From Leifsonia poae (lineage in GTDB: Bacteria > Actinomycetota > Actinomycetes > Actinomycetales > Microbacteriaceae): DNA of 64,000 nucleotides. A program made the translations under genes and the position numbers. The notes beneath the pieces are model-generated. The model saw only the letters and a program-made list of their open reading frames with translations. It was not told where the DNA came from and did no database searches. Below are positions 1-64,000 of the stretch, piece after piece. Position 1 is the first letter of the stretch. Each line of letters begins with the position of its first letter. The stretch spans positions 26,103 through 90,102 of the forward strand of contig NZ_BSEN01000011.1 of assembly GCF_027921845.1 (NCBI RefSeq), written 5' to 3'.

Positions 1-1972
1 TGATCACACTGCCGGTCATCCCGAGCCCTCGCAGGATGCCCGGCCGGGTGCCGATCCGCAGCGACTCCTCCCGCACCCTCGTCATGAGGAAGATGTTGTA
101 ATCCACTCCGAGCGCCACGAGGAAGACGAACCCGAACAACGGCACCGACGCGTCGGCGCCGGGGAAACCGAAGACGTGGTCGAACACCAGCGCGGAGACG
201 CCGAGCGCAGCCGCGTACGAGACGACGACGCTCGCGATCAGCAGCACCGGAGCCAGGATCGACCGCAGGAGCAGCATCAGGATGACCAGGATCACGGCCA
301 GCACGATCGGGATGATCTTCAGCAGGTCGCTCTGGGCCGTGTCGTTGGTGTCGAGGGCGATCGCCGTGACGCCGCCGACCAGCACCGACGGATCAGTGGC
401 CGGCAGGGTCGTGCGCAGGTCGCGCACCACGTGTTCGGCCGCCGCGGAGTCGGCCTCCGAGTCGAGTGTCGCGTTGATCAGCACCCGGCCGTCCTCCACC
501 ACGGGCGGCGCCGCCTGACCGGTCGACGACGGCCGAACGTTGCCGGCGTACAGCGTCGCCGTCGCGATCCCGTCGCTCGACTTCACTGCGGAGAGCATCG
601 CATCGGCGTCCGCCTCCTTCGTCACGATGACGACGGGGCTGCCGGAGCCGGCATCGAAGTGCTTCGCGAGAACTTTCTGGCCGTCGACGGCGTCGGACTG
701 CGTGAGCACCACATCCGTCTGCTGGACGCCGTTCGCCTTAAGCTGGGTCAGGCCGAGGGCGCAGGCGCCGAGCACGACGAGCGCGACGATCCAGGTGACG
801 CGCGGGCGCCGCGCGATGAGGGTGCCGACCCGCCGCCAGAGGCCGCCGATTCCCTCGAGGCCGGCGATCTGCTCCGAGTCGACGTGCTTGTGCTCGTGCG
901 GGTGCTCGCCCACGAACTTCGGCCGGAAGGGCCAGAACGCCGCGCGGCCGAACACCGCGAGCAGCGCCGGCAGCAGCGTCAGCGCCGACAGGAGTGAGAA
1001 GACGATGCCGATCGCGGCGATCGGCCCGAGGCTCTTGTTGGAGTTCAGATCGGAGAACAGCAGGCACAGCAGCGCCAGGATGACCGTGGCGCCCGACGCG
1101 GTGATCGGCTCGAGGGCAGCACGCCAGGCGCGGCCGATCGCCGCCCACCGCGATTCGACGTGCTCCAGCGACTCGCGGAACCGCGCGACCAGCAGCAGCG
1201 AATAGTCCGTCGCCGCGCCGATCACCAGGATCGACAGGATGCCCTGGCTCTGCCCGCTGAGCTTGATCCACCCCCACAGGGCGAACAGGTAGACGATCAG
1301 GATGGCCGCGCACAGCGCGAAGATCGACGTGAAGAGCACGAGGAACGGCAGCACGATCGAGCGGTAGACGAGCAGCAGGATGACGAAGACCGCACCGACC
1401 GCGACGAGGAGCAGAATGCCGTCGATGCCGCCGAACGCGCTCACCAGGTCGGCGGTGAGGCCGGCGGGGCCCGTCACCCACGCCTTCGTTCCGGACGGCA
1501 GGTTGTCGTCGACCACCGATCGGAGGTCGGCGACGACCGTCTTCACGTTGTCGGTGTCGACGACCGGCACCACGAATTCGGCCGCCTGCCCGTCGGACGA
1601 CGGGATCGGCCCGGCCACGCTCGTCGTCGCGTCACCGCTCGGCTCCTGCACGCCCGCCACGTCGCCGAGCTGCTCACCGAGCGAGCCGAGCGCTGCGAGC
1701 TGCTGCTGGTCGAGCTTCGCGCCGGTCGTCGACTCGACGACCACGATCGCGGGGATCGCCGACGAGTCGGTGAACTTCTTCTGCCAGTCCTGCACCTCGG
1801 TCGACTCGGCGCTGGCCGGCAGGAACGACGCCTGGTCGTTGCTCGAGACGGAGCTGAGCTTGCCGAACGTCGGTCCGCCGATGCCGGCGGCCACCAGCCA
1901 CACCAGGATGAGCACCGAGGGCAGAACCACTCGCAGCCACCGCGGCGGAGTCCAGTCGTGACGAGGTTTCAT
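1..1972 (-). CDS. MMPL family transporter (C-terminus outside window)
   Basis: RND-superfamily MMPL exporter of the inner membrane, thought to move lipids or small molecules using the proton gradient. At least 657 residues are present. An N-terminal membrane helix is followed by an extracytoplasmic domain, a block of helices carrying the signature DYSLLLVARFRE, a cytoplasmic stretch, a second extracytoplasmic domain, and the second signature DYNIFLMTRVREE close to the window edge, so only the last helices are missing. The start is the ATG at 1972, preceded by GGGAG about six bases upstream. It is probably transcribed alone, since a palindromic operator lies directly in front and the preceding gene (nicotinamidase) ends at 2059. 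Substrate is unknown. Confidence 0.93.
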   Translation of the reverse strand, partial: MKPRHDWTPPRWLRVVLPSVLILVWLVAAGIGGPTFGKLSSVSSNDQASFLPASAESTEVQDWQKKFTDSSAIPAIVVVESTTGAKLDQQQLAALGSLGEQLGDVAGVQEPSGDATTSVAGPIPSSDGQAAEFVVPVVDTDNVKTVVADLRSVVDDNLPSGTKAWVTGPAGLTADLVSAFGGIDGILLLVAVGAVFVILLLVYRSIVLPFLVLFTSIFALCAAILIVYLFALWGWIKLSGQSQGILSILVIGAATDYSLLLVARFRESLEHVESRWAAIGRAWRAALEPITASGATVILALLCLLFSDLNSNKSLGPIAAIGIVFSLLSALTLLPALLAVFGRAAFWPFRPKFVGEHPHEHKHVDSEQIAGLEGIGGLWRRVGTLIARRPRVTWIVALVVLGACALGLTQLKANGVQQTDVVLTQSDAVDGQKVLAKHFDAGSGSPVVIVTKEADADAMLSAVKSSDGIATATLYAGNVRPSSTGQAAPPVVEDGRVLINATLDSEADSAAAEHVVRDLRTTLPATDPSVLVGGVTAIALDTNDTAQSDLLKIIPIVLAVILVILMLLLRSILAPVLLIASVVVSYAAALGVSALVFDHVFGFPGADASVPLFGFVFLVALGVDYNIFLMTRVREESLRIGTRPGILRGLGMTGSVI

Positions 1973-1986
1973 GCCGGCTCCCGAAT

Positions 1987-2002
1987 TTATCTAGCTAGGT
2001 AA
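1987..2002. promoter_or_regulatory. Near-perfect palindrome, probable operator of the MMPL gene
   Basis: TTATCTAGCTAGGTAA is a 16-base dyad with one mismatched pair, 15 bases upstream of the MMPL start codon. Its position and symmetry fit a MarR- or TetR-type repressor site. No matching regulator gene is adjacent, so the regulator must lie elsewhere (inference). Confidence 0.55.
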
Positions 2003-2058
2003 GCAATCAGCCTAGTGTGCAAATTCGAACCATGCCAGCCGGTCGCCGCATCCGGTCG

Positions 2059-2643
2059 TCAGGCGCCCGTGTCGACGAGCTCGGCGCCGGCATGCGCGAG
2101 CTCGGCCAGCGCCGCCTCCGACGAGCGGGGCGCGACACCAGCGACCAGGTCGGTGAGCACCCGCACGCGCTGACCGTGGGACAGCGCATCCAGCGCCGAG
2201 GCGCGGACGCAGTAGTCGGTGGCGATGCCTGCGACATCGATCACGTCGACGCCGTGTTCGTCGAGCAGGTTGTGCACGCTCGAGCCCGCCTCGGTGTGCC
2301 CCTCGAAGATCGAGTAGGCGGGAACACCCTGACCCTTGCGGATGTGGTAGGTCACCTTGTCGGTCTTGAGATCCGAATGATAGGCGGCGCCGTTCGTACC
2401 GGCCACGCAGTGAACCGGCCAGGTCGTCACGAAGTCCGGTTCGGCATCCGCAGCGAAGTGGCCGCCGTTGTCGTTGCCGGCGTCGTGCCAGTCCCGGCTC
2501 GCGAAGATCACCTTGTACTCGCCGGCATGGTCGGCGAGGTACCGCGTGATCGCCTGCGCCACCGCGGTCCCGCCGTCGACGCCGAGCGCCCCGCCCTCCG
2601 TGAAATCGTTCTGCACGTCGATGATGAACAGGGCCCTGCTCAT
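2059..2643 (-). CDS. pncA: Nicotinamidase (isochorismatase family)
   Basis: Hydrolyses nicotinamide to nicotinate and ammonia in NAD salvage; enzymes of this family also activate pyrazinamide. The 194-residue protein has the catalytic Asp in ALFIIDVQNDF, the metal-site pattern DWH plus a downstream His (SRDWHDAGNDNGGHF), and the nucleophile Cys in GIATDYCVRAS. The start at 2643 is chosen because GGAGG lies about seven bases upstream; a longer frame to 2682 would begin inside the preceding gene and lacks a ribosome site. Only 11 bases separate it from the carboxypeptidase gene, so the two are probably co-transcribed. Confidence 0.93.
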   Translation of the reverse strand: MSRALFIIDVQNDFTEGGALGVDGGTAVAQAITRYLADHAGEYKVIFASRDWHDAGNDNGGHFAADAEPDFVTTWPVHCVAGTNGAAYHSDLKTDKVTYHIRKGQGVPAYSIFEGHTEAGSSVHNLLDEHGVDVIDVAGIATDYCVRASALDALSHGQRVRVLTDLVAGVAPRSSEAALAELAHAGAELVDTGA

Positions 2644-2654
2644 GGCCGCCTCCG

Positions 2655-4226
2655 TCAGTTGTTGGAGAGATTGTCTCCGCAATGGTAGAAGCCGGTGACG
2701 AGGGTGTCGATGGCCTGCTTGGCATTGTCGCTCACCGGGCCGAGCGCGAACACGGCGAACGTCAGCTTGGTGCCGTCGGCCGCATCCACGATGCCGGACA
2801 GCGTGTAGCCGTTGTCGATCCAGCCGGTCTTGGCGTGAACAGCGCCGCGGGCGGCGGCGTTGTCGCCGGTGAACCGGTTGTAACCCGACGCCAGCGTGCC
2901 GGACTCCCCGGAGACCGGCAGCCCGTCGTAGACGACGCCCAGGCCGTTCTCACGATTGAGCACCTTGATGAAGAGGCGGGTGAGATACGACGGCGGAACG
3001 GCGTTGTCGCCGCTGAGGCCGGAGCCGTCGGCGATGTGGATGCCCGTGGTGTCGATGCCGTACTGCTTGAGCCCAGCGATCACACCGGCGTTCTCGGCGT
3101 CGAAGGTGTTGCCGGCGCCGGTCTTGATCGCGACGAGGCGGGCGAGCTCTTCCATGATCGTGTTGTCGGAGACGCGCATGGCCTGATCGATCAGCGTGGT
3201 CACGGGCTGCGACTGGACGATGCCGATCTGCTGCGCGCCGCCAGGGGCCGTGCCCTGCGTGACCGGCGCGTTCGTGCCGAGGTACTGCTGGAACGACGCG
3301 ACGGCGCGGCCGACGGGGTCGGTGCTGCGGGGGGACTCGATCGCCGTCGGGTCGTCGCGGTCGCCATCCACCTGCAGCGCAGTGATGTAGGAGGTCGAGC
3401 CCTCGACGACGCGCTCCTCCTGCTCGTCCCAGCTCGGCTGCCACACCGGGCCGCCGAACAGCGACGTGTCGACGATGATCGAGGTGACGGGCTGGCCGCC
3501 GAGAGCCTGCTTCGCCTGGTCCGCCAGATCCTGCATCTTGGGGGCACCCGTGTAGAACGAGTCCTGACCGCCCGGCAGGCGCGACAGGGTCACGTCACCG
3601 CCTCCGACGAGCACGATCTGGCCGGGGGTGGCCGTCTTCAGCACCCGCGTCGACACCCGGTAGTCGGGGCCGAGCACGGCGAGCGCGGCGGCGGAGGTGA
3701 GCGTCTTGAGCACGCTGGCCGTCGGGCCGGGCTTGCCGCCGTTGCGGTCGAACATCACCTCGCCGGTCTTGGCGTTGACGACCTGCGCCTCGAGGTTGCC
3801 GAGCCTGCCGTCCTGCGAGAGGCCGGCGACCGAGCAGGTGCGCACCCGGGTGGCGCCGGGAACGGCGGCCGGCACGGCGCGGACCGGCTTCGCGATGGTC
3901 TTCACCGGGGTCGGCGTCGGGGTGGGGGTACGGGTGGCGGACGGAGACGGAGCGACCTCGGCCGTCGCCGGGGTCGCCACCGTGGCGCCGAGCGCGACGC
4001 TGCCGCCGCCGAGGATCACGAACGCGGCAGCGGCACCGGCGATGATCCAGGCGCGCGGATGCGTGCGGATGGCCGTGAGCAGTCCGCCGAGGGCCGCGGG
4101 CGTGCCCGGGGTCGCCTCGGAGGCCGACGTCGTACCCGGCGTCGGAGTGTGTGAGGGGGTGATGCTCGCCGAGTCAGCGTCGCTGCTTCTCGGCAGGCCA
4201 GTCTCTGGCTGGTCTGGTTCGCGCAT
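2655..4226 (-). CDS. dacB: D-alanyl-D-alanine carboxypeptidase/endopeptidase (PBP4 type)
   Basis: Penicillin-binding protein of the peptidase S13 family that trims or cleaves peptidoglycan peptides outside the membrane. The 523-residue protein has a disordered N-terminus, one membrane helix (about 60-85), a Pro/Thr-rich linker, then the three active-site motifs: SVLK (171-174), SDN (353-355) and KTG (466-468). The start at 4226 is preferred over 4265 because TACTAT stands exactly six bases before this ATG, the layout of a leaderless actinobacterial transcript, and no Shine-Dalgarno sequence is visible before either codon. It heads a probable operon with nicotinamidase. Confidence 0.92.
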   Translation of the reverse strand: MREPDQPETGLPRSSDADSASITPSHTPTPGTTSASEATPGTPAALGGLLTAIRTHPRAWIIAGAAAAFVILGGGSVALGATVATPATAEVAPSPSATRTPTPTPTPVKTIAKPVRAVPAAVPGATRVRTCSVAGLSQDGRLGNLEAQVVNAKTGEVMFDRNGGKPGPTASVLKTLTSAAALAVLGPDYRVSTRVLKTATPGQIVLVGGGDVTLSRLPGGQDSFYTGAPKMQDLADQAKQALGGQPVTSIIVDTSLFGGPVWQPSWDEQEERVVEGSTSYITALQVDGDRDDPTAIESPRSTDPVGRAVASFQQYLGTNAPVTQGTAPGGAQQIGIVQSQPVTTLIDQAMRVSDNTIMEELARLVAIKTGAGNTFDAENAGVIAGLKQYGIDTTGIHIADGSGLSGDNAVPPSYLTRLFIKVLNRENGLGVVYDGLPVSGESGTLASGYNRFTGDNAAARGAVHAKTGWIDNGYTLSGIVDAADGTKLTFAVFALGPVSDNAKQAIDTLVTGFYHCGDNLSNN

Positions 4227-4295
4227 CCGGGTATAGTACCCGCGTTCGCTGGGAGCCGGGATCACCGGCTCCCCCGCGCGTGCTCCGCTGGTCGC

Positions 4296-6842
4296 TTACG
4301 GCAGCACGGCCACGCCGTAGTTGTCGAAGCGCACCGTGGCCGGGGTGCTGGTCGCACTGGCCGAGAGGTAGGCGCGCAGCCCGACGGCTCCGGACGCCTG
4401 CAAGGCCGCCGTCGCATCCGTCGTGCTCACCTGCCACGCAGCCGGCTCGGCCTGCCCCGTCGCCCACACCTTCGCCTGCAAGGTGGTCGGCGCCGTGCCG
4501 AACACCTGCACCCGCAGGGTGAGCTGCTGTCCCGCCGTGTAGGTGAGACCGGGAACGCTCACCGCCTGCAACGCGGCGCCTCCCTGCAGGAGCTGCACCT
4601 GGACGGCGCCGCTCGCCGCGAGCCAGACGCGACCCTCATAGGCGGCCGTGCCGACGACCCGCCCGAGCGCCGAGACGAAGATCCCGCCGCCCGTCGGTGG
4701 TACGTCCGTGGTGAAGGTCACCGTCGTGTCCGTGCGGCTCGACGAGGCCGAACTCAGCGTCTCCGTCCTCGTGGACCCGGCCGGGGTGTTCATCTGGCCG
4801 GTTCCGGCGGCGACGGAGTAGCCGCCCGCCGCCCCGGAACCCGTCCATGCGCCGCCGACGTCGGCAGTGCCCCATCCGCCGGTGACCGTGCGCTCGAAGG
4901 CGTCGGTCGCCAACGTGTTGCCGACGTTCGGCGACACCGTCACCGACCTGGTCGTCGTGCCCTGACCGCCACGGTTGTCCGTCACCCGGAGGGTGATCGT
5001 GTACGTGCCCGCCGCCGCGTACGTGTGGCCGGCCGTCACCCCCGTCGCCGTGCCGCCGTCGCCGAAGGTCCAGGCGTACGACGCCACGGTGCCGTCCGGA
5101 TCACTCGAGGCGCTGCCGTTCACCGACACCGCCAGCCCATTGGGTGTGGCAGTGAACGACGCGATCGGGTTCTGGTTCGCTCCGCCGCCCGCGATCGTCA
5201 CCGCGTTGCCCACGCGCGAGATCTGATTGCCGTCGGGATCCGTCACGTACAGCGTGTACGTGTGAGAGCTGCCTCCCGCCAATCCCGTGTCGAGGAAGCT
5301 CATCGCGGGGTGGTTCCAGAACGTCGAGATCTGGTTCACCTGCGAGACCGGATGCGCGGTGTCGCCATCCCGGACCAGCTTGTAGGTGAGATTGACGTTG
5401 TCCTGGTCGAAGGTCGAGGTCCAGGTCACCCTGGCCTGACCCGCCGCCGGCGAGGTCGCGTTGGGGGTCAGCGCCGTGTTGTTGTTCGGTCCGACCCGGC
5501 TCCTGACCACGCTGTCCAGCGCGTACCGGGTGAGGCCGTACTGGGGGATGCTGTTGACGTACGGGAACTCGCCGCCGACGGCGAGGTAGTTGCCGTTGCC
5601 GGAGATGCTCCAGGCCGCCTGTCCCTGACCGGTGTACGAACCGGTCACGTACTGCGGGTACCAGTTCAGCGGGCTCGGCGCCGGCTGGCCCGAGAAGTTC
5701 GCATAGCTGCGGTCACCGTTGTTGGTGAGCGTTCCCGTTCGCGACTTCGAGAACGCGATCGTGTGGTGGTAGGTCCACGGGTTGGTCTGCGGGAATCCGC
5801 CGACGTTGCCGCAGTAGTGCGGGTGGCCCGCCGCATAGAGGGCGTTCCCGAGGGCCCAGACCGAGTAGGTGTCGCCGTGGCAGTCCTCCATCCAGATCAG
5901 GTTGCCGTTCGGGTCCGCCCGGAAGCTGCCCTCGAAGTTGCCGCCCGAACCGAAGACGTAACCCGAGCCGTAGACGCTGTCGGCGGTGGCGACGAGAGCG
6001 GTGATACCGGCTTGGTTGCCCGCGTCGCGGATCACCGAGTTCGCACCGAACGGCAGATTGCCCCCGGTGGAGCCGTTGAGCAGCGCCAGGCCGTAATGCG
6101 CCGCCCCGTTCATGTTCTTGAAGCGACCACCGGCGTAGACCTTGGTGCCGTCCGGGCTCACGGCCATGGCATCGACCACGGTGTCCGCGCTCGCCCCCCA
6201 TGAGGTGTCGAGCGAGCCATTGCTCGCGTTGATCCTCGCGATGTAGCCGCGCGGCGTTCCGTTGACGCTGGAGAAGGTGCCGCCGGCGTAGAGGGCGGTG
6301 TTGGTGGCGGCGAGTGCGCGGACCTGGCTCTCCATGATGGGTCGGAAGGAGGGGATGACCTGGCCGGTGGCGGTGCTGATGGCGACGATCCGGTAGTAGG
6401 GGTTGCCGCCTGCGGTGGTGAAGTCGCCGCCGACGTAGATGCGGGATCCGTCGGGTGAGGCCGTGATCGCCAGTGCCTGCGCGTTGAGGGGGACGTTGAA
6501 GCTGGAGATCAGGTTGCCGGTGGTGATGTCGTAGGCGAGCAGGTTGCTGCGCGGGGTGGTGTTCACTCCGGCCGCCGCTCCTGCGGGGCGGGCGGTGGTG
6601 AACTTGCCGGCGACGTAGACGGTGTTGCCGACCACGACCTGCGCCCACGCGACACCATCGATCTGCGTCGTCGGAAGCGGATCAGCACTGACCGTGGGCG
6701 GCGACGCCGGATTGTTGGGATCCGGCGGCATGGTATCGGCAGAGGCGGGCGCGGCGAGCGCTGCGCCCGCGACGACCAGACCGACCGCGGTGATCAGGGA
6801 GGTGAAGAAGCCGATGGCACGGCGAGTAGTGTGGGTGTTCAT
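4296..6842 (-). CDS. Secreted propeller/PKD-domain surface protein
   Basis: Large exported protein (848 residues) of unknown exact role, probably in the cell envelope or matrix. A signal peptide ends near ALAAPASA. Residues about 55-480 form repeated units such as VYVAGKFTT, IYVGGDFTTAGG and LYAGGTFSSVNG, resembling a delta-60/beta-propeller repeat. A fibronectin-like stretch follows, then a PKD domain (about 565-645, with YAWTFGDGG and the end motif YTITLRVTD), then a C-terminal beta-rich domain like concanavalin-type lectin folds. The start at 6842 follows GAGG five bases upstream; the open frame extends to 7016 but that part does not look like protein. There is no cell-wall anchor, so it is either released or held non-covalently. 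Confidence 0.85.
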   Translation of the reverse strand: MNTHTTRRAIGFFTSLITAVGLVVAGAALAAPASADTMPPDPNNPASPPTVSADPLPTTQIDGVAWAQVVVGNTVYVAGKFTTARPAGAAAGVNTTPRSNLLAYDITTGNLISSFNVPLNAQALAITASPDGSRIYVGGDFTTAGGNPYYRIVAISTATGQVIPSFRPIMESQVRALAATNTALYAGGTFSSVNGTPRGYIARINASNGSLDTSWGASADTVVDAMAVSPDGTKVYAGGRFKNMNGAAHYGLALLNGSTGGNLPFGANSVIRDAGNQAGITALVATADSVYGSGYVFGSGGNFEGSFRADPNGNLIWMEDCHGDTYSVWALGNALYAAGHPHYCGNVGGFPQTNPWTYHHTIAFSKSRTGTLTNNGDRSYANFSGQPAPSPLNWYPQYVTGSYTGQGQAAWSISGNGNYLAVGGEFPYVNSIPQYGLTRYALDSVVRSRVGPNNNTALTPNATSPAAGQARVTWTSTFDQDNVNLTYKLVRDGDTAHPVSQVNQISTFWNHPAMSFLDTGLAGGSSHTYTLYVTDPDGNQISRVGNAVTIAGGGANQNPIASFTATPNGLAVSVNGSASSDPDGTVASYAWTFGDGGTATGVTAGHTYAAAGTYTITLRVTDNRGGQGTTTRSVTVSPNVGNTLATDAFERTVTGGWGTADVGGAWTGSGAAGGYSVAAGTGQMNTPAGSTRTETLSSASSSRTDTTVTFTTDVPPTGGGIFVSALGRVVGTAAYEGRVWLAASGAVQVQLLQGGAALQAVSVPGLTYTAGQQLTLRVQVFGTAPTTLQAKVWATGQAEPAAWQVSTTDATAALQASGAVGLRAYLSASATSTPATVRFDNYGVAVLP

Positions 6843-7173
6843 GAGAACCTCGGGCAGGTAACTCAGAGCGACGACATCCGCCAGGATCGATCGCCGCGCA
6901 CAGAGCGGGGTGAACGCCTCCGTCTGCAATGGATCGGTTCGCCGCTCACCCCCGGGATGCCATCCATCAGCTGTGGCGGAGGCGGGCGTCGAGTTCGATG
7001 GACACGGGCCCACCAAACCTGAATTTCTCTCAGCTTTGTAATGGAGCGTACCGCGCTTTCGCCGCGCTGAACCTGTGAAGTCGGGGATTCGCCGAAAACA
7101 GGCCGGTCGTCCGGCCCGGATAAGCGTTGATTCGTTATCTCCGACACGCGAAGATCGAACGGTGGGGACTTCC

Positions 7174-7668
7174 GTGAGGGGGCGGGCCAGAAGGGTGGCC
7201 GCTATCGCCGTGATCCTCGGTGCGTGGGCGAGCGCCGGACTCTCCGGGTGCGCGCCGACCAGCCAGGTGTGCGTGAGCTGGGCCGATTTCAGCGACCCCG
7301 ATGCCGCCTACCGCCAGGCCGACACGGTGGTGGTCGGTCGCGTCATCGGACGCGACGGGATGATGGAGACGAGCCTCGGACCGGCCCGCGCCTACCGGTT
7401 CGCGGTCGAGCGGGCCTACAAGGGCGCCGAGGACTCGTCGACCATCCGGATCGGTTCACGCTCGGACAACTGCGACGGCGGAGGCGGGTACGCGAACGGC
7501 GACCTCCTCGCGAACGACCAGCGCGTGCTCGTCTATGCGTACAGAGACGGCGACGGCCCGGTCACGCTCACGCCGTCGCAAGGAGTGACGGATCTCCCCT
7601 CGGGCACGCCTGTGCCCTTCGGGCGATCGAGCAGTTCCGGAGAAGCGGGCGCCGGCACGCTTCCCTAG
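7174..7668 (+). CDS. Lipoprotein with an NTR/TIMP-like domain
   Basis: Exported lipoprotein of 164 residues and unknown function. The signal peptide ends in the lipobox LSGC. The mature part has the order 'ADTVVVGRV ... AYRFAVERAYKG ... NCDGGGGYANGDLLANDQRVLVYAY', which matches the pattern of bacterial netrin/TIMP-like OB-fold domains (Cys, VGRV, V-x-VYKG, a Cys and a YLVFA-like strand). The GTG at 7174 is preferred because GGGGA lies about seven bases upstream and the basic signal-peptide start follows; GTG codons at 7162 and 7075 are in frame but less well placed. It stands divergent from the PKD protein. Confidence 0.7.
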   Translation: MRGRARRVAAIAVILGAWASAGLSGCAPTSQVCVSWADFSDPDAAYRQADTVVVGRVIGRDGMMETSLGPARAYRFAVERAYKGAEDSSTIRIGSRSDNCDGGGGYANGDLLANDQRVLVYAYRDGDGPVTLTPSQGVTDLPSGTPVPFGRSSSSGEAGAGTLP

Positions 7669-7724
7669 TCTTGAAAGCAGCCCCCACCGATGCAGCGGCA
7701 GACCCCGTAGAAAAGGACACCGTC

Positions 7725-8192
7725 ATGAGCCCCACGAACGAGTCAGCGAAGGCCAAGACCTCCAGCGCGCCGGAGACCTTCACGGCCGAGGAACGCGCGG
7801 CCATGAAGGACAGGGCGAACGAAGCGAAGACAAGCGCCCGCCGGGGAAAGGCGACCCCGGCGGACGACCTGGCCGACGTTTTCGAGAAGATCGGCGAGAT
7901 GAGCGAGGACGACCGCGCCATCGCCGAGCGGATCCACGCGCTCGTCACCGAGAACGCTCCGGAACTCCGGGCGAAGCTCTGGTACGGGCAGCCCGCCTAT
8001 GCCAAGGACGGCAAGGTGGTGTGCTTCTTCCAGGCCGCATCCAAGTTCAAGACGCGATACGCCACGCTCGGCTTCAACGAAACGGCGGCCCTCGACGATG
8101 GCACCCTGTGGCCCGTCGCCTTCGCCGTGAAGGGCCTGACAGCTGCAGACGAGAAGCGGATCGCTGCGCTCCTGAAGAAGGCGGTCGGCTGA
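7725..8192 (+). CDS. DUF1801 (YdhG-type) protein
   Basis: Small soluble protein of 155 residues with an Ala/Lys-rich N-terminus and a DUF1801/YdhG-type domain. Diagnostic features are ELRAKLWYGQPAYAKDGKVVCFFQAASKF and the terminal KRIAALLKKAV. No enzymatic role is firmly established for this family; members resemble iron chaperone (frataxin-like) folds. AGGA lies about eight bases before the ATG. It follows the lipoprotein gene by 56 bases and ends in a strong terminator, so the two may share a transcript. Confidence 0.8.
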   Translation: MSPTNESAKAKTSSAPETFTAEERAAMKDRANEAKTSARRGKATPADDLADVFEKIGEMSEDDRAIAERIHALVTENAPELRAKLWYGQPAYAKDGKVVCFFQAASKFKTRYATLGFNETAALDDGTLWPVAFAVKGLTAADEKRIAALLKKAVG

Positions 8193-8234
8193 TCGATCGG
8201 CTGTCGAGCCGGCTGCAACGGCCGGCCCGAAGCG

Positions 8235-8273
8235 AAACCCCCGGTCAGACTCTGTGTCTGACCGGGGGTTTTT
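8235..8273 (+). terminator. Rho-independent terminator
   Basis: A perfect 16-base-pair stem (8235-8250 with 8256-8271), loop TCTGT, and a run of T at the end. It terminates the DUF1801 transcript; because the stem is symmetrical with A residues on the other side it may also stop tRNA-Thr transcription from the opposite strand. Confidence 0.9.
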
Positions 8274-8276
8274 CGG

Positions 8277-8349
8277 AGCCGCCCAAGGGAATCGAACCCT
8301 TGACCTTCTCATTACGAGTGAGATGCTCTGCCGACTGAGCTAGGGCGGC
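8277..8349 (-). tRNA. tRNA-Thr (CGT)
   Basis: The 73-base cloverleaf has the acceptor stem GCCGCCC/GGGCGGC, anticodon stem TCTCA/TGAGA with loop CTCGTAA (anticodon CGT), and T-loop TTCGATT. No CCA is encoded. Confidence 0.97.
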
Positions 8350-8416
8350 GTGGTCGCTCTTCAGCGGCACACAGGAAGATAGCTTACCCGATCATCGCGA
8401 CCGGTTCCGACACCGG

Positions 8417-9091
8417 TCAGCGCACCTGCGTTCCGAGCGCCTGCAACTGCGCGAACGAGCTGCGGAGCCGGTCGGCCAGCGGCTCGACGCCGCCGTGATC
8501 CGCCCAGCACGACCAGGCGTGACGCATGCCGGCGAACGACACGTAGGTGACCAGACGGGCCCGCTGATGCAGGGTCTCCGGGTCTTCGGCGAGCGACGGG
8601 TCGTCGTGTGCGAGGCGTCGCTGCACGATCGCGGAGAGGGCGTCTTCGAACTGGTGCATGCTCGCCATGCGCTGGGCGAACAGTTCCGGGTTGTCCTTCA
8701 ACAGGGCGCGACGCAGCCCGTGCAGCTCGTGCATGCTGCGGGTGTCCGTCTCGTCGGTCGAGACCCCGGTGAGCTCGACCGTGTCGATGGCGGCGATGAG
8801 CAGCTCGCTGATGCCGTCGAGGATGGGCTCGTCGGGGCCGGCGGCGATGAACCGCTCGATGCGCTCCTCCGACGGCAGCTCGGGGAGCTCGCCGATGATG
8901 GCGGACTCCTTCGACGGGAAGTAGTTGAAGAAGGTGCGCGGCGAGACGTTGGCCACGTGGCTGATCTCGTCGATGGTCACCCGGTCGAAGCCGCGCTCGC
9001 TCGCCAGTTCGAGCGCGGCCAGCTGGATGGCGCGCCGCGTCGCCAGCCTTTTGCGCTCGCGGAGACCCAGTTCTTCCTCTGCCACACTCAT
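8417..9091 (-). CDS. TetR family transcriptional regulator
   Basis: DNA-binding repressor of 224 residues. The N-terminal helix-turn-helix is clear: RKRLATRRAIQLAALELASERGFDRVTIDEI followed by VSPRTFFNYFPSKESAI. The C-terminal ligand domain is unremarkable and its ligand is unknown. The ATG at 9091 is chosen because overlapping inverted repeats lie just upstream, and the longer frame would run through them. It lies downstream of the secreted peptidase gene on the same strand but is separated by its own operator region, which suggests autoregulation. Confidence 0.9.
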   Translation of the reverse strand: MSVAEEELGLRERKRLATRRAIQLAALELASERGFDRVTIDEISHVANVSPRTFFNYFPSKESAIIGELPELPSEERIERFIAAGPDEPILDGISELLIAAIDTVELTGVSTDETDTRSMHELHGLRRALLKDNPELFAQRMASMHQFEDALSAIVQRRLAHDDPSLAEDPETLHQRARLVTYVSFAGMRHAWSCWADHGGVEPLADRLRSSFAQLQALGTQVR

Positions 9092-9102
9092 GCGGTAATT
9101 AT

Positions 9103-9124
9103 TGCATTCTGTGCAAAGTTGCAC
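9103..9124. promoter_or_regulatory. Overlapping inverted repeats, probable TetR operator
   Basis: Two dyads overlap: TTGCA-N5-TGCAA (9103-9117) and the perfect GTGCAA-AG-TTGCAC (9111-9124), starting 12 bases upstream of the TetR start codon. This arrangement fits autoregulation by the adjacent TetR protein (inference). Confidence 0.6.
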
Positions 9125-9174
9125 CACTCACAACACGAACGGATTTCACCGTATGACGGCATTTCCGTCCGTCG

Positions 9175-10734
9175 TCAGCAGGTCTTGCCGTCGGCCGGCA
9201 GAGTGCCCTTGAGCAGGTAGTCGTCGACCGTGTTGTTCACGCACGAGTTCGACTTGTTGTACGCCGTGTGGCCCTCGCCCTTGTAGGTGAGCAGGTGGCC
9301 GTTCTGCAGCTCCCCCGCGAGGTTCTTCGCCCAGACGTACGGGGTCGCGGGGTCGTTGGTCGTACCCACGACCAGGATGGGCGCGGAGCCCTCGGCCGCG
9401 ATCGGGCCGCGCTTGTACGTGGTCTTGTATGGCCAGTTGCCGCACCCGATGTCGCCGTAGGCCATGTACGGCCCGATGACCGGCGCAGCCTTGGCGAGGT
9501 CCGCCGCCTGTTGGCGCATCGTGGCGGGGTTGTCATCGTACGTGTAGTCGAGGCAGTTGATCGCCATGAATGCCTCGGTCGAGTTGTCGCCGTAGGTCCC
9601 GTCGCTCTGCCGGTTGTTGTAGCCGTCGGCGAGGGTGAAGGCGTAGGAGGCGTCGCCCTTCATCACCGTGGTGAAGAGGTCGCTCAGGTACGACCACGCG
9701 GTGGCGTCGTAGAGCGGATAGATGATGGCGGTGACCAGGGTGTTGGCGCCCAGCTCGCGGCCGTCGGAGTTGCGGATCGGGCTCTGCTCGACGGAGGCGA
9801 GCAGGTCCGAGATGGTCGACATTCCCTCATCGACGGTGCCGGAGAACGGGCATCCCTTCTGACTCAGGCAGTCGGTGAGGTAGGCCCGCAGGGCGCTCTC
9901 GAAACCTTGCGCCTGCACCTTGGTGACGTCGAAGTTGGTCGCCGCCGGGTCGAGGGCGCCGTCGAGCACGAGCCGGCCCGTCTTACCGGGGAAGAGGTCG
10001 GCATAGACCGCGCCGAGGTAGGTGCCGTACGAGTACCCGAGATAGTTGAGCTTCTTGTCGCCGAGGACGGCGCGGAGCACGTCCAGATCACGAGCGGCGC
10101 TGACCGTGTCGACGTGCTCCAGCAGCGCGCCGGTGTTCTGCTTGCAGGCGGCGCCGAAGTCGCGGGAGGTCGTGGCGTTGGCCGCGATCCAGCTGTCGGA
10201 GCCCCGGACTCCCGGGGTGATGCCGTAGAGATAGTCGTCCATCTGCTTCGCGTCGTAGCAGGTGACGGCGGTCGAGTGACCGACTCCGCGGGGGTCGAAC
10301 CCGACGACGTCGAACGCGTTCTGCAGAGACGCGTCGGTGGCGTAGTCGACGGAGTCTTTGACGAAGTCGTAGCCCGAGCCACCGGGGCCGCCCGGGTTGA
10401 CGAGCAGCGACCCCTGCTTGGTCCCCTTCGCCTGCTGCCGGATGAGGGCGAGCTTGACGTCGCCGGCCGACGGGTTGTTCCAGTCGAGCGGCACTTTGGC
10501 CGTCGCGCACTGCTTACCGCTGGAGCAGGAGGTCCAGGTGAGCACTTGGTCGTAGAAGGGCTGCAGGTCGGTGGCGACCGTCTCCTTCACCGGAGTCGAC
10601 GTGTGGGCCGTATTGCCGGGGAGGAACATCGAGACGCAGCCGCTGAGAGTCAACGCCGTGACCGCCGCGAAGGCGACGATGGCGAGGCGGACAGAACGCC
10701 GGCGCGGGCTGCGCCCGGTCGGTCGGGTGGTCAC
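9175..10734 (-). CDS. Secreted alpha/beta-hydrolase (tripeptidyl aminopeptidase family)
   Basis: Exported lipoprotein hydrolase of 519 residues related to Streptomyces tripeptidyl aminopeptidases, which remove tripeptides from protein N-termini. A twin-basic signal peptide ends in lipobox LSGC. The oxyanion motif is NPGGPGGSGY, the nucleophile lies in GYSYGTY, the acid in GTTNDPATP, and the His in GEGHTAYN, followed by the TAP-like C-terminal region with cysteines. The GTG start overlaps the end of holB by four bases (GTGA), so its translation is coupled to a replication gene, an odd partnership that probably reflects gene packing. Confidence 0.88.
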   Translation of the reverse strand: MTTRPTGRSPRRRSVRLAIVAFAAVTALTLSGCVSMFLPGNTAHTSTPVKETVATDLQPFYDQVLTWTSCSSGKQCATAKVPLDWNNPSAGDVKLALIRQQAKGTKQGSLLVNPGGPGGSGYDFVKDSVDYATDASLQNAFDVVGFDPRGVGHSTAVTCYDAKQMDDYLYGITPGVRGSDSWIAANATTSRDFGAACKQNTGALLEHVDTVSAARDLDVLRAVLGDKKLNYLGYSYGTYLGAVYADLFPGKTGRLVLDGALDPAATNFDVTKVQAQGFESALRAYLTDCLSQKGCPFSGTVDEGMSTISDLLASVEQSPIRNSDGRELGANTLVTAIIYPLYDATAWSYLSDLFTTVMKGDASYAFTLADGYNNRQSDGTYGDNSTEAFMAINCLDYTYDDNPATMRQQAADLAKAAPVIGPYMAYGDIGCGNWPYKTTYKRGPIAAEGSAPILVVGTTNDPATPYVWAKNLAGELQNGHLLTYKGEGHTAYNKSNSCVNNTVDDYLLKGTLPADGKTC

Positions 10735-11924
10735 TGAATGGTCCCCTTTCGCAGCGCGCCTCCGCGCAGGATGCTCGTGAGCATGGCCTCCAAAGCGAGT
10801 GCCGGTGCGACATTCCCCTCGATGCGCTCCCTGGCCGTCGCGATCGCGTCCATGGCAGCGAGCGTAGCCGCGGGAGTCGTGTGAGCGCTGAGAAGGTCGA
10901 GCCGATCGCGCAGCTCGACGTTGACGAGCTCGCTCGCACTGCCGAGCTGGATCATCATGACGTCGCGGTACAGACTCAGCAGATCAACCATGATGCGGTC
11001 GATGCCGTCGCGCAGGCTGCGGGTGGCGCGGCGCTTCTGGTCCTCCTCGAGCTGTCGCAGCTGCGAGCGGAGAGCGGGCGGGATGGTGCCTCCCGGTTCG
11101 ACGCCGAGGGAGCGCAGGGCGTGCTCGCGCTCTTCGGCGTCGCGCTCTTCTGTGATCGCCTTCGCGTCGGCGCCCGCGATCTCGAGCATCGTCGCGGCGG
11201 TGCGTACGGCATCCGACACCGACCGGATGCTGAGCGCGAGCTTCAGCGTCTCGTCGCGGCGGCGCTGAGCCTCGTCGTTGGTGGCCAGGCGGTGAGCCAT
11301 GCCGATGTGGCTCTGCGCGTGACGTGCGGCCCGCTCGGCGGTGACGGCGTCGACGCCGTCACGACGCTCGATCAGCGCAGCGACGTCGGACACGCTCGGC
11401 ACGCGCAGGCGCACGGTGCGCACCCGGGACCGGATGGTCGGGATGAGGTCGGCGTCGCTGGGCGCGCAGAGGATCCAGACGGTGCGCTCGGGCGGCTCCT
11501 CGAGCGCCTTGAGCAGCACGTTGGAGGTGCGCTCGCTCATCCGGTCGGCGTCTTCGATGATCATCACGCGGTAGCGGCCGACCGACGGGGAGAACTGCGA
11601 GCTGGAGACGAGGGTGCGCACCTCTTCGATCGAGATGATGACGCGCTCGGTGCTCAGCACGGCGAGGTCGGGGTGTGTGCGCGCCTCGACCTGGCGCTGC
11701 GTGGCGTGGTCGCCCTCGGGGGTTCCCGGGCTGAGCAAGGCGGTGGCGAAGGCGAAGGCGAGGTTGGAACGCCCCGACCCGGGAGGGCCGGTGATCAGCC
11801 ACGAATGGGTCATCGCGTTGCCGGCGCGCGCGATATTCGGGTCGATGCTGCTGCCGCCTGCCGCTGCCGCTTTGAAGATGGCGATGGCGTCATCCTGACC
11901 CGTCAGGTCGTCCCACACTGCCAT
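10731..11924 (-). CDS. holB: DNA polymerase III delta' subunit
   Basis: Clamp-loader subunit of the replicative polymerase. The 397-residue protein begins MAVWDDLTGQ, typical of actinobacterial HolB, and carries an AAA-like fold with GPPGSGRSN where the usual Walker Lys is Arg, as expected since delta' does not bind ATP. Downstream blocks are VRTLVSSSQFSP, IIEDADRMSERTSNVLLKALEEPPE and an SRV sensor stretch. A GTG at 11954 is an alternative start but lacks a ribosome site. It sits between tmk (39 bases upstream) and the peptidase (4-base overlap) in one operon. Confidence 0.92.
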   Translation of the reverse strand: MAVWDDLTGQDDAIAIFKAAAAGGSSIDPNIARAGNAMTHSWLITGPPGSGRSNLAFAFATALLSPGTPEGDHATQRQVEARTHPDLAVLSTERVIISIEEVRTLVSSSQFSPSVGRYRVMIIEDADRMSERTSNVLLKALEEPPERTVWILCAPSDADLIPTIRSRVRTVRLRVPSVSDVAALIERRDGVDAVTAERAARHAQSHIGMAHRLATNDEAQRRRDETLKLALSIRSVSDAVRTAATMLEIAGADAKAITEERDAEEREHALRSLGVEPGGTIPPALRSQLRQLEEDQKRRATRSLRDGIDRIMVDLLSLYRDVMMIQLGSASELVNVELRDRLDLLSAHTTPAATLAAMDAIATARERIEGNVAPALALEAMLTSILRGGALRKGTIQ

Positions 11925-11962
11925 GTGATCCAGGCTAGCGTTCGCCGCGGACACTGCGTGGC

Positions 11963-12637
11963 TCAGCGGGACGCCGGGAGGCGGCGGCCGAGCTCGGACT
12001 GGATCTCGGCGGCGATCTCCTCGGCCGGACGCGATGCGTCGACGACGAGGAATCGCTCGGGCTCCGCGGCCGCGAGTCCCAGGTAGGCCGCGCGCACGCG
12101 TGCGTGGAAGTCCGCCTTCTCGGCTTCGAGCCGGTCGTAGCGGGTGCGGGAGGTGTCGAGCCGCGCCCGCGCGGTCGTCTCGTCGAGGTCGAGCAGAATC
12201 GTGAGATCGGGCAGTAGACCTTCTGCGGCCCAGAGCGAGAGGTCGCGGATCTGCTGGGGGTCGAGCACGCGGCCGGCGCCCTGGTAGGCGACAGACGAGT
12301 CGAGGTACCGGTCTTGCAGCACGACCTCACCGCGAGCCAGCGCCGGACGCACCAGCGTCTCGATGTGGTGCGCGCGATCGGCGGCGTAGAGGAGCGCCTC
12401 GGCCCGGGGTGAGATGTCGCCGCGGTGGTGCAGCACGATCTCACGGATCTCGACGCCCGCATCCGTACCGCCCGGCTCGCGGGTGCGCACCACCGTGCGC
12501 CCCTGCTGGGTCAGCCATTTCTCGAGAAGCGCCGCCTGCGTCGATTTGCCCGACCCGTCGCCGCCCTCCAGCGTGATGAACAGCCCACGCTGCCCGTCGG
12601 CTGGGCCCGCTGCGCCCGGGGTCTCGCTCGCGCTCAC
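11963..12637 (-). CDS. tmk: Thymidylate kinase
   Basis: Phosphorylates dTMP to dTDP for DNA synthesis. The 224-residue protein has P-loop GGDGSGKST, the DR-type motif REPGGTD, QDRYLDSSVAYQG, and the lid-region sequence DETTARAR. Length is usual for the family. The GTG start overlaps the topA stop as GTGA, so translation is coupled within the topA-tmk-holB operon. Confidence 0.96.
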   Translation of the reverse strand: MSASETPGAAGPADGQRGLFITLEGGDGSGKSTQAALLEKWLTQQGRTVVRTREPGGTDAGVEIREIVLHHRGDISPRAEALLYAADRAHHIETLVRPALARGEVVLQDRYLDSSVAYQGAGRVLDPQQIRDLSLWAAEGLLPDLTILLDLDETTARARLDTSRTRYDRLEAEKADFHARVRAAYLGLAAAEPERFLVVDASRPAEEIAAEIQSELGRRLPASR

Positions 12638-15543
12638 TCGGCCGACGGATTCGCGGCCGGACGCTTGGCCGTGGTCGCCTTAGCCGTCGTCGTCTTGGCC
12701 GTGGTCGCCTTGGCCGTCGTCGTCTTGGCGGCTGTCGTCTTCGCGGCTGTCGTCTTCGCGGCGGTCGTCTTGGCGGCGGTCGTCTTCGCGGCCGGCTTCT
12801 TGGCCGGAGCCTTCTTGGCGGGCGCCTTCTTGGCCGGAGCCTTCTTGACCGGACCCTTCGCGCGCTTGTCGGCGAGGAGCTGCACGGCTCTGGCGAAGTC
12901 GACCTCGTCGACGGTCTCGCCGCGCGGAATCGTCGCGTTCGTCTCGCCGTCGGTCACGTACGGCCCGAACCGACCGTCTTTGACCCGGATCGGCTTGCCG
13001 CTGACGGGGTCGGCGTCGAACTCCTTGAGCGCACTCGATGCACGGCGTGCGCCGTACTTCGGCTGAGCGAACAGGTCGAGGGCGCCGGCGAGATCGATGC
13101 CGAAGATGTCGTCCTCGCTCGGGAGGGAACGCGTGTCGGCACCCTTCTTGAGGTACGGACCGTACCGGCCGTTCTGCGCCTGGATCTCTTCGCCGCTCTC
13201 CGGGTCGGCACCGACGGTGCGCGGGAGGTCGAGCAGCTGCAGCGCGGTGCCCAGGTCGAGCGAACCGAGGTCCATCGACTTGAACAGGGATGCGGTGCGC
13301 GGCTTGACGGCGGCGGCCTTCTTCTTGGCCGGCGCCTTCTTGGGCGGCGAGTCGACCACTTCGCCGGTGGCCTGGTCGACCGTGGCGCTGTCCGTCTCGG
13401 GCTCCTCGGGGTCGAGCTCGGTCACATATGGTCCGAAGCGACCGTCTTTGGCGACGATGTTCTTGCCGTTCGCCGGGTTGACGCCGAGTACGCGGTCGGT
13501 CTGGACCGGAGCCTCGATGAGTTCGCGTGCCTTGGCCGCGGTCAGCTCGTCGGGAGCCAGCTCCGGCGGGATGTTGACCCGTCGGGGGGTGGCGCCCTCC
13601 GGGGCGTCTTCGTCTGGCACTTCCAGGTAGGGACCGTACTTGCCGATGCGGAGTGTGATGCCGTCGTCGATGGTGATCGAGTTGATCGAACGGGCGTCGA
13701 TCTCGCCGAGGTTGTCGATGACCCGTCGCAGGCCCTTGTGCTTGTCGCTGCCGAAGTAGAAGCTGTTCAGCCAGTCGATGCGCTCGGCCTCGCCGTCGGC
13801 GATCCGGTCGAGATCGTCTTCCATCTCGGCGGTGAAGTCGTACTGGACCAGGTCGCCGAAGTAGTCCTCGAGCAGACGCACGACCGAGAACGCGACCCAG
13901 CTCGGCACCAGCGCCTGACCGCGGGGGGTCACATAGCCGCGGTCGACGATCGTCGAGATGATGCTCGCGAACGTCGACGGGCGCCCGACCCCCAGCTCTT
14001 CGAGGGTCTTCACGAGGCTCGCCTCGGTGTAGCGAGGCGGAGGCGTGGTCTCGTGACCGTCGGCCTCGACCTCGCGCACGTCGAGCGACTGACCGGGCTC
14101 GAGCGGCGGCAGCTTCGCCTCGCTGGGCTCGGCCGAGGCGTTGCGCTCCTCGTCTTTGCTCTCTTCGTAGGCGTTGAGGAACCCGCGGAAGGTGATGACG
14201 GTGCCGCTGGCGGTGAACTCCGCGATCGTTCCGTTGCTCGGACCCTCGGTGATGGCCGCCTCGACGGTCACCGACGCGGTCTGACCTTTGGCGTCCGCCA
14301 TCTGCGAGGCGACGGTGCGCTTCCAGATCAGGTCGTAGAGCCGGAACTCGTTGCCGTGAAGCGAGGACGAGAGCTCGGACGGCGTGCGGAACGTCTCGCC
14401 CGACGGACGGATGGCCTCGTGCGCCTCCTGGGCGTTCTTGCTCTTCGAGGCGTAGGTGCGCGGCTTGTCCGGCACCGTCTCGGCGCCGTAGAGCTTCGCG
14501 GCCTGCGTGCGTGCCGCGTTGGTCGCCTGCTGCGAAAGCGACGCAGAGTCGGTACGCATGTAAGTGATGTACCCGTTCTCGTAGAGAGACTGGGCGACGC
14601 TCATCGTCTGACGTGCGGAGAAGCGGAGCTTACGTGCCGCCTCCTGCTGGAGCGTGGACGTGGTGAAGGGAGCAGCCGGGCGCCGGGAGTAGGGCTTGGA
14701 CTCGACCTTGCCCACCGTCACGACGGTGCTGTCGGAGCGGATGGCCGCGGCGAGCGCGCTGGCCGCCTCCTCGTCGAGGGTGCGGGCGGACGACGTGAGC
14801 TGTCCCCGGTCGTCGAAATCGCGACCGGTGGCGACGCGCTCCCCCGACAAACGGGCGAGCCTGGCCTCGAAACCGGATGAGGCGTCCCCTGTCGAATCGG
14901 CCTCGGGAGCGAACCGCGCGGTCAGGCCCCAGTAGCCGGCCGGCACGAAGGCGAGACGCTCGCGTTCGCGGTCGACCACGAGTCGGGTGGCGGCTGACTG
15001 GACGCGGCCGGCGGAGAGCCCGGGGCCCACCTTGCGCCAGAGGACGGGCGAGACCTCGTAGCCGTAGAGCCGGTCGAGGATGCGCCGGGTCTCCTGGGCG
15101 TCGACGAGAGCGGTGTCGATCTCGCGGGTGTTGTCGCGGGCCTTCTCGATGGCCTCGCGGGTGATCTCGTGGAAGACCATGCGCTTGACGGGGACCTTGG
15201 GTTTGAGCACCTCGATCAGGTGCCACGCGATGGCCTCGCCTTCGCGGTCTTCATCAGTGGCCAGGAGGAGTTCGTCGGCGTTCTTGAGCGCGCGCTTGAG
15301 GTCGGCGACCGTCTTCTTCTTCTGGTCGGAGACGACGTAGTAGGGCTCGAAGTCGTTCTCGACGTCGACGGAGAACTTTCCGAGCGAGCCCTTTTTGAGC
15401 TCGGGCGGTAGGTTCTTGGGCTCGATGAGGTCGCGGATGTGTCCGACCGAGGCCATGACCTCGTACCCATCGCCCAGATACTGGGCGATCGATTTCACCT
15501 TGTTCGGAGACTCGACGATGACGAGTTTCTTCGTGTCGGGCAC
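12634..15543 (-). CDS. topA: DNA topoisomerase I with Lys/Ala/Thr tail
   Basis: Type IA topoisomerase that relaxes negative supercoils. The 969-residue protein opens with the TOPRIM domain (KLVIVESPNK, then DEDREGE at 97-103), and the active-site tyrosine is Tyr328 in GYITYMRTDS. The C-terminal region has several topoisomerase repeats marked GRFGPYVT or GRYGPYLK, as in mycobacterial enzymes without zinc fingers, then a long basic Lys/Ala/Thr tail. The GTG at 15543 is preferred because GAGGAG precedes it and the conserved N-terminus starts here; the open frame upstream to 15828 is non-coding. It heads the topA-tmk-holB-peptidase operon. Confidence 0.96.
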   Translation of the reverse strand: MPDTKKLVIVESPNKVKSIAQYLGDGYEVMASVGHIRDLIEPKNLPPELKKGSLGKFSVDVENDFEPYYVVSDQKKKTVADLKRALKNADELLLATDEDREGEAIAWHLIEVLKPKVPVKRMVFHEITREAIEKARDNTREIDTALVDAQETRRILDRLYGYEVSPVLWRKVGPGLSAGRVQSAATRLVVDRERERLAFVPAGYWGLTARFAPEADSTGDASSGFEARLARLSGERVATGRDFDDRGQLTSSARTLDEEAASALAAAIRSDSTVVTVGKVESKPYSRRPAAPFTTSTLQQEAARKLRFSARQTMSVAQSLYENGYITYMRTDSASLSQQATNAARTQAAKLYGAETVPDKPRTYASKSKNAQEAHEAIRPSGETFRTPSELSSSLHGNEFRLYDLIWKRTVASQMADAKGQTASVTVEAAITEGPSNGTIAEFTASGTVITFRGFLNAYEESKDEERNASAEPSEAKLPPLEPGQSLDVREVEADGHETTPPPRYTEASLVKTLEELGVGRPSTFASIISTIVDRGYVTPRGQALVPSWVAFSVVRLLEDYFGDLVQYDFTAEMEDDLDRIADGEAERIDWLNSFYFGSDKHKGLRRVIDNLGEIDARSINSITIDDGITLRIGKYGPYLEVPDEDAPEGATPRRVNIPPELAPDELTAAKARELIEAPVQTDRVLGVNPANGKNIVAKDGRFGPYVTELDPEEPETDSATVDQATGEVVDSPPKKAPAKKKAAAVKPRTASLFKSMDLGSLDLGTALQLLDLPRTVGADPESGEEIQAQNGRYGPYLKKGADTRSLPSEDDIFGIDLAGALDLFAQPKYGARRASSALKEFDADPVSGKPIRVKDGRFGPYVTDGETNATIPRGETVDEVDFARAVQLLADKRAKGPVKKAPAKKAPAKKAPAKKPAAKTTAAKTTAAKTTAAKTTAAKTTTAKATTAKTTTAKATTAKRPAANPSAE
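12655..12857 (-). repeat. In-gene tandem repeats encoding the TopA basic tail
   Basis: Degenerate 15-base units encode AKTTA/AKATT repeats, next to 15-base units encoding KKAPA. Such tails in actinobacterial TopA help bind DNA and the RNA polymerase. The repetition makes this a likely site of copy-number variation between strains. Confidence 0.8.
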
Positions 15544-15754
15544 CTGACTCCTCTTATATGTACGCACTGCAGTTAAACAGTTAGACGTCTGTAAGCGCGC
15601 TCCCCCTGGCGCCGCACCCCTGCGGCGAGCGTGGGCTCCACGCCCAACAGGCACACCATACACACCTGAGCCGCTTGTCTGCCTAATCGATCCGTACTCG
15701 TTCGCCCAGGGCACAGCGCTTGCTATCGGCGGCAGCCCGAGGAAAATGAGGTTC

Positions 15755-16000
15755 ATGGCTATCACTTCAACGACGACGTATACCGCCAAACTCACCGACG
15801 GCCCTCTCGAGGGCACCACGATCAGCACCGAATTCCTCGACTCCGGCGACCCCCGTCCCCGCCTCGAGATTTCCGCGGCCTCCGGTTCGAAGCACTACCT
15901 CTATGTACGGTCCTCCAGCATCGAGTTCGCCTCCGACGACGCCCTCGACGACCGGCCGAGCGCGGTCGAGTACCGCTACCTCGAGGCGGTCTTCGACTGA
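15755..16000 (+). CDS. Small hypothetical protein
   Basis: A short acidic protein of 81 residues, not recognised. It reads MAITSTTTYTAKLTDGPLEGTT, with alternating polar and beta-branched residues suggesting a small beta-rich fold, and ends EYRYLEAVFD. An in-frame ATG at 15746 is possible; GAGGA sits 2 bases before it and 11 bases before 15755, while GAGG is 3 bases before 15755. It is divergent from topA and convergent with the tad operon. Codon use matches the neighbours, so it is probably real. Confidence 0.6.
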   Translation: MAITSTTTYTAKLTDGPLEGTTISTEFLDSGDPRPRLEISAASGSKHYLYVRSSSIEFASDDALDDRPSAVEYRYLEAVFD

Positions 16001-16066
16001 TTCGAGGGTGAGTCACCCGACCAGGACAAGGACCACGACACCGACTCCCACCACGACCCCGACCGA

Positions 16067-16501
16067 TCACCCCGACCCCGGCGGGCCGGCTCTCGCTCGA
16101 GCCTCGGCGCTGAGGCCGAGGTAGGGAACGGACGCCGTCACCGTGACGACGAGTCCATCGAGATCGCACGAGACGAGCGACGCACCGTTGGCCTCTGCGA
16201 TCGACGCTGCTTGCGTGCACGGATAACCGGGAACGGCGCCGGAGGCGACGTCGGCGGCCGCGAGCGCGGCGGTGTCGGCCGCACCCGCTGCCCTTTGAGC
16301 GGCGACGAAGGCTCCGGCGACGGCGACCCCGCCAGCGGTCAGGCCCACGAGGGCGCCCGCGATACCGACGACGAGCACCGACGCCGACCCGTTCTCCGAC
16401 GCCAGACCGTGCTCCGATGCAGGACCGCGCTCCGACACCCCACCGCGCTCCGACCCCGCGACGCTGGCTGCGCCACGCTCAGCCCGGCGGCCCACGCTCA
16501 T
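16067..16501 (-). CDS. TadE-like pilus-locus protein (Rv3654c type)
   Basis: Last gene of the Tad operon, 144 residues. It has a Ser/Glu/Gly-rich N-terminus with imperfect repeats (SERG, SEHG, SENG) and then one hydrophobic helix, SASVLVVGIAGALVGLTAGG, followed by an extracytoplasmic part with AADTAALAAADVASGAVPGYPC. This matches the helicase/secretion-neighbourhood TadE-like family (minor pilin-like). The ATG at 16501 overlaps the stop of the upstream gene as ATGA, which fixes the start. Confidence 0.8.
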   Translation of the reverse strand: MSVGRRAERGAASVAGSERGGVSERGPASEHGLASENGSASVLVVGIAGALVGLTAGGVAVAGAFVAAQRAAGAADTAALAAADVASGAVPGYPCTQAASIAEANGASLVSCDLDGLVVTVTASVPYLGLSAEARARAGPPGSG

Positions 16502-16851
16502 TCCGCGGCCGTATCGTCGAGGGCGCATGCCCGCGCCGAGGCTGCAGAGCCCAAGGGTCCGAGACCGGCCATAGCCGAAGCCGCCGTCAGTCGCACGCAG
16601 ACCATTCCTCCGACCCGGTCCGCCTCGAGGGTCGCGCCGGCGCGGGCGACGACGCCGCTCGCGTCGTCGCCGCGACCCAGCATGCGCGCCGCCACTGCTG
16701 CGGCGTCGGCAAGGCGCACCTGCTGCGCTCCCGCCTGCACGGCCGCCACGCACAGTGCGAGGCAGACGATGACCGCGGGCATCGCCACGGCGAATTCCGC
16801 TGTGACGCTTCCGCGCTCCGACGACGCCTCAGCCGGCGGCCGACAGCGCAC
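16498..16851 (-). CDS. TadE-type minor pilin
   Basis: Pseudopilin-like membrane protein of 117 residues. It has the TadE signature ERGSVTAEFAVAMPAVIVCLALCVAAVQAG with the Glu at position +5 of the processed helix. The GTG start lies inside the preceding gene (23-base overlap); no other start codon precedes the hydrophobic segment. It is probably an accessory pilin of the Tad/Flp fibre. Confidence 0.82.
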   Translation of the reverse strand: MRCRPPAEASSERGSVTAEFAVAMPAVIVCLALCVAAVQAGAQQVRLADAAAVAARMLGRGDDASGVVARAGATLEADRVGGMVCVRLTAASAMAGLGPLGSAASARACALDDTAAE

Positions 16852-17080
16852 GCTTGACCAAATCGGTCAGGATGCCGCGCACCTCGTCGCCCCGCAGCAG
16901 AACGACGAGCAGTCCGGCGAACCCGACGGCCGCCATCGTCGCGACCGCATACTCGGCCGTCGCGGAGCCGCGCTCGTCCTGAAGCAGGGCGCGCCAACCG
17001 GTCTCCGCGCTCGGCGACGGCCGGAAGGCATCCCTCGCGCACGGTGGGATGGCGGTGTCTCTGGTGGCCGGTGATCTCAT
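16829..17080 (-). CDS. DUF4244 protein, candidate major Flp-type pilin
   Basis: Protein of 83 residues with the segment DERGSATAEYAVATMAAVGFAGLLVVLLRG, matching DUF4244 of actinobacterial tad loci. The Glu-Tyr pair before the hydrophobic stretch is the hallmark of Flp pilins, so this is the likely main subunit (inference). It has a good ribosome site (GGGGAG before ATG). It sits 105 bases after the TadB/C gene and overlaps the TadE gene. Confidence 0.82.
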   Translation of the reverse strand: MRSPATRDTAIPPCARDAFRPSPSAETGWRALLQDERGSATAEYAVATMAAVGFAGLLVVLLRGDEVRGILTDLVKRALSAAG

Positions 17081-17185
17081 GGTTCTCCCCCTGGTTTCGC
17101 GTTCGCGGTTCGCACCGCCGATGAATCAATCGTGGCCCGCTCCCCCTCGGGCGCCCCTGCTCCCGAGGGATCTGTGGACGCAGGC

Positions 17186-18214
17186 TCACATCGCACCGAC
17201 TGTGGAGGACACGATGCTGAGCACCATGGGCGCGACCCCGATGAGCATGAAGCTCGGCAGCACGCAGATGCCGAGCGGCAGCATCAGCCGCACCCCGAGG
17301 GCCGCCGCCACCTGCATCCCGTCGACCCGCGCATCGCGGCGTGCCTGCTGGGCCGAGCTGCGGAGCAGGTCCACGGCGGGCGCGCCCGCCCGCTCTGCCA
17401 GCGCGAGCGTGTCATTCAGCCCGCTCGAGTCGCCGGCGGGCACCTCGTACCGCGCGAACCCCTCTCGGACGAGCGCGATCGCGCGGTCGACCGAGACGCC
17501 ACCGCTCAGTGCGACGGCCACCAGGTCGAGATCGCACCCGGGAGCCTCGCCGGTCGGCAGCGCACGGCGACGGAGGGCTCGGGTCCAGAAGCGTCCGGCG
17601 AGGGCGAGACTTCCTCCCGCGATGAGCAGACCCCACCCGATCGGACCGCCGAGAAGGGCTCCGATCACATCGACTCCCATGAGCACGCCGAGCGCGAGGC
17701 CGAGCAGCGGGAGCCAGCCCACGAGCCGCGCCGTCGCAAGCGGGCCGGCGAGCCCGAGGGCGATCTCCCGCTCGGTCTCCGCGCGATCCCGCGCCGCGGC
17801 TGCGAGCTGACGGAGGCTCGGCGCCAGCGAAGCTCCCGCCGCATCAGCCACGAACCAGGCCGCTCCGACCGTCCGCCAGGGCAGCATGGACTCGTCTGCC
17901 ATCCCCGGGCTGGTCGGCGCGCTTCGTCGTCTGCGGGACGGTGACCCCCGCGGCATCGGCATCGCCATCGGCGTCGGAACACGCTCCGAACGCGCCCCGA
18001 GGATGCGCGTGAGGGCATCGACGGGCCGCACGCCCGCCGCGATCGTGCGAGCGATCGCCGAGACGGTCGCGTTGTGTGTGAACTCCCCCACGTACTGCCA
18101 CGCGGACTCGGGTGCGACGCCCGCCTCGAGCAGGGTCGCGAGCCGATCGACCGTCGTGGCCACCTCGTCGGAGCTGCGTCCCGGGCGCACTCCTCGGCGA
18201 CGCTCAGACGCCAC
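17186..18214 (-). CDS. TadB/TadC-like type II secretion F-domain protein
   Basis: Inner-membrane platform of the Tad pilus, 342 residues. The N-terminal half (VDRLATLLEAGVAPESAW) resembles a TadB F domain, and the second half (DLDLVAVALSGGVSVDRAIALV and a C-terminal helix pair) resembles TadC. One gene therefore seems to supply both platform parts that mycobacteria encode separately. The likely start is a GTG at 18214 overlapping the tadA stop by 11 bases; another GTG at 18190 is possible. Residues 75-105 are a Pro/Arg/Ser-rich insert. Confidence 0.8.
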   Translation of the reverse strand: MASERRRGVRPGRSSDEVATTVDRLATLLEAGVAPESAWQYVGEFTHNATVSAIARTIAAGVRPVDALTRILGARSERVPTPMAMPMPRGSPSRRRRSAPTSPGMADESMLPWRTVGAAWFVADAAGASLAPSLRQLAAAARDRAETEREIALGLAGPLATARLVGWLPLLGLALGVLMGVDVIGALLGGPIGWGLLIAGGSLALAGRFWTRALRRRALPTGEAPGCDLDLVAVALSGGVSVDRAIALVREGFARYEVPAGDSSGLNDTLALAERAGAPAVDLLRSSAQQARRDARVDGMQVAAALGVRLMLPLGICVLPSFMLIGVAPMVLSIVSSTVGAM

Positions 18215-19343
18215 GGTCGACGACCCCCAGGCGGCCCTCGCGCTCGACCACGAACTGCGCGAAACCGGCGACACGGCGCAGCGCACCGACACGTTCGAGG
18301 TGCACCACCAGCCCGACGGCGCTCACCGCCTGGCGCGCGAGGGCACGTTCCCCCATTCCCGCCATCGCCCCTAGCGCCTCGAGCCGCGCCGGAACGTCCG
18401 CGAGGGAGTTCGCGTGCAGCGTTCCAGCGCCGCCGTCGTGGCCCGTGTTGAGGGCGCCGAGCAAATCCTGCACCTCAGCGCCCCGGCACTCGCCCAGGAT
18501 CAGACGGTCGGGGCGCATCCGGAGCGCTTCGCGCACCAGTCGCCGCAGGTCGACGCCACCGGCGCCCTCGAGATTCGGCTGCCGCGTCTGCAGGCCGACG
18601 ACGTGCGGATGATCGATGCGGAGCTCGGCGACGTCTTCGATCACCACGAGACGCTCCTGCACCGAGGCGTGCGAGAGCAGCGCCGCGAGCAGGGTCGTCT
18701 TGCCCGTGCCGCCGGCACCGGTGATCAGCAGATTGGTGCGCGCCAGGATCGCTCGGCAGAGCACCTCGTGCTGCGCGGGCTGGATCGATCCGTTCTCGAC
18801 CAGGTCGGGCAGATGCGGCTGGTGCTCGCTCGGGATCCGGATGGAGAGCACGGTGCCGCGCGTGGACACGGGCGGCAGCACCGCATGCACACGCACTCCC
18901 CCCTCCAGCCGGACGTCGACGAACGGGCTCGCCTCGTCGATGTGCCGGCCGCCGCGGGCGATGAGCCGAACCGCCAGCTCCCTCGTGGCCTGCTCGTCGG
19001 CCAGCCATCCCTCGAGTCGTCGGAGCCCGCGCGGCCCTCCGTCGCCCCAGAGCTCCCCCGCGCCGTTCACGAACAGATCGGTGACGCCGTCGCGCAGCAG
19101 GTAGGGCGCGAGCGGGCCGAACGTCTGCCAGGGCGTGCGGGCGTCGCGGGCGTGGGTACGAGCACGATCCGGTGGCCGCTCGGGCCGGGGTGCGCGTGCG
19201 TCATACGCGGTAACGCTGGGAGGGCCCGATCCGACGCCCACCGTCGTGTCGGCTGTGCGGTCGATCGACGGCGCGAACCGCGGGGCCGGTGGGGCCGGCG
19301 GAGTGATGGCGGGAGGGTATCGAGGCTTCGAACGACGCTTCAT
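18204..19343 (-). CDS. tadA: Tad/CpaF-type pilus assembly ATPase
   Basis: Cytoplasmic ATPase that powers Tad pilus assembly. The 379-residue protein has a disordered Pro/Arg-rich N-terminus, an N-terminal domain (PYLLRDGVTDLFVNG), Walker A GAGGTGKTT, Asp box VVIEDVAEL, the Walker B region LILGECRGAE and the His box NTGHDGGAGTLHANS. The ATG at 19343 has no ribosome site but TAGCGT stands six bases upstream, suggesting a leaderless transcript that starts the whole tad operon. No tadZ-like gene is adjacent, unlike M. tuberculosis (Rv3660c). Confidence 0.9.
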   Translation of the reverse strand: MKRRSKPRYPPAITPPAPPAPRFAPSIDRTADTTVGVGSGPPSVTAYDARAPRPERPPDRARTHARDARTPWQTFGPLAPYLLRDGVTDLFVNGAGELWGDGGPRGLRRLEGWLADEQATRELAVRLIARGGRHIDEASPFVDVRLEGGVRVHAVLPPVSTRGTVLSIRIPSEHQPHLPDLVENGSIQPAQHEVLCRAILARTNLLITGAGGTGKTTLLAALLSHASVQERLVVIEDVAELRIDHPHVVGLQTRQPNLEGAGGVDLRRLVREALRMRPDRLILGECRGAEVQDLLGALNTGHDGGAGTLHANSLADVPARLEALGAMAGMGERALARQAVSAVGLVVHLERVGALRRVAGFAQFVVEREGRLGVVDRGV

Positions 19344-19483
19344 AGAGCGACGCTACGAACCCGCGCCGCGCATCCGGTCGATCGCACGCGGATCGGTGGA
19401 AACACCGGGGTTGCCCGCCGTTGTGGAGGAGGCGACACGGGCATCGTCGTCCGCGCGATTCCGGCGCAGAGGAACCGTCCGGT

Positions 19484-19588
19484 TAAAAAAGGGGGGCCGC
19501 ACCTATTGGGGGGAACAGGTGCGGCCACTGCGGTGCATGATTGGGGGGAATCGTTTGCACCGCACGCCAGAATTAAAAATTCGGCCGT
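19484..19588 (-). ncRNA. 6C small RNA
   Basis: On the minus strand two consecutive hairpins each expose a loop with six cytosines in the context TTCCCCCCAAT: stem GCGGTGCA/TGCACCGC (19530-19563) and stem GGCCGCACCT/AGGTGCGGCC (19495-19526). The second is followed by a T6 run at 19490-19485, so it doubles as an intrinsic terminator. This is the defining structure of the actinobacterial 6C RNA family. In M. tuberculosis its homologue lies beside the same tad genes, which supports the call. The C-rich loops are thought to pair with G-rich ribosome sites of target mRNAs. Confidence 0.88.
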
Positions 19589-19593
19589 GCTCT

Positions 19594-19621
19594 AGTGTAC
19601 GCAGAATCGATGCAAACGCAA
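19594..19621 (-). promoter_or_regulatory. Promoter of the 6C RNA
   Basis: On the minus strand TTGCGT (19621-19616) and TACACT (19599-19594) are separated by 16 bases, a good main-sigma-factor promoter. The predicted transcript would begin near 19588, just before the first 6C hairpin. Confidence 0.65.
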
Positions 19622-19717
19622 GTCTGTTCAAACCGCTTCACCGCGTGGTTGTAGAGTCAGGCATTGTCGCGCCACGACCCGTCAGAACAGCATCGCAAAG
19701 GAGCGAAAAGACTCCCC

Positions 19718-21667
<1,950 letters not shown>

Positions 21668-21696
21668 GACGCTCGCCGGTCACACGGTGATGGTGG

Positions 21697-21732
21697 AAGG
21701 GGCGGTGGCATCGGTCGATGCCACCGCCCCTT
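21697..21732. terminator. Intergenic terminator between acs and ridA
   Basis: A perfect 16-base-pair stem with a GGTC tetraloop begins AAGGGGCGGTGG and ends with its complement, followed by TTCTC. It lies 30 bases after acs and can act for both converging genes. Confidence 0.8.
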
Positions 21733-21740
21733 CTCACTGT

Positions 21741-21808
21741 CGTGACGTGTTCAGTGCCGTGACGTGTTCAGTGTCGTGACGTGCTCAGTGTCGTCACGTG
21801 CTCACTCG
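21741..21808. repeat. 17-base tandem repeat
   Basis: Four copies of CGTGACGTGTTCAGTGT, the first three nearly identical and the fourth diverged, lie between the terminator and the end of ridA. The last copy overlaps the ridA stop codon. Confidence 0.9.
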
Positions 21809-22272
21809 AAGGCGAGGATCAACTCCACCTCGACGGGCGAGTCGAGCGGCAGCACAGCGACGCCGACGGCCGAGCGGGCGTGCACCCCGGCGTCGCCGAA
21901 GATCTCGCCGAGGACCTCGGAGGCGCCGTTGATGACGCCGGGCTGGCCCGTGAACGACGGCTCGGACGCAACGAAGCCGACGACCTTGACGACGCGGGTC
22001 ACCCGGTCGAGCGAGCCGATGACGCTCTTGGCCGCCGCCAGCGCGTTCAGGGCGCAGATGCGCGCGTACGCCTTGGCGTCGTCGGCGGGCACCCGACCAT
22101 GGCCGTCGCCCACCTTGCCCGTCGCCGGCAGCGCGCCGGAGACCATGGGCAGCTGACCGGACGTGTAGACGTGCGAGCCATCCACGACGGCCGGCGTGTA
22201 GGCGGCGACGGGCGGCACCACATCCGGGAGGTCGATGCCGAGCTCGGCCAGGCGAGCCTCGATCGCGGCCAT
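21802..22272 (-). CDS. RidA/YjgF-family deaminase
   Basis: Enamine/imine deaminase-like protein of 156 residues. It is of the longer YjgF-like subtype (Rv3678c type): VVDGSHVYTSGQLPMVSG, ALNALAAAKSVIGSLDRVTRVVKVVGFVAS and the end VEVELILAFE. Members usually detoxify reactive enamines from amino acid metabolism, though the substrate here is unknown. The start overlaps the DUF4177 stop by one base (TGATG), so the two are translationally coupled. Confidence 0.9.
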   Translation of the reverse strand: MAAIEARLAELGIDLPDVVPPVAAYTPAVVDGSHVYTSGQLPMVSGALPATGKVGDGHGRVPADDAKAYARICALNALAAAKSVIGSLDRVTRVVKVVGFVASEPSFTGQPGVINGASEVLGEIFGDAGVHARSAVGVAVLPLDSPVEVELILAFE

Positions 22273-22439
22273 CAGGCGTCCGCCTCGTCGCTCAGCTGGC
22301 GCTTGAGGTAGGCGACCAGGCCGCCCTCGGGACCCGTCACGACCTGGACGAGTTCCCACCCCTCTGAGCCCCAGTTGTTGAGGATGGCGGCGGTGTTGTG
22401 GATCATGAGAGGGGTCGTGAGGTATTCCCAGCGCGGCAT
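22272..22439 (-). CDS. DUF4177 small protein
   Basis: Protein of 55 residues: MPRWEYLTTPLM at the start and NNWGSEGWELVQVVTG in the centre, the hallmark of DUF4177. Function is unknown. AAGGAG lies five bases before the ATG at 22439, deciding the start; the frame continues upstream without support. It forms a two-gene operon with ridA and is divergent from the PBP gene across only 53 bases. Confidence 0.88.
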   Translation of the reverse strand: MPRWEYLTTPLMIHNTAAILNNWGSEGWELVQVVTGPEGGLVAYLKRQLSDEADA

Positions 22440-22492
22440 TGTGCTCCTTGCGTTCAGGGGGTTTGTCAGGTTCGTCACCTACCCTTGATCTT

Positions 22493-25045
22493 ATGTCTGC
22501 CCAAAAACCCCAGGCTAGAGGTCTGCTCGGAGCGCTCTTCGCGTTCGTCGGCATGAGTGCCGTCGCAGGACTTCTGGTGACGGCTGCCGTGACCCCCGCT
22601 ATCGCGGTCACCGGCATGGCCGCCAACGACAGCATCGGTGTCTTCGAGGGTCTTCCCGAGTACCTTCAGATCGACCAGCTCGCACAGCCCACCACGATCT
22701 ACGCCAAGAAGGGCGCGCAAGACGTCGCCCTTGCCACGTTCTACGCGCAGAACCGTCTGCCCGTCACGTTCGACAAGATCTCGCAGGCCGCGAAAGACGC
22801 TGCCATCGCCGGTGAGGACCCGCGCTTCTACAGCCACGGCGGCGTCGACGTCCAGGGCACCATCCGCGGTGTCCTCTCCACCGTCGTCGGACACGACGTG
22901 CAGGGCGGCTCCTCGATCACTCAGCAGTACGTGAAGAACGTGCTGCTGCAGAAGTGCGAGGCGAAGTCGGTCAAGACCAAGGAGGACAAGGTCGCTTACC
23001 AGACCTGTGTCGACGACTCCACAGGTGTATCGCCCGACCGCAAGGTCAAGGAGATGAAGTACGCGATCGGCATCGAGAAGAAGTACTCGAAGGACACGAT
23101 CCTCGCGGGCTACCTCAACATCGCCGGCTTCGGCGGCTCGGTCTACGGCATCGAAGCCGCTGCCCGGTACTACTTCGGAGTGAAGGCCATCCAGCTCACG
23201 CCGGCTCAGGCCGCGAGCCTGGTGGCGATGGTCAACGAGCCGACCTCGCTCAAGATCGACATGCCCGACAGCAAGACCAACGGCAAGGCGAACGGCTACA
23301 AGGCCAACAAAGACCGCCGCGATTACATCCTCACCAAGATGTACCAGTACAAGAAGCTGACCAAGGCGCAGTACGACCTGGCGATCAAGACGCCGGTGGT
23401 CCCCAAGATCACGCCGTCGGTGCGCGGCTGTCAGACCGCCGCCGGTGCCGCGTACTTCTGCGACTACGTGCAGCGCATCATCCTGAACGACCCGTCGTTC
23501 GGCGCCACCCAGGATGACCGCGCCTCGAACTTCAACCGCGGCGGCTACAAGATCTACACCACGCTCGACATGGACCTCCAGGCCACCGCGGAGAACGCCA
23601 TCCACTCGCGCGTGCCGAAGGTCAGCACCAACGCCAACCTGGGCTCGTCCGCGGTCGGCGTGCAGCCGGGCACCGGACGTGTGCTCTTCATGGCGCAGAG
23701 CAGGGACTTCAGCCAGGACCCCGAGGTCCTCGCCAAGAACCCGGGCGCGACGGCCGTCAACTGGAACACCGACTACGCGTACGGCGGCTCGACCGGCTTC
23801 TCGGTCGGATCGACGTACAAGGCGTTCACCCTGGCCGAGTGGCTGAAGCAGGGCCACTCGCTCTATGAGACGGTCAACGCGAACATCCGCACCTACGACC
23901 AGTCGAGCTTCCCCAACACCTGCCCGACGCAGTACGGCGGCCCCTACAAGCCGACCAACGACTCCGGCGGCGAGGAAGGCATCCGCTCGGCGATCGAGGC
24001 GACGGAGCTGTCGATCAACACGGCATTCGTCGCCATGGCGCACCAGCTCGACCTGTGCGAGATCATGAAGACCGCTCAGGCGTTCGACGTGCACCGCGCC
24101 GACGGCAAGCCGCTCGGCGAGAACCCGTCGAGCGTCCTCGGCACCAACGAGGTCGCCCCGCTCACGATGGCGACCGCGTACGCCGCCGTCGCCAACAAGG
24201 GCGTGGCGTGCACGCCGGTCGCGATCGACCGCATCCTCGACGCCGAGGGCAAGGCGAAGGCCGTGCCCAAGTCGACGTGCAAATCAGCGGTGAGTCCTGA
24301 GGTGGCCGCGGCGATGGCCTTCGCCCTCAAGCGAGTGGTCACGAGCGGAACCGCGTCGAGCTCCGCGCTCGGAGACGGCATCGACGTTCTCGGCAAGACC
24401 GGTACGTCCGAGGACAACGAGCAGCTCTGGCTGGTCGAGTCCAGCACCAAGGTCGCCGCCGCCTCGTGGACCGGCAACATCGACGGTCACGTGTCGCTCC
24501 GCTCGTTCTATGAGAGCGGGATGCTCGCGTCGACCCTCCGCAACCCGATCATCCAGGACATCATGCGCACCGCCAATGGCAAGTACGGCGGCGACGACTT
24601 CCCGCAGCCCGGAAGCACGCTCCTGCGCGGCATCCAGGTGACGATCCCTGATCTCGCCGGCAAGTCCCCCGCCGAGGCGAAGACGACGCTGAACGGTCTC
24701 GGGCTGGAGTTCGCCGACGGCGGTCAGCGTGATGGCGTGCAGCCGGCCGGCACCGTCGCGATCAGCGATCCCGCCGCAGGTTCCAGCGTCAGCAAGGGCG
24801 CGATCGTGACCGTCTACACCAGCAACGGCGCGCTCGTCGCACTGCCCGATGTGGTCGGCAAGAAGGCTTCCGACGCCCAGGCGGCGCTCGCAGGCTTCGA
24901 TGTATCGTTCTCCGGCGAGGGAAACGGCGACAGTATCGTGAAGTCGATGTCACCCGCCGCCGGAACAGCCGTGAAGAAGGGGTCGAAGGTCAAGCTGACC
25001 TTGAAGGCCGCCGATTCGACACCGAGCCCGGGGCCGAAGAAGTAG
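22493..25045 (+). CDS. Class A penicillin-binding protein with PASTA domains (PonA2 type)
   Basis: Bifunctional peptidoglycan transglycosylase and transpeptidase, 850 residues. A membrane helix (about 11-40) is followed by the GT51 domain (catalytic Glu108 in GEDPRFYSHGG), then the transpeptidase motifs STYK (Ser440), SIN and GKTGTSE, and two PASTA domains that begin near VTIPDLAGKSP and VALPDVVGKKA. The ATG at 22493 has TACCCT seven bases upstream and no ribosome site, again suggesting a leaderless message. It overlaps the metallophosphoesterase start by one base, so the two form an operon, as in M. tuberculosis Rv3682-Rv3683. Confidence 0.94.
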   Translation: MSAQKPQARGLLGALFAFVGMSAVAGLLVTAAVTPAIAVTGMAANDSIGVFEGLPEYLQIDQLAQPTTIYAKKGAQDVALATFYAQNRLPVTFDKISQAAKDAAIAGEDPRFYSHGGVDVQGTIRGVLSTVVGHDVQGGSSITQQYVKNVLLQKCEAKSVKTKEDKVAYQTCVDDSTGVSPDRKVKEMKYAIGIEKKYSKDTILAGYLNIAGFGGSVYGIEAAARYYFGVKAIQLTPAQAASLVAMVNEPTSLKIDMPDSKTNGKANGYKANKDRRDYILTKMYQYKKLTKAQYDLAIKTPVVPKITPSVRGCQTAAGAAYFCDYVQRIILNDPSFGATQDDRASNFNRGGYKIYTTLDMDLQATAENAIHSRVPKVSTNANLGSSAVGVQPGTGRVLFMAQSRDFSQDPEVLAKNPGATAVNWNTDYAYGGSTGFSVGSTYKAFTLAEWLKQGHSLYETVNANIRTYDQSSFPNTCPTQYGGPYKPTNDSGGEEGIRSAIEATELSINTAFVAMAHQLDLCEIMKTAQAFDVHRADGKPLGENPSSVLGTNEVAPLTMATAYAAVANKGVACTPVAIDRILDAEGKAKAVPKSTCKSAVSPEVAAAMAFALKRVVTSGTASSSALGDGIDVLGKTGTSEDNEQLWLVESSTKVAAASWTGNIDGHVSLRSFYESGMLASTLRNPIIQDIMRTANGKYGGDDFPQPGSTLLRGIQVTIPDLAGKSPAEAKTTLNGLGLEFADGGQRDGVQPAGTVAISDPAAGSSVSKGAIVTVYTSNGALVALPDVVGKKASDAQAALAGFDVSFSGEGNGDSIVKSMSPAAGTAVKKGSKVKLTLKAADSTPSPGPKK

Positions 25046-26028
25046 TGGCCCGCGCTTCCGGTCTGCACGCGGCGGGCACCGCACTCGCGGTGTTCGCCGC
25101 GGCCGGTGCCGCCGCGTTCGCCTGGGGCTCGCTCGTCGAGCGCAAGCTCTACACGTTGCGACGCGTCTCGGTGCCCGTGCTCCCGGCCGGCTCCGCGCCG
25201 ATCCGGGTGCTGCACCTCTCCGATCTGCACATGGCGCCGTGGCAGCATGACAAGCAGGAGTGGATCCGCAGCCTCGCCGACCTCGAGCCCGATCTCATCG
25301 TGGACACTGGCGACAACCTCGGCCACGCCGATGGGCTGACGGGTATCGAGCGCTCCTTCGAGCCGTTCCGCGGCGTTCCGGGAGTGTACGTGCACGGGTC
25401 GAACGACTACTTCGGTCCGCAGCTCAAGAATCCCCTCAAGTACTTCACGGGGCCGTCGAAGAGCGGTTCGTCAACCGCTCCGCGTCTCGACAACGCGGCG
25501 CTGACGTCGTACTTCGACGGTCTCGGCTGGGTGAACCTCAACAACGCCGCCGGTGCGATCGAGATCAAAGGGACCCACCTCGAGTTCTTCGGAGTGAACG
25601 ATCCGCACATCCGGTTCGACCGGGTCGAGGCCATCCCCGGCGCGCTGGACGAGCTGCGGGAGAACGACCCGTACTCCGACGACGCGACCTGGCCGGAGGA
25701 TGCCCCACGTGCCGAGCGCGGCACCGTCACGATCGGCGTCACCCACTCGCCGTACCGCCGGGTGCTGGACGCGTTCGTCACCTACGGTGCGTCGATGATC
25801 TTCGCCGGCCACACGCACGGCGGCCAGGTGTGCGTTCCCGGTTTCGGTGCACTCGTCACCAATTGCGACATCCCTCGCTCGCAGGTGAAGGGCCTCAGCA
25901 TCTGGCGGCATGCGTTCCGTTCGGCGTTCCTCAACGTCTCGGCCGGGCTCGGAACGTCGATCTACGCGCCGGTGCGTTTCGCGTGCCGTCCGGAGGCGAC
26001 GCTGGTCACTCTGACGCCGTCGGTCTGA
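25045..26028 (+). CDS. Calcineurin-like metallophosphoesterase (membrane-anchored)
   Basis: Putative phosphodiesterase of 327 residues with an N-terminal helix that anchors it to the membrane. Metal ligands are visible in order: LSDLHM, DTGDN, GSNDY, VTHSP and FAGHTHGGQ. The family includes cell-wall-associated phosphoesterases; the substrate is unknown. The GTG overlaps the PBP stop as TAGTG, so translation is coupled, pointing to a role in envelope metabolism. Confidence 0.9.
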   Translation: MARASGLHAAGTALAVFAAAGAAAFAWGSLVERKLYTLRRVSVPVLPAGSAPIRVLHLSDLHMAPWQHDKQEWIRSLADLEPDLIVDTGDNLGHADGLTGIERSFEPFRGVPGVYVHGSNDYFGPQLKNPLKYFTGPSKSGSSTAPRLDNAALTSYFDGLGWVNLNNAAGAIEIKGTHLEFFGVNDPHIRFDRVEAIPGALDELRENDPYSDDATWPEDAPRAERGTVTIGVTHSPYRRVLDAFVTYGASMIFAGHTHGGQVCVPGFGALVTNCDIPRSQVKGLSIWRHAFRSAFLNVSAGLGTSIYAPVRFACRPEATLVTLTPSV

Positions 26029-26125
26029 CGCCGCCGACCTGACGCCGGTCGGCACCCACTTCGAGCCTCGAGTGGTCAGCGACCCCCCTCAGCCTCGTGT
26101 ATTCTTATTGAGGCCCTCGGGCCAT

Positions 26126-26200
<75 letters not shown>

Positions 26201-26265
26201 GCATGGTTAGAGACAGAAAGAGGCGGGTCGCCCAGCGACCCGCCTCTTTCTGTCTCTAACCATGC
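26201..26265. terminator. Exceptionally long perfect hairpin after tRNA-Pro
   Basis: A perfect 31-base-pair inverted repeat (26201-26231 with 26235-26265) with only a three-base loop CCA. It lies right after tRNA-Pro and before the converging LLM oxidoreductase, so it probably terminates both. It lacks a long U tract, and its length is far above that of usual terminators. Confidence 0.75.
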
Positions 26266-26315
26266 TCGCTGGTGTCTATCGGGGCCCCAGCCGCGAGGGG
26301 CCCCGGGCGCGGGCG

Positions 26316-27329
26316 TCAGCCGAGAACGTCGGCCACGATCTCGAGCGAACGCACACGCCCCTCGATCGTCGCCGCGCCTGACGACACCATCAGCTCGTCG
26401 ACGCCGGTCGAGGCGAGCAGCGCATCCAGCCGGGTCCTCACCTCGTCGGGCGTGCCGATCGCCTGGCGCGCGTTGCGGGACGCGATGAACTCCTCCTCCA
26501 TCGGCGAGAACTCGTAGGCGAGTGCCTCCTCGATGCTGACCGGCTGCGGCTTCGCCCCCTGGCGCATCCGGAGGAACGAGAGCTGGCCCGGCAGCGACAG
26601 GGCTCGCACCCGCTCCGGGTCTTCGTCGGAGATCACGTTGACGGCGATCATCGAGTGCGGCTCACGCAGGATGTCGCTCGGCTCGAACCGCGAGCGGTAC
26701 AGGTCGAGGGCCGCCTCGGTGTTGTCGCCGGCGAAGTGGTGCGCGAAGGCGAAGGGCAGTCCCAGCGCCGCAGCGACCTGCGCGCTGTATCCGCTCGAGC
26801 CGAGCAGCCACATCTGCGGCGCGTCTCCGAGCCCCGGCACCGCCGTGATGCTGTGCAGGGGGTTGGCGTCGCTCATGCCGCCGTAGAAGAAGCCGAAGAG
26901 GTCGAGCAACTGCTGAGGGAAGTCCTCGACGCCGAGGCCCTCCGTGCTGCGGCGCAGCGCCATCGCCGTCGCCCCGTCGGTGCCGGGCGCGCGCCCGATG
27001 CCGAGGTCGATGCGGTCGCCGTAGAGGGCACGCAGCGTGCCGAACTGCTCGGCGACCACCAGCGGCGCGTGGTTGGGGAGCATCACTCCCCCGCTGCCGA
27101 CCCGGATGCGCGATGTCGCGCCCGCGATGCCGGCGATCAGCACGGCGGGAGCGCTCGACGCGATCGCGGGCATCCCGTGGTGCTCGGCGACCCAGAAGCG
27201 CTGGTAGCCGAGGGACTCCGCGGCTTGCGCGAGGCGGATGGTGCCGGCGACGGCATCCGCGTTGCTGCCGTCGTGGGGACGGCTGGCCAGGTCGAGGACG
27301 TTCAGGGGGATGCGGGACTCGGTACTCAC
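26316..27329 (-). CDS. LLM-class flavin-dependent oxidoreductase
   Basis: Luciferase-like monooxygenase (YhbW-type), 337 residues. Signatures are [43 protein letters not shown], and [14 protein letters not shown]. The substrate and flavin (F420 or FMN) cannot be told from sequence. The GTG at 27329 matches the family's N-terminus (IPLNVLDLA); the ribosome site is weak. It lies on its own between tRNA-Pro and a surface-protein gene. Confidence 0.9.
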
Positions 27330-27353
27330 CTCTATGGCAACCGGGCAGGCGCC

Positions 27354-27404
27354 CGGATGATTCCGACGGTTCGGATGATTCCGACGGTTCGGACCATTCC
27401 GACG
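27354..27404. repeat. 18-base tandem repeat upstream of the LLM gene
   Basis: Two exact copies of CGGATGATTCCGACGGTT are followed by a third, partly changed copy. The array is in the gap upstream of the LLM oxidoreductase and may affect its promoter. Confidence 0.88.
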
Positions 27405-27470
27405 TCGCGACGCGAACGCCCTCCCCGCGAGCTGCGGGAAGGGCGTCGGCGTGTGATTCGCAGGTACGCG

Positions 27471-28052
27471 TCAGGAGTTGGCGTGACGACGGCGGACCGC
27501 CGCGATGATGGCGAGGGCTATCAGGCCCGCGACGATCAGTCCTCCGCCGACCCAGGCGAGGTAGCCGGCGACGATGGAGCCCGTCGAGGCGATGCTGCTC
27601 CCGCTCGACGTGCTCGAGGACCCGGTGCTGGATGCGCCGGCCGCCGTGTCGGCCGGGATGACCGTGACGGTCGCCGCGGCTTCCGCGTGGCTGGACGCGC
27701 CCGTTCCCGTCACCGTGTACGCGCCGCTCGCGTCGCTCGGCACCGTGATCTGCAGCACCGAGCCTCCGGTGCTGGACGCGGCCTTGGTGGCGTGAGCGGA
27801 GCCCACCGACGTGCGGTACGAGGCGAGGGAGGCGTCCGCGCCGTTCTCGCCCGAGACCGTGTAGGCCACGGACTCGTTGGCGCCGAACGTGCCGTCTTCA
27901 CAGGTCAGGGTCGTGGTGCCGCCGGCCGGGACGGTGGTTGGGCTGATGCTGCAGGTGCCGCCCGCCGTCTCCGGTGCGGCATTTGCTGCTGCCGGTGCCG
28001 CGAGGGCGACGGCAGCACCGACGATCAGTGCCGCCAGGAGTTTCTTGGCCAT
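27471..28052 (-). CDS. Secreted protein with C-terminal membrane anchor (sortase-like tail)
   Basis: Surface protein of 193 residues. A signal peptide (ends near AAANAA) is followed by an Ig-like beta domain with two Cys (GGTCSISPTT and TLTCEDGTFG), a Ser/Thr-rich linker, and a tail IASTGS + hydrophobic helix + RRRH. This resembles a sorting signal, but the motif is not a true LPXTG, so it may simply be a membrane anchor. AAAGG lies about eight bases before the ATG at 28052. Likely envelope protein of unknown partner. Confidence 0.78.
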   Translation of the reverse strand: MAKKLLAALIVGAAVALAAPAAANAAPETAGGTCSISPTTVPAGGTTTLTCEDGTFGANESVAYTVSGENGADASLASYRTSVGSAHATKAASSTGGSVLQITVPSDASGAYTVTGTGASSHAEAAATVTVIPADTAAGASSTGSSSTSSGSSIASTGSIVAGYLAWVGGGLIVAGLIALAIIAAVRRRHANS

Positions 28053-28107
28053 TTCGAAGCCTTTCGCAGTCCGGCGTATCACCGGAGGGTTTGAACGTGA
28101 ATATTGC

Positions 28108-29961
28108 TCATTTTACCGTGTCGCCGCAATCGAGAGCAATGACCGACGCGCCCCCCATACCGGGGGTGGAAGCCGTGGTTCGAGCCGCGTGGAGGGTGGG
28201 CGTGATCGTGAGCGACATCCCCGTCTCGGTCTGCTTCATGTTGAGCAGATCGACGGTGACCGTCTTCGACTGACCGGGCGCGAGATCCACCGTGAACACG
28301 CTGACCGGCCGCTGATCGTCGGTACCGGCGATCGTCGGGTAGTTGACATCGCCACTGCGGGTGGCCGTCAGCAGACCGCCCTCGGGGCCGTACACGGCCA
28401 CCCTGGTACGGATGTTCCCCGGAGCGAGCCCGAAGTAGCCGTTGCCGGTGACGTACGCCGGCAGGGTGGTCGCCGCATCGGCCGGAGCGTTGTTGGCGAG
28501 GGTGACCCTGACCTGCGTGGACGGGGTGCCGTCGGTGCGGCAGAGAGCAGTGCCTGCCGCGACGGACGCCGTCAGGTAGTAGTCCATTTTGGCGCCGGTC
28601 GCGTCGTTGAAGTAGACGCCGATGCCCGCGGTCGACGGATCAGACTCCGGCAGTCGCCCCGCGAGCGTGGTCGACGCGAGCACCTTCTCCTCGGCGGCGT
28701 GGGCGCTCCAGATGAGCATCCGGTGGTCTCCCCCAGCCTGGGCCAGCGCCTTGACGAGCTCCGTGCCGTCCGCCGACCCCGAGGCCACGGCACTGAACAC
28801 GGACCCGGCTGCGGACGCGAAGAAGGCATCCTGCTGGGCGGGATCGCTCCAGCGGCGGTAGACATCGCTGAGCAGCAGCTGAACCGCGTTGGAAGCAGAG
28901 AGCATGTCGCCGGTCGACAGCGGGACGGGACCGGTCGCCTTGAGCAGATAGCTCAGCGCCACAGGATCGATGGTGAGCACGCCGTCGATCTTCCCGCCGA
29001 ACTTGGCCGTCCAGAGCGCAGACACGTTCTTCGCCGCCAGCGGGAAGTCCGGGGTCAGGTTGACCGCCTGGATCGCGTTCGCGAGGAACGGCCCGTACAG
29101 CCCTGTCGACGAGGCGGGGACGACCGCGATCGGCTGAGCAAGCGGCCGGAAGCTCGAACCCGACGCCTGCGAGATCAGCGAGATCTTGCCATGGTCCGCC
29201 CGGATGAGCGCGAGCGCGCCGATCAGCCCGCCCGTCGCCCGCAATTCGGCGGGGTTCTGAGCGAGAAGGAGATAGCTGCGCTGACCGTCGGCACCGAGCA
29301 TCGCCGGCAGGAGGCGCGCCGAGTTGCCGACAGCGTCGACGGCCGGCGCCGCGTTCTCGAGCATGCCTCTCAGGTGCTTCACGGCGTCGTGAACCGGACC
29401 GATGGTGGCGTCCACGTCGATGCCATCGACCGACGCCTCCGCCTCGTGGAAGGCGATCTGCGCGCGTTCCACCACCGGCTGCGCGCGTTCGAGCGGGGTG
29501 AGGTCGATCGCCCCGTTGACCGGCTTGATCCGCGAGGGGTCGGCGTCCTTTGCGACGCTCACGAGCGGCGCGATCACCCGGGTCGCGAGCGTGTCGGTCG
29601 CGGCGGCCGCCGTGCGCACGGCCGAGAGGTTCTGGCCGATGCCCGGGACGATTTCGACCACGCGCCAGACCGGGTCCCCGGTGAGCGAGGCCGCCTGCGC
29701 CGCATGGCCGCGCAGGTGCTCTGCAGCTGTGGCAGCGGCGGCCGTGTCACCGGTCGTGATGGACGCCTGCACGGTCCTGACGTACGGCGCGGCACTGTCG
29801 AGCTCGCGCTTCGCCATGAGCCCCCGGATGCTCACCCAGGCGACGATGATGAGGAGTATGAGCACGACGAAAGCGATCGACCAGCCCACGATGCGACGCG
29901 TGTTCGGGCGGCGGCGGGAGGGCCCGCCGGGGCCTGCTGGAGTGAGACCGTCGGTCGCCAT
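28108..29961 (-). CDS. DUF4012 membrane protein
   Basis: A 617-residue protein with a short cytoplasmic tail, one membrane helix (about 27-48) and a large outer DUF4012 domain (YLLLAQNPAELRATGGLIGALALI is the hallmark). DUF4012 genes usually accompany exopolysaccharide or cell-surface polysaccharide clusters in actinobacteria; a role in polymer assembly is inferred. TAGATT stands six bases before the ATG and there is no ribosome site, so it is probably leaderless. UDP-glucose dehydrogenase lies immediately upstream. Confidence 0.88.
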   Translation of the reverse strand: MATDGLTPAGPGGPSRRRPNTRRIVGWSIAFVVLILLIIVAWVSIRGLMAKRELDSAAPYVRTVQASITTGDTAAAATAAEHLRGHAAQAASLTGDPVWRVVEIVPGIGQNLSAVRTAAAATDTLATRVIAPLVSVAKDADPSRIKPVNGAIDLTPLERAQPVVERAQIAFHEAEASVDGIDVDATIGPVHDAVKHLRGMLENAAPAVDAVGNSARLLPAMLGADGQRSYLLLAQNPAELRATGGLIGALALIRADHGKISLISQASGSSFRPLAQPIAVVPASSTGLYGPFLANAIQAVNLTPDFPLAAKNVSALWTAKFGGKIDGVLTIDPVALSYLLKATGPVPLSTGDMLSASNAVQLLLSDVYRRWSDPAQQDAFFASAAGSVFSAVASGSADGTELVKALAQAGGDHRMLIWSAHAAEEKVLASTTLAGRLPESDPSTAGIGVYFNDATGAKMDYYLTASVAAGTALCRTDGTPSTQVRVTLANNAPADAATTLPAYVTGNGYFGLAPGNIRTRVAVYGPEGGLLTATRSGDVNYPTIAGTDDQRPVSVFTVDLAPGQSKTVTVDLLNMKQTETGMSLTITPTLHAARTTASTPGMGGASVIALDCGDTVK

Positions 29962-30036
29962 ACGACTAATCTAACAATTCCTCACTTTTTGGGTGAGGTT
30001 TTCATACCCCCAAACCGGGGACGCGTGAAAGGGCGC

Positions 30037-31347
30037 TCAGCGCCCCAGGCCGCGGTACTCCCAGCCGGCCTCGCGCCAGGCGGCGGGGTCGAGGCTGTTG
30101 CGCCCGTCGATCACGCGCTTGCCCGCCACGAGGGAGCCGACCGCCACCGGGTCGAGACCGACGAACTCGGGCCACTCGGTGAGCAGTACGACGACGTCGG
30201 CGCCGCGGAGCGTCTCCTCGATCGACGACTCGTAGGTCAAGTGCGGCGCCAGCATCCGGGCACGCTCGATCGCCTGCGGGTCCGTCGCGACGACGTCGGC
30301 ACCCGCGTCGGCGAGCTTCATCGACACGTCGAGTGCCGGCGAGTCGCGCACGTCGTCGGAGTGCGGCTTGAACGCCAGGCCGAGCATGGCGATCCGCTTG
30401 CCGGCCAGGTCGCCGCCGACGGCCTCGGAGGCGAGCTGCACCACACGGGTGCGGCGGCGCAGGTTGATCTTGTCGACCTCGTCGAGGAAGGCGATCGCCT
30501 CGCCCTTGCCCAGCTCGCGAGCCCGGGCACTGAAGGCGCGGATGTCCTTCGGCAGGCACCCGCCGCCGAACCCGACCCCCGCGTTGAGGAAGCGGCGGCC
30601 GATGCGGGCGTCGTGACCGATGGCGTCGGCGAGCTTCGTGACATCGGCTCCGGTGACCTCGGCGATCTCGGCCATCGCGTTGATGAACGAGATCTTGGTG
30701 GCCAGGAACGCGTTCGCCGACACCTTCACCAGTTCGGCCGTGGCGTAGTCGGCGACGATCACGGGAGTGCCCTCGGATACTGCGCTCGCGTACACCTTGT
30801 CGAGCACGCGCGCCGCGTGCTCCCCGGCAGCCCCCTCCGGAACGCCGTAGACGAGGCGATCCGGCTGGATCGTGTCCTGAACCGCGAAACCCTCGCGGAG
30901 GAACTCGGGGTTCCAGACCAGGGTCGCGCCGGGCACCGTCGATGCGACGAGGTCGGCGAGCCTGGCCGCCGTCCCGACCGGCACCGTGCTCTTGCCGACG
31001 AGGAGGTCGCCGGTCTTGGCGTGGGCGAGGAGCGAGGAGAAGGCCGCGTCGACGTAACGCATGTCGGCCGCGTCGCCGCCCGCCACCTGAGGCGTGCCCA
31101 CCGCGACGAAGTGCACATCAGCGCTCGCGGCGTCGGCGAAGTCGGTGCTGAATCGCAACCGGCCCGAGGCCAGTCCCGCACGCAGGATCTCTGGCAGACC
31201 CGGCTCGAAGAACGGTGCCGTTCCCGCTGCCAGCTGCGCGATCTTCGCTTCGTCCACGTCGATTCCGACGACGTCGTGACCCATTTCGGCCATGGAGGCC
31301 GCGTGCACGGCTCCGAGGTAGCCGCATCCGATGACTGAGATCTTCAT
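30037..31347 (-). CDS. UDP-glucose 6-dehydrogenase
   Basis: Converts UDP-glucose to UDP-glucuronate for surface polysaccharides. The 436-residue protein has the NAD-binding GCGYLGAVHA at the start, the catalytic Cys in FGGGCLPKD (about residue 263), NPEFLREG, and the C-terminal FKPHSDDVRDSPALD. It starts three bases after thymidine kinase stops. Clustering with DUF4012 supports a role in exopolysaccharide precursor supply. Confidence 0.95.
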   Translation of the reverse strand: MKISVIGCGYLGAVHAASMAEMGHDVVGIDVDEAKIAQLAAGTAPFFEPGLPEILRAGLASGRLRFSTDFADAASADVHFVAVGTPQVAGGDAADMRYVDAAFSSLLAHAKTGDLLVGKSTVPVGTAARLADLVASTVPGATLVWNPEFLREGFAVQDTIQPDRLVYGVPEGAAGEHAARVLDKVYASAVSEGTPVIVADYATAELVKVSANAFLATKISFINAMAEIAEVTGADVTKLADAIGHDARIGRRFLNAGVGFGGGCLPKDIRAFSARARELGKGEAIAFLDEVDKINLRRRTRVVQLASEAVGGDLAGKRIAMLGLAFKPHSDDVRDSPALDVSMKLADAGADVVATDPQAIERARMLAPHLTYESSIEETLRGADVVVLLTEWPEFVGLDPVAVGSLVAGKRVIDGRNSLDPAAWREAGWEYRGLGR

Positions 31348-31350
31348 GGT

Positions 31351-32016
31351 TCAGCTGAAGTCCGCGTCGGGTTCGCTCGAATACACTGCACTCTCCAAAG
31401 GCCATCGCCCGTTGTTCAGCACTCCCTGGCTCTCCTGAAGGTAGCAGGCGCCGCAGAGCGATTCGTAGCTGACGGAGGCTCCGTCGATGGCGACCTGGTC
31501 ACCGTCGAACACGAACACTCCGTCGATCTTGCGCGCATTGAAGATCGCCTTGCGGCCGCAACGGCAGATCGTCTTGAGCTCTTCGAGACTGTGGGCGATC
31601 TCGAGCAGTCGCCTGCTGCCGGGGAACGCGACCGTCTGGAAGTCGGTGCGGATGCCGTAGGCGAGCACGGGGATGTTCTCGAGAAGCGCGATGCGCAGCA
31701 GGTCGTCGACCTGACCTTCGGTGAGGAACTGCGCCTCATCGACGAGCAGCGCGCTCACATCGCGGTCGTAGCGCTTGATGGTGCGTTCGCGGTGCTGCTG
31801 GAACTTGCCGTAGGCGTCGGTCTCCGGCGCGATCAGGAAGTCGACCTCGCGCGTGACGCCGAGGCGCGACAGGATGCCGAGGTCGCCCTTGGTGTCGATC
31901 GACGGCTTGGTGAGGAGCACACGGTGACCGCGCTCTTCGTAGTTGTAGGCGGCCTGAAGCATCGCGGTGCTCTTACCGCTGTTCATCGCTCCATACCGGA
32001 AATAGAGTTTTGCCAC
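31351..32016 (-). CDS. tdk: Thymidine kinase
   Basis: Salvage enzyme phosphorylating thymidine, 221 residues. P-loop YGAMNSGKST, the Asp-Glu-Ala box LLVDEAQFL, the flexible lasso FQTVAFPGSRRLLEIA, and zinc ligands in ICRCGRKA and CGACY are present. The GTG start has TAGGAT exactly six bases upstream and no ribosome site, consistent with a leaderless message. It leads the transcript into UDP-glucose dehydrogenase. Confidence 0.96.
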   Translation of the reverse strand: MAKLYFRYGAMNSGKSTAMLQAAYNYEERGHRVLLTKPSIDTKGDLGILSRLGVTREVDFLIAPETDAYGKFQQHRERTIKRYDRDVSALLVDEAQFLTEGQVDDLLRIALLENIPVLAYGIRTDFQTVAFPGSRRLLEIAHSLEELKTICRCGRKAIFNARKIDGVFVFDGDQVAIDGASVSYESLCGACYLQESQGVLNNGRWPLESAVYSSEPDADFS

Positions 32017-32064
32017 CAGACGATCCTATTCGGTCGTACAGACTGCTCGGTTCAACGCCGGGCA

Positions 32065-32127
32065 GGCACCGAAGGCACCGCAGGCACTACCGGCACTGCA
32101 GGCACTACCGGCACTGCAGGCACCGGT
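32065..32127. repeat. 9-base tandem repeat
   Basis: Seven 9-base units of the form GGCACTACC, GGCACTGCA or GGCACCGCA. They occupy the gap between the LuxR regulator stop and thymidine kinase and end four bases before the stop of the regulator gene. Confidence 0.88.
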
Positions 32128-32131
32128 GGCG

Positions 32132-32827
32132 TCAGGTCAGATACCCGTCTTCTGCCGCGCGCCGGATGAGATCCGCTCTCGAACTCGTGTGCCGTCCGAC
32201 CTTTCCGTACTTCTCGCGCACCCGGCGCAAGTAGGTCTTCGCCGTCTCGTACTGCACGTTCATCTCGCGTGCGACCTCGGATGTCGTGCGACCGTCCGCG
32301 TAGAGCGTGAGCGCGTGCCGCTCGCCATCGCTGAGGTGGGGCTTCTGGGCTTCCGGAATGATCGGCCGGGGTCGCCAGGCCGTCTCGGGAGCCTTCGACG
32401 ACACAGCGCCACCCTCTGCGGAACCCGCCGGACCGCGGCCCATCGCGGCGAGCGCGGCCTCCAGCACCTCGCTCATCGGCTGCGTCTTCGTGAGGTAGGC
32501 GACCGCGCCCGCGGCGAGTGCCGCATCCCGGTCGTCCTGCGTGTCCATCGCGCTGAGCACGATCACTTTGGCACCCGCCGCCCGGCAGGTGCGCACGCGG
32601 GCCCCGATCGAGACGGACTCCCGCAGCTGCAGGTCCATGATGACCAGGTCGGTGGGGAACGCGTCGCTGTGCACCAGCTCGAGCCAGGTGCTCGCGCGCA
32701 GGACGAGATCGAACTCCGGCGCATGCTTCTCGATCCAGCTGGCGAGGCTGTCGAGCAGGAGTTCGTGGTCGTCGAGGAGGGCGAGGCGGATCGGTGGGGC
32801 GGGGGTTTCGGAGGGTGCTGTACTCAT
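32132..32827 (-). CDS. LuxR-family response regulator
   Basis: Response regulator of 231 residues: a receiver domain (acidic pair Asp19-Asp20, phosphorylatable Asp65 in LVIMDLQL, Lys in YLTKTQ) followed by an atypical LuxR helix-turn-helix (about 165-230) with HLSDGERHALTLYADGRTTSEVAREMNV. Its start overlaps the upstream kinase-like gene as ATGA. The target genes are unknown; a dyad upstream of the cluster is a candidate site. Confidence 0.9.
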   Translation of the reverse strand: MSTAPSETPAPPIRLALLDDHELLLDSLASWIEKHAPEFDLVLRASTWLELVHSDAFPTDLVIMDLQLRESVSIGARVRTCRAAGAKVIVLSAMDTQDDRDAALAAGAVAYLTKTQPMSEVLEAALAAMGRGPAGSAEGGAVSSKAPETAWRPRPIIPEAQKPHLSDGERHALTLYADGRTTSEVAREMNVQYETAKTYLRRVREKYGKVGRHTSSRADLIRRAAEDGYLT

Positions 32828-34038
32828 CGGTTCTCGCCTCCAGGGTACGAGAAACGCAGCGTCAGTTCGTCACCGGCGAGGTGGAGGGACGCATTCAGCC
32901 CGACGGAGCGCAGCGCGCTGAGGAACGGGAGCAGCTCGCGCCGGAGCTGCCGCCGCGGCTCCGCGGTGCGGCAGGTGAGCGCGAAGGCCGGATGCGACGG
33001 GTCGGCGGCGGCGATCCGCACCGATGCGGGATCCAGGGACGGAAGCTTGGCGACGGTGCTGATGATCGCACCGACGATGGCCCGCTGCTCGTCGCTCAGC
33101 GCGCGCTCGAGCCGATCCGGGTCGGAGACCCGCGACGAGTCGGGCACGGCGCGCGGATCCTCCCCGCGCGCTGCCAGGGCCTGCGCGAGCGCTTCACCCA
33201 GCCAGGTGCGGTCGACGGCGGCGATCGACGCGTTGCGCAGCGCCGTCGCCAGGTCGCGCGCGCGTTCCGCATCGGCCGCGGTGATCTCGCCGCGTTCCAG
33301 CACCGCCGCCAGGAACGGAGCCGTCGCCTCATTGAGAGTGGTGTTGGTCTCCTGACTCACCATGCGCTGCGCGGTGTCGCGGAGCTCCGGTTCCAAACGC
33401 GCCTGCCCGTCGCGCGCGACTTCGCGCCAGGCGAGCGTCTCGCCCGTCATCGTCCACGCGTAACCGGCCCCGCCGCAGGCGAGCGCGATGATCGGTGTCG
33501 CCGCGACCGAGGCGTACACGAGGGAGGCGTTGGTGATCGTCAGGAAGGGGGCCTGCACTGCTGCCGCGATGCCCAGGATCACCGCTGCGACCGCCGCGAC
33601 CGAGATGACCTCGGAGATCGGGCGGTACAGGCTCATTGTGGTGACGACGAGCGCGACAGCGATCTGACCCCAGTCGTCTTGGATGCGCTCATTGTGCCCC
33701 CACATCGACGCCGTGAACAGACAGGCGGCGACGACGGTCACGGCGACCACCGACAGATGCGACCACCGCCCGAACGGCGCGAGCCCCGGATACGATCGCA
33801 GCGAATAGACGACTCCCCCGACCGCGAGCACGATGATCGCCCACCAGGCCAGTGACGGATGCACAATCTGTGCCGCATGCGACACGGTCGAGTACACGGC
33901 GTACGTCAGGGAGATCACGCTCAGCACGGGCACCAGCAGCCAGGCGGACTGCGCCCCGAGCGGGTCGAGACGCTGGGGGGTGCGTTCGAGCGGGTTGGTC
34001 CGCAGCCGCATGATCGCGGCGTCGTCGAGCGCGCTCAC
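32824..34038 (-). CDS. Membrane histidine-kinase-like protein, probable pseudokinase
   Basis: A 404-residue protein with about five membrane helices and a cytoplasmic part in which the place of the phospho-accepting His is held by Arg220 (PELRDTAQRM against ELHDTVLSEL in the neighbour). The C-terminal segment keeps the length of a HATPase domain but lacks the N box and the glycine-rich DxGxG box. It is therefore likely a regulator or partner rather than an active kinase (inference). The GTG start overlaps the true kinase stop as GTGA. Confidence 0.75.
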   Translation of the reverse strand: MSALDDAAIMRLRTNPLERTPQRLDPLGAQSAWLLVPVLSVISLTYAVYSTVSHAAQIVHPSLAWWAIIVLAVGGVVYSLRSYPGLAPFGRWSHLSVVAVTVVAACLFTASMWGHNERIQDDWGQIAVALVVTTMSLYRPISEVISVAAVAAVILGIAAAVQAPFLTITNASLVYASVAATPIIALACGGAGYAWTMTGETLAWREVARDGQARLEPELRDTAQRMVSQETNTTLNEATAPFLAAVLERGEITAADAERARDLATALRNASIAAVDRTWLGEALAQALAARGEDPRAVPDSSRVSDPDRLERALSDEQRAIVGAIISTVAKLPSLDPASVRIAAADPSHPAFALTCRTAEPRRQLRRELLPFLSALRSVGLNASLHLAGDELTLRFSYPGGENR

Positions 34039-35228
34039 GATGCGATCGCCTCTTCGTCGTGGTCGATCGGCACGGCGAGCAACACCGTCGTCCCGACATC
34101 CTGACTCGAGAAGATGGTGACTGTGCCGCCGACCCGCTCGATGCGATCGTGCACCGACTGGCGCAGCCCGAGGCGGTCGGACGCCGTGGACGACGGGACG
34201 AAGCCATGACCCTCGTCGACGACCATCACCGTGACGACATCGCCGGACGCCGAAATGGCGACCTCGGCGATCGCGCTCCCCGAGTGCCTCAGCACGTTCA
34301 CCAGGCACTGCCGGGTCGCGAGCCCGAGGGCGCGCCTGCGGTCGGCGCTCAGGCGTCCGAGTGCGCCGCGCTCTCCGGAGAGGTCGACGGTCAGACCCTC
34401 GTCGCGCGCGAGTTCGACGGCTTCGAGCAGTTCACTCTCGTACCAGTCTTCGCGCCGCACGTCGCCCGCCGCGGCCGACCGGTCGCGCCCGAGGCTCAAC
34501 AGGTCGGCCTCGATCCGTTCGCGGAGTCGCGGCGAGAGCGGACCCGGTTCCGATCCGGCGATCGCCAGCAGCTCGCTGAGCACCGTGTCGTGCAGCTCGG
34601 CGATCGAGTCGGCGATCAGGTCGCGGCGCAGCTCGATGAGCCGCATGTCGCGAACCGCCCGGTGGATGGCCGACTGCGTGCGGCCCCTGGACCCACGGGT
34701 GAGGCCGTCGAACGTCAGGATGCCGATGAGGAGCAAGTAGGCGCCGAGCGAGATCGCGTCGGTGCGGAACGTGCGGCCGGCGACCGTCGCCGCGAAGAAC
34801 ACCGCGGCCTCCGCCAGGGCGAAGCCGACTGTCGCCCACAGCACCCCCGACAGCGCGCCCGTGCCGGTTCCGCCCACGAGGGTCATCGCGACGATCGGCA
34901 GCGCGATCACGAACAGGTTGGTGTCGTGGTAGCTCGGGGTGGCGGTGAGCAGCGCGAGCACATAGAAGAAGGTGCAGATCGCGCCGACGAGCAGATAGGC
35001 GATGGTCAGCGCCACGGTCCGCCGGCGACCGAGCATGATGAGCAGGCCGACCATGGGGACCAGCGCCAGGATCGCCAGCCAGGCGTAGCGATCGCCCGAA
35101 CCGGCGCTCGAGACGACCACGTTGACGAGCGCTGCGCCGAGGCAGACCGCGCCGGCCCAGCGGGCGGCGACCGCGATGGCGCGCGCGTTCGCTCGGATCG
35201 ACAGATGGCTCGGCAGGCCGAGTGACAT
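34035..35228 (-). CDS. Sensor histidine kinase
   Basis: Membrane sensor kinase of the HisKA_3 family, 397 residues: about six transmembrane helices, the phospho-acceptor His213 in AELHDTVLSELL, and an ATP-binding domain with N-box RQCLVNVLRHSGS, and VDEGHGF and LGLRQSVHDRIERVGG. The start at 35228 follows AAGGGGG, which decides it over upstream codons. It is the first gene of a three-gene cluster (kinase, pseudokinase, LuxR regulator). The stimulus is unknown. Confidence 0.88.
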   Translation of the reverse strand: MSLGLPSHLSIRANARAIAVAARWAGAVCLGAALVNVVVSSAGSGDRYAWLAILALVPMVGLLIMLGRRRTVALTIAYLLVGAICTFFYVLALLTATPSYHDTNLFVIALPIVAMTLVGGTGTGALSGVLWATVGFALAEAAVFFAATVAGRTFRTDAISLGAYLLLIGILTFDGLTRGSRGRTQSAIHRAVRDMRLIELRRDLIADSIAELHDTVLSELLAIAGSEPGPLSPRLRERIEADLLSLGRDRSAAAGDVRREDWYESELLEAVELARDEGLTVDLSGERGALGRLSADRRRALGLATRQCLVNVLRHSGSAIAEVAISASGDVVTVMVVDEGHGFVPSSTASDRLGLRQSVHDRIERVGGTVTIFSSQDVGTTVLLAVPIDHDEEAIAS

Positions 35229-35420
35229 GAGACGCACCCCCTTCGCTGGTCGCATCGCTTCGACGTCACCGAACGATCGGGCCGCCGTGCCTGCTGTCGG
35301 CGTTCGCCCGGTGGCGTCGCCGGCATGCGTCCGGTCGACGGGGTCCGGGTCGGCCGACGGTGACGCTCCGGTCGGGGCTTCACCACCGGGAATTATGCCA
35401 TCGAATAGGTCCCGTGTGTA

Positions 35421-35435
35421 CCCCGAATTCCGGGG
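35421..35435. promoter_or_regulatory. Dyad CCCCG-N5-CGGGG upstream of the kinase cluster
   Basis: CCCCGAATTCCGGGG lies about 190 bases upstream of the kinase start. TGTACCCC occurs in two spaced copies around it, and a CATAAT hexamer follows on the minus strand at about 35395. It could be the binding site of the LuxR regulator (inference). Confidence 0.4.
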
Positions 35436-35499
35436 ACATGTACCCCGGCCGAACGCCGATGTGCACTTCGGCGGACCGTAACGCGCCCCCCATCGGGGA

Positions 35500-36633
35500 T
35501 CAGAACAGAGTCGGCTGGACTCCGAGTATGGTGACGCCGAGCGTCTCCCCGCCCACTTCCTCGGCGATGACGCCGGCGCCCGCATCCGCCATGGCCGCCG
35601 TGCGCCTGCGCTCCCCCTCGGCGTCGCGCATCGTGCCGAGCGCCGTCGACCGCACCCCGCCGGTCACGGGATCCTCGACGCCGCGTTCGAGGCCGTGCGC
35701 ACGGATCAGCGGCTTGATCTTCGCCGCCAGCCAGCGGCGGTAGTCCTTCGGCGGGTACGTGCCTCCCAGATACATCTTCCGGTACAGCGGAAGCAACTGC
35801 GGATGCTCGCGCTCGAGCCACAGGTAGTACCACTCCTTCACCCCCGGCTTGAGGTGCAGAGCGGTGTAGAGCACCGAGGTGGCGCCCGCCTCCTTCGCCT
35901 GTCGCAGCGCGTCGTCGAGATGAGCGCGCGTATCCGTGAGGTACGGAAGGATCGGCATCAGGAACACGGAGCAGTCGAGACCGTGCTCACGAACGGCGGT
36001 GACCGTCGCCAGCCGCGCCTTGGTGGTCGGCGTGCCCGGCTCGACGGACTGCTGCAGCTCGTCGTCGTAAACGGCGATCGACATCGCGATGTCGACGGGC
36101 ACCCTGGTCGCCGCCTCGGCCAGTCGATCGAGATCGCGCCGCAGCAGGGTGCCCTTGGTCAGGATGCTGAACGGCGTGCCCGAGTCGGCGAGCGCATCGA
36201 TGATCCCCGGCATCAGCGCGTAGCGTCCCTCCGCCCGCTGATACGGGTCGGTGTTGGTGCCGAGTGCCACCGGATGGTGTCCCCAGCTCGGTTTCGTCAG
36301 CTCCTTATGCAGCACCTCGGCCACGTTGACCTTGACGATGATCTCCTGATCGAAGTCCTTGCCGCCGTCGAGTTCGAGGTAGGAGTGCGTCGGCCGGGCG
36401 AAGCAATAGACGCACGCATGGCTGCACCCGCGGTACGGGTTGATCGTCCAGCCGAACGGCATCGCTCCCCCGCCGCCCGGGATCTTGTTGAGCGCCGACT
36501 TCGCGAGCACCTCGTGGAACGTGATGCCCGCGAAGTCGGGAGTGCGCACGGAGCGCACGAGGTTGTTGAGCCGCGCGAGCCCTGGCAGGGTCGACGGCTC
36601 CTCAGCCGTGAGTTCTTGCCCGCTCCATCTCAT
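35500..36633 (-). CDS. Radical SAM protein (Rv2578c / SplB-like)
   Basis: Radical S-adenosylmethionine enzyme of 377 residues with the cluster motif CSHACVYC (Cys70, Cys74, Cys77). It starts NNPYRGCSH-like (NPYRGC), followed by LGTNTDPYQRAEGRYALMPGI, typical of the Rv2578c family that is distantly related to spore photoproduct lyase. The reaction is unknown. A perfect LexA-type palindrome is six bases upstream of the start, so it should be induced by DNA damage; I recall the M. tuberculosis homologue being listed among LexA targets. The 36633 ATG has no good ribosome site. Confidence 0.88.
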   Translation of the reverse strand: MRWSGQELTAEEPSTLPGLARLNNLVRSVRTPDFAGITFHEVLAKSALNKIPGGGGAMPFGWTINPYRGCSHACVYCFARPTHSYLELDGGKDFDQEIIVKVNVAEVLHKELTKPSWGHHPVALGTNTDPYQRAEGRYALMPGIIDALADSGTPFSILTKGTLLRRDLDRLAEAATRVPVDIAMSIAVYDDELQQSVEPGTPTTKARLATVTAVREHGLDCSVFLMPILPYLTDTRAHLDDALRQAKEAGATSVLYTALHLKPGVKEWYYLWLEREHPQLLPLYRKMYLGGTYPPKDYRRWLAAKIKPLIRAHGLERGVEDPVTGGVRSTALGTMRDAEGERRRTAAMADAGAGVIAEEVGGETLGVTILGVQPTLF

Positions 36634-36639
36634 GCTGAT

Positions 36640-36659
36640 ATTCGAACATATGTTCGAAT
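36640..36659. promoter_or_regulatory. LexA (SOS) box
   Basis: ATTCGAACATATGTTCGAAT is a perfect 20-base palindrome containing the Gram-positive/actinobacterial SOS consensus CGAAC-N4-GTTCG. It lies just upstream of the radical SAM gene, overlapping its promoter region. Confidence 0.92.
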
Positions 36660-36690
36660 CTTAAGCAAGCGACCGAGGGGCGCGCGGCTC

Positions 36691-38352
<1,662 letters not shown>

Positions 38353-38620
38353 GAGAACCGCCTTTTCGAGCGCTCCGAGGAGCCGGTTCCCGCCGGGCAT
38401 GACCACCGACAGCCGCGCCGGAGCGCTGAAGAGCGATGATCGGAAGACCATCTGGCTATGTCGGCGGCGCCACGATGTCATGAGCGACATCGTCAGGTCG
38501 AGCCTCGGGCGCGGGACGAAAGGAGATTCCTACTTCATAGCGTCGTCGAGGCTAGCAGTCCCGCGACGCACCTGTCCAGCATTCCCGCCGAACTCGCATC
38601 CTGGTGGCGTGTTTTCAGCG

Positions 38621-40096
38621 TTACTGCGTCAGGTGCAGGGTCTCCGCTGTGGACGCCATGACCTTCTGCGCGTCCTTCGGACGGTCGTTGAGCGTGCTGC
38701 CCATCGTGGGGATGAGCGCGGTCAGCGTCGGCACCCAGCCGTTGTACTGCTCCGGGAAGCAGCGCTTGAGGACATCCAGCATGATCGGCACCGCCGTGGA
38801 CGCACCCGGCGATGCTCCGAGCAGACCCGCGATCGAGCCGTCGGCCGACGCGATGACCTCGGTGCCGAACTGCAGCACGCCGCCCTTCTTGGCGTCCTTC
38901 TTCATCACCTGCACGCGCTGACCGGCCGTGATGAGCTCCCAGTCCTCGCTCTTGGCGGTGGGCATGAACTCCTGCAGGGCCTTCATCTTCTTCGCGCGAT
39001 TGGCGAGCAGCTCGCCGACCAGGTACTTGATGAGGTCGAAGTTGTCTTTCGCCACGGCGAGCATGGGGATGAGGTTGCTCGGGCGCACGGAGCCGGGCAG
39101 GTCCCACCAGGTGCCCGTCTTGAGGAACTTCGGGCTGAACCCGGCGTACGGGCCGAACAGCAGCGACGCCTCGCCGTCGACGACGCGGGTGTCGAGGTGC
39201 GGCACCGACATCGGCGGCGCTCCGACCGCTGCCTTTCCGTAGACCTTGGCCTGGTGCTGCGCCACGATCTTCGGGTCGCTGGTACGGAGGAACTGCCCCG
39301 AGATCGGGAAGCCGCCGAACCCCTTGATCTCCGGGATGCCCGCCTTCTGCAGCAGGTGCAGCGCGCCGCCGCCCGCCCCGACGAACACGAAGCGTGCCTT
39401 CACCTCGTGCGGCGTGTGGCCGACCATGTGGAGCACCTTGAGCCGCCAGAGCCCGTCTTTGGTGCGCTTGATGCTGCGGACCTTGTGGTTCAGGGCGATG
39501 TCGGCTCCACGTCGCGAGAGGTCGTCGACGAGCGCCCGGGTCAGGGCGCCGAAGTCGACGTCGGTTCCGGAGGCGGCGCGGGTCGCGGCGATGCGCTGCT
39601 TGGCGTTCCGCTTCTTCGTCAGCAACGGTGTCCACTCGCCGATGACCGCGGGGTCTTCGCTGTACTCCATGCCGGCGAACAGCGGCTGGTCCTTGAGCGC
39701 CTCGTACCGCTTGCGCAGATAGCGCACGTTGTCCCGGCCGCGCACGAACGTCATGTGCGGGGTCGAGTTGATGAACGTGTTCGGTTCGGGCAGATCGCCG
39801 GCGGTCACCAGGCTCGCCCAGAACTGACGGCTCAGCTGGAACTGCTCGTTGATGCTGATCGCCTTGGCCGGGTCGACCGAGCCGTCCGCCGCCTCCGGCA
39901 TGTAGTTGAGCTCGCAGAGGGCGGCGTGGCCCGTCCCGGCGTTGTTCCACGGGTTCGAGCTCTCCTGGGCCACTTCGCCCAGGTTCTCGTAGAGGCGGAT
40001 GGTCCAGTCGGGCTGTACACGCTGGATGAGGGCTCCGAGCGTTGCGCTCATGATGCCCCCGCCGATCAGGACGACGTCGATGGGAGAATTACTCAC
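38621..40096 (-). CDS. mqo: Malate:quinone oxidoreductase
   Basis: Membrane-associated FAD enzyme oxidising malate to oxaloacetate and passing electrons to quinone in the TCA cycle. The 491-residue protein starts with the dinucleotide motif [14 protein letters not shown], followed by [18 protein letters not shown] and later [10 protein letters not shown] and [14 protein letters not shown]. The GTG has TAGGAT exactly six bases upstream with no ribosome site, nearly the same element as at thymidine kinase. It stands alone between the ABC-F gene and a small membrane-protein gene. Confidence 0.96.
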
Positions 40097-40167
40097 CAGA
40101 CAATCCTACGGTGCCCTCGCTGTGCACCTGCCCGACCCGCGATCCGCCCCTCCCGCCGTCCGGGACG

Positions 40168-40206
40168 GCTCTCGGCAGGAGAGCGTTCGCTCTCGTCAGG
40201 AGAGCG
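40168..40206. repeat. Tandem repeat around a gene end
   Basis: Two copies of GCTCTCGGCAGGAGAGCG (the second with one change) spaced at 21 bases. Each copy is itself partly palindromic, and the second overlaps the stop codon of the membrane-protein gene. It may act as its terminator. Confidence 0.8.
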
Positions 40207-40615
40207 CGTTCGCGCCGGCGACGATCAGGCCGATGCCGGCGACGAGCAGGCTCACCGTGAGCAGTCCGAACCCGATCCAGATCAGCGCCTTGACGCCGTT
40301 CGGGCGCTGCGGGTCGTGGCCGATGACCGAGAGGAAGAACCCGGCGGGGATCAGGATGGCCGACACGAGCACGCCGTCGGCGCCGAAATGGGCCCAGCCG
40401 GTGATCCCGGCCGCATCGAGCAGCAGAAGCACCACGAGACCGAGGATGACGAGCACGCCGGCGTGGGCGTGCCCCGCGCGGAAGAAGCTCTTCTGCAGAT
40501 CGTTCGCCCCCTGCTTACCGGTGACGACGCGGAGCATGAAGGTTCCGCCGTACGCGATGGTGATGACCGCGAGCACGACGATTCCGGCGGTGATGGCGCT
40601 GGCGGGCTGCAGCAT
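40196..40615 (-). CDS. Four-helix membrane protein under MerR control
   Basis: Integral membrane protein of 139 residues with four predicted helices and the central sequence FFRAGHAHAGVLVILGLV, in which conserved His residues could bind metal or heme. I do not recognise the family. AGGAGG lies about seven bases before the ATG. It is divergent from a MerR regulator, and an operator sits directly upstream of its ribosome site, so it is probably that regulator's target. Confidence 0.8.
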   Translation of the reverse strand: MLQPASAITAGIVVLAVITIAYGGTFMLRVVTGKQGANDLQKSFFRAGHAHAGVLVILGLVVLLLLDAAGITGWAHFGADGVLVSAILIPAGFFLSVIGHDPQRPNGVKALIWIGFGLLTVSLLVAGIGLIVAGANALS

Positions 40616-40625
40616 GACGTCCTCC

Positions 40626-40670
40626 TACTGGATAGTGTTGGTATCCAGTAGCGTAGATAGTGTTACTATC
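40626..40670. promoter_or_regulatory. Twin dyad operators between membrane gene and MerR regulator
   Basis: Two related dyads lie in tandem: TACTGGATA-N7-TATCCAGTA (40626-40650, perfect 9-base arms) and GATAGT-GTT-ACTATC (40656-40670, perfect). Both share GATAGTGTT-N2-TATCCA and are offset by about 26 bases. They fill the divergent promoter region and very likely bind the adjacent MerR-family protein. Confidence 0.8.
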
Positions 40671-40715
40671 CAAGTCAAGAGCCGCGTCATCGATCGAGCG
40701 GCGGAGGAGCAGGGC

Positions 40716-41324
40716 ATGCGGATCTCGCAGTTGTCATCGACGACCGGGGTTCCCGTCGCGACGATCAAGTTCTACCTGCGTGAGGGCATGCTCATGCCGG
40801 GTGAGGCCACCAGCGCGACCCAGGCGCTCTACGGTGAGGCGCACGTGAGACGTATCGCTCTCATCCGGGCGCTCTCCGACGTCGCCGGACTCCCCCTGCA
40901 GAAGGTGAAGGTCGTACTGGCGCTGATCGAGCATCCGGATGCCTCGCTGTTCGACACCCTCGGCGAAGCCGTCGCCGCCCTTCCGCCCTACCTCGACACC
41001 GCGCCGCCCTATCCGCGGGCGCAAGCTGCGCTGGCGGAGGTCGGCCAGGTGTTCGATCCTCAGTACGCCGCGGTGGCGCAGCTCGAACGCGCGCTCGAGG
41101 CGGTGGAGACCGCCGGCATCCCGATGACGTCCGATCGGCTGTCGGTCTATGCCGAGCATCTCCGGGCGATCGCGGCGTACGACCTCGCGCAGATGCCGGC
41201 CGATGCCGAAGCGGCGGTCGAGTACGCCGTGCTCGGCACCGCCCTCTACGAACCGATCGTCGCCGCACTCCGCCGACTTGCGCACCAGGACATCGCCGCC
41301 CGGATGCTCACGCCGGAGGAGTGA
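40716..41324 (+). CDS. MerR-family transcriptional regulator
   Basis: Regulator of 202 residues with an N-terminal winged helix: MRISQLSSTTGVPVATIKFYLREGML, as in MerR proteins, then YGEAHVRRIALIRALSDVAGLPLQKVKVVL. The C-terminal part is a helical effector domain without conserved metal Cys residues, so an organic ligand is more likely. GGAGGAG lies seven bases before the ATG at 40716; the long open frame upstream is non-coding. Confidence 0.9.
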   Translation: MRISQLSSTTGVPVATIKFYLREGMLMPGEATSATQALYGEAHVRRIALIRALSDVAGLPLQKVKVVLALIEHPDASLFDTLGEAVAALPPYLDTAPPYPRAQAALAEVGQVFDPQYAAVAQLERALEAVETAGIPMTSDRLSVYAEHLRAIAAYDLAQMPADAEAAVEYAVLGTALYEPIVAALRRLAHQDIAARMLTPEE

Positions 41325-41354
41325 ACGCCGGAGGAGTGAACGCTAGAGGAGTGA
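41310..41354. repeat. 15-base tandem repeat spanning the MerR gene stop
   Basis: Three copies of ACGCCGGAGGAGTGA (the last with CTA for CCG), each containing TGA, start inside the last codons of the MerR gene and reach within four bases of the asd stop codon. Confidence 0.88.
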
Positions 41355-41357
41355 ACG

Positions 41358-42509
<1,152 letters not shown>

Positions 42510-43796
42510 CTAGCGGCCGGTGCCGGCGTAGACGATGGCCTGGGTGTCGCCGTCGAGACCGAAGGCGGAGTGCACGACCCGCGCGGCCTCGTTGACGCTG
42601 TCGGCGCGGGTGACGACCGAGATGCGGATCTCGCTCGTGGAGATCATCTCGATATTGATGCCCGCGTCGAACAGCGCCTCGAACAGCTTCGCGGAGACGC
42701 CGGTGTTGGTGCGCATGCCGGCGCCGACGAGAGCGAGCTTGCCGATCTGGTCGTCGTACTGCAGCGACTGGAAGCCCACGTCCTGCTGCTCCGCCTTGAG
42801 GGCGGTCAGCACCCGCTGGCCCTCCGACTTCGGGAGGGTGAACGAGATGTCGGTGAGACCGGTCGCCGCAGCCGAGACGTTCTGCACGATCATGTCGACG
42901 TTGGCCTCGGTCTTGGCGACGATCTTGAAGATCTGTGCCGCCTTGCCCGGCACGTCGGGAACACCGACGACCGTGATCTTGGCCTCGCTGAGGTCGGTGG
43001 CGATACCGGCGATGATGGGCTCTTCCACGGTTCCATCCTTCTTCTTCGCGGCCTCGACCGCTGCTTCGTTGAGCACGAGCGTTCCCTCGTTGTTGTTGAA
43101 CGACGAGCGCACGTGGAGTGTCACGTTGTGGCGGCGCGCATATTCCACCGCGCGGATATACAGCACCTTCGCGCCCGCTGCGGCCAGTTCGAGCATCTCT
43201 TCGCTGCTGATCCGGTCGATCTTGCGCGCGCTGGGCACGACCCGGGGGTCGGAGGTGAAGACGCCATCGACGTCGGTGTAGATCTCGCACACCTCGGCGC
43301 CGAGGGCGGCCGCAAGGGCGACGGCGGTCGTGTCGGAGCCGCCGCGACCGAGCGTGGTGATGTCGCGGGTGTCGCGGTTGAACCCCTGGAAGCCGGCGAC
43401 GATCGCGATGGCGCCTTCGTCGAGGGCGTCGCGGATGCGGCCGGGGGTGACGTCGACGATGCGGGCGGCACCGTGCTGGGCGTCGGTGATCATGCCGGCC
43501 TGGCTGCCCGTGAACGACCGGGCGTCGTAGCCCATGCTGCGGATCGCCATGGCGAGCAGGGCCATCGAGATGCGCTCTCCGGCGGTCAGCAGCATGTCGA
43601 GTTCGCGCGGCGCCGGGATGGGCGTGACATCGTGCGCGAGGTCGAGCAGTTCGTCGGTGGTGTCGCCCATGGCGGAGACCGCGACGACCACTTCGTTCCC
43701 GCCCTTGCGGGTCTCGACGATGCGTTTGGCGACGCGCTTGATGCTCTCGGCGTTGGCGACGGAGGACCCGCCGAACTTCTGCACGATTAGGGCCAC
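42510..43796 (-). CDS. lysC: Aspartate kinase
   Basis: First, feedback-controlled enzyme of the aspartate pathway, 428 residues. The catalytic domain begins [19 protein letters not shown] and has [18 protein letters not shown]; the C-terminal half holds two ACT domains that bind lysine/threonine ([18 protein letters not shown], and the second near [16 protein letters not shown]). The GTG at 43796 is chosen because AGGAG lies six bases upstream and the conserved N-terminus follows. Confidence 0.96.
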
Positions 43797-43892
43797 GAAC
43801 ACTCCTGGGATCGGCGGCTGAGAAGCCGGAGCGTCCATTCTATCCGGCGTCGCTTGCTGGCTCCGGAATATGACGTGGACGCGGGACGGGCC

Positions 43893-44489
43893 TCAGGAGA
43901 CGATGCGCCGGCCCTCGAACGCGCGGCCGAGTGTGACCTCATCGGCGTACTCGAGGTCGCCGCCGACGGGCAGGCCGGAGGCGAGGCGGGTGACGCGTAT
44001 CTCGAGCGTGGTGAGGAGGCGGCTCAGATAGGTGGCCGTCGCCTCGCCTTCGAGGTTGGGGTCGGTGGCGATGATGACTTCCTGCACCGTGCCGTCGGCG
44101 AGGCGCTGCATCAGCTGCCGGATGCGCAGGTCGTCGGGTCCGACGCCGTCGATCGGGCTGATCGCTCCCCCGAGCACGTGGTAGAGCCCCCGGAACTCGC
44201 GGGTGCGCTCGATGGCGACCACGTCTTTCGCCTCTTCTACGACGCAGATGAGGGCGGGATCACGGCGGGGGTCCCGGCAGATCGTGCAGGTCTCCTGCTC
44301 GGAGACGTTGCCGCAGATCTCGCAGAACCGCACCTTGTCGCGCACCTCGAGGAGCACCTCGGCGAGACGGGTGACGTCGAACGTCTCCGTCTGCAGGATG
44401 TGGAACGCGATGCGCTGCGCCGACTTCGGCCCGATGCCGGGAAGGCGGCCCAGTTCGTCGATGAGTTCCTGGACGATTCCTTCGTACAC
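43893..44489 (-). CDS. recR: Recombination mediator RecR
   Basis: Acts with RecF and RecO to load RecA on gapped DNA. The 198-residue protein has a helix-hairpin-helix ([18 protein letters not shown]), a zinc finger with [16 protein letters not shown], and a TOPRIM domain ([14 protein letters not shown]). The GTG start follows GAGGT. It lies four bases after the dnaX stop, as in most bacteria. Confidence 0.97.
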
Positions 44490-44492
44490 GTA

Positions 44493-47000
44493 TTACCTCG
44501 ACCCGGCAGGCGGTGCCGCCTGCTCTTCGATGAATGTGGCGCCGAGGATCTCGCGCACCACGGCCTCCCCGTAACGCTGCGGCGCCTGGAAGGTGGGGGT
44601 CCGCGCGCCGGATGCCGGAGCGGAGGTCGACGACGCCGATGCCGACGCGGGCGTGCGCTGGGCGCGGGCGGCCGGTGCTGGCGCTGCCGCCGCGGCCGAC
44701 GGTGCGGCCGAGGCCGGTGCCGACGTGGAGGGAGTGCCCGCTGCGGATGCGCGGGGCGGGATTCCTCCGTCGTCGGTCGGCTCTGCCCATTCGCCTTCCG
44801 GCTCGGGCGGCAGCGGCGGCTCGTAGGGCGGCTCGATCTCGGGCGGCGGCACGTCGTCGTAGGGAACTTCCCGCTCGAGGGTCGCGACCGCGCCGGCCGG
44901 TGCCGACGATCGGGCGGATGCCCCCGCTGGTGCCTCGACCGCCGACGGCGGCAGCGGGGCCGCGGCGGCTGCCGCGTCACCGGCGCCGGGGATGGCGACG
45001 GTCGCCCATTCGGTGGTGGATGCGGCCGAGGTGGATGCCGAAGCGGACGCCGAGGCAGCCGGCGACGACGGCGCCGAGGCGCGAGCCGCCGCTGGTGCCG
45101 CAGCACCCGGCGCGGAGGCTGTCGATCCCGCGGCGGCGGAGCCACCGGATGCGCCCGACGCTCCCGAGTCCCCGGATACGGCGCCACCGCGCGAGGCGGC
45201 AGGTTGCGGTGCCGGCGTCGAGCCCGCAAGCGGAGTCTGCGTCGGCGCAGACGGGCCGCTCGAGGCCGCTCCGTCGGCGCGGGCGATGAACTTGACCCGG
45301 ATGCCGAGCACGTCGACGATCGCCTGACGCAGGTATTCGCTCACGCCGAGCGCGTCGCCCGTCTGCTGCTGCCGGAACCCGGCCACATCGTTGTCGCTCG
45401 TGAACGACAGGGTGAGAACGTCGTCGACGAGCGAGCGCACCTGGGCGGTGAACACGACCATCCAGGCGCTGCGCTTGGCCCGCTGCACCGCGTCGAGGAT
45501 CTGGGGCCACGCGTCCTTGACCTGCTGCGTGCTGACCGGACCGACGGGGGCGACGGATGCAACGGGCGCCTCAGCGGCGGCGGACGGAGAAGGAGCAGCG
45601 GTCGGCTCCGCGGAGTCGGTGGGTGTGGCATCGGCGGGTGCGGACTCCGGCGCCGCTGCCGGCTCGGCAGCCGTCGACGTCGCGGCCGTCGGAGCGGGGG
45701 TCGGCGCAGCAGCAGGGGCAGCCTCGGCACGGGCGGACGCCCCGGCTGCCGGCGCAGCGGCCGGTGCCGGCGTGGCTCGCGCAGCGGCACGCGCCGTTTC
45801 CGGTGCCGCCGTGGAGTCACCGGACACCGCGTCGCTGACGCCGACCCGGCGCTCGAGACGCTCGACGCGCGCGAGCGCCCCGCGCTCGGACTCGTCGCTC
45901 GACGGCACGAGCACGCGCGCGATCATGAGTTCGAGGTGGAGTCGCGGCGACGTGGCGCCGGTCATCTCGGTGAGCGCGGCGTTCACGATGTCGGCGGACC
46001 GGGAGAGCTCCGCGGCACCGAACTTCATGGCCTGCATGCTCATGTGGTCGAGTTCGTCCTGGGGCACCCCGCGCAGCACCGCAGCGGCGCCCTCCGCGCT
46101 GGTCGCGGCGACGACGATGAGGTCGCGCAGGCGCTCGAGGAGGTCTTCGACGAACCGACGCGGGTCCTGACCCGTCTGCACGACGCGATCGACAGCGGCG
46201 AACGCTCCCGCGGCATCCCGCGCGGCGATCGCGTCGATGACCTCGTCGAGGAGGGCGGCGTGCGTGTACCCGAGCAGCGCGACCGCGCGCTCGTAGTCGA
46301 CCGTGTTGTTGTCGGAGCCTGCCATGAGCTGGTCGAGCAGCGAGAGGGTGTCACGCGGCGAGCCGCCTCCGGCCCGCACGACCAGCGGCAGGACGCCGGG
46401 CGCGACGGTGACGCCCTCGCTGTCGCAGAGGGTCTGCACGTACTCCAGCATCTGCGCCGGCGGAACCAGGCGGAACGGGTAGTGGTGCGTGCGCGACCGG
46501 ATGGTGCCGATGACCTTCTCCGGCTCCGTGGTGGCGAAGATGAACTTGACGTGCTCCGGCGGCTCCTCGACGATCTTGAGCAGCGCGTTGAAGCCCTGCG
46601 GCGTCACCATGTGCGCCTCGTCGAGGATGAAGATCTTGTAGCGGTCGCGGGCGGGGGCGAAGATGGCGCGCTCCCGGATGTCGCGGGCGTCGTCGACGCC
46701 GTTGTGGCTGGCCGCGTCGATCTCGACCACGTCGAGCGATCCGCTGCCGTCGCGGCTCAGCTCGATGCAGCTCGAGCATTTGCCGCACGGGGTGTCCGTC
46801 GGCCCCTCCGCGCAGTTGAGGCAGCGGGCCAGGATGCGCGCCGACGTCGTCTTGCCGCATCCGCGTGGACCGCTGAACAGATAGGCGTGATTGACCCGGT
46901 TGGTGCGCAGTGCCGTCATCAGCGGCTCGGTCACCTGCGACTGCCCGATCATCTCGGCGAAGGTGTCTGGCCGATAGCGGCGATACAGTGCGGTAACCAC
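44493..47000 (-). CDS. dnaX: DNA polymerase III gamma/tau subunit
   Basis: Clamp-loader ATPase of 835 residues. The AAA domain has Walker A GPRGCGKTT, the zinc Cys set CLNCAEGPTDTPCGKCSSC, the DEAH box LDEAHM and sensor-1 region; a long Ala/Pro/Ser-rich linker (about 380-800) follows with an internal domain V region. The conserved N-terminus is TALYRRYRPDTFAEMIGQ. The GTG at 47000 has TAGCAT six bases upstream, suggesting leaderless initiation, although GAGG also sits close to it. It is in an operon with recR. Confidence 0.95.
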   Translation of the reverse strand: MVTALYRRYRPDTFAEMIGQSQVTEPLMTALRTNRVNHAYLFSGPRGCGKTTSARILARCLNCAEGPTDTPCGKCSSCIELSRDGSGSLDVVEIDAASHNGVDDARDIRERAIFAPARDRYKIFILDEAHMVTPQGFNALLKIVEEPPEHVKFIFATTEPEKVIGTIRSRTHHYPFRLVPPAQMLEYVQTLCDSEGVTVAPGVLPLVVRAGGGSPRDTLSLLDQLMAGSDNNTVDYERAVALLGYTHAALLDEVIDAIAARDAAGAFAAVDRVVQTGQDPRRFVEDLLERLRDLIVVAATSAEGAAAVLRGVPQDELDHMSMQAMKFGAAELSRSADIVNAALTEMTGATSPRLHLELMIARVLVPSSDESERGALARVERLERRVGVSDAVSGDSTAAPETARAAARATPAPAAAPAAGASARAEAAPAAAPTPAPTAATSTAAEPAAAPESAPADATPTDSAEPTAAPSPSAAAEAPVASVAPVGPVSTQQVKDAWPQILDAVQRAKRSAWMVVFTAQVRSLVDDVLTLSFTSDNDVAGFRQQQTGDALGVSEYLRQAIVDVLGIRVKFIARADGAASSGPSAPTQTPLAGSTPAPQPAASRGGAVSGDSGASGASGGSAAAGSTASAPGAAAPAAARASAPSSPAASASASASTSAASTTEWATVAIPGAGDAAAAAAPLPPSAVEAPAGASARSSAPAGAVATLEREVPYDDVPPPEIEPPYEPPLPPEPEGEWAEPTDDGGIPPRASAAGTPSTSAPASAAPSAAAAAPAPAARAQRTPASASASSTSAPASGARTPTFQAPQRYGEAVVREILGATFIEEQAAPPAGSR

Positions 47001-47043
47001 CCCCTCATGCTACTTGTCCCCACTGACAGTCGGTCCGGTCCGT

Positions 47044-48324
47044 TCAGCCTTCACGGGAGGCGCGCAGTGTGGCGGCGATCGCCGTCCACAATCGCACGCG
47101 AGCGTTCTCGGTGGCCTGCGCATAGGGCGCGCCCGGCAGGTACAGCGGCGTGTACGGCGGCACGTAGAAGAGGTGGGTCGCGTCGGGTGCGACCAGCATC
47201 GTGTCGCCCGGGTGCTGACCGCGCGCCTTCGCGCCGGCGGCCAGCCACGCGCATCCGTTGTCGAGCTGCTCGTCGTGGCCTGCGCAGCCGAGCACGAGCG
47301 GCCCCCGGATGCCCGACAGATCGAGCACGGCCGCCGCATTCACGGTGCGCGTCCCGGAGTTGCACGGCACCCAGCTGCCGTTGATCGTCACCGACGGGTT
47401 CGGGACGGGTGAATTGCAGATCAGCCCGGTCGTCCCGGCCGGGGCGATCGCGCCGTACACCGTGTCCGAGTAGGCCACCGCCGTCCAGAGCGCGAGCTGT
47501 GCGCCGCGGGACGTGCCGAACGTCAGGATGCGTTCGGGATCGACACCGGGTTGCGCGCGCAGCCAGCTGAGCGCCGACGCGAAGCGTTCCGCCGGGAAGA
47601 CGTGCGTGAGATCGACCTGACCGGCCGATCCGAAGGCCGAGAGCGCGAGCGCCGGATAGCCGAGCGCGGCGATCTCCGATGCGGCCAGCACTCCGGTGGG
47701 GGTTCCGCTGTCGGTTCCGTCGAAGACGATCACGGCCGGCCGCAGCCCGGCCGACGAGGTCTTCGGCTCGAAGAAGTCCCCGCTGATGCCGTCGTCGAAC
47801 ACGGCGCGCGAGGGGGCGGCAGAGGCGAGCCCCGTGCGGTGCACGGTCGTGTGCGCGACCCTGCGTCCGTCGATCAGGGCGGACAGCGCGACCGCCATCC
47901 CGGATTCGCCCCAGGTCTCGTCCGAGGTCGCCTGGGTTCCGGCGCTGTTAGCGAGCGACCAGAACAGTCCCATCCCATCCGCGCCGTGGAAAGCGGCGGA
48001 GAGCGGCGCCTGGGTGGCCAGGTCGACCTCGCCGTCGGGCGGCACGGCGTACACCGCTCGCGACGTCCACACCGCTCCGGACGTGACCGTGGCGGTCACC
48101 GTCACGTGCTCCCCCGGCGGCAGCGCCAGCATCCGGATGCCCACCGGCTGCCACACGGGGCTCGGATCGCTGCTCAGCGAGAACCGCGGCCCCACGCCGT
48201 GCGACGCGTTCCCCGGCACCGAGCATCCGGACAATGCGGCGAGCGCGACCAGGGCCAGTGCCGCGGCCCCGGCGACCCGGGACAGCATGCGGCGCACGCC
48301 CCCGGTCAGTACTCCCCCGGTCAT
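47044..48324 (-). CDS. BAAT/acyl-CoA thioesterase-like lipoprotein 1
   Basis: Exported lipoprotein of 426 residues with lipobox LSGC (Cys34), an Ig-like BAAT N-terminal domain, and an alpha/beta-hydrolase of the bile acid-CoA:amino acid N-acyltransferase C-terminal family. The nucleophile motif is GTSRG, the acid is in GHDE and the base in DATHLF, so it should be active as an acyl transferase or hydrolase on an unknown substrate. The ATG overlaps the stop of the second copy as ATGA. It is the last of three tandem paralogues. Confidence 0.82.
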   Translation of the reverse strand: MTGGVLTGGVRRMLSRVAGAAALALVALAALSGCSVPGNASHGVGPRFSLSSDPSPVWQPVGIRMLALPPGEHVTVTATVTSGAVWTSRAVYAVPPDGEVDLATQAPLSAAFHGADGMGLFWSLANSAGTQATSDETWGESGMAVALSALIDGRRVAHTTVHRTGLASAAPSRAVFDDGISGDFFEPKTSSAGLRPAVIVFDGTDSGTPTGVLAASEIAALGYPALALSAFGSAGQVDLTHVFPAERFASALSWLRAQPGVDPERILTFGTSRGAQLALWTAVAYSDTVYGAIAPAGTTGLICNSPVPNPSVTINGSWVPCNSGTRTVNAAAVLDLSGIRGPLVLGCAGHDEQLDNGCAWLAAGAKARGQHPGDTMLVAPDATHLFYVPPYTPLYLPGAPYAQATENARVRLWTAIAATLRASREG

Positions 48325-49649
48325 CGGCGCGTCTCCGCACTGAGGATGCCCCGCACGTCGGCCCAGAACTGCGCGCGCGCGTCCTCCGTCGCCTGTGCGA
48401 CCGCCGGCGAGAGTCCCTGAAGGCCGACGGGGACGACCGGCGGTGTGGAGATGGAGTGGGCCGCTCCCCGGGCGACGAGGTAGATGTCGCCCGGCCGCTC
48501 GCCGCGGGCGATGCGGCCGGCACCGAGCCACTCGCACGCATTGGCGAGGATCTCGTCGCGCTCCCCGCAAGCCAGCAGCAACGGGCCCGGGATGCGGTCG
48601 AGTTGCAGTTGCGCCGTGTCGGCGATCGTGCGCTGCGGGTCTTCGCACGGCACTGGTTCGCCGTCCTCCGTGAGCACGGCCGATCCCGCCGAAGACGTGC
48701 AGAGGAGGGCGGTCGTCCCGCTCGCCGCGAACGCCCCGAAGACGGCTCCCGGCCGGTGCGTCGCGTACCAGAGCGCGAGCTGCGAGGCACGCCAGGTGCC
48801 GTACGTGAAGACGCGCGCGGGATCGACGTCGTGCTGGCGTTGCAGCCAGGTGAGGCCGTTGTCCAGGTTCTCGGCCGAGAGCGCCGCCGACCCCGGGATC
48901 TGCCCCTCCGGCCCGAACGCCGTGACGACGAACGTCGGGTATCCGGAACTCGCCAGCTGCGAGGCGACGAAGGCGGCGCTCCCGCCACCGTCGTCTCCGT
49001 CGATCAGCAGCACGGCCGGCCTCCGGGAGACGAGCCGCGGGTCTGGATCGTAGAAGGTGCCGATCCTGACGTCGAAGGTGGTGCCGCCCGGCGCCGTGTT
49101 CTGCGCGCCGCGGATGAGGTCGCCGGCGAACACGAACTGCACCGACACCTGGTGGCCGAAGCCCGTGCGGTAGACGGTGGTGGCGGCGACCTCCCGTCCG
49201 CCCTGCGTGGCAACCAGCCGGATGTCCCTGTCGCTGATCGCCCACACGTCTTCGAGCTGCACCTGGCTCAGAGACGGCCCCTGCATCGTCCACAGCAGGC
49301 CCGCCTGGTCGGCGCGCGCATAGGGCGCGATGAGCGGTTTATCGGAGTGGAGGTCGACGATGCCGGAGGGCGGCACGGAGTACACCGCGCGCGACTCCCA
49401 CGGACCGGTCGTCGTCCTGGTCGTCGCGGTGAGCACCACGGTCTCGTCCGGCTGCAGGCCGACCAGCGAGATCGCGACCGGGTCGGTGATGCCTGAGCGC
49501 GGCTGATCGATGACGAAGTGGGCGGGAACGGATGCCGAGCCCCCGACGCAACCGGCGAGCGCCGACGTGAGCACGATCGCGACCGCCGAGGCTGCGATCG
49601 TCGAGGCACGACGCCATCGGATATGCCGGCTCTGGATGCCGCCGGTCAT
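48321..49649 (-). CDS. BAAT-like lipoprotein 2, nucleophile lost
   Basis: Second paralogue, 442 residues, lipobox LAGC (Cys34). The overall fold and the Asp (GERDE) and His (GAAHSI) regions remain, but the nucleophile elbow reads GTWRAS, with Trp in place of Ser. It is therefore probably a non-catalytic member that may act as a binding protein or partner (inference). The start overlaps the third copy's stop as ATGA, which fixes it. Confidence 0.82.
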   Translation of the reverse strand: MTGGIQSRHIRWRRASTIAASAVAIVLTSALAGCVGGSASVPAHFVIDQPRSGITDPVAISLVGLQPDETVVLTATTRTTTGPWESRAVYSVPPSGIVDLHSDKPLIAPYARADQAGLLWTMQGPSLSQVQLEDVWAISDRDIRLVATQGGREVAATTVYRTGFGHQVSVQFVFAGDLIRGAQNTAPGGTTFDVRIGTFYDPDPRLVSRRPAVLLIDGDDGGGSAAFVASQLASSGYPTFVVTAFGPEGQIPGSAALSAENLDNGLTWLQRQHDVDPARVFTYGTWRASQLALWYATHRPGAVFGAFAASGTTALLCTSSAGSAVLTEDGEPVPCEDPQRTIADTAQLQLDRIPGPLLLACGERDEILANACEWLGAGRIARGERPGDIYLVARGAAHSISTPPVVPVGLQGLSPAVAQATEDARAQFWADVRGILSAETRR

Positions 49650-50989
49650 TGACGCGCGGCTCTCAGCAGCACGGCGCCCACCGCATCCCAGAACGCGATG
49701 CGCGCCTTCTGGGTCGACTGTCCGTCGCCGGACGGGAGAGCGATCGGCAGGCCGGGCGGCACGGTCATGGCGTGGGTGGAGGCCGGCGCCTCCACGAGGC
49801 GATCGGAGGCTCGGGCGGTGTGCGTGGCGAGCACGGCGCGCTGCCACGCGCACGAGTTCGGAAGGACGGCGTCGTGACCCGCGCAGCCCAGGACGACCGG
49901 ACCCCTCACCGACCCGAGCGGGATGACCGAGCGCGCATCGACCTGCGTCGCGTCGCGAACGCACCGGAGACCGACGCCGTTCTCGAAGACCGGGGCGAAG
50001 TCGCCGGCTGCGAGGCAGAGGTGCGCCGAGACCCCTCCCGCCCCGATCGCGCCCGCGAACCGGCCGCCGAACCGCGCCGCCGCCCAGAGCGCGAACTGCT
50101 CGGACTGCGACGTTCCGTACGCGAAGATGCTGCGCGCATTCACATCGGGGCGCGATTGCAGCCAGTCGAGCACGGCGGCGACCGTCGAGGAGTCGATCGC
50201 CCCGGCCGCGTGCAGCCCATCGGCGTCGCGCGCCATCGGGAGCACGAAGACGGATGCCCCGAATTGGGCCAGCAGCGGCGCGACGTAGTCGGCCGAGGCG
50301 CCAAGGGCCGGATCATCGAACACGACGACCGCCGGCGTGCGGGGCCTTTCGATGGAGGTGGCACTGTAGAACCGGCCGATGGGACCGTTCTCGTGGGTCG
50401 TGGGCGGGGGCGGGTCGGGCAGGCCGAGCGGCGGTCGCCGGTCGCCTGCCCGGGCGGACGCGGCGTCGAGATCGCTGCTGTAGACCGTGATGGGACCACG
50501 CGTCGTGCCGAGACCGTCGAGGCGGAAGACCCTGCTCGCCACGACCCGCCCCGCGTCGTACACGTCGATCGTCACCGGAAGAGTCGTGCGCATCCAGAGT
50601 TTCAGAACCTCCGATGGCGTCAGGCTCGGTCCGCGCAACGACCAGAAGAGTCCGGCGGAGTCGGGCTCGGTGAACCGGGCGAGCTGCGGGCGCTCGATGG
50701 CCAGGTCCACCGTGCCCGTGCCCGGCACCGTGTAGGTCGCGCTCGAACTCCACACTCCGCGCTTCGTCGGGACCGTCGCCACCAGCCGGAGCCGACTTCC
50801 CGGCTCCGCTCCGACGAGCTGGAGTGGAACCGGCCAGAGCACGGTGGTGTAGCGGATGAGCGGCGGGGTCACGAAGTGCGGCCCCACGTCCGGGCCCGGC
50901 GAGGCGCCGCAACCGCCGAGCAGCGCGGCGACGGTCAGCGCGCAGGCGACCAGGATCGCCGTTCGACCGTTGCGCCGTCGCCACCGCAT
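49646..50989 (-). CDS. BAAT-like lipoprotein 3
   Basis: Third paralogue, 447 residues, lipobox LGGC (Cys27). The nucleophile elbow is GTSQS, the acid GHDA, the base STHAM. A low-complexity Pro-rich insert (PPLGLPDPPPP) sits between the two domains. It has its own ribosome site (GGTGA before ATG) and lies 30 bases after ackA, so the three lipoproteins may be read from the pta-ackA transcript. Confidence 0.82.
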   Translation of the reverse strand: MRWRRRNGRTAILVACALTVAALLGGCGASPGPDVGPHFVTPPLIRYTTVLWPVPLQLVGAEPGSRLRLVATVPTKRGVWSSSATYTVPGTGTVDLAIERPQLARFTEPDSAGLFWSLRGPSLTPSEVLKLWMRTTLPVTIDVYDAGRVVASRVFRLDGLGTTRGPITVYSSDLDAASARAGDRRPPLGLPDPPPPTTHENGPIGRFYSATSIERPRTPAVVVFDDPALGASADYVAPLLAQFGASVFVLPMARDADGLHAAGAIDSSTVAAVLDWLQSRPDVNARSIFAYGTSQSEQFALWAAARFGGRFAGAIGAGGVSAHLCLAAGDFAPVFENGVGLRCVRDATQVDARSVIPLGSVRGPVVLGCAGHDAVLPNSCAWQRAVLATHTARASDRLVEAPASTHAMTVPPGLPIALPSGDGQSTQKARIAFWDAVGAVLLRAARQ

Positions 50990-51019
50990 GACTTCACCGT
51001 CATCCTCACCGGCCGGAGG

Positions 51020-52225
51020 TCACCCGGCGGCCGCGCTCTCCCCGATCGCCGCGAGCGTCTGCCGCGCGATCTCCAGTTCCTCGTTGGTCGGAACCACCAG
51101 CACTGTCACCGCCGAGTCGTCGGCGGAGATGATCCGCGTATTCTTCGACCGTTCGGCGTTGCGTCCTTCATCGATGCGGATGCCCAGGAATTCGAGGCCG
51201 GCAAGCGCACCGGCCCGCACCGCCGCGTCGTTCTCGCCGACACCGGCGGTGAAGGTCACCACGTCGAGTCCGCCGAGCAGGGCAGCGTATGCGCCGATGT
51301 AGTGCTTGAGTCGGTGCAGGTACGTGTCGAGCGCTAGCCGGGCACCCTGGTCGCCGTCGACGATGGCTGCGTGCAGATCCCGCATGTCCCGGTGCCCCGA
51401 GAGCCCGAATATGCCGCTGCGTCGGTTGAGGAGCTCGTCGAGCTCGTCGGTGGAGAGCTGGGCGCGGCGGGAGAGGTGCACCAGGACGGCCGGATCGAGG
51501 TCGCCCGACCGGGTTCCCATCACCAGCCCCTCGAGCGGCGTCAGCCCCATGGAGGTGTCGACCGAACGACCGCCGTCGACAGCGCAGGCCGAGGCCCCGT
51601 TTCCGAGATGGAGCACGATCTGCTTGAGATCGCCGAGCGGGCGGTCGAGGTACCGCGCCACCGTCTCGGAGACGTACTTGTGCGACGTGCCGTGGAAGCC
51701 GTAGCGGCGCACGCGGTGCCTCTCGGCGAGCTCCGCGTCGATCGCGTACGTGTAGGCCGCCGGAGGGAGCGTCCGGTGGAAGGCCGTGTCGAAGACCGCG
51801 ACATGCGGAACGTCGGGGAACGCCTTCTCGGCCGCTCGGATCCCTTGCAGGTTGGCCGGGTTGTGCAGCGGAGCGAGATCGGCGAGGTCTTCGATATTGA
51901 TCTCGACCAGCGGCGTGACGACCGTCGGCTCGAAGAACCGCTTTCCGCCGTGCACGACGCGGTGGCCGACCGCGACGGGCGGGTATTCGGTCAGGCTCGG
52001 GCCGTCGGCGTCGAAAGCGTCGAGCATCGCGCGGAATCCGGCCGTGTGATCCGGGATCGCGAGCGTGCGCTCGCTGGTTCCGTGCGGGCCGTGATGGGTC
52101 GTCTGCCCGGAGGCGTCGCCGATGCGCTCGACCAACCCGCTCGCGAGCGCCTCCTCCGTGTCCATATCGATCAACTGGTACTTGAACGACGATGAACCGC
52201 TGTTGACCACCAGCACCGCGCTCAT
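51020..52225 (-). CDS. ackA: Acetate kinase
   Basis: Interconverts acetate plus ATP with acetyl phosphate. The 401-residue protein shows LVVNSGSSSFKYQ, GHRVVHGG, HNPANLQGI, FDTAFHRTLP, HLGNGAS and GENDAAVR. The start overlaps the pta stop as ATGA. With pta it forms the overflow/acetate route that complements Acs. Confidence 0.97.
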   Translation of the reverse strand: MSAVLVVNSGSSSFKYQLIDMDTEEALASGLVERIGDASGQTTHHGPHGTSERTLAIPDHTAGFRAMLDAFDADGPSLTEYPPVAVGHRVVHGGKRFFEPTVVTPLVEINIEDLADLAPLHNPANLQGIRAAEKAFPDVPHVAVFDTAFHRTLPPAAYTYAIDAELAERHRVRRYGFHGTSHKYVSETVARYLDRPLGDLKQIVLHLGNGASACAVDGGRSVDTSMGLTPLEGLVMGTRSGDLDPAVLVHLSRRAQLSTDELDELLNRRSGIFGLSGHRDMRDLHAAIVDGDQGARLALDTYLHRLKHYIGAYAALLGGLDVVTFTAGVGENDAAVRAGALAGLEFLGIRIDEGRNAERSKNTRIISADDSAVTVLVVPTNEELEIARQTLAAIGESAAAG

Positions 52226-54351
52226 GACAGCGCCGCCTGGATCGCCGTGATGGCCACCGTGTTGACGATGTCCTCGACCAGCGCACCGCGCGAGAGGTCG
52301 TTGATCGGCTTCCGCAATCCTTGGAGGACCGGCCCGATCGCGACGGCGCCGGCACTGCGCTGCACCGCCTTGTAGGTGTTGTTGCCCGTATTGAGGTCGG
52401 GGAAGATGAACACCGTCGCCCGACCGGCCACCGCCGAGCCTGGCAGCTTAACCGCCCCGACGGCGGCGTCCGCCGCGGCGTCGTACTGGATCGGCCCGTC
52501 GACGGCGAGCTGCGGGCTCCGCTCGTGAACGAGCGCGGTGGCAGCGCGCACCTTCTCGACGTCAGCTCCGGCCCCCGAGTCACCGGTGGAGTACGACAGC
52601 ATCGCAACGCGCGGCTCGATGCCGAACTGCGACGCCGTCTCGGCCGATGAGATCGCGATGTCGGCCAGCTGCTCCGCCGTCGGGTCCGGGATGACCGCGC
52701 AGTCGCCGTAGACGAGCACGCGGTCGGCGAGCGCCATCAGGAACACGCTGGAGACGACCGACACCTCCGGCCGGGTCTTGATGATCTCGAACGCCGGCCG
52801 GATGGTGTGCGCTGTCGTGTGCGCCGCACCGGAGACCATGCCGTCTGCGAGTCCGAGATGCACCATCATGGTGCCGAAGTACGAGGAGTCGGTCACGGTG
52901 TCGGATGCCTGGTCGAGCGTGATCCCCTTGTGAGCCCGGAGTCGGGCGTACTCCTCGGCGAACCGGAACCGCAGCACGTCGTCGAACGGGCTGAGCACCT
53001 CGGCTCCCGAGAGGTCGAGGCCGAGCTCGACCGCGCGGGCGCGCACCTCGATCGGCTCGCCCAGGATCGTCAGCCGAGCGACACCGCGCGAGAGAAGGGT
53101 CGCGGCCGCACGCAGGATGCGGTCGTCTTCGCCCTCGGGCAACACGATGTGCTTGTCGGCCGCCCGTGCGCGCTCGAGGAGGTCGTACTCGAACATGAGC
53201 GGCGTGACGACGTCGCGCGGGCTCACGTCGAGTCGATCGAGCAGGATCTTGGCGTCGACGTGACGCTCGAACAGAGCGAGCGCCGTGTCGTACTTGCGCT
53301 GCGAATCCGCGGCGAGACGACCGCGGGCATGCGTGATGCGCACCACGGCGTCGTAGGTGCCGAGCGCGGTCTTCACGACCGGGACGGTGGAACGCAGGCC
53401 GGAGATGAGGCGGTCGATCGGCTCCGGCAGTTCGAATCCGCCGTTCAGCACGATGCCCGTGATCGACGGGAAAGTGCCGGCCGCATTGGCCATCAGCACG
53501 GCGAGCAGCACTTCGGTGCGATCGCCGGGCACCACGACGACCGATCCCTCGATCAGTCGCGGGAGCACGTTGTCCATCGACATCGCCGCCACGACCACGC
53601 CGAGCGCTTCGCGGGCGAGCAGCGTCTCGTCGCCGGCCAGCAGCGTGGCACCCGTGGCCTCCATGATGGAGCGCATGCTCGGGGCGACGAGGAAGGGGTC
53701 TTCGGGAATGGCCCAGACCGGCGCCCCGCCCGCTCCCGGCGCCGCCGTTGCGGCGACCGACGTCGCGACCGTGGCTACGATCGCGTCGAGCTCCGACTCG
53801 TCGGCTCGGTTCACGATCACGGCGAGGAGGGCTGCGTGCTCGTCGCGGAGCTCTGTCATCGCGATCTCGGTGAGCTGGCGCAGGTCGTCCGCCGTTCGCG
53901 GTTCGGCCTGGCCGAGTCGCTCACCGAGGCCCTGCCCGACCCGCCCGCCGAGCACGAGCAGCACCGGCGCTCCCAGGTTGGCCGCGATGCGTGCGTTGTA
54001 GCCGAGTTCGGTCGGGCTGCCGACATCCGTGTAGTCGGAGCCGAGGATGACCACGGTGTCGCATTCCGCCTCGACTGCACGGAATCGACGGACGATCTCG
54101 GAGAGGGCTGCGTCCGCATCCGCGTGCACGTCGTCGTAGGTGACGCCGATCGTCTGCTCGTAGTCGAGCGGCACCGTCACGCGCTGGAGCAGGAGTTCGA
54201 GCACGTAGTCCCGTTCCTGTGTGGAACGGGCGATGGGCCGGAACACACCGACGCGCCCGACGGCGTGACGCAGAGCCTCGACGACGCCGAGAGCGACGGA
54301 CGACTTGCCGGTGTGACCTTCGGCGGACGTGATGTAGATCGATCGCGCCAC
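52222..54351 (-). CDS. pta: Phosphate acetyltransferase (long form)
   Basis: Forms acetyl phosphate from acetyl-CoA. The 709-residue protein has the N-terminal P-loop-like domain (YITSAEGHTGKSSVALG), a central DRTGG domain, and a C-terminal PTA domain (VLPEGEDDRIL, SSYFGTMMVHLGLADGMVSGA, FPDLNTGNNTYKAVQR). The GTG start follows the DUF1254 gene stop by two bases, which fixes it and suggests coupling. Confidence 0.96.
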   Translation of the reverse strand: MARSIYITSAEGHTGKSSVALGVVEALRHAVGRVGVFRPIARSTQERDYVLELLLQRVTVPLDYEQTIGVTYDDVHADADAALSEIVRRFRAVEAECDTVVILGSDYTDVGSPTELGYNARIAANLGAPVLLVLGGRVGQGLGERLGQAEPRTADDLRQLTEIAMTELRDEHAALLAVIVNRADESELDAIVATVATSVAATAAPGAGGAPVWAIPEDPFLVAPSMRSIMEATGATLLAGDETLLAREALGVVVAAMSMDNVLPRLIEGSVVVVPGDRTEVLLAVLMANAAGTFPSITGIVLNGGFELPEPIDRLISGLRSTVPVVKTALGTYDAVVRITHARGRLAADSQRKYDTALALFERHVDAKILLDRLDVSPRDVVTPLMFEYDLLERARAADKHIVLPEGEDDRILRAAATLLSRGVARLTILGEPIEVRARAVELGLDLSGAEVLSPFDDVLRFRFAEEYARLRAHKGITLDQASDTVTDSSYFGTMMVHLGLADGMVSGAAHTTAHTIRPAFEIIKTRPEVSVVSSVFLMALADRVLVYGDCAVIPDPTAEQLADIAISSAETASQFGIEPRVAMLSYSTGDSGAGADVEKVRAATALVHERSPQLAVDGPIQYDAAADAAVGAVKLPGSAVAGRATVFIFPDLNTGNNTYKAVQRSAGAVAIGPVLQGLRKPINDLSRGALVEDIVNTVAITAIQAALS

Positions 54352-54353
54352 GT

Positions 54354-55715
54354 TCAGGCGGCCCGCTCGATCGCCGGGAGCAGGTAGTGCCCGTCGAGGA
54401 CCTGCGCCCCCGGGGCATACATGCGGAGGATGGGCCGGAAGGCCCCCTTCGGCGCCGGCAGCCAGTTGGCGGCTGCCGTCGGGTCGCTCGGCCTGGTGGT
54501 GCTCATGGTGATCGTCAATCCTCCGTCGTCGTCGTACACGATCCCTCGCGTCCTGTCGCCGACCGAATACCGCGCCAGCTCGTTGTCGACGAGATAGAAC
54601 TCGGGCAGGTCGTACATGGTGAGGGACCAGAAGGCGCCGACGGGCGGCGTGGGATGCAGACGGAGCGTGTAGACATGCTCGCCGGTGAGGGCCTCGCCCG
54701 CCGCATCGGTGTAGGTCATCGGATACGAGGCTTCGTAACCGTGGTTGCCCCAGAGTCCGCCGAGTGCCGCCGCCGCCCGCTGCGCGTAACGGGTGCGGGG
54801 GTCGTCGGCCTTCCACTGAGGACTGTCGATCGTGCCGATCTCGAAGAAGTCGAGGTTGTAGTCGAACACGTGAAGCGTGTCGAGCCAGCCGTTCACCTCA
54901 GGCATCTGCTTGCCCGACCGCATGGCGGAGAGCAGCGCTTCCTTGCCCGCCGCATACCCCTCTTCGAGAGCGTCCATCACCTCGGGCGGAGCCTCGCCGA
55001 GAGGGCGCGCACCGGTGAGCCCGAGCGCGGCATACGAGTCGAGAGCGTCGCGGTCGCGGTCGGCCGGCGGGAATGCCTGGGACCAGACCCGGAGCCGCTC
55101 GAAGAAGTCGAGGGCCTCGCTGCCACCGGCCGAGAGTTCGACGACCGGGAGTCCCTCGGGTGGCGCGAGGGTCTGCAGCACGGGAGTGAGTGTGAGGGCA
55201 TCCTGGAGCGCGTGGACCGCGGGAAGGTCGGCTTCGCCGTCGACGGCCCAGCGACCGACGATGGTGCCGACGCGCGTGGGGAACCGGATGACCGTCGCGC
55301 CGTCTCCTTCAGGATCGGAAGCGTCGTCGGCGTCGGGCTGCCAGCCCGGCGGAACGAGGAGGTAATCGCCGGCATGTCCGCCGGTCGCGCGGGTTCCGAC
55401 GTAGGCGAAGTTGTTGGTCCAGGCATCGACGAACTGCAGCACGTGATAGCGGTCGGATGCCTCGGGGACGCTCAGGAGAACCGGCCCGGCACCGAGATCG
55501 AGCTGCGCGATCGAATACACGGTGTCGTTGTTGATCGAGACGAAGCGGTCGTCGGGACCGGCCAATGTGCGTGCGTGGCTGAAGACGTTGAACGGGGCCG
55601 GCGCAAGGCTGCCGAGACCGGTGGTGGTGAAGCGCTCGACCTGCTCGAGATCGAACACGAGGGGGAAGCCGAAGACGTACGCCTCGGACGCCAGCTCAGC
55701 GAGCTGAAGAGCCAT
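54354..55715 (-). CDS. DUF1254/DUF1214 protein
   Basis: A 453-residue protein with an N-terminal DUF1254 region (VSINNDTVYSIAQLDLGAGPVLLSVPE, YHVLQFVDAWTNNFAYVG) and a C-terminal DUF1214 region (YTLRLHPTPPVGAFWSLTMYD, NWLPAPKGAFRPILRMY). No secretion signal is seen. The function of the family is not established. GGAGGGGG precedes the ATG at 55715. Being two bases from pta, it probably heads the pta-ackA transcript. Confidence 0.88.
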   Translation of the reverse strand: MALQLAELASEAYVFGFPLVFDLEQVERFTTTGLGSLAPAPFNVFSHARTLAGPDDRFVSINNDTVYSIAQLDLGAGPVLLSVPEASDRYHVLQFVDAWTNNFAYVGTRATGGHAGDYLLVPPGWQPDADDASDPEGDGATVIRFPTRVGTIVGRWAVDGEADLPAVHALQDALTLTPVLQTLAPPEGLPVVELSAGGSEALDFFERLRVWSQAFPPADRDRDALDSYAALGLTGARPLGEAPPEVMDALEEGYAAGKEALLSAMRSGKQMPEVNGWLDTLHVFDYNLDFFEIGTIDSPQWKADDPRTRYAQRAAAALGGLWGNHGYEASYPMTYTDAAGEALTGEHVYTLRLHPTPPVGAFWSLTMYDLPEFYLVDNELARYSVGDRTRGIVYDDDGGLTITMSTTRPSDPTAAANWLPAPKGAFRPILRMYAPGAQVLDGHYLLPAIERAA

Positions 55716-55818
55716 CGTGCCCCCTCCGGTATCGGTGGTGATCACCACAAACCTACCGTCAGGCTACGCGCGGGAATCCGATCCACAGCAAGCGGTCGGG
55801 AATCTACGTGCGCAAAAG

Positions 55819-55911
55819 AAAAGACCCCTCACGCACCCGCCAGAGCCCGGTTACCCTTGCTGCGTTTCCGCCCTGGGGGAGTTGGCCTGGATGGCGCCAC
55901 GTGAGGAGCCG
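55819..55911 (-). ncRNA. ffs: Signal recognition particle RNA (small, 4.5S type)
   Basis: The minus strand folds into one long hairpin whose ends pair (GGCTCCTCACG with CGTGAGGGGTC) and whose apex contains the conserved GGCGGAAACGCAGCAAGGG and GGTAACCGG parts with the GGAA-type tetraloop. A U-rich tail follows at 55822-55813. Ends are approximate. Confidence 0.93.
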
Positions 55912-56015
55912 GAAAACAGCATACCGAACGAAACTGGATGCTCGTGGCACGAGGCGCCTCCGGGACCCGGTAAGATTCTTCGTGGCCGTCGTTCCGCGAG
56001 GTTCGGCACACGCCT

Positions 56016-56103
56016 GGAGAATTCGCCTAGTGGCCTATGGCGCACGCTTGGAAAGCGTGTTGGGTGCAAGCCCTCGGGGGTTCGAATCCCCCATTCTCCG
56101 CCA
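56016..56103 (+). tRNA. tRNA-Ser (GGA), island insertion site
   Basis: The cloverleaf has the acceptor stem GGAGAAT/ATTCTCC, anticodon stem CACGC/GCGTG with loop TTGGAAA (anticodon GGA), a long variable arm, T-loop TTCGAAT, discriminator G and an encoded CCA. The integrase gene just behind its 3' end suggests that the attachment site lies in this 3' part. Confidence 0.96.
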
Positions 56104-56120
56104 GTTTCCTTAGGTGAATG

Positions 56121-56167
56121 AGGCCCCGAGATCCGCGTGATTACGCGGAAGTCGGGGCCTTTGCTCT
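56121..56167 (+). terminator. tRNA-Ser terminator
   Basis: Nested stem: AGGCCCCGA (56121-56129) pairs with TCGGGGCCT (56152-56160), with an inner CCGCG/CGCGG hairpin, followed by TTGCTCTTT. It separates the tRNA from the converging integrase. Confidence 0.78.
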
Positions 56168-56168
56168 T

Positions 56169-57359
56169 TCATCGACCGCCCGATTCGGCCCTCCGTGCCC
56201 ACACTTTGCCCACACTTTTCTGATGACCTCCCTCATTGAGGCGCATCGCAACCTCGTCGAGGTCGTCATCGAAGAGGTCAGCGTAGGTGTCGAGTGTCAT
56301 CGCAGCCGACTTGTGGCCGAGCATTCGCTGGACGGCTTTGACGTTCGCGCCGGAGCTGACGGCGAGACTCGCGGCTGTGTGACGGAGGTCGTGAGGAGTC
56401 AATCGCTCAAGCTCAGCTTCGGCAAGCGCGGTCAGGAACCAGGACCGCTTGTTGTTGCTCGCACTCGGCCGACGAAGGAAGCCGCCGTACCGGTCGGCGA
56501 ACACCAGAGCGTCAGGGCCCTTCCCTGCACAGAGACGAGCTAACGGCTCCGAGAGGAAATCGGGGAACGGGACGGAACGCCTCTCCCACGACTTCGGCAC
56601 CCCCTCAACGACGTTCCCGTCGACCTCTGTGGCAGTGTGGTTGATCTCCAGCCGGCGCCGCCTCATCGAGACGTCTCGGACACGCAGGCCGGTGGCTTCT
56701 GCCCAGCGGAGTCCACAGTAGGCCAACACCATGAGGAGCGTCGCCTGCATGTCGGTGTCAGCTGCCTCGGCGAAGCGGATGACCTCTTCGTGGCTTAGAT
56801 ATCTGCGCGCCTTGTTCGAGTGCTTGCGTGGCGAACCGTCGGCGCCGCGGGCGACATTCTTAGCAATGCGGCCGTCCTTCAGTGCGACATCGAGAATGCC
56901 GGCGAGCACGCCGAGCGCACGGAGAACGACGGTGGCCGATCGCGGTCTCGATGCGTCTGCGGTCCATGCGGCACGGGGGTTCGACACTGCCGTCCCTTGA
57001 CCCAACTCGCGGACCCACTGGGCCACAGCGCTGGGTCGGATGGCGCCCACAGCGGCAGTTGCCCACCTCGGCTCGACATAAACACGCCAGGCCGTCTCGA
57101 TAGAGTGGAAGCTCGAGGGCTTCATCGCCTGACGCTTGTTCGCGAGCCAGCTCGGCGCAAGCTCACCTACCGTGATCCGCGCGGCTTGTGGGTCAACGAA
57201 TGAGCCCACCGCCTTGGCCACCTCCACATTCGCGAGGTATAACTCGGCGTCGCGCTTGGTCTTGAATCCACGCTTATCGGTCTGGCGGTGTTCGGGCGTG
57301 CGATAGCGAACGCGCCACCGTCTTCCGGCACTCGTTGCGTAGGGCGTGACAGTTCCCAT
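56169..57359 (-). CDS. Tyrosine-type integrase
   Basis: Site-specific recombinase of 396 residues. It has an N-terminal arm-binding region, a core-binding domain, and the catalytic set Arg218 (CGLRWAEATGL), Lys256, His323 and Arg326 (TPHDLRHTAAS), His349 (LGHKS) and Tyr359 (DTYADLF), so it looks intact. GGAGG lies before the ATG. Its 3' end faces tRNA-Ser, the usual arrangement of a phage-type integrase beside its attachment site. Confidence 0.95.
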   Translation of the reverse strand: MGTVTPYATSAGRRWRVRYRTPEHRQTDKRGFKTKRDAELYLANVEVAKAVGSFVDPQAARITVGELAPSWLANKRQAMKPSSFHSIETAWRVYVEPRWATAAVGAIRPSAVAQWVRELGQGTAVSNPRAAWTADASRPRSATVVLRALGVLAGILDVALKDGRIAKNVARGADGSPRKHSNKARRYLSHEEVIRFAEAADTDMQATLLMVLAYCGLRWAEATGLRVRDVSMRRRRLEINHTATEVDGNVVEGVPKSWERRSVPFPDFLSEPLARLCAGKGPDALVFADRYGGFLRRPSASNNKRSWFLTALAEAELERLTPHDLRHTAASLAVSSGANVKAVQRMLGHKSAAMTLDTYADLFDDDLDEVAMRLNEGGHQKSVGKVWARRAESGGR

Positions 57360-57483
57360 GATGACCTCCGTCGCTTACACGTTCCGGAGCGAGGCACATT
57401 TCAGCGCGCAACGACATGAATCGCCAGCGAAGCCCTGGGAAAGCCCGCGTGATAACTCAGCCCGTTTACTCGGGGCCAGGCCC

Positions 57484-57498
57484 ACTAGACGGTCTAGT
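57484..57498. promoter_or_regulatory. 15-base palindrome between integrase and Shedu gene
   Basis: ACTAGAC-G-GTCTAGT is a perfect dyad in the divergent promoter region (57360-57566), 69 bases upstream of the Shedu-type gene. It may be an operator for one or both genes. Confidence 0.45.
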
Positions 57499-57566
57499 CA
57501 GCGGTATTCTGATGTCCAAATTGGCTGCGCGATACCGTCAAGCCAGAGGTCCAGGTTGGGGGTGGC

Positions 57567-58787
57567 GTGTCTTCATACGACGAGTCGTGGCCCGACGCCG
57601 GACCGCCCACTTCCGATGCAGACGCCGCTCGAGGACGGCGGCCTGGATATACCTACCAATCAAAGTCGTTCCCTAACCGAAACTCGCGCTCTCGGGACTT
57701 CGAACAACCGAGCAAGTTCGTCAGTCATATCTTCCTCAATGAGACGCCCGTGTCAGGTGAGTCGCCAGAAAGCGACACCAAGGAGGTCATCGTGACTTCG
57801 GTAAACGGAACCCGCACCCAGATCAAGGCATTGGTCACACGAAGCGAGGGCAATGTTGTGGACCTAGCAATCCAGGTCGTTCCCGCGCGAGGTCCTGCAC
57901 GCGAGGCGATGCGTCTCCGTCGAGATGACGTGACTCGGTTCATCGCGTTCATCGAGGCCCTACGGTTCGTTGATCCGACGACCGGCGAATCTCGTGTGCG
58001 CGTGGACGACGAACTTCTTTCGAAATTTCTTCGCGATCCGGAGTCGGTCAAAGCTGTGTACCGCGAGGATCCCGCTGCACTCCGCGAACTAATTGCCGAA
58101 GACGCCTCAGCAACCGATGTAATCGCTGTCGCCCATCGGCGATCGGCCGTGGCTGAGTTCGAGCGACTACTTAACGACAGCGAACACTTCGAGTCTCAAC
58201 GAGGCGAAAGCAAAGGTCCTGAGTCCGTCTGGCAAGCCTTTTTCGAGAGGAATCCGTGGGTCCTAGGGATCGGACTCTCAGATCAACTCTTCACATCGTT
58301 CGACGAAGACCGTCTCGAGAAGACGGTACTTGGCTCGGATATCGTGGGCCCCGGCAAGCGCGCCGACGCGCTCCTGAAGACAGCTGGTGCAGTGCGGTCT
58401 CTGGTCTTCGCCGAGATAAAGCATCATCGAACACCACTGTTGGGCAAGGAGTATCGGATCGGGAACTACCCAGCGAGCTCTGAACTTTCTGGTGCCGTCG
58501 CGCAGAGTCAAGGAACGGTTCATGCTGCCGTCGAACGAATTGGACATCGCTATCAACAGCGAACTGCAGATGGTTTCGACGTGCCGGGAGACTATCTGTA
58601 CATGGTGCGGCCCCGGAGTTTCGTTGTAGCGGGAGACCTCTCCCAGTTCCGCGACATCGGAGGCGGAATGAACGACCGGATGGTGACCTCCTTTGAACTG
58701 TTCCGCCGAAACACGTTCGAACCCGAGATCATCACCTTCGACGAGCTGCTCGAGCGAGCCAAATGGATCACACAAGCGTCGAGCTAA
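57567..58787 (+). CDS. sduA: Shedu-type DUF4263 anti-phage nuclease
   Basis: A 406-residue protein matching the single-gene Shedu defence family. Residues about 72-135 resemble the Shedu N-terminal domain; the C-terminal DUF4263 domain (about 218-400) opens with WQAFFERNPWVLGIG and contains a PD-(D/E)xK core: Asp267 (KRADALL), Glu283-x-Lys285 (FAEIKHH), and the Gln in AVAQSQ (313). The GTG start follows GGGGTG. Shedu proteins form oligomers that nick DNA upon phage infection. Composition is less GC-biased than the core genes, as expected for an island. Confidence 0.86.
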   Translation: MSSYDESWPDAGPPTSDADAARGRRPGYTYQSKSFPNRNSRSRDFEQPSKFVSHIFLNETPVSGESPESDTKEVIVTSVNGTRTQIKALVTRSEGNVVDLAIQVVPARGPAREAMRLRRDDVTRFIAFIEALRFVDPTTGESRVRVDDELLSKFLRDPESVKAVYREDPAALRELIAEDASATDVIAVAHRRSAVAEFERLLNDSEHFESQRGESKGPESVWQAFFERNPWVLGIGLSDQLFTSFDEDRLEKTVLGSDIVGPGKRADALLKTAGAVRSLVFAEIKHHRTPLLGKEYRIGNYPASSELSGAVAQSQGTVHAAVERIGHRYQQRTADGFDVPGDYLYMVRPRSFVVAGDLSQFRDIGGGMNDRMVTSFELFRRNTFEPEIITFDELLERAKWITQASS

Positions 58788-59181
58788 GCCGCGATTATCG
58801 CCGATTGGCTCTGCGCGAAGCGGATCGACTGCCAACCGTGCGCTCACTGCTAAGGTCTAGATAGTTCACTACTGAAATAGCGAATCCGGTCGCCGGCAAC
58901 GTAGCCAGCTAAATGGTGCCGGTGGTTAGAAGGCAAGATTGGCTGCGAATCTCGAACGGGATCGTCGCGACCCCCTCCTTTAACATCGACCCAGCTGTCG
59001 GGAGGATAACCCGGCAGGGACGCAAGGACTCGCTTGATTCACATTCGTTCGAGTTCCTCATGATTCGCAGCCGTCGTTCGAGATAGCGCACGTCATCGGC
59101 CTACTGGGCGAGCGCTCCGCACGGTGACTACAATCGGCGCATCTGACCGCTCACAAGTACGGACGAACCCGAAAGAGATCG
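58788..59181. other. Non-coding gap upstream of the TIR gene
   Basis: No convincing gene. It holds an 11-base inverted repeat (GGCTGCGAATC at 58941-58951 and its complement at 59062-59072) and an 8-base motif CTCGAACG at 58951 with its complement CGTTCGAG at 59045 and 59075. TACAAT at 59129-59134 is a good -10 for the TIR gene, giving a leader of about 40 bases. Confidence 0.5.
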
Positions 59182-60573
59182 ATGAAGATCTTCATGAGTC
59201 ACAGCAGCCGACAGAAGTTGTTCGTGAAGGCGCTACGCGACCATCTACCGAGTAGTGCTTCGCTGTGGATCGACGAATTCGAATTGAGGGTGGGTGCGAG
59301 CCTCGAGAATGAGCTGGAGACAGCCGTTCGGCAGGGCAGCGATCTCTTCGTTCTGGTCGTCGACCGGGACTCCAACGCCTCGGAGTGGGTGGCGAAGGAG
59401 ATTGACTGGGCCCTTCAACGGGAGCGGGAATCTGGCCAGACTTTCCTGCTCCCGATAGTCATCGAACCGGAAGCCTGGAGCGGAGCGGATCCGAGGATTC
59501 AGCACCGCAAGTACCTGCCTGTCCGTGACTTCACTGACGAGAGCATCGCTGCCGTTGGTCGCAGTCTCACGTCTGAGATATTCGAATGGTTGTCCAACAG
59601 GCTGGACAGCGAACGCACCATATCACCCGGTGAGCTCGAACGCCGCTCGAATGCGGAGTTGCTCAAGACAGCGGACCAACTGACCTCGGATCTCGGGAGC
59701 CTGATCAAGGCGGAACTCCTACCGTATCGAGCTAACAATCCCATTGCTCTCACGGACCTATTGGCCGCCCTGCGTGGCAAGCGGTCCATCGATATCACTG
59801 ACGAGGCGGAGCTTTACGGCGTACTTGAGCGCCTCAGCTCACTACATCGATTGAATGGCGTTGAGTTCGACGACGAGTATGCCTACTTAGAGCGCGAAAA
59901 CTACTCCTACAAGGCGGACTTATATGTCGCCATCAAAAGGCAGATCGCGCGCCGCGTGGCCAGGGAGATCCACCCCGGAATGACGATCGCCATCGACGGC
60001 GGCTCCACGGTTCAACCGGTTGTTGACGTCATCATTCGGCGCCTGCGCACCGGTTCCCTTCAGCAACTGAGCGTAATCACGAATTTCATACCCGCCGCGG
60101 CGAAACTTCTCGAGGAACTCAGCTCGCTGGGCGTCGGTGATCACGACCGACTGGCCCAGGTCTTTATGCTCGGGGGCTATTCCCGACCGGTGTCATTGAC
60201 CACGGTCCCGCTCGACTTCGCGAACAGCGATGAACTCCTTTCCAGCCCGGCCGAGGAGTACAACCGCGTGCTCGAAGTCACTGGGCCCATCGACATCGCC
60301 TTCCTCGGAGCGAACGGCACCTACGGTAAGACGGGCCTTGGCACTCGTAACCCGTTCGAGACGAGCGCCAAGCGATGGTTCGTGAGCAACGCCAAGGAGC
60401 GCTTTGTGCTTATGGACCCTTCGAAGCTATCGATCCAACAACAGGTCCCCTTTGCGCTGTTCGACGACGGTCTGAAGATCGTCACCGGCGAGACACCGGA
60501 AGACCAGGAGAGCCTGCGTCGCTTTGCCGAGCTTGTCGAACCGACAGCGTCGACGCTGGAGATCGTCCAATGA
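59182..60573 (+). CDS. TIR domain fused to a DeoR-type sugar-phosphate sensor domain
   Basis: A 463-residue protein. The N-terminal TIR domain (about 1-137) begins MKIFMSHSSRQK, has the BB-loop DEFELRVGAS, and a candidate catalytic Glu73 in SEWVAKE, as in NAD-cleaving TIRs. A middle part (about 150-245) may contain a winged helix. Residues about 248-445 match the DeoR C-terminal domain: IDGGSTVQPV (271-280), ITNF, MLGGYSRP, FLGANGTYGKTGLGTRNP and MDPSKLS. That domain binds phosphorylated sugars in transcription factors. A typical DeoR DNA-binding domain is not evident. The ORF overlaps the HAD gene by four bases (ATGA). Confidence 0.85.
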   Translation: MKIFMSHSSRQKLFVKALRDHLPSSASLWIDEFELRVGASLENELETAVRQGSDLFVLVVDRDSNASEWVAKEIDWALQRERESGQTFLLPIVIEPEAWSGADPRIQHRKYLPVRDFTDESIAAVGRSLTSEIFEWLSNRLDSERTISPGELERRSNAELLKTADQLTSDLGSLIKAELLPYRANNPIALTDLLAALRGKRSIDITDEAELYGVLERLSSLHRLNGVEFDDEYAYLERENYSYKADLYVAIKRQIARRVAREIHPGMTIAIDGGSTVQPVVDVIIRRLRTGSLQQLSVITNFIPAAAKLLEELSSLGVGDHDRLAQVFMLGGYSRPVSLTTVPLDFANSDELLSSPAEEYNRVLEVTGPIDIAFLGANGTYGKTGLGTRNPFETSAKRWFVSNAKERFVLMDPSKLSIQQQVPFALFDDGLKIVTGETPEDQESLRRFAELVEPTASTLEIVQ

Positions 60574-61406
60574 ACAGACTCCATATGCTGGCCCTCGACA
60601 TCGATGGGACATTGATCGGATCTGACAAGAAGATCCCGTCCTTCACCGGGCAAGAGATCCGACGCGTCACGGCGGACCATGCGGTGCACATCGTGCTCAT
60701 CACAGCGCGTGGTCCACAATCAACTCGAATTATCGAGGAGGCCCTAGGCGTGGAATGTTCCTACGCCACGTACGGGGGTTCCCTTGTGTGGGCTCGCAAC
60801 GACGACGGCGGCTTCACCACATTGGGCGAGACACCGCTTGAATTCGGCGATGTGAGGACGTTTGTGGAAGAAGGCCAGCGGCTAGATGTGCACATTGGCG
60901 TCTACACGCGCAACGACTGGATAGTTAACAAACTCGACTATTGGGGACTACGCGAAGCGCGAAACACATCTATCTGGCCGACCCTTGTCAGCCCTGCACT
61001 TGTGGAGTGGAGCGAGTCCGAGGAACCCGTGTTCAAGATCATGTTCCGCGGCGACGGCGACCAGTTAACCAATCTCGAGAAAATTCTGCGGGCACGGGAC
61101 GCAGAGGCGTTCATTCACCGTATGCCGCATGTCATCGAGATTGTGTCTGCGCACGCGGTAAAACTGCCGGCGGTTGCCTCGCTGGCAAACTATCTCGGGT
61201 ACGAACTCGGCGAGATCATGGCCTTTGGTGACAGCCTCTCCGATGTGGAAATGCTTGAGCACGTGGGCGTCGGCGTACTAATGGGCAATGCCGCCAAATC
61301 CGTCCAGGCCTCCCATCACGTCGAGCGCACGCTTTCGAATGATGAGGACGGAATCGGAGTGATGCTTCGTAAGCACTTTCCAACAACAGCACCGTTCCGA
61401 ACATAG
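60570..61406 (+). CDS. Cof-type HAD-superfamily phosphatase, partner of the TIR protein
   Basis: A 278-residue hydrolase of the Cof (type IIB cap) subfamily, which dephosphorylates sugar phosphates and related metabolites. Motif I is LDIDGTL (Asp10, Asp12), motif II is LITARG (Thr45), motif III Lys198, motif IV FGDSLSDVEM (Asp221, Asp225). The start ATG overlaps the TIR stop, so the two proteins are made together. Downstream (61407-61631) no gene is seen. A role in clearing the DeoR-domain ligand or a TIR product is inferred. Confidence 0.88.
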   Translation: MNRLHMLALDIDGTLIGSDKKIPSFTGQEIRRVTADHAVHIVLITARGPQSTRIIEEALGVECSYATYGGSLVWARNDDGGFTTLGETPLEFGDVRTFVEEGQRLDVHIGVYTRNDWIVNKLDYWGLREARNTSIWPTLVSPALVEWSESEEPVFKIMFRGDGDQLTNLEKILRARDAEAFIHRMPHVIEIVSAHAVKLPAVASLANYLGYELGEIMAFGDSLSDVEMLEHVGVGVLMGNAAKSVQASHHVERTLSNDEDGIGVMLRKHFPTTAPFRT

Positions 61407-61631
61407 GACGAAGCGCCTGCACCGCTGGCCACAATCGAGCGCTCGCGGCACTGCGACGAGGCCTTCGAGACGCTGGGATTTGAACCTGACGGCACCCCTT
61501 TAACGCAGTCGAGATGCGGCAAAGACCACGGAATTCCGCGTCCTCTCGATGACATTGCATCCCTCTTGCTGACAGCAGTTGTGGGGTTTTTGTGGGGCAC
61601 CACTGAAGTCCTGCGACATCACGGATCGGTC

Positions 61632-62516
61632 TTAGCTAGCGCGCTCCTTCTCTTCATGAGCTCCGATCTCGTCGAGGAGGGCTTGCGACTCAATCAAGAA
61701 CGGGCGATTCGGTGAAAGGGTCAGGTCGTCCCGCGAAACCAATGCACGAAACTCCGTCACGATATCTCGCTGCGTGTACTCACAAACGGCGACCCATGTG
61801 TCGGCCAACCTTACGAGAATCGCGGCCGACACGGCGAGCCGGCCTCGCGCGAACACGATGCGCCCGCGATCATCTGGTCCTAGCTCCACCGCCTCCTGGT
61901 GCTGAGCGAGTCCCGCATGGGCGATATCGCTAAGCGCTCCATACAGCTGTCCGGTTCCAGGCACCAGCTTCTTGAGCTGATTGATGGAATACGAGGCACT
62001 CACTGCATCGATCTCATCCAGAGACGAGAGCTTTGATGCTGCGAGCGCCCAAGCTATCTGCTCAAGGATCTGACGCGAGATCGTGTCGCCCTCAATGTTC
62101 AGGCCCAGCCGATAAAGGATGTGCGCAGCACGAAACCCTGAGTCGAGTCTCTGCAACGCGACGGCAGCCGCGAATGCTCCATAGTTTTCACCTTCGGTAA
62201 ACTCTCCCATCGAGTTGAGCGTCCGACGCATGTGATCTCTCGACGCGAAGTAAGCCCTCAGATATAGCTCGGCTGCGGTGGGCTTAGCCGGCGCTTCGTC
62301 GTGGGTGTACGTGCGTCGCGCATAGTCAAGGCTGCTCAGGCCCATGGCGCTCGCAATCGCGGCCGCTCGCAAGTTGCGCGGCAGCGATGTGTTGCGCCAC
62401 CGCGCCGAGTAGACAACGAAACCACCGACCGGGATCGGGAACGAATCGAACCCTTCGAGAGTGTCGAGGAGCTGGTCGTGAAGCTTCAACTCAACGGGAT
62501 CAACAGATTTCGCCAT
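61632..62516 (-). CDS. Hypothetical helical protein (island)
   Basis: A 294-residue protein, not recognised. It is largely alpha-helical with blocks AELYLRAYFASRDHMRRTLN, HILYRLGLNIEGDTISRQILEQIAWALA and FARGRLAVSAAILVRLADTWVAV, reminiscent of HEPN/DUF5677-like folds, but no catalytic motif is certain. The ATG at 62516 has TACGGT seven bases upstream and AGGGA close by; the frame upstream is less convincing. It converges with the HAD gene across 225 empty bases. Confidence 0.6.
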   Translation of the reverse strand: MAKSVDPVELKLHDQLLDTLEGFDSFPIPVGGFVVYSARWRNTSLPRNLRAAAIASAMGLSSLDYARRTYTHDEAPAKPTAAELYLRAYFASRDHMRRTLNSMGEFTEGENYGAFAAAVALQRLDSGFRAAHILYRLGLNIEGDTISRQILEQIAWALAASKLSSLDEIDAVSASYSINQLKKLVPGTGQLYGALSDIAHAGLAQHQEAVELGPDDRGRIVFARGRLAVSAAILVRLADTWVAVCEYTQRDIVTEFRALVSRDDLTLSPNRPFLIESQALLDEIGAHEEKERAS

Positions 62517-62604
62517 GTTCCCTACCGTATTGTCACCCACTGAGCCGCCCCGGCTCCCACGCTCAGCCTGGCTGACCTGGACGCGACAACTCATTGACGG
62601 CAGG

Positions 62605-63174
62605 TCACTTCCGATCAGTCGCGGAGCCTCCGGGGACGTAACGCTCGGTTTCCCTGAGCCAGGCGTCGAAGTCTGGGACTTTGACCTTGTCTGCCACGCG
62701 CGCATCGGAATCGCGCCAGCGGCGGATCGAGTCTGTGACGACGTCTACGAAGTCGATTGCGTACGTTGTCCAGCGGTAGTTGTAGTCGGCCATTCCGTCG
62801 CTATCGTCATCGCCGCTTCTCCAATGGTCGACGAAAGACAACGCGGTTGCTTCGCCGATCGCGTAGCGAAGGCTCCGCTTCACGTGCCGCAAGCGCGGGG
62901 GGAGCCGGTGTCGCGCATCGTCGAAGGCGTCGTAGGTGGCCTCGATCGTTGCCCGCCACACTGACACGTCCCGCGTGTGCTCCGCAGATCGCAAGAGGGC
63001 CTTGAGATCTGCGAGTCGCTCGATCAGGAGGTTGGCCGTGCTTCGACGCAACTCGTTCGCCTCGGCGCGCTCTCGCTGGCGCGATCCGAATCGTGCGCTC
63101 AGGTATGCCCCGACGGAGGCAGCGAACGTACTGCCGATAACAGTCGTGAGCATGCCCGGGTAGTCCATCTCCAT
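62605..63174 (-). CDS. Hypothetical single-pass membrane protein (island)
   Basis: A 189-residue protein with one N-terminal helix (PGMLTTVIGSTFAASVGAYLSARFG), a basic coiled-coil stretch (RQRERAEANELRRSTANLLIERLADL) and a soluble helical C-terminus. Not recognised. The start at 63174 is the first ATG ahead of the membrane segment; further upstream codons would need TTG. It lies 88 bases from the previous gene on the same strand, so they may be co-transcribed. Confidence 0.6.
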   Translation of the reverse strand: MEMDYPGMLTTVIGSTFAASVGAYLSARFGSRQRERAEANELRRSTANLLIERLADLKALLRSAEHTRDVSVWRATIEATYDAFDDARHRLPPRLRHVKRSLRYAIGEATALSFVDHWRSGDDDSDGMADYNYRWTTYAIDFVDVVTDSIRRWRDSDARVADKVKVPDFDAWLRETERYVPGGSATDRK

Positions 63175-63906
63175 ATTGGAAGTATTGCCCACGATTGCAA
63201 CAGAGTCAGTCAACTTCGTGTGGCGCCTCTTCTCTGCCGAACAATACGGTCGGCACATGGAACAGACTGTTACGGCCGTCAAGAACCCGACGGAGTCTTA
63301 ACTGCGATCCGAGGTAGGGCGCATGAGCCGAGACTGGGTGCTTGTCAGTACTACTCAGAGCTCGCCGAGTGAGCCGCTTTATTTGTTGTTCTGGCGTCGC
63401 ATCCAACACTGATTAATGCGTTCGGAGCGACTCTGGCCGTGATGTCGGCTGCCTGAGTAACCGTGTCGGCCTCATCGCAGGGGCGTTCTCGCGACGCGTG
63501 GAGATCAGGGACCTGCTGGTCCTGTGCGACTCACCCACGCATTGCCCCAAATTCGAAGCCGAGATGCCGCCGATTTCTAGCACCTGCCTGCGATGATCGT
63601 GATCAACGATGAAGCGCCAGCGCGTGTGCGCTTGAGCGCACGTGACAGCGTTACTTGCAAGCTGGTGCCTTCGCCGCGGTGGAGGGCGTGGGATTCGAAC
63701 TCTATTCGTGCCCCGGTTGGGAAGCAGTCGAGTGCCGAAATCCGCGGATAATCAACGTTCTTCGCCTCCACTTGACCTTGTCGGAACTCCTACGACCTCA
63801 CTCAGTTGTGCGCAAAATGTGCGCAAATTAACGTCCAGCGATACCCGGATCGCTTGGCTCTTCCGTCGCGGTAGCCGATCCCTCAGTGAGCGGCTCTAGG
63901 GTCCCT
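63175..63906. other. Gap with no convincing gene
   Basis: About 730 bases in which open frames are short, overlap one another and show no family. The only recognisable item is a fragment of a tRNA-Ser 3' end at 63681-63700. The region looks like decayed island sequence or a junction. Confidence 0.5.
63681..63700 (-). other. tRNA-Ser (TGA-type) 3' fragment, candidate attachment-site remnant
   Basis: Minus-strand GTTCGAATCCCACGCCCTCC equals the T-loop and acceptor end expected of tRNA-Ser(TGA), but the rest of a tRNA is absent and no CCA follows. Such 20-base remnants are typical of att sites left by island insertion. Confidence 0.5.
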
Positions 63907-64000
63907 TTATTCTTCGACGAGATGGGCGAGGTTCTCGAGTTCGTTCGTGCGGCCGGCGACAAGTCGCTCGGTCCAGACCTCATCATGCAGTGCCTCCATG
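63907..64000 (-). CDS. Hypothetical protein, C-terminus only
   Basis: The last part of a minus-strand gene, entering from the right edge. It ends ...RLVAGRTNELENLAHLVEE with TAA at 63909-63907. Too little is visible for a family; the start may lie beyond the window. Confidence 0.4.
   Translation of the reverse strand, partial: MEALHDEVWTERLVAGRTNELENLAHLVEE

What the first reader, a model, noticed from the sequence alone, without database searches (positions are those of the whole stretch)
59182..61406. TIR–DeoR-sensor fusion coupled to a HAD phosphatase: candidate new defence system
A TIR domain with a candidate catalytic Glu is fused to a ribose-phosphate-isomerase-like DeoR sensor domain, and the next gene, overlapping by ATGA, is a Cof-type phosphatase. 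The pair lies in a tRNA island beside a Shedu gene. I know of TIR defence with SLOG, STING, SAVED or Argonaute partners, but not with a DeoR sensor. Model (inference): a phosphorylated sugar or nucleotide that changes on infection binds the sensor and releases TIR NADase activity, and the phosphatase removes the ligand or an ADP-ribose-like product to prevent self-harm.
Basis: partly seen in the sequence, partly recalled or inferred. Interest (0 to 1): 0.93.

Follow-up and report, generated by a model that had tools for sequence, protein, structure and literature searches.

The report
TIR killer with sugar-phosphate sensor
On a mobile DNA island, a bacterium carries a gene that joins a TIR domain, predicted to destroy the cell's NAD, to a sensor of the kind that sugar regulators carry, next to a predicted phosphatase gene; together they are likely an immune switch that a metabolite would throw, and relatives elsewhere carry the same kind of sensor with a different TIR and a predicted sugar kinase instead.

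Summary
59182-60573 encodes TIR, winged helix and DeoR-type sensor; 60570-61406 encodes an overlapping HAD-IIB phosphatase, beside Shedu on a tRNA-Ser island. It is a family, not a chance fusion: I aligned 67 TIR-DeoRC proteins, the window's included (40 of its type, 27 of a second group). All 65 rows that include the TIR keep the catalytic-type Glu73. The sensor keeps the main motifs of ordinary DeoR regulators but carries a 10-residue insertion (29 spacer residues in 66 of 67, against 18-20 in 76 of 76 ordinary DeoRs) and has lost the DNA-recognition motif (0 of 67, against 64 of 76). The sensors form one clade; the TIRs do not (p-AU 0.0005). In four of five readable loci the next gene is a HAD (window, a prophage) or a 1-phosphofructokinase-like PfkB (Gordonia araii, Angustibacter); the fifth has neither. 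Both enzyme types could consume a sugar monophosphate. Best model (inferred): a metabolite-gated TIR NADase whose partner enzyme erases the ligand and so sets the threshold. NAD cleavage, ligand and phage defence are untested. My paper searches found no description of it. New variant of a known kind.

The parts
59182..60573 (+). TIR - winged helix - DeoR-type sensor protein, 463 aa
59182..59601 (+). TIR domain, residues 1-140; Glu73 at 59398-59400
59650..59916 (+). winged-helix-like unit, residues 157-245, without the DeoR DNA-recognition motif (winged helix read from the order of elements in the model, not from a fold match)
   Evidence: motif in 0 of 67 fusions against 64 of 76 ordinary DeoRs
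59917..60567 (+). DeoRC sensor domain, residues 246-462
60085..60171 (+). stretch (residues 302-330) that holds the family-specific 10-residue insertion of the sensor
   Evidence: 29 residues between anchors in 66 of 67 fusions and 27 in one, 18-20 in 76 of 76 ordinary DeoRs
60570..61406 (+). HAD-IIB (Cof-like) phosphatase, 278 aa, ATGA overlap with the gene before
57567..58787 (+). Shedu SduA, neighbouring defence gene (394 bp before the pair, probably not part of it)
56169..57359 (-). tyrosine integrase of the island
   Evidence: Phage_integrase 9e-23
56016..56103 (+). tRNA-Ser, likely integration site; its last 28 bases recur exactly on another contig of the same genome

Best explanation
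The pair encodes a protein of TIR, winged-helix-like and DeoR-type sensor parts and an overlapping HAD-IIB phosphatase, and it is likely an immune switch in which a sugar monophosphate would bind the sensor and release predicted TIR cleavage of NAD, while the phosphatase would keep that ligand below threshold. Shown: domains, kept Glu73, kept sensor motifs, loss of the DNA-recognition motif, family-wide insertion, a downstream HAD or PfkB in 4 of 5 readable loci, mobile setting. Inferred: the ligand is a sugar monophosphate (HAD-IIB and 1-phosphofructokinase-like PfkB could both consume one); infection raises it; ligand binding rearranges the TIRs into an active assembly; NAD falls and the infected cell stops before phage spreads. 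The partner enzyme would act as a chemical antitoxin: it removes the trigger, not the toxin.
Against: No assay of NAD loss, ligand or defence. L003, a 36%-identical relative, has neither HAD nor PfkB match in its 21 kb, so the enzyme is not needed everywhere. Only five loci with neighbours could be read, and in one of them (L007) the TIR and sensor are split over two frames. No function-level NCBIfam model is reached by either HAD or either PfkB; the HADs' nearest such models include pyridoxal and HMP-PP phosphatases as well as sugar-phosphatases, so substrates are open. The first 40 residues of the window model are less sure (block pLDDT 53-84). No full-length relative in the plasmid or phage records.
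Confidence: 0.5

Rival explanations
1. The same biochemistry serves element maintenance: the TIR fusion is an addiction toxin held off by the enzyme, keeping the island or prophage in the cell, rather than a defence against phage.
For: The window copy lies on an integrative element and the L004 copy lies directly after tail genes of a prophage.
Against: The neighbour is Shedu, a defence gene. L003 has no partner enzyme in its 21 kb. Mobile elements also carry true defence genes, so the setting does not decide.
Confidence: 0.2
2. The phosphatase acts on a product of the TIR reaction (ADP-ribose-like), as the first reader also proposed, and protects the cell after firing.
For: Tight coupling of the two genes. 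TIR products are nucleotide sugars. The Angustibacter locus has a RyR-domain gene that could handle cADPR.
Against: The second group has a hexose-kinase-like PfkB in the same place, which is not an obvious way to clear ADP-ribose. Function-level HAD relatives, all below cut-off, act on small phosphates such as sugar phosphates, pyridoxal phosphate or HMP-PP.
Confidence: 0.15
3. It is a transcription regulator: the DeoR part binds DNA and the TIR only helps it oligomerise.
For: A winged-helix-like unit is still predicted between TIR and sensor in both groups.
Against: The recognition motif is absent in 67 of 67 fusions and present in 64 of 76 ordinary DeoRs. The catalytic-type Glu is kept in 65 of 65, which a scaffold would not need.
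Confidence: 0.07
4. The partner enzyme makes the signal rather than erasing it: the kinase or phosphatase converts an infection-linked precursor into the sensor's ligand.
For: Gene pairing alone does not give the direction of the reaction.
Against: One partner type adds a phosphate and the other removes one, so they are unlikely to make the same ligand. The FruR-FruK precedent is ligand removal.
Confidence: 0.08

Closest known systems
Thoeris (ThsB TIR plus ThsA)
   Same: bacterial TIR with the Glu; weak match to ThsB models, best 2e-4
   Different: TIR and sensor are one chain; no ThsA among the five neighbouring proteins scanned with PADLOC; sensor is DeoRC
SPARTA (short Argonaute plus TIR-APAZ)
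   Different: no APAZ domain and no Argonaute gene among the proteins scanned; the sensor is a metabolite-type domain
TIR-SAVED and TIR-STING effectors
   Same: small-molecule sensor fused to TIR; PADLOC match to SAVED_TIR, 2e-9, over the TIR part only
   Different: sensor fold is of the DeoR / ribose-phosphate-isomerase type; the partner is a HAD or PfkB, no cyclase seen
FruR-FruK regulator and kinase operons
   Same: DeoR-type sensor gene followed by a PfkB-type kinase that consumes its ligand (PMC10765703, passages)
   Different: TIR in front, DNA-recognition motif lost, 10-residue insertion in the sensor
GlcR-PhoC operon of Bacillus subtilis (recalled, comes from no call; searches found no paper on it)
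   Same: DeoR-type regulator followed by a HAD-type sugar-phosphate phosphatase
   Different: no TIR; a transcription regulator

Membership tests
TIR NADases | TIR fold with the conserved catalytic Glu | tested here: met
TIR NADases | cleavage or cyclisation of NAD | not testable with these tools
   needs an enzyme assay
DeoR transcription regulators | DeoRC sensor domain | tested here: met
DeoR transcription regulators | winged helix with a T-[IVAL]-R-[RTKN]-[DH] recognition motif (motif recalled, counted here) | tested here: not met
   0 of 67 fusions, 64 of 76 ordinary DeoRs
Thoeris | ThsA-type effector gene next to the TIR gene | tested here: not met
   PADLOC on five proteins of 57.5-63.3 kb: only SduA and partial TIR matches, plus one weak CARF match (0.011) to the Shedu protein
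SPARTA | APAZ domain and short Argonaute partner | tested here: not met
   Pfam on six and PADLOC on five proteins of the island
CBASS TIR effectors | SAVED or STING sensor and a cyclase gene | tested here: not met
   sensor is DeoRC; no cyclase among the five proteins scanned
HAD-IIB phosphatases | DxDGT, motif II T/S, motif III Lys, motif IV acidic pair | tested here: met
   DIDGT at 10, LITAR at 43, KLPAV at 198; GDSLSD by eye (my pattern missed it); HAD-SF-IIB over cut-off
known defence families in PADLOC 2.0.0 | a model covering both TIR and DeoRC | tested here: not met
   all nine matches of the protein end by residue 117

The most novel reading that the evidence does not exclude
A sugar-phosphate-triggered immunity: one dedicated sensor, derived from a sugar regulator that gave up DNA, has been armed with TIR domains from two separate lineages and paired with two opposite enzymes (phosphatase or kinase) that both erase its ligand. 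Cells would read phage attack as a rise of a central-carbon metabolite and answer by burning NAD, with the enzyme as a chemical antitoxin.
Probability: 0.37. Interest if true: 0.9.

Novelty: new variant of a known kind. Interest (0 to 1): 0.76.

Why it matters
TIR immune proteins are known (recalled) to be gated by nucleic acids, nucleotide signals and phage proteins. A TIR gated by a sugar phosphate would add a new class of trigger, host metabolism, and a new control part, an enzyme that erases the trigger. The exchange of phosphatase for kinase makes the ligand question directly testable: the ligand should be a substrate of both enzymes and bind both sensors.

Tried and rejected
Rejected: chance fusion (67 proteins); an artefact of the window (24 of 26 listed proteins have both domains); a working DNA-binding regulator (motif lost); one common origin of the whole fusion (TIRs of both groups in one clade rejected; caveats: the 17 other TIRs are those my searches brought up, two of them, P0029 and P0083, fall among group 1 and P0099 among group 2, and several branches are weak). 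The sensor trees used 28 and 30 of the fusions, most of them a random draw.

Looked for and not found: full-length relatives in plasmid and phage records (partial matches only); another effector domain beside DeoRC in the Pfam lists of the 106 proteins; a second full-length viral locus (L008 is a partial DeoRC match). Relatives are rare: one locus in two pattern-limited scans of 84,980 species; in whole-genome searches 2 of 99, 1 of 396, 1 of 296, 1 of 401, 0 of 59, 2 of 396, own genome counted where it matched; the large ones scored only four or five candidates a genome. The Gordonia bronchialis copy (P0022) was not in the 59 genomes of that genus, so its neighbours are unread.

Own error mended: the 'ordinary DeoR' set of 78 held two TIR-ribosomal-protein fusions (P0099, P0101); leave them out and give the counts used here (one search stopped with an error before its tree; one search made the tree). 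Left out of the 67: truncated or single-domain P0021, P0028, P0029, P0030, P0036, P0058, P0081, also P0083 and the split gene of L007. The HAD comparison with plasmid records (best listed 100 bits against 119 for L004's HAD) rests on listed rows of different programs and is not used as proof.

Full report
What is there. The window gene 59182-60573 encodes 463 residues with a TIR domain (Pfam TIR_2, 5.6e-17) and a DeoR-type sensor (DeoRC, 3.5e-19). The next gene starts inside the ATGA overlap at 60570 and ends at 61406; it is a HAD-IIB phosphatase by family, with DIDGT, LITAR and KLPAV motifs. The pair lies 394 bp after a Shedu gene, on an island that starts at tRNA-Ser with an integrase and has about 10 points lower GC than the DNA before it.

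It is a family. One search lists 26 proteins, 24 with both domains. A search started from a more distant locus gave a second group, and a profile search added more. I aligned 67 TIR-DeoRC proteins: 65 from the protein database, one of them the window's own, plus L003 and L004; 40 are group 1 (window type) and 27 group 2. Named sources include Gordonia bronchialis, Gordonia araii, Mycobacterium sp. 1274761.0, a Fimbriimonadaceae and a Thermoanaerobaculia MAG, a Flavobacteriaceae MAG (L003) and a prophage contig (L004); a split copy lies in Angustibacter sp. Root456 (G081, named through P0030). Such scatter over phyla at low frequency looks like horizontal spread (inference).

What is kept. The Glu is E in 65 of 65 rows that include the TIR, and in L003 and L004. 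In the sensor, K252, G274 and K415 are the same in 67 of 67 fusions and 76 of 76 ordinary DeoRs; D272 and S275 are in 67 of 67 fusions; N378 and K397 are in 67 of 67 fusions but only in 14 and 17 of 76 ordinary DeoRs. So the pocket looks alive and somewhat specialised (inference). The DNA-recognition motif is in 64 of 76 ordinary DeoRs and 0 of 67 fusions. Between two anchor motifs the fusions have 29 residues in 66 cases and 27 in one, ordinary DeoRs 18 to 20 in 76 of 76: a 10-residue insertion marks this sensor. The ordinary set is what my searches returned (63 rows, 7, 6 from fetched loci).

One sensor, two TIRs, two enzymes. With the insertion left out, the sensors of 30 fusions stand apart from the 76 ordinary DeoRs on one branch, support 97/97. 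Group profiles score each other at 90-156 bits but ten ordinary DeoRs only at 19-72. The TIR domains behave differently: in a tree of 17 group 1, 12 group 2 and 17 other TIRs the two groups lie in separate parts, and holding them together is rejected, p-AU 0.0005. Downstream enzymes differ as well. Group 1: HAD in the window and in L004, where a prophage carries the pair after its tail genes, its TIR-DeoRC 33% identical to the window's; the two HADs share 29% identity, E 1e-36, while the only other match of the window HAD in its own genome has E 1.4e-8. L003 has no such enzyme within 21 kb. Group 2: PfkB with ATGA overlap in Gordonia araii (L012) and Angustibacter (L007), 47% identical to each other, nearest to hexose kinase and 1-phosphofructokinase models though below their cut-offs. 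In all, in 4 of 5 readable loci the next gene is a HAD or a PfkB.

Mechanism. Shown: architecture, kept motifs, linkage, mobile setting. Inferred: a sugar monophosphate is the ligand, since what a HAD-IIB phosphatase and a hexose-phosphate-type kinase most simply share is that both would remove such a compound; the sensor holds the TIRs apart until the ligand exceeds what the enzyme can clear; then NAD is cleaved and the infected cell stops. The published FruR-FruK case shows the same logic without a TIR: fructose-1-phosphate disrupts binding of DeoR-type FruR to its promoter, and loss of FruK raises induction (PMC10765703, passages seen). Against it: the HADs' nearest function-level models also include pyridoxal and HMP-PP phosphatases, all under cut-off, so the substrate is open. 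In Angustibacter a RyR-domain gene ends directly before the TIR frame: the two overlap by four bases if a GTG is the start, and are 11 bases apart if the next ATG is. Since RyR-domain phage proteins cleave or sequester TIR-made cADPR (PMC13232231, abstract and opening text seen), this fits an enzymatically active TIR. That is one locus only, and its TIR and sensor are split over two frames there.

Mobile setting. All 28 genomes searched in the genus, the window's included, have the tRNA-Ser region. In G007 and G008 a copy of the tRNA end lies 6 to 8 kb downstream, and an exact 28-base copy lies on contig C9 of the window's own genome. The end of C9 next to that copy resembles the far end of the G007 island, whose near end resembles the window's integrase end. 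The island may therefore continue on C9. The contigs are not joined, and the DNA beyond the C9 copy matched none of the three relatives' stretches compared. That C9 carries conjugation genes is my reading by eye; Pfam gave one EccE match and one weak PrgI match.

Known or new. PADLOC models match only the TIR part. Six searches of the paper library brought up no paper on TIR with a DeoR sensor. I looked into five listed papers that hold both words: in three the word is an author named Deora, in one it is a strain genotype, in one a regulator in another context. Other listed papers were not opened, and the library lacks most subscription journals. I call it a new variant of TIR immunity: the TIR effector is known, the sensor class and the trigger-erasing enzyme are not, as far as I could search.

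Noticed in passing
L007:11527-16270 (reverse strand): Apparent three-gene operon in Angustibacter: RyR-domain protein (PF02026, 4e-12), TIR and DeoRC split over two frames, PfkB (ATGA overlap). A RyR gene beside a TIR invites a test for cADPR handling.
   Followed up: partly
L052:1-15671 (G000:C9): An exact 28-base copy of the window's tRNA-Ser end: candidate right end of the island that carries Shedu and the TIR pair, with conjugation-like genes (by eye) before it.
   Followed up: partly
L012:1046-4692: A DUF5682 gene and a VWA/CoxE gene lie upstream of the TIR-DeoRC and PfkB pair in Gordonia araii, reminiscent of MoxR-VWA conflict systems (recalled).
   Followed up: no
P0099, P0101: TIR domains in one chain with a ribosomal L7/L12 domain (PF00542), an odd architecture.
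   Followed up: no
P0083: A TIR that falls among the group 1 TIRs in one chain with PF04073 (YbaK-type deacylase, name recalled).
   Followed up: partly
window 61632-63282, reverse strand: Two overlapping ORFs (357 and 225 aa) after the HAD gene match no Pfam or PADLOC family.
   Followed up: partly
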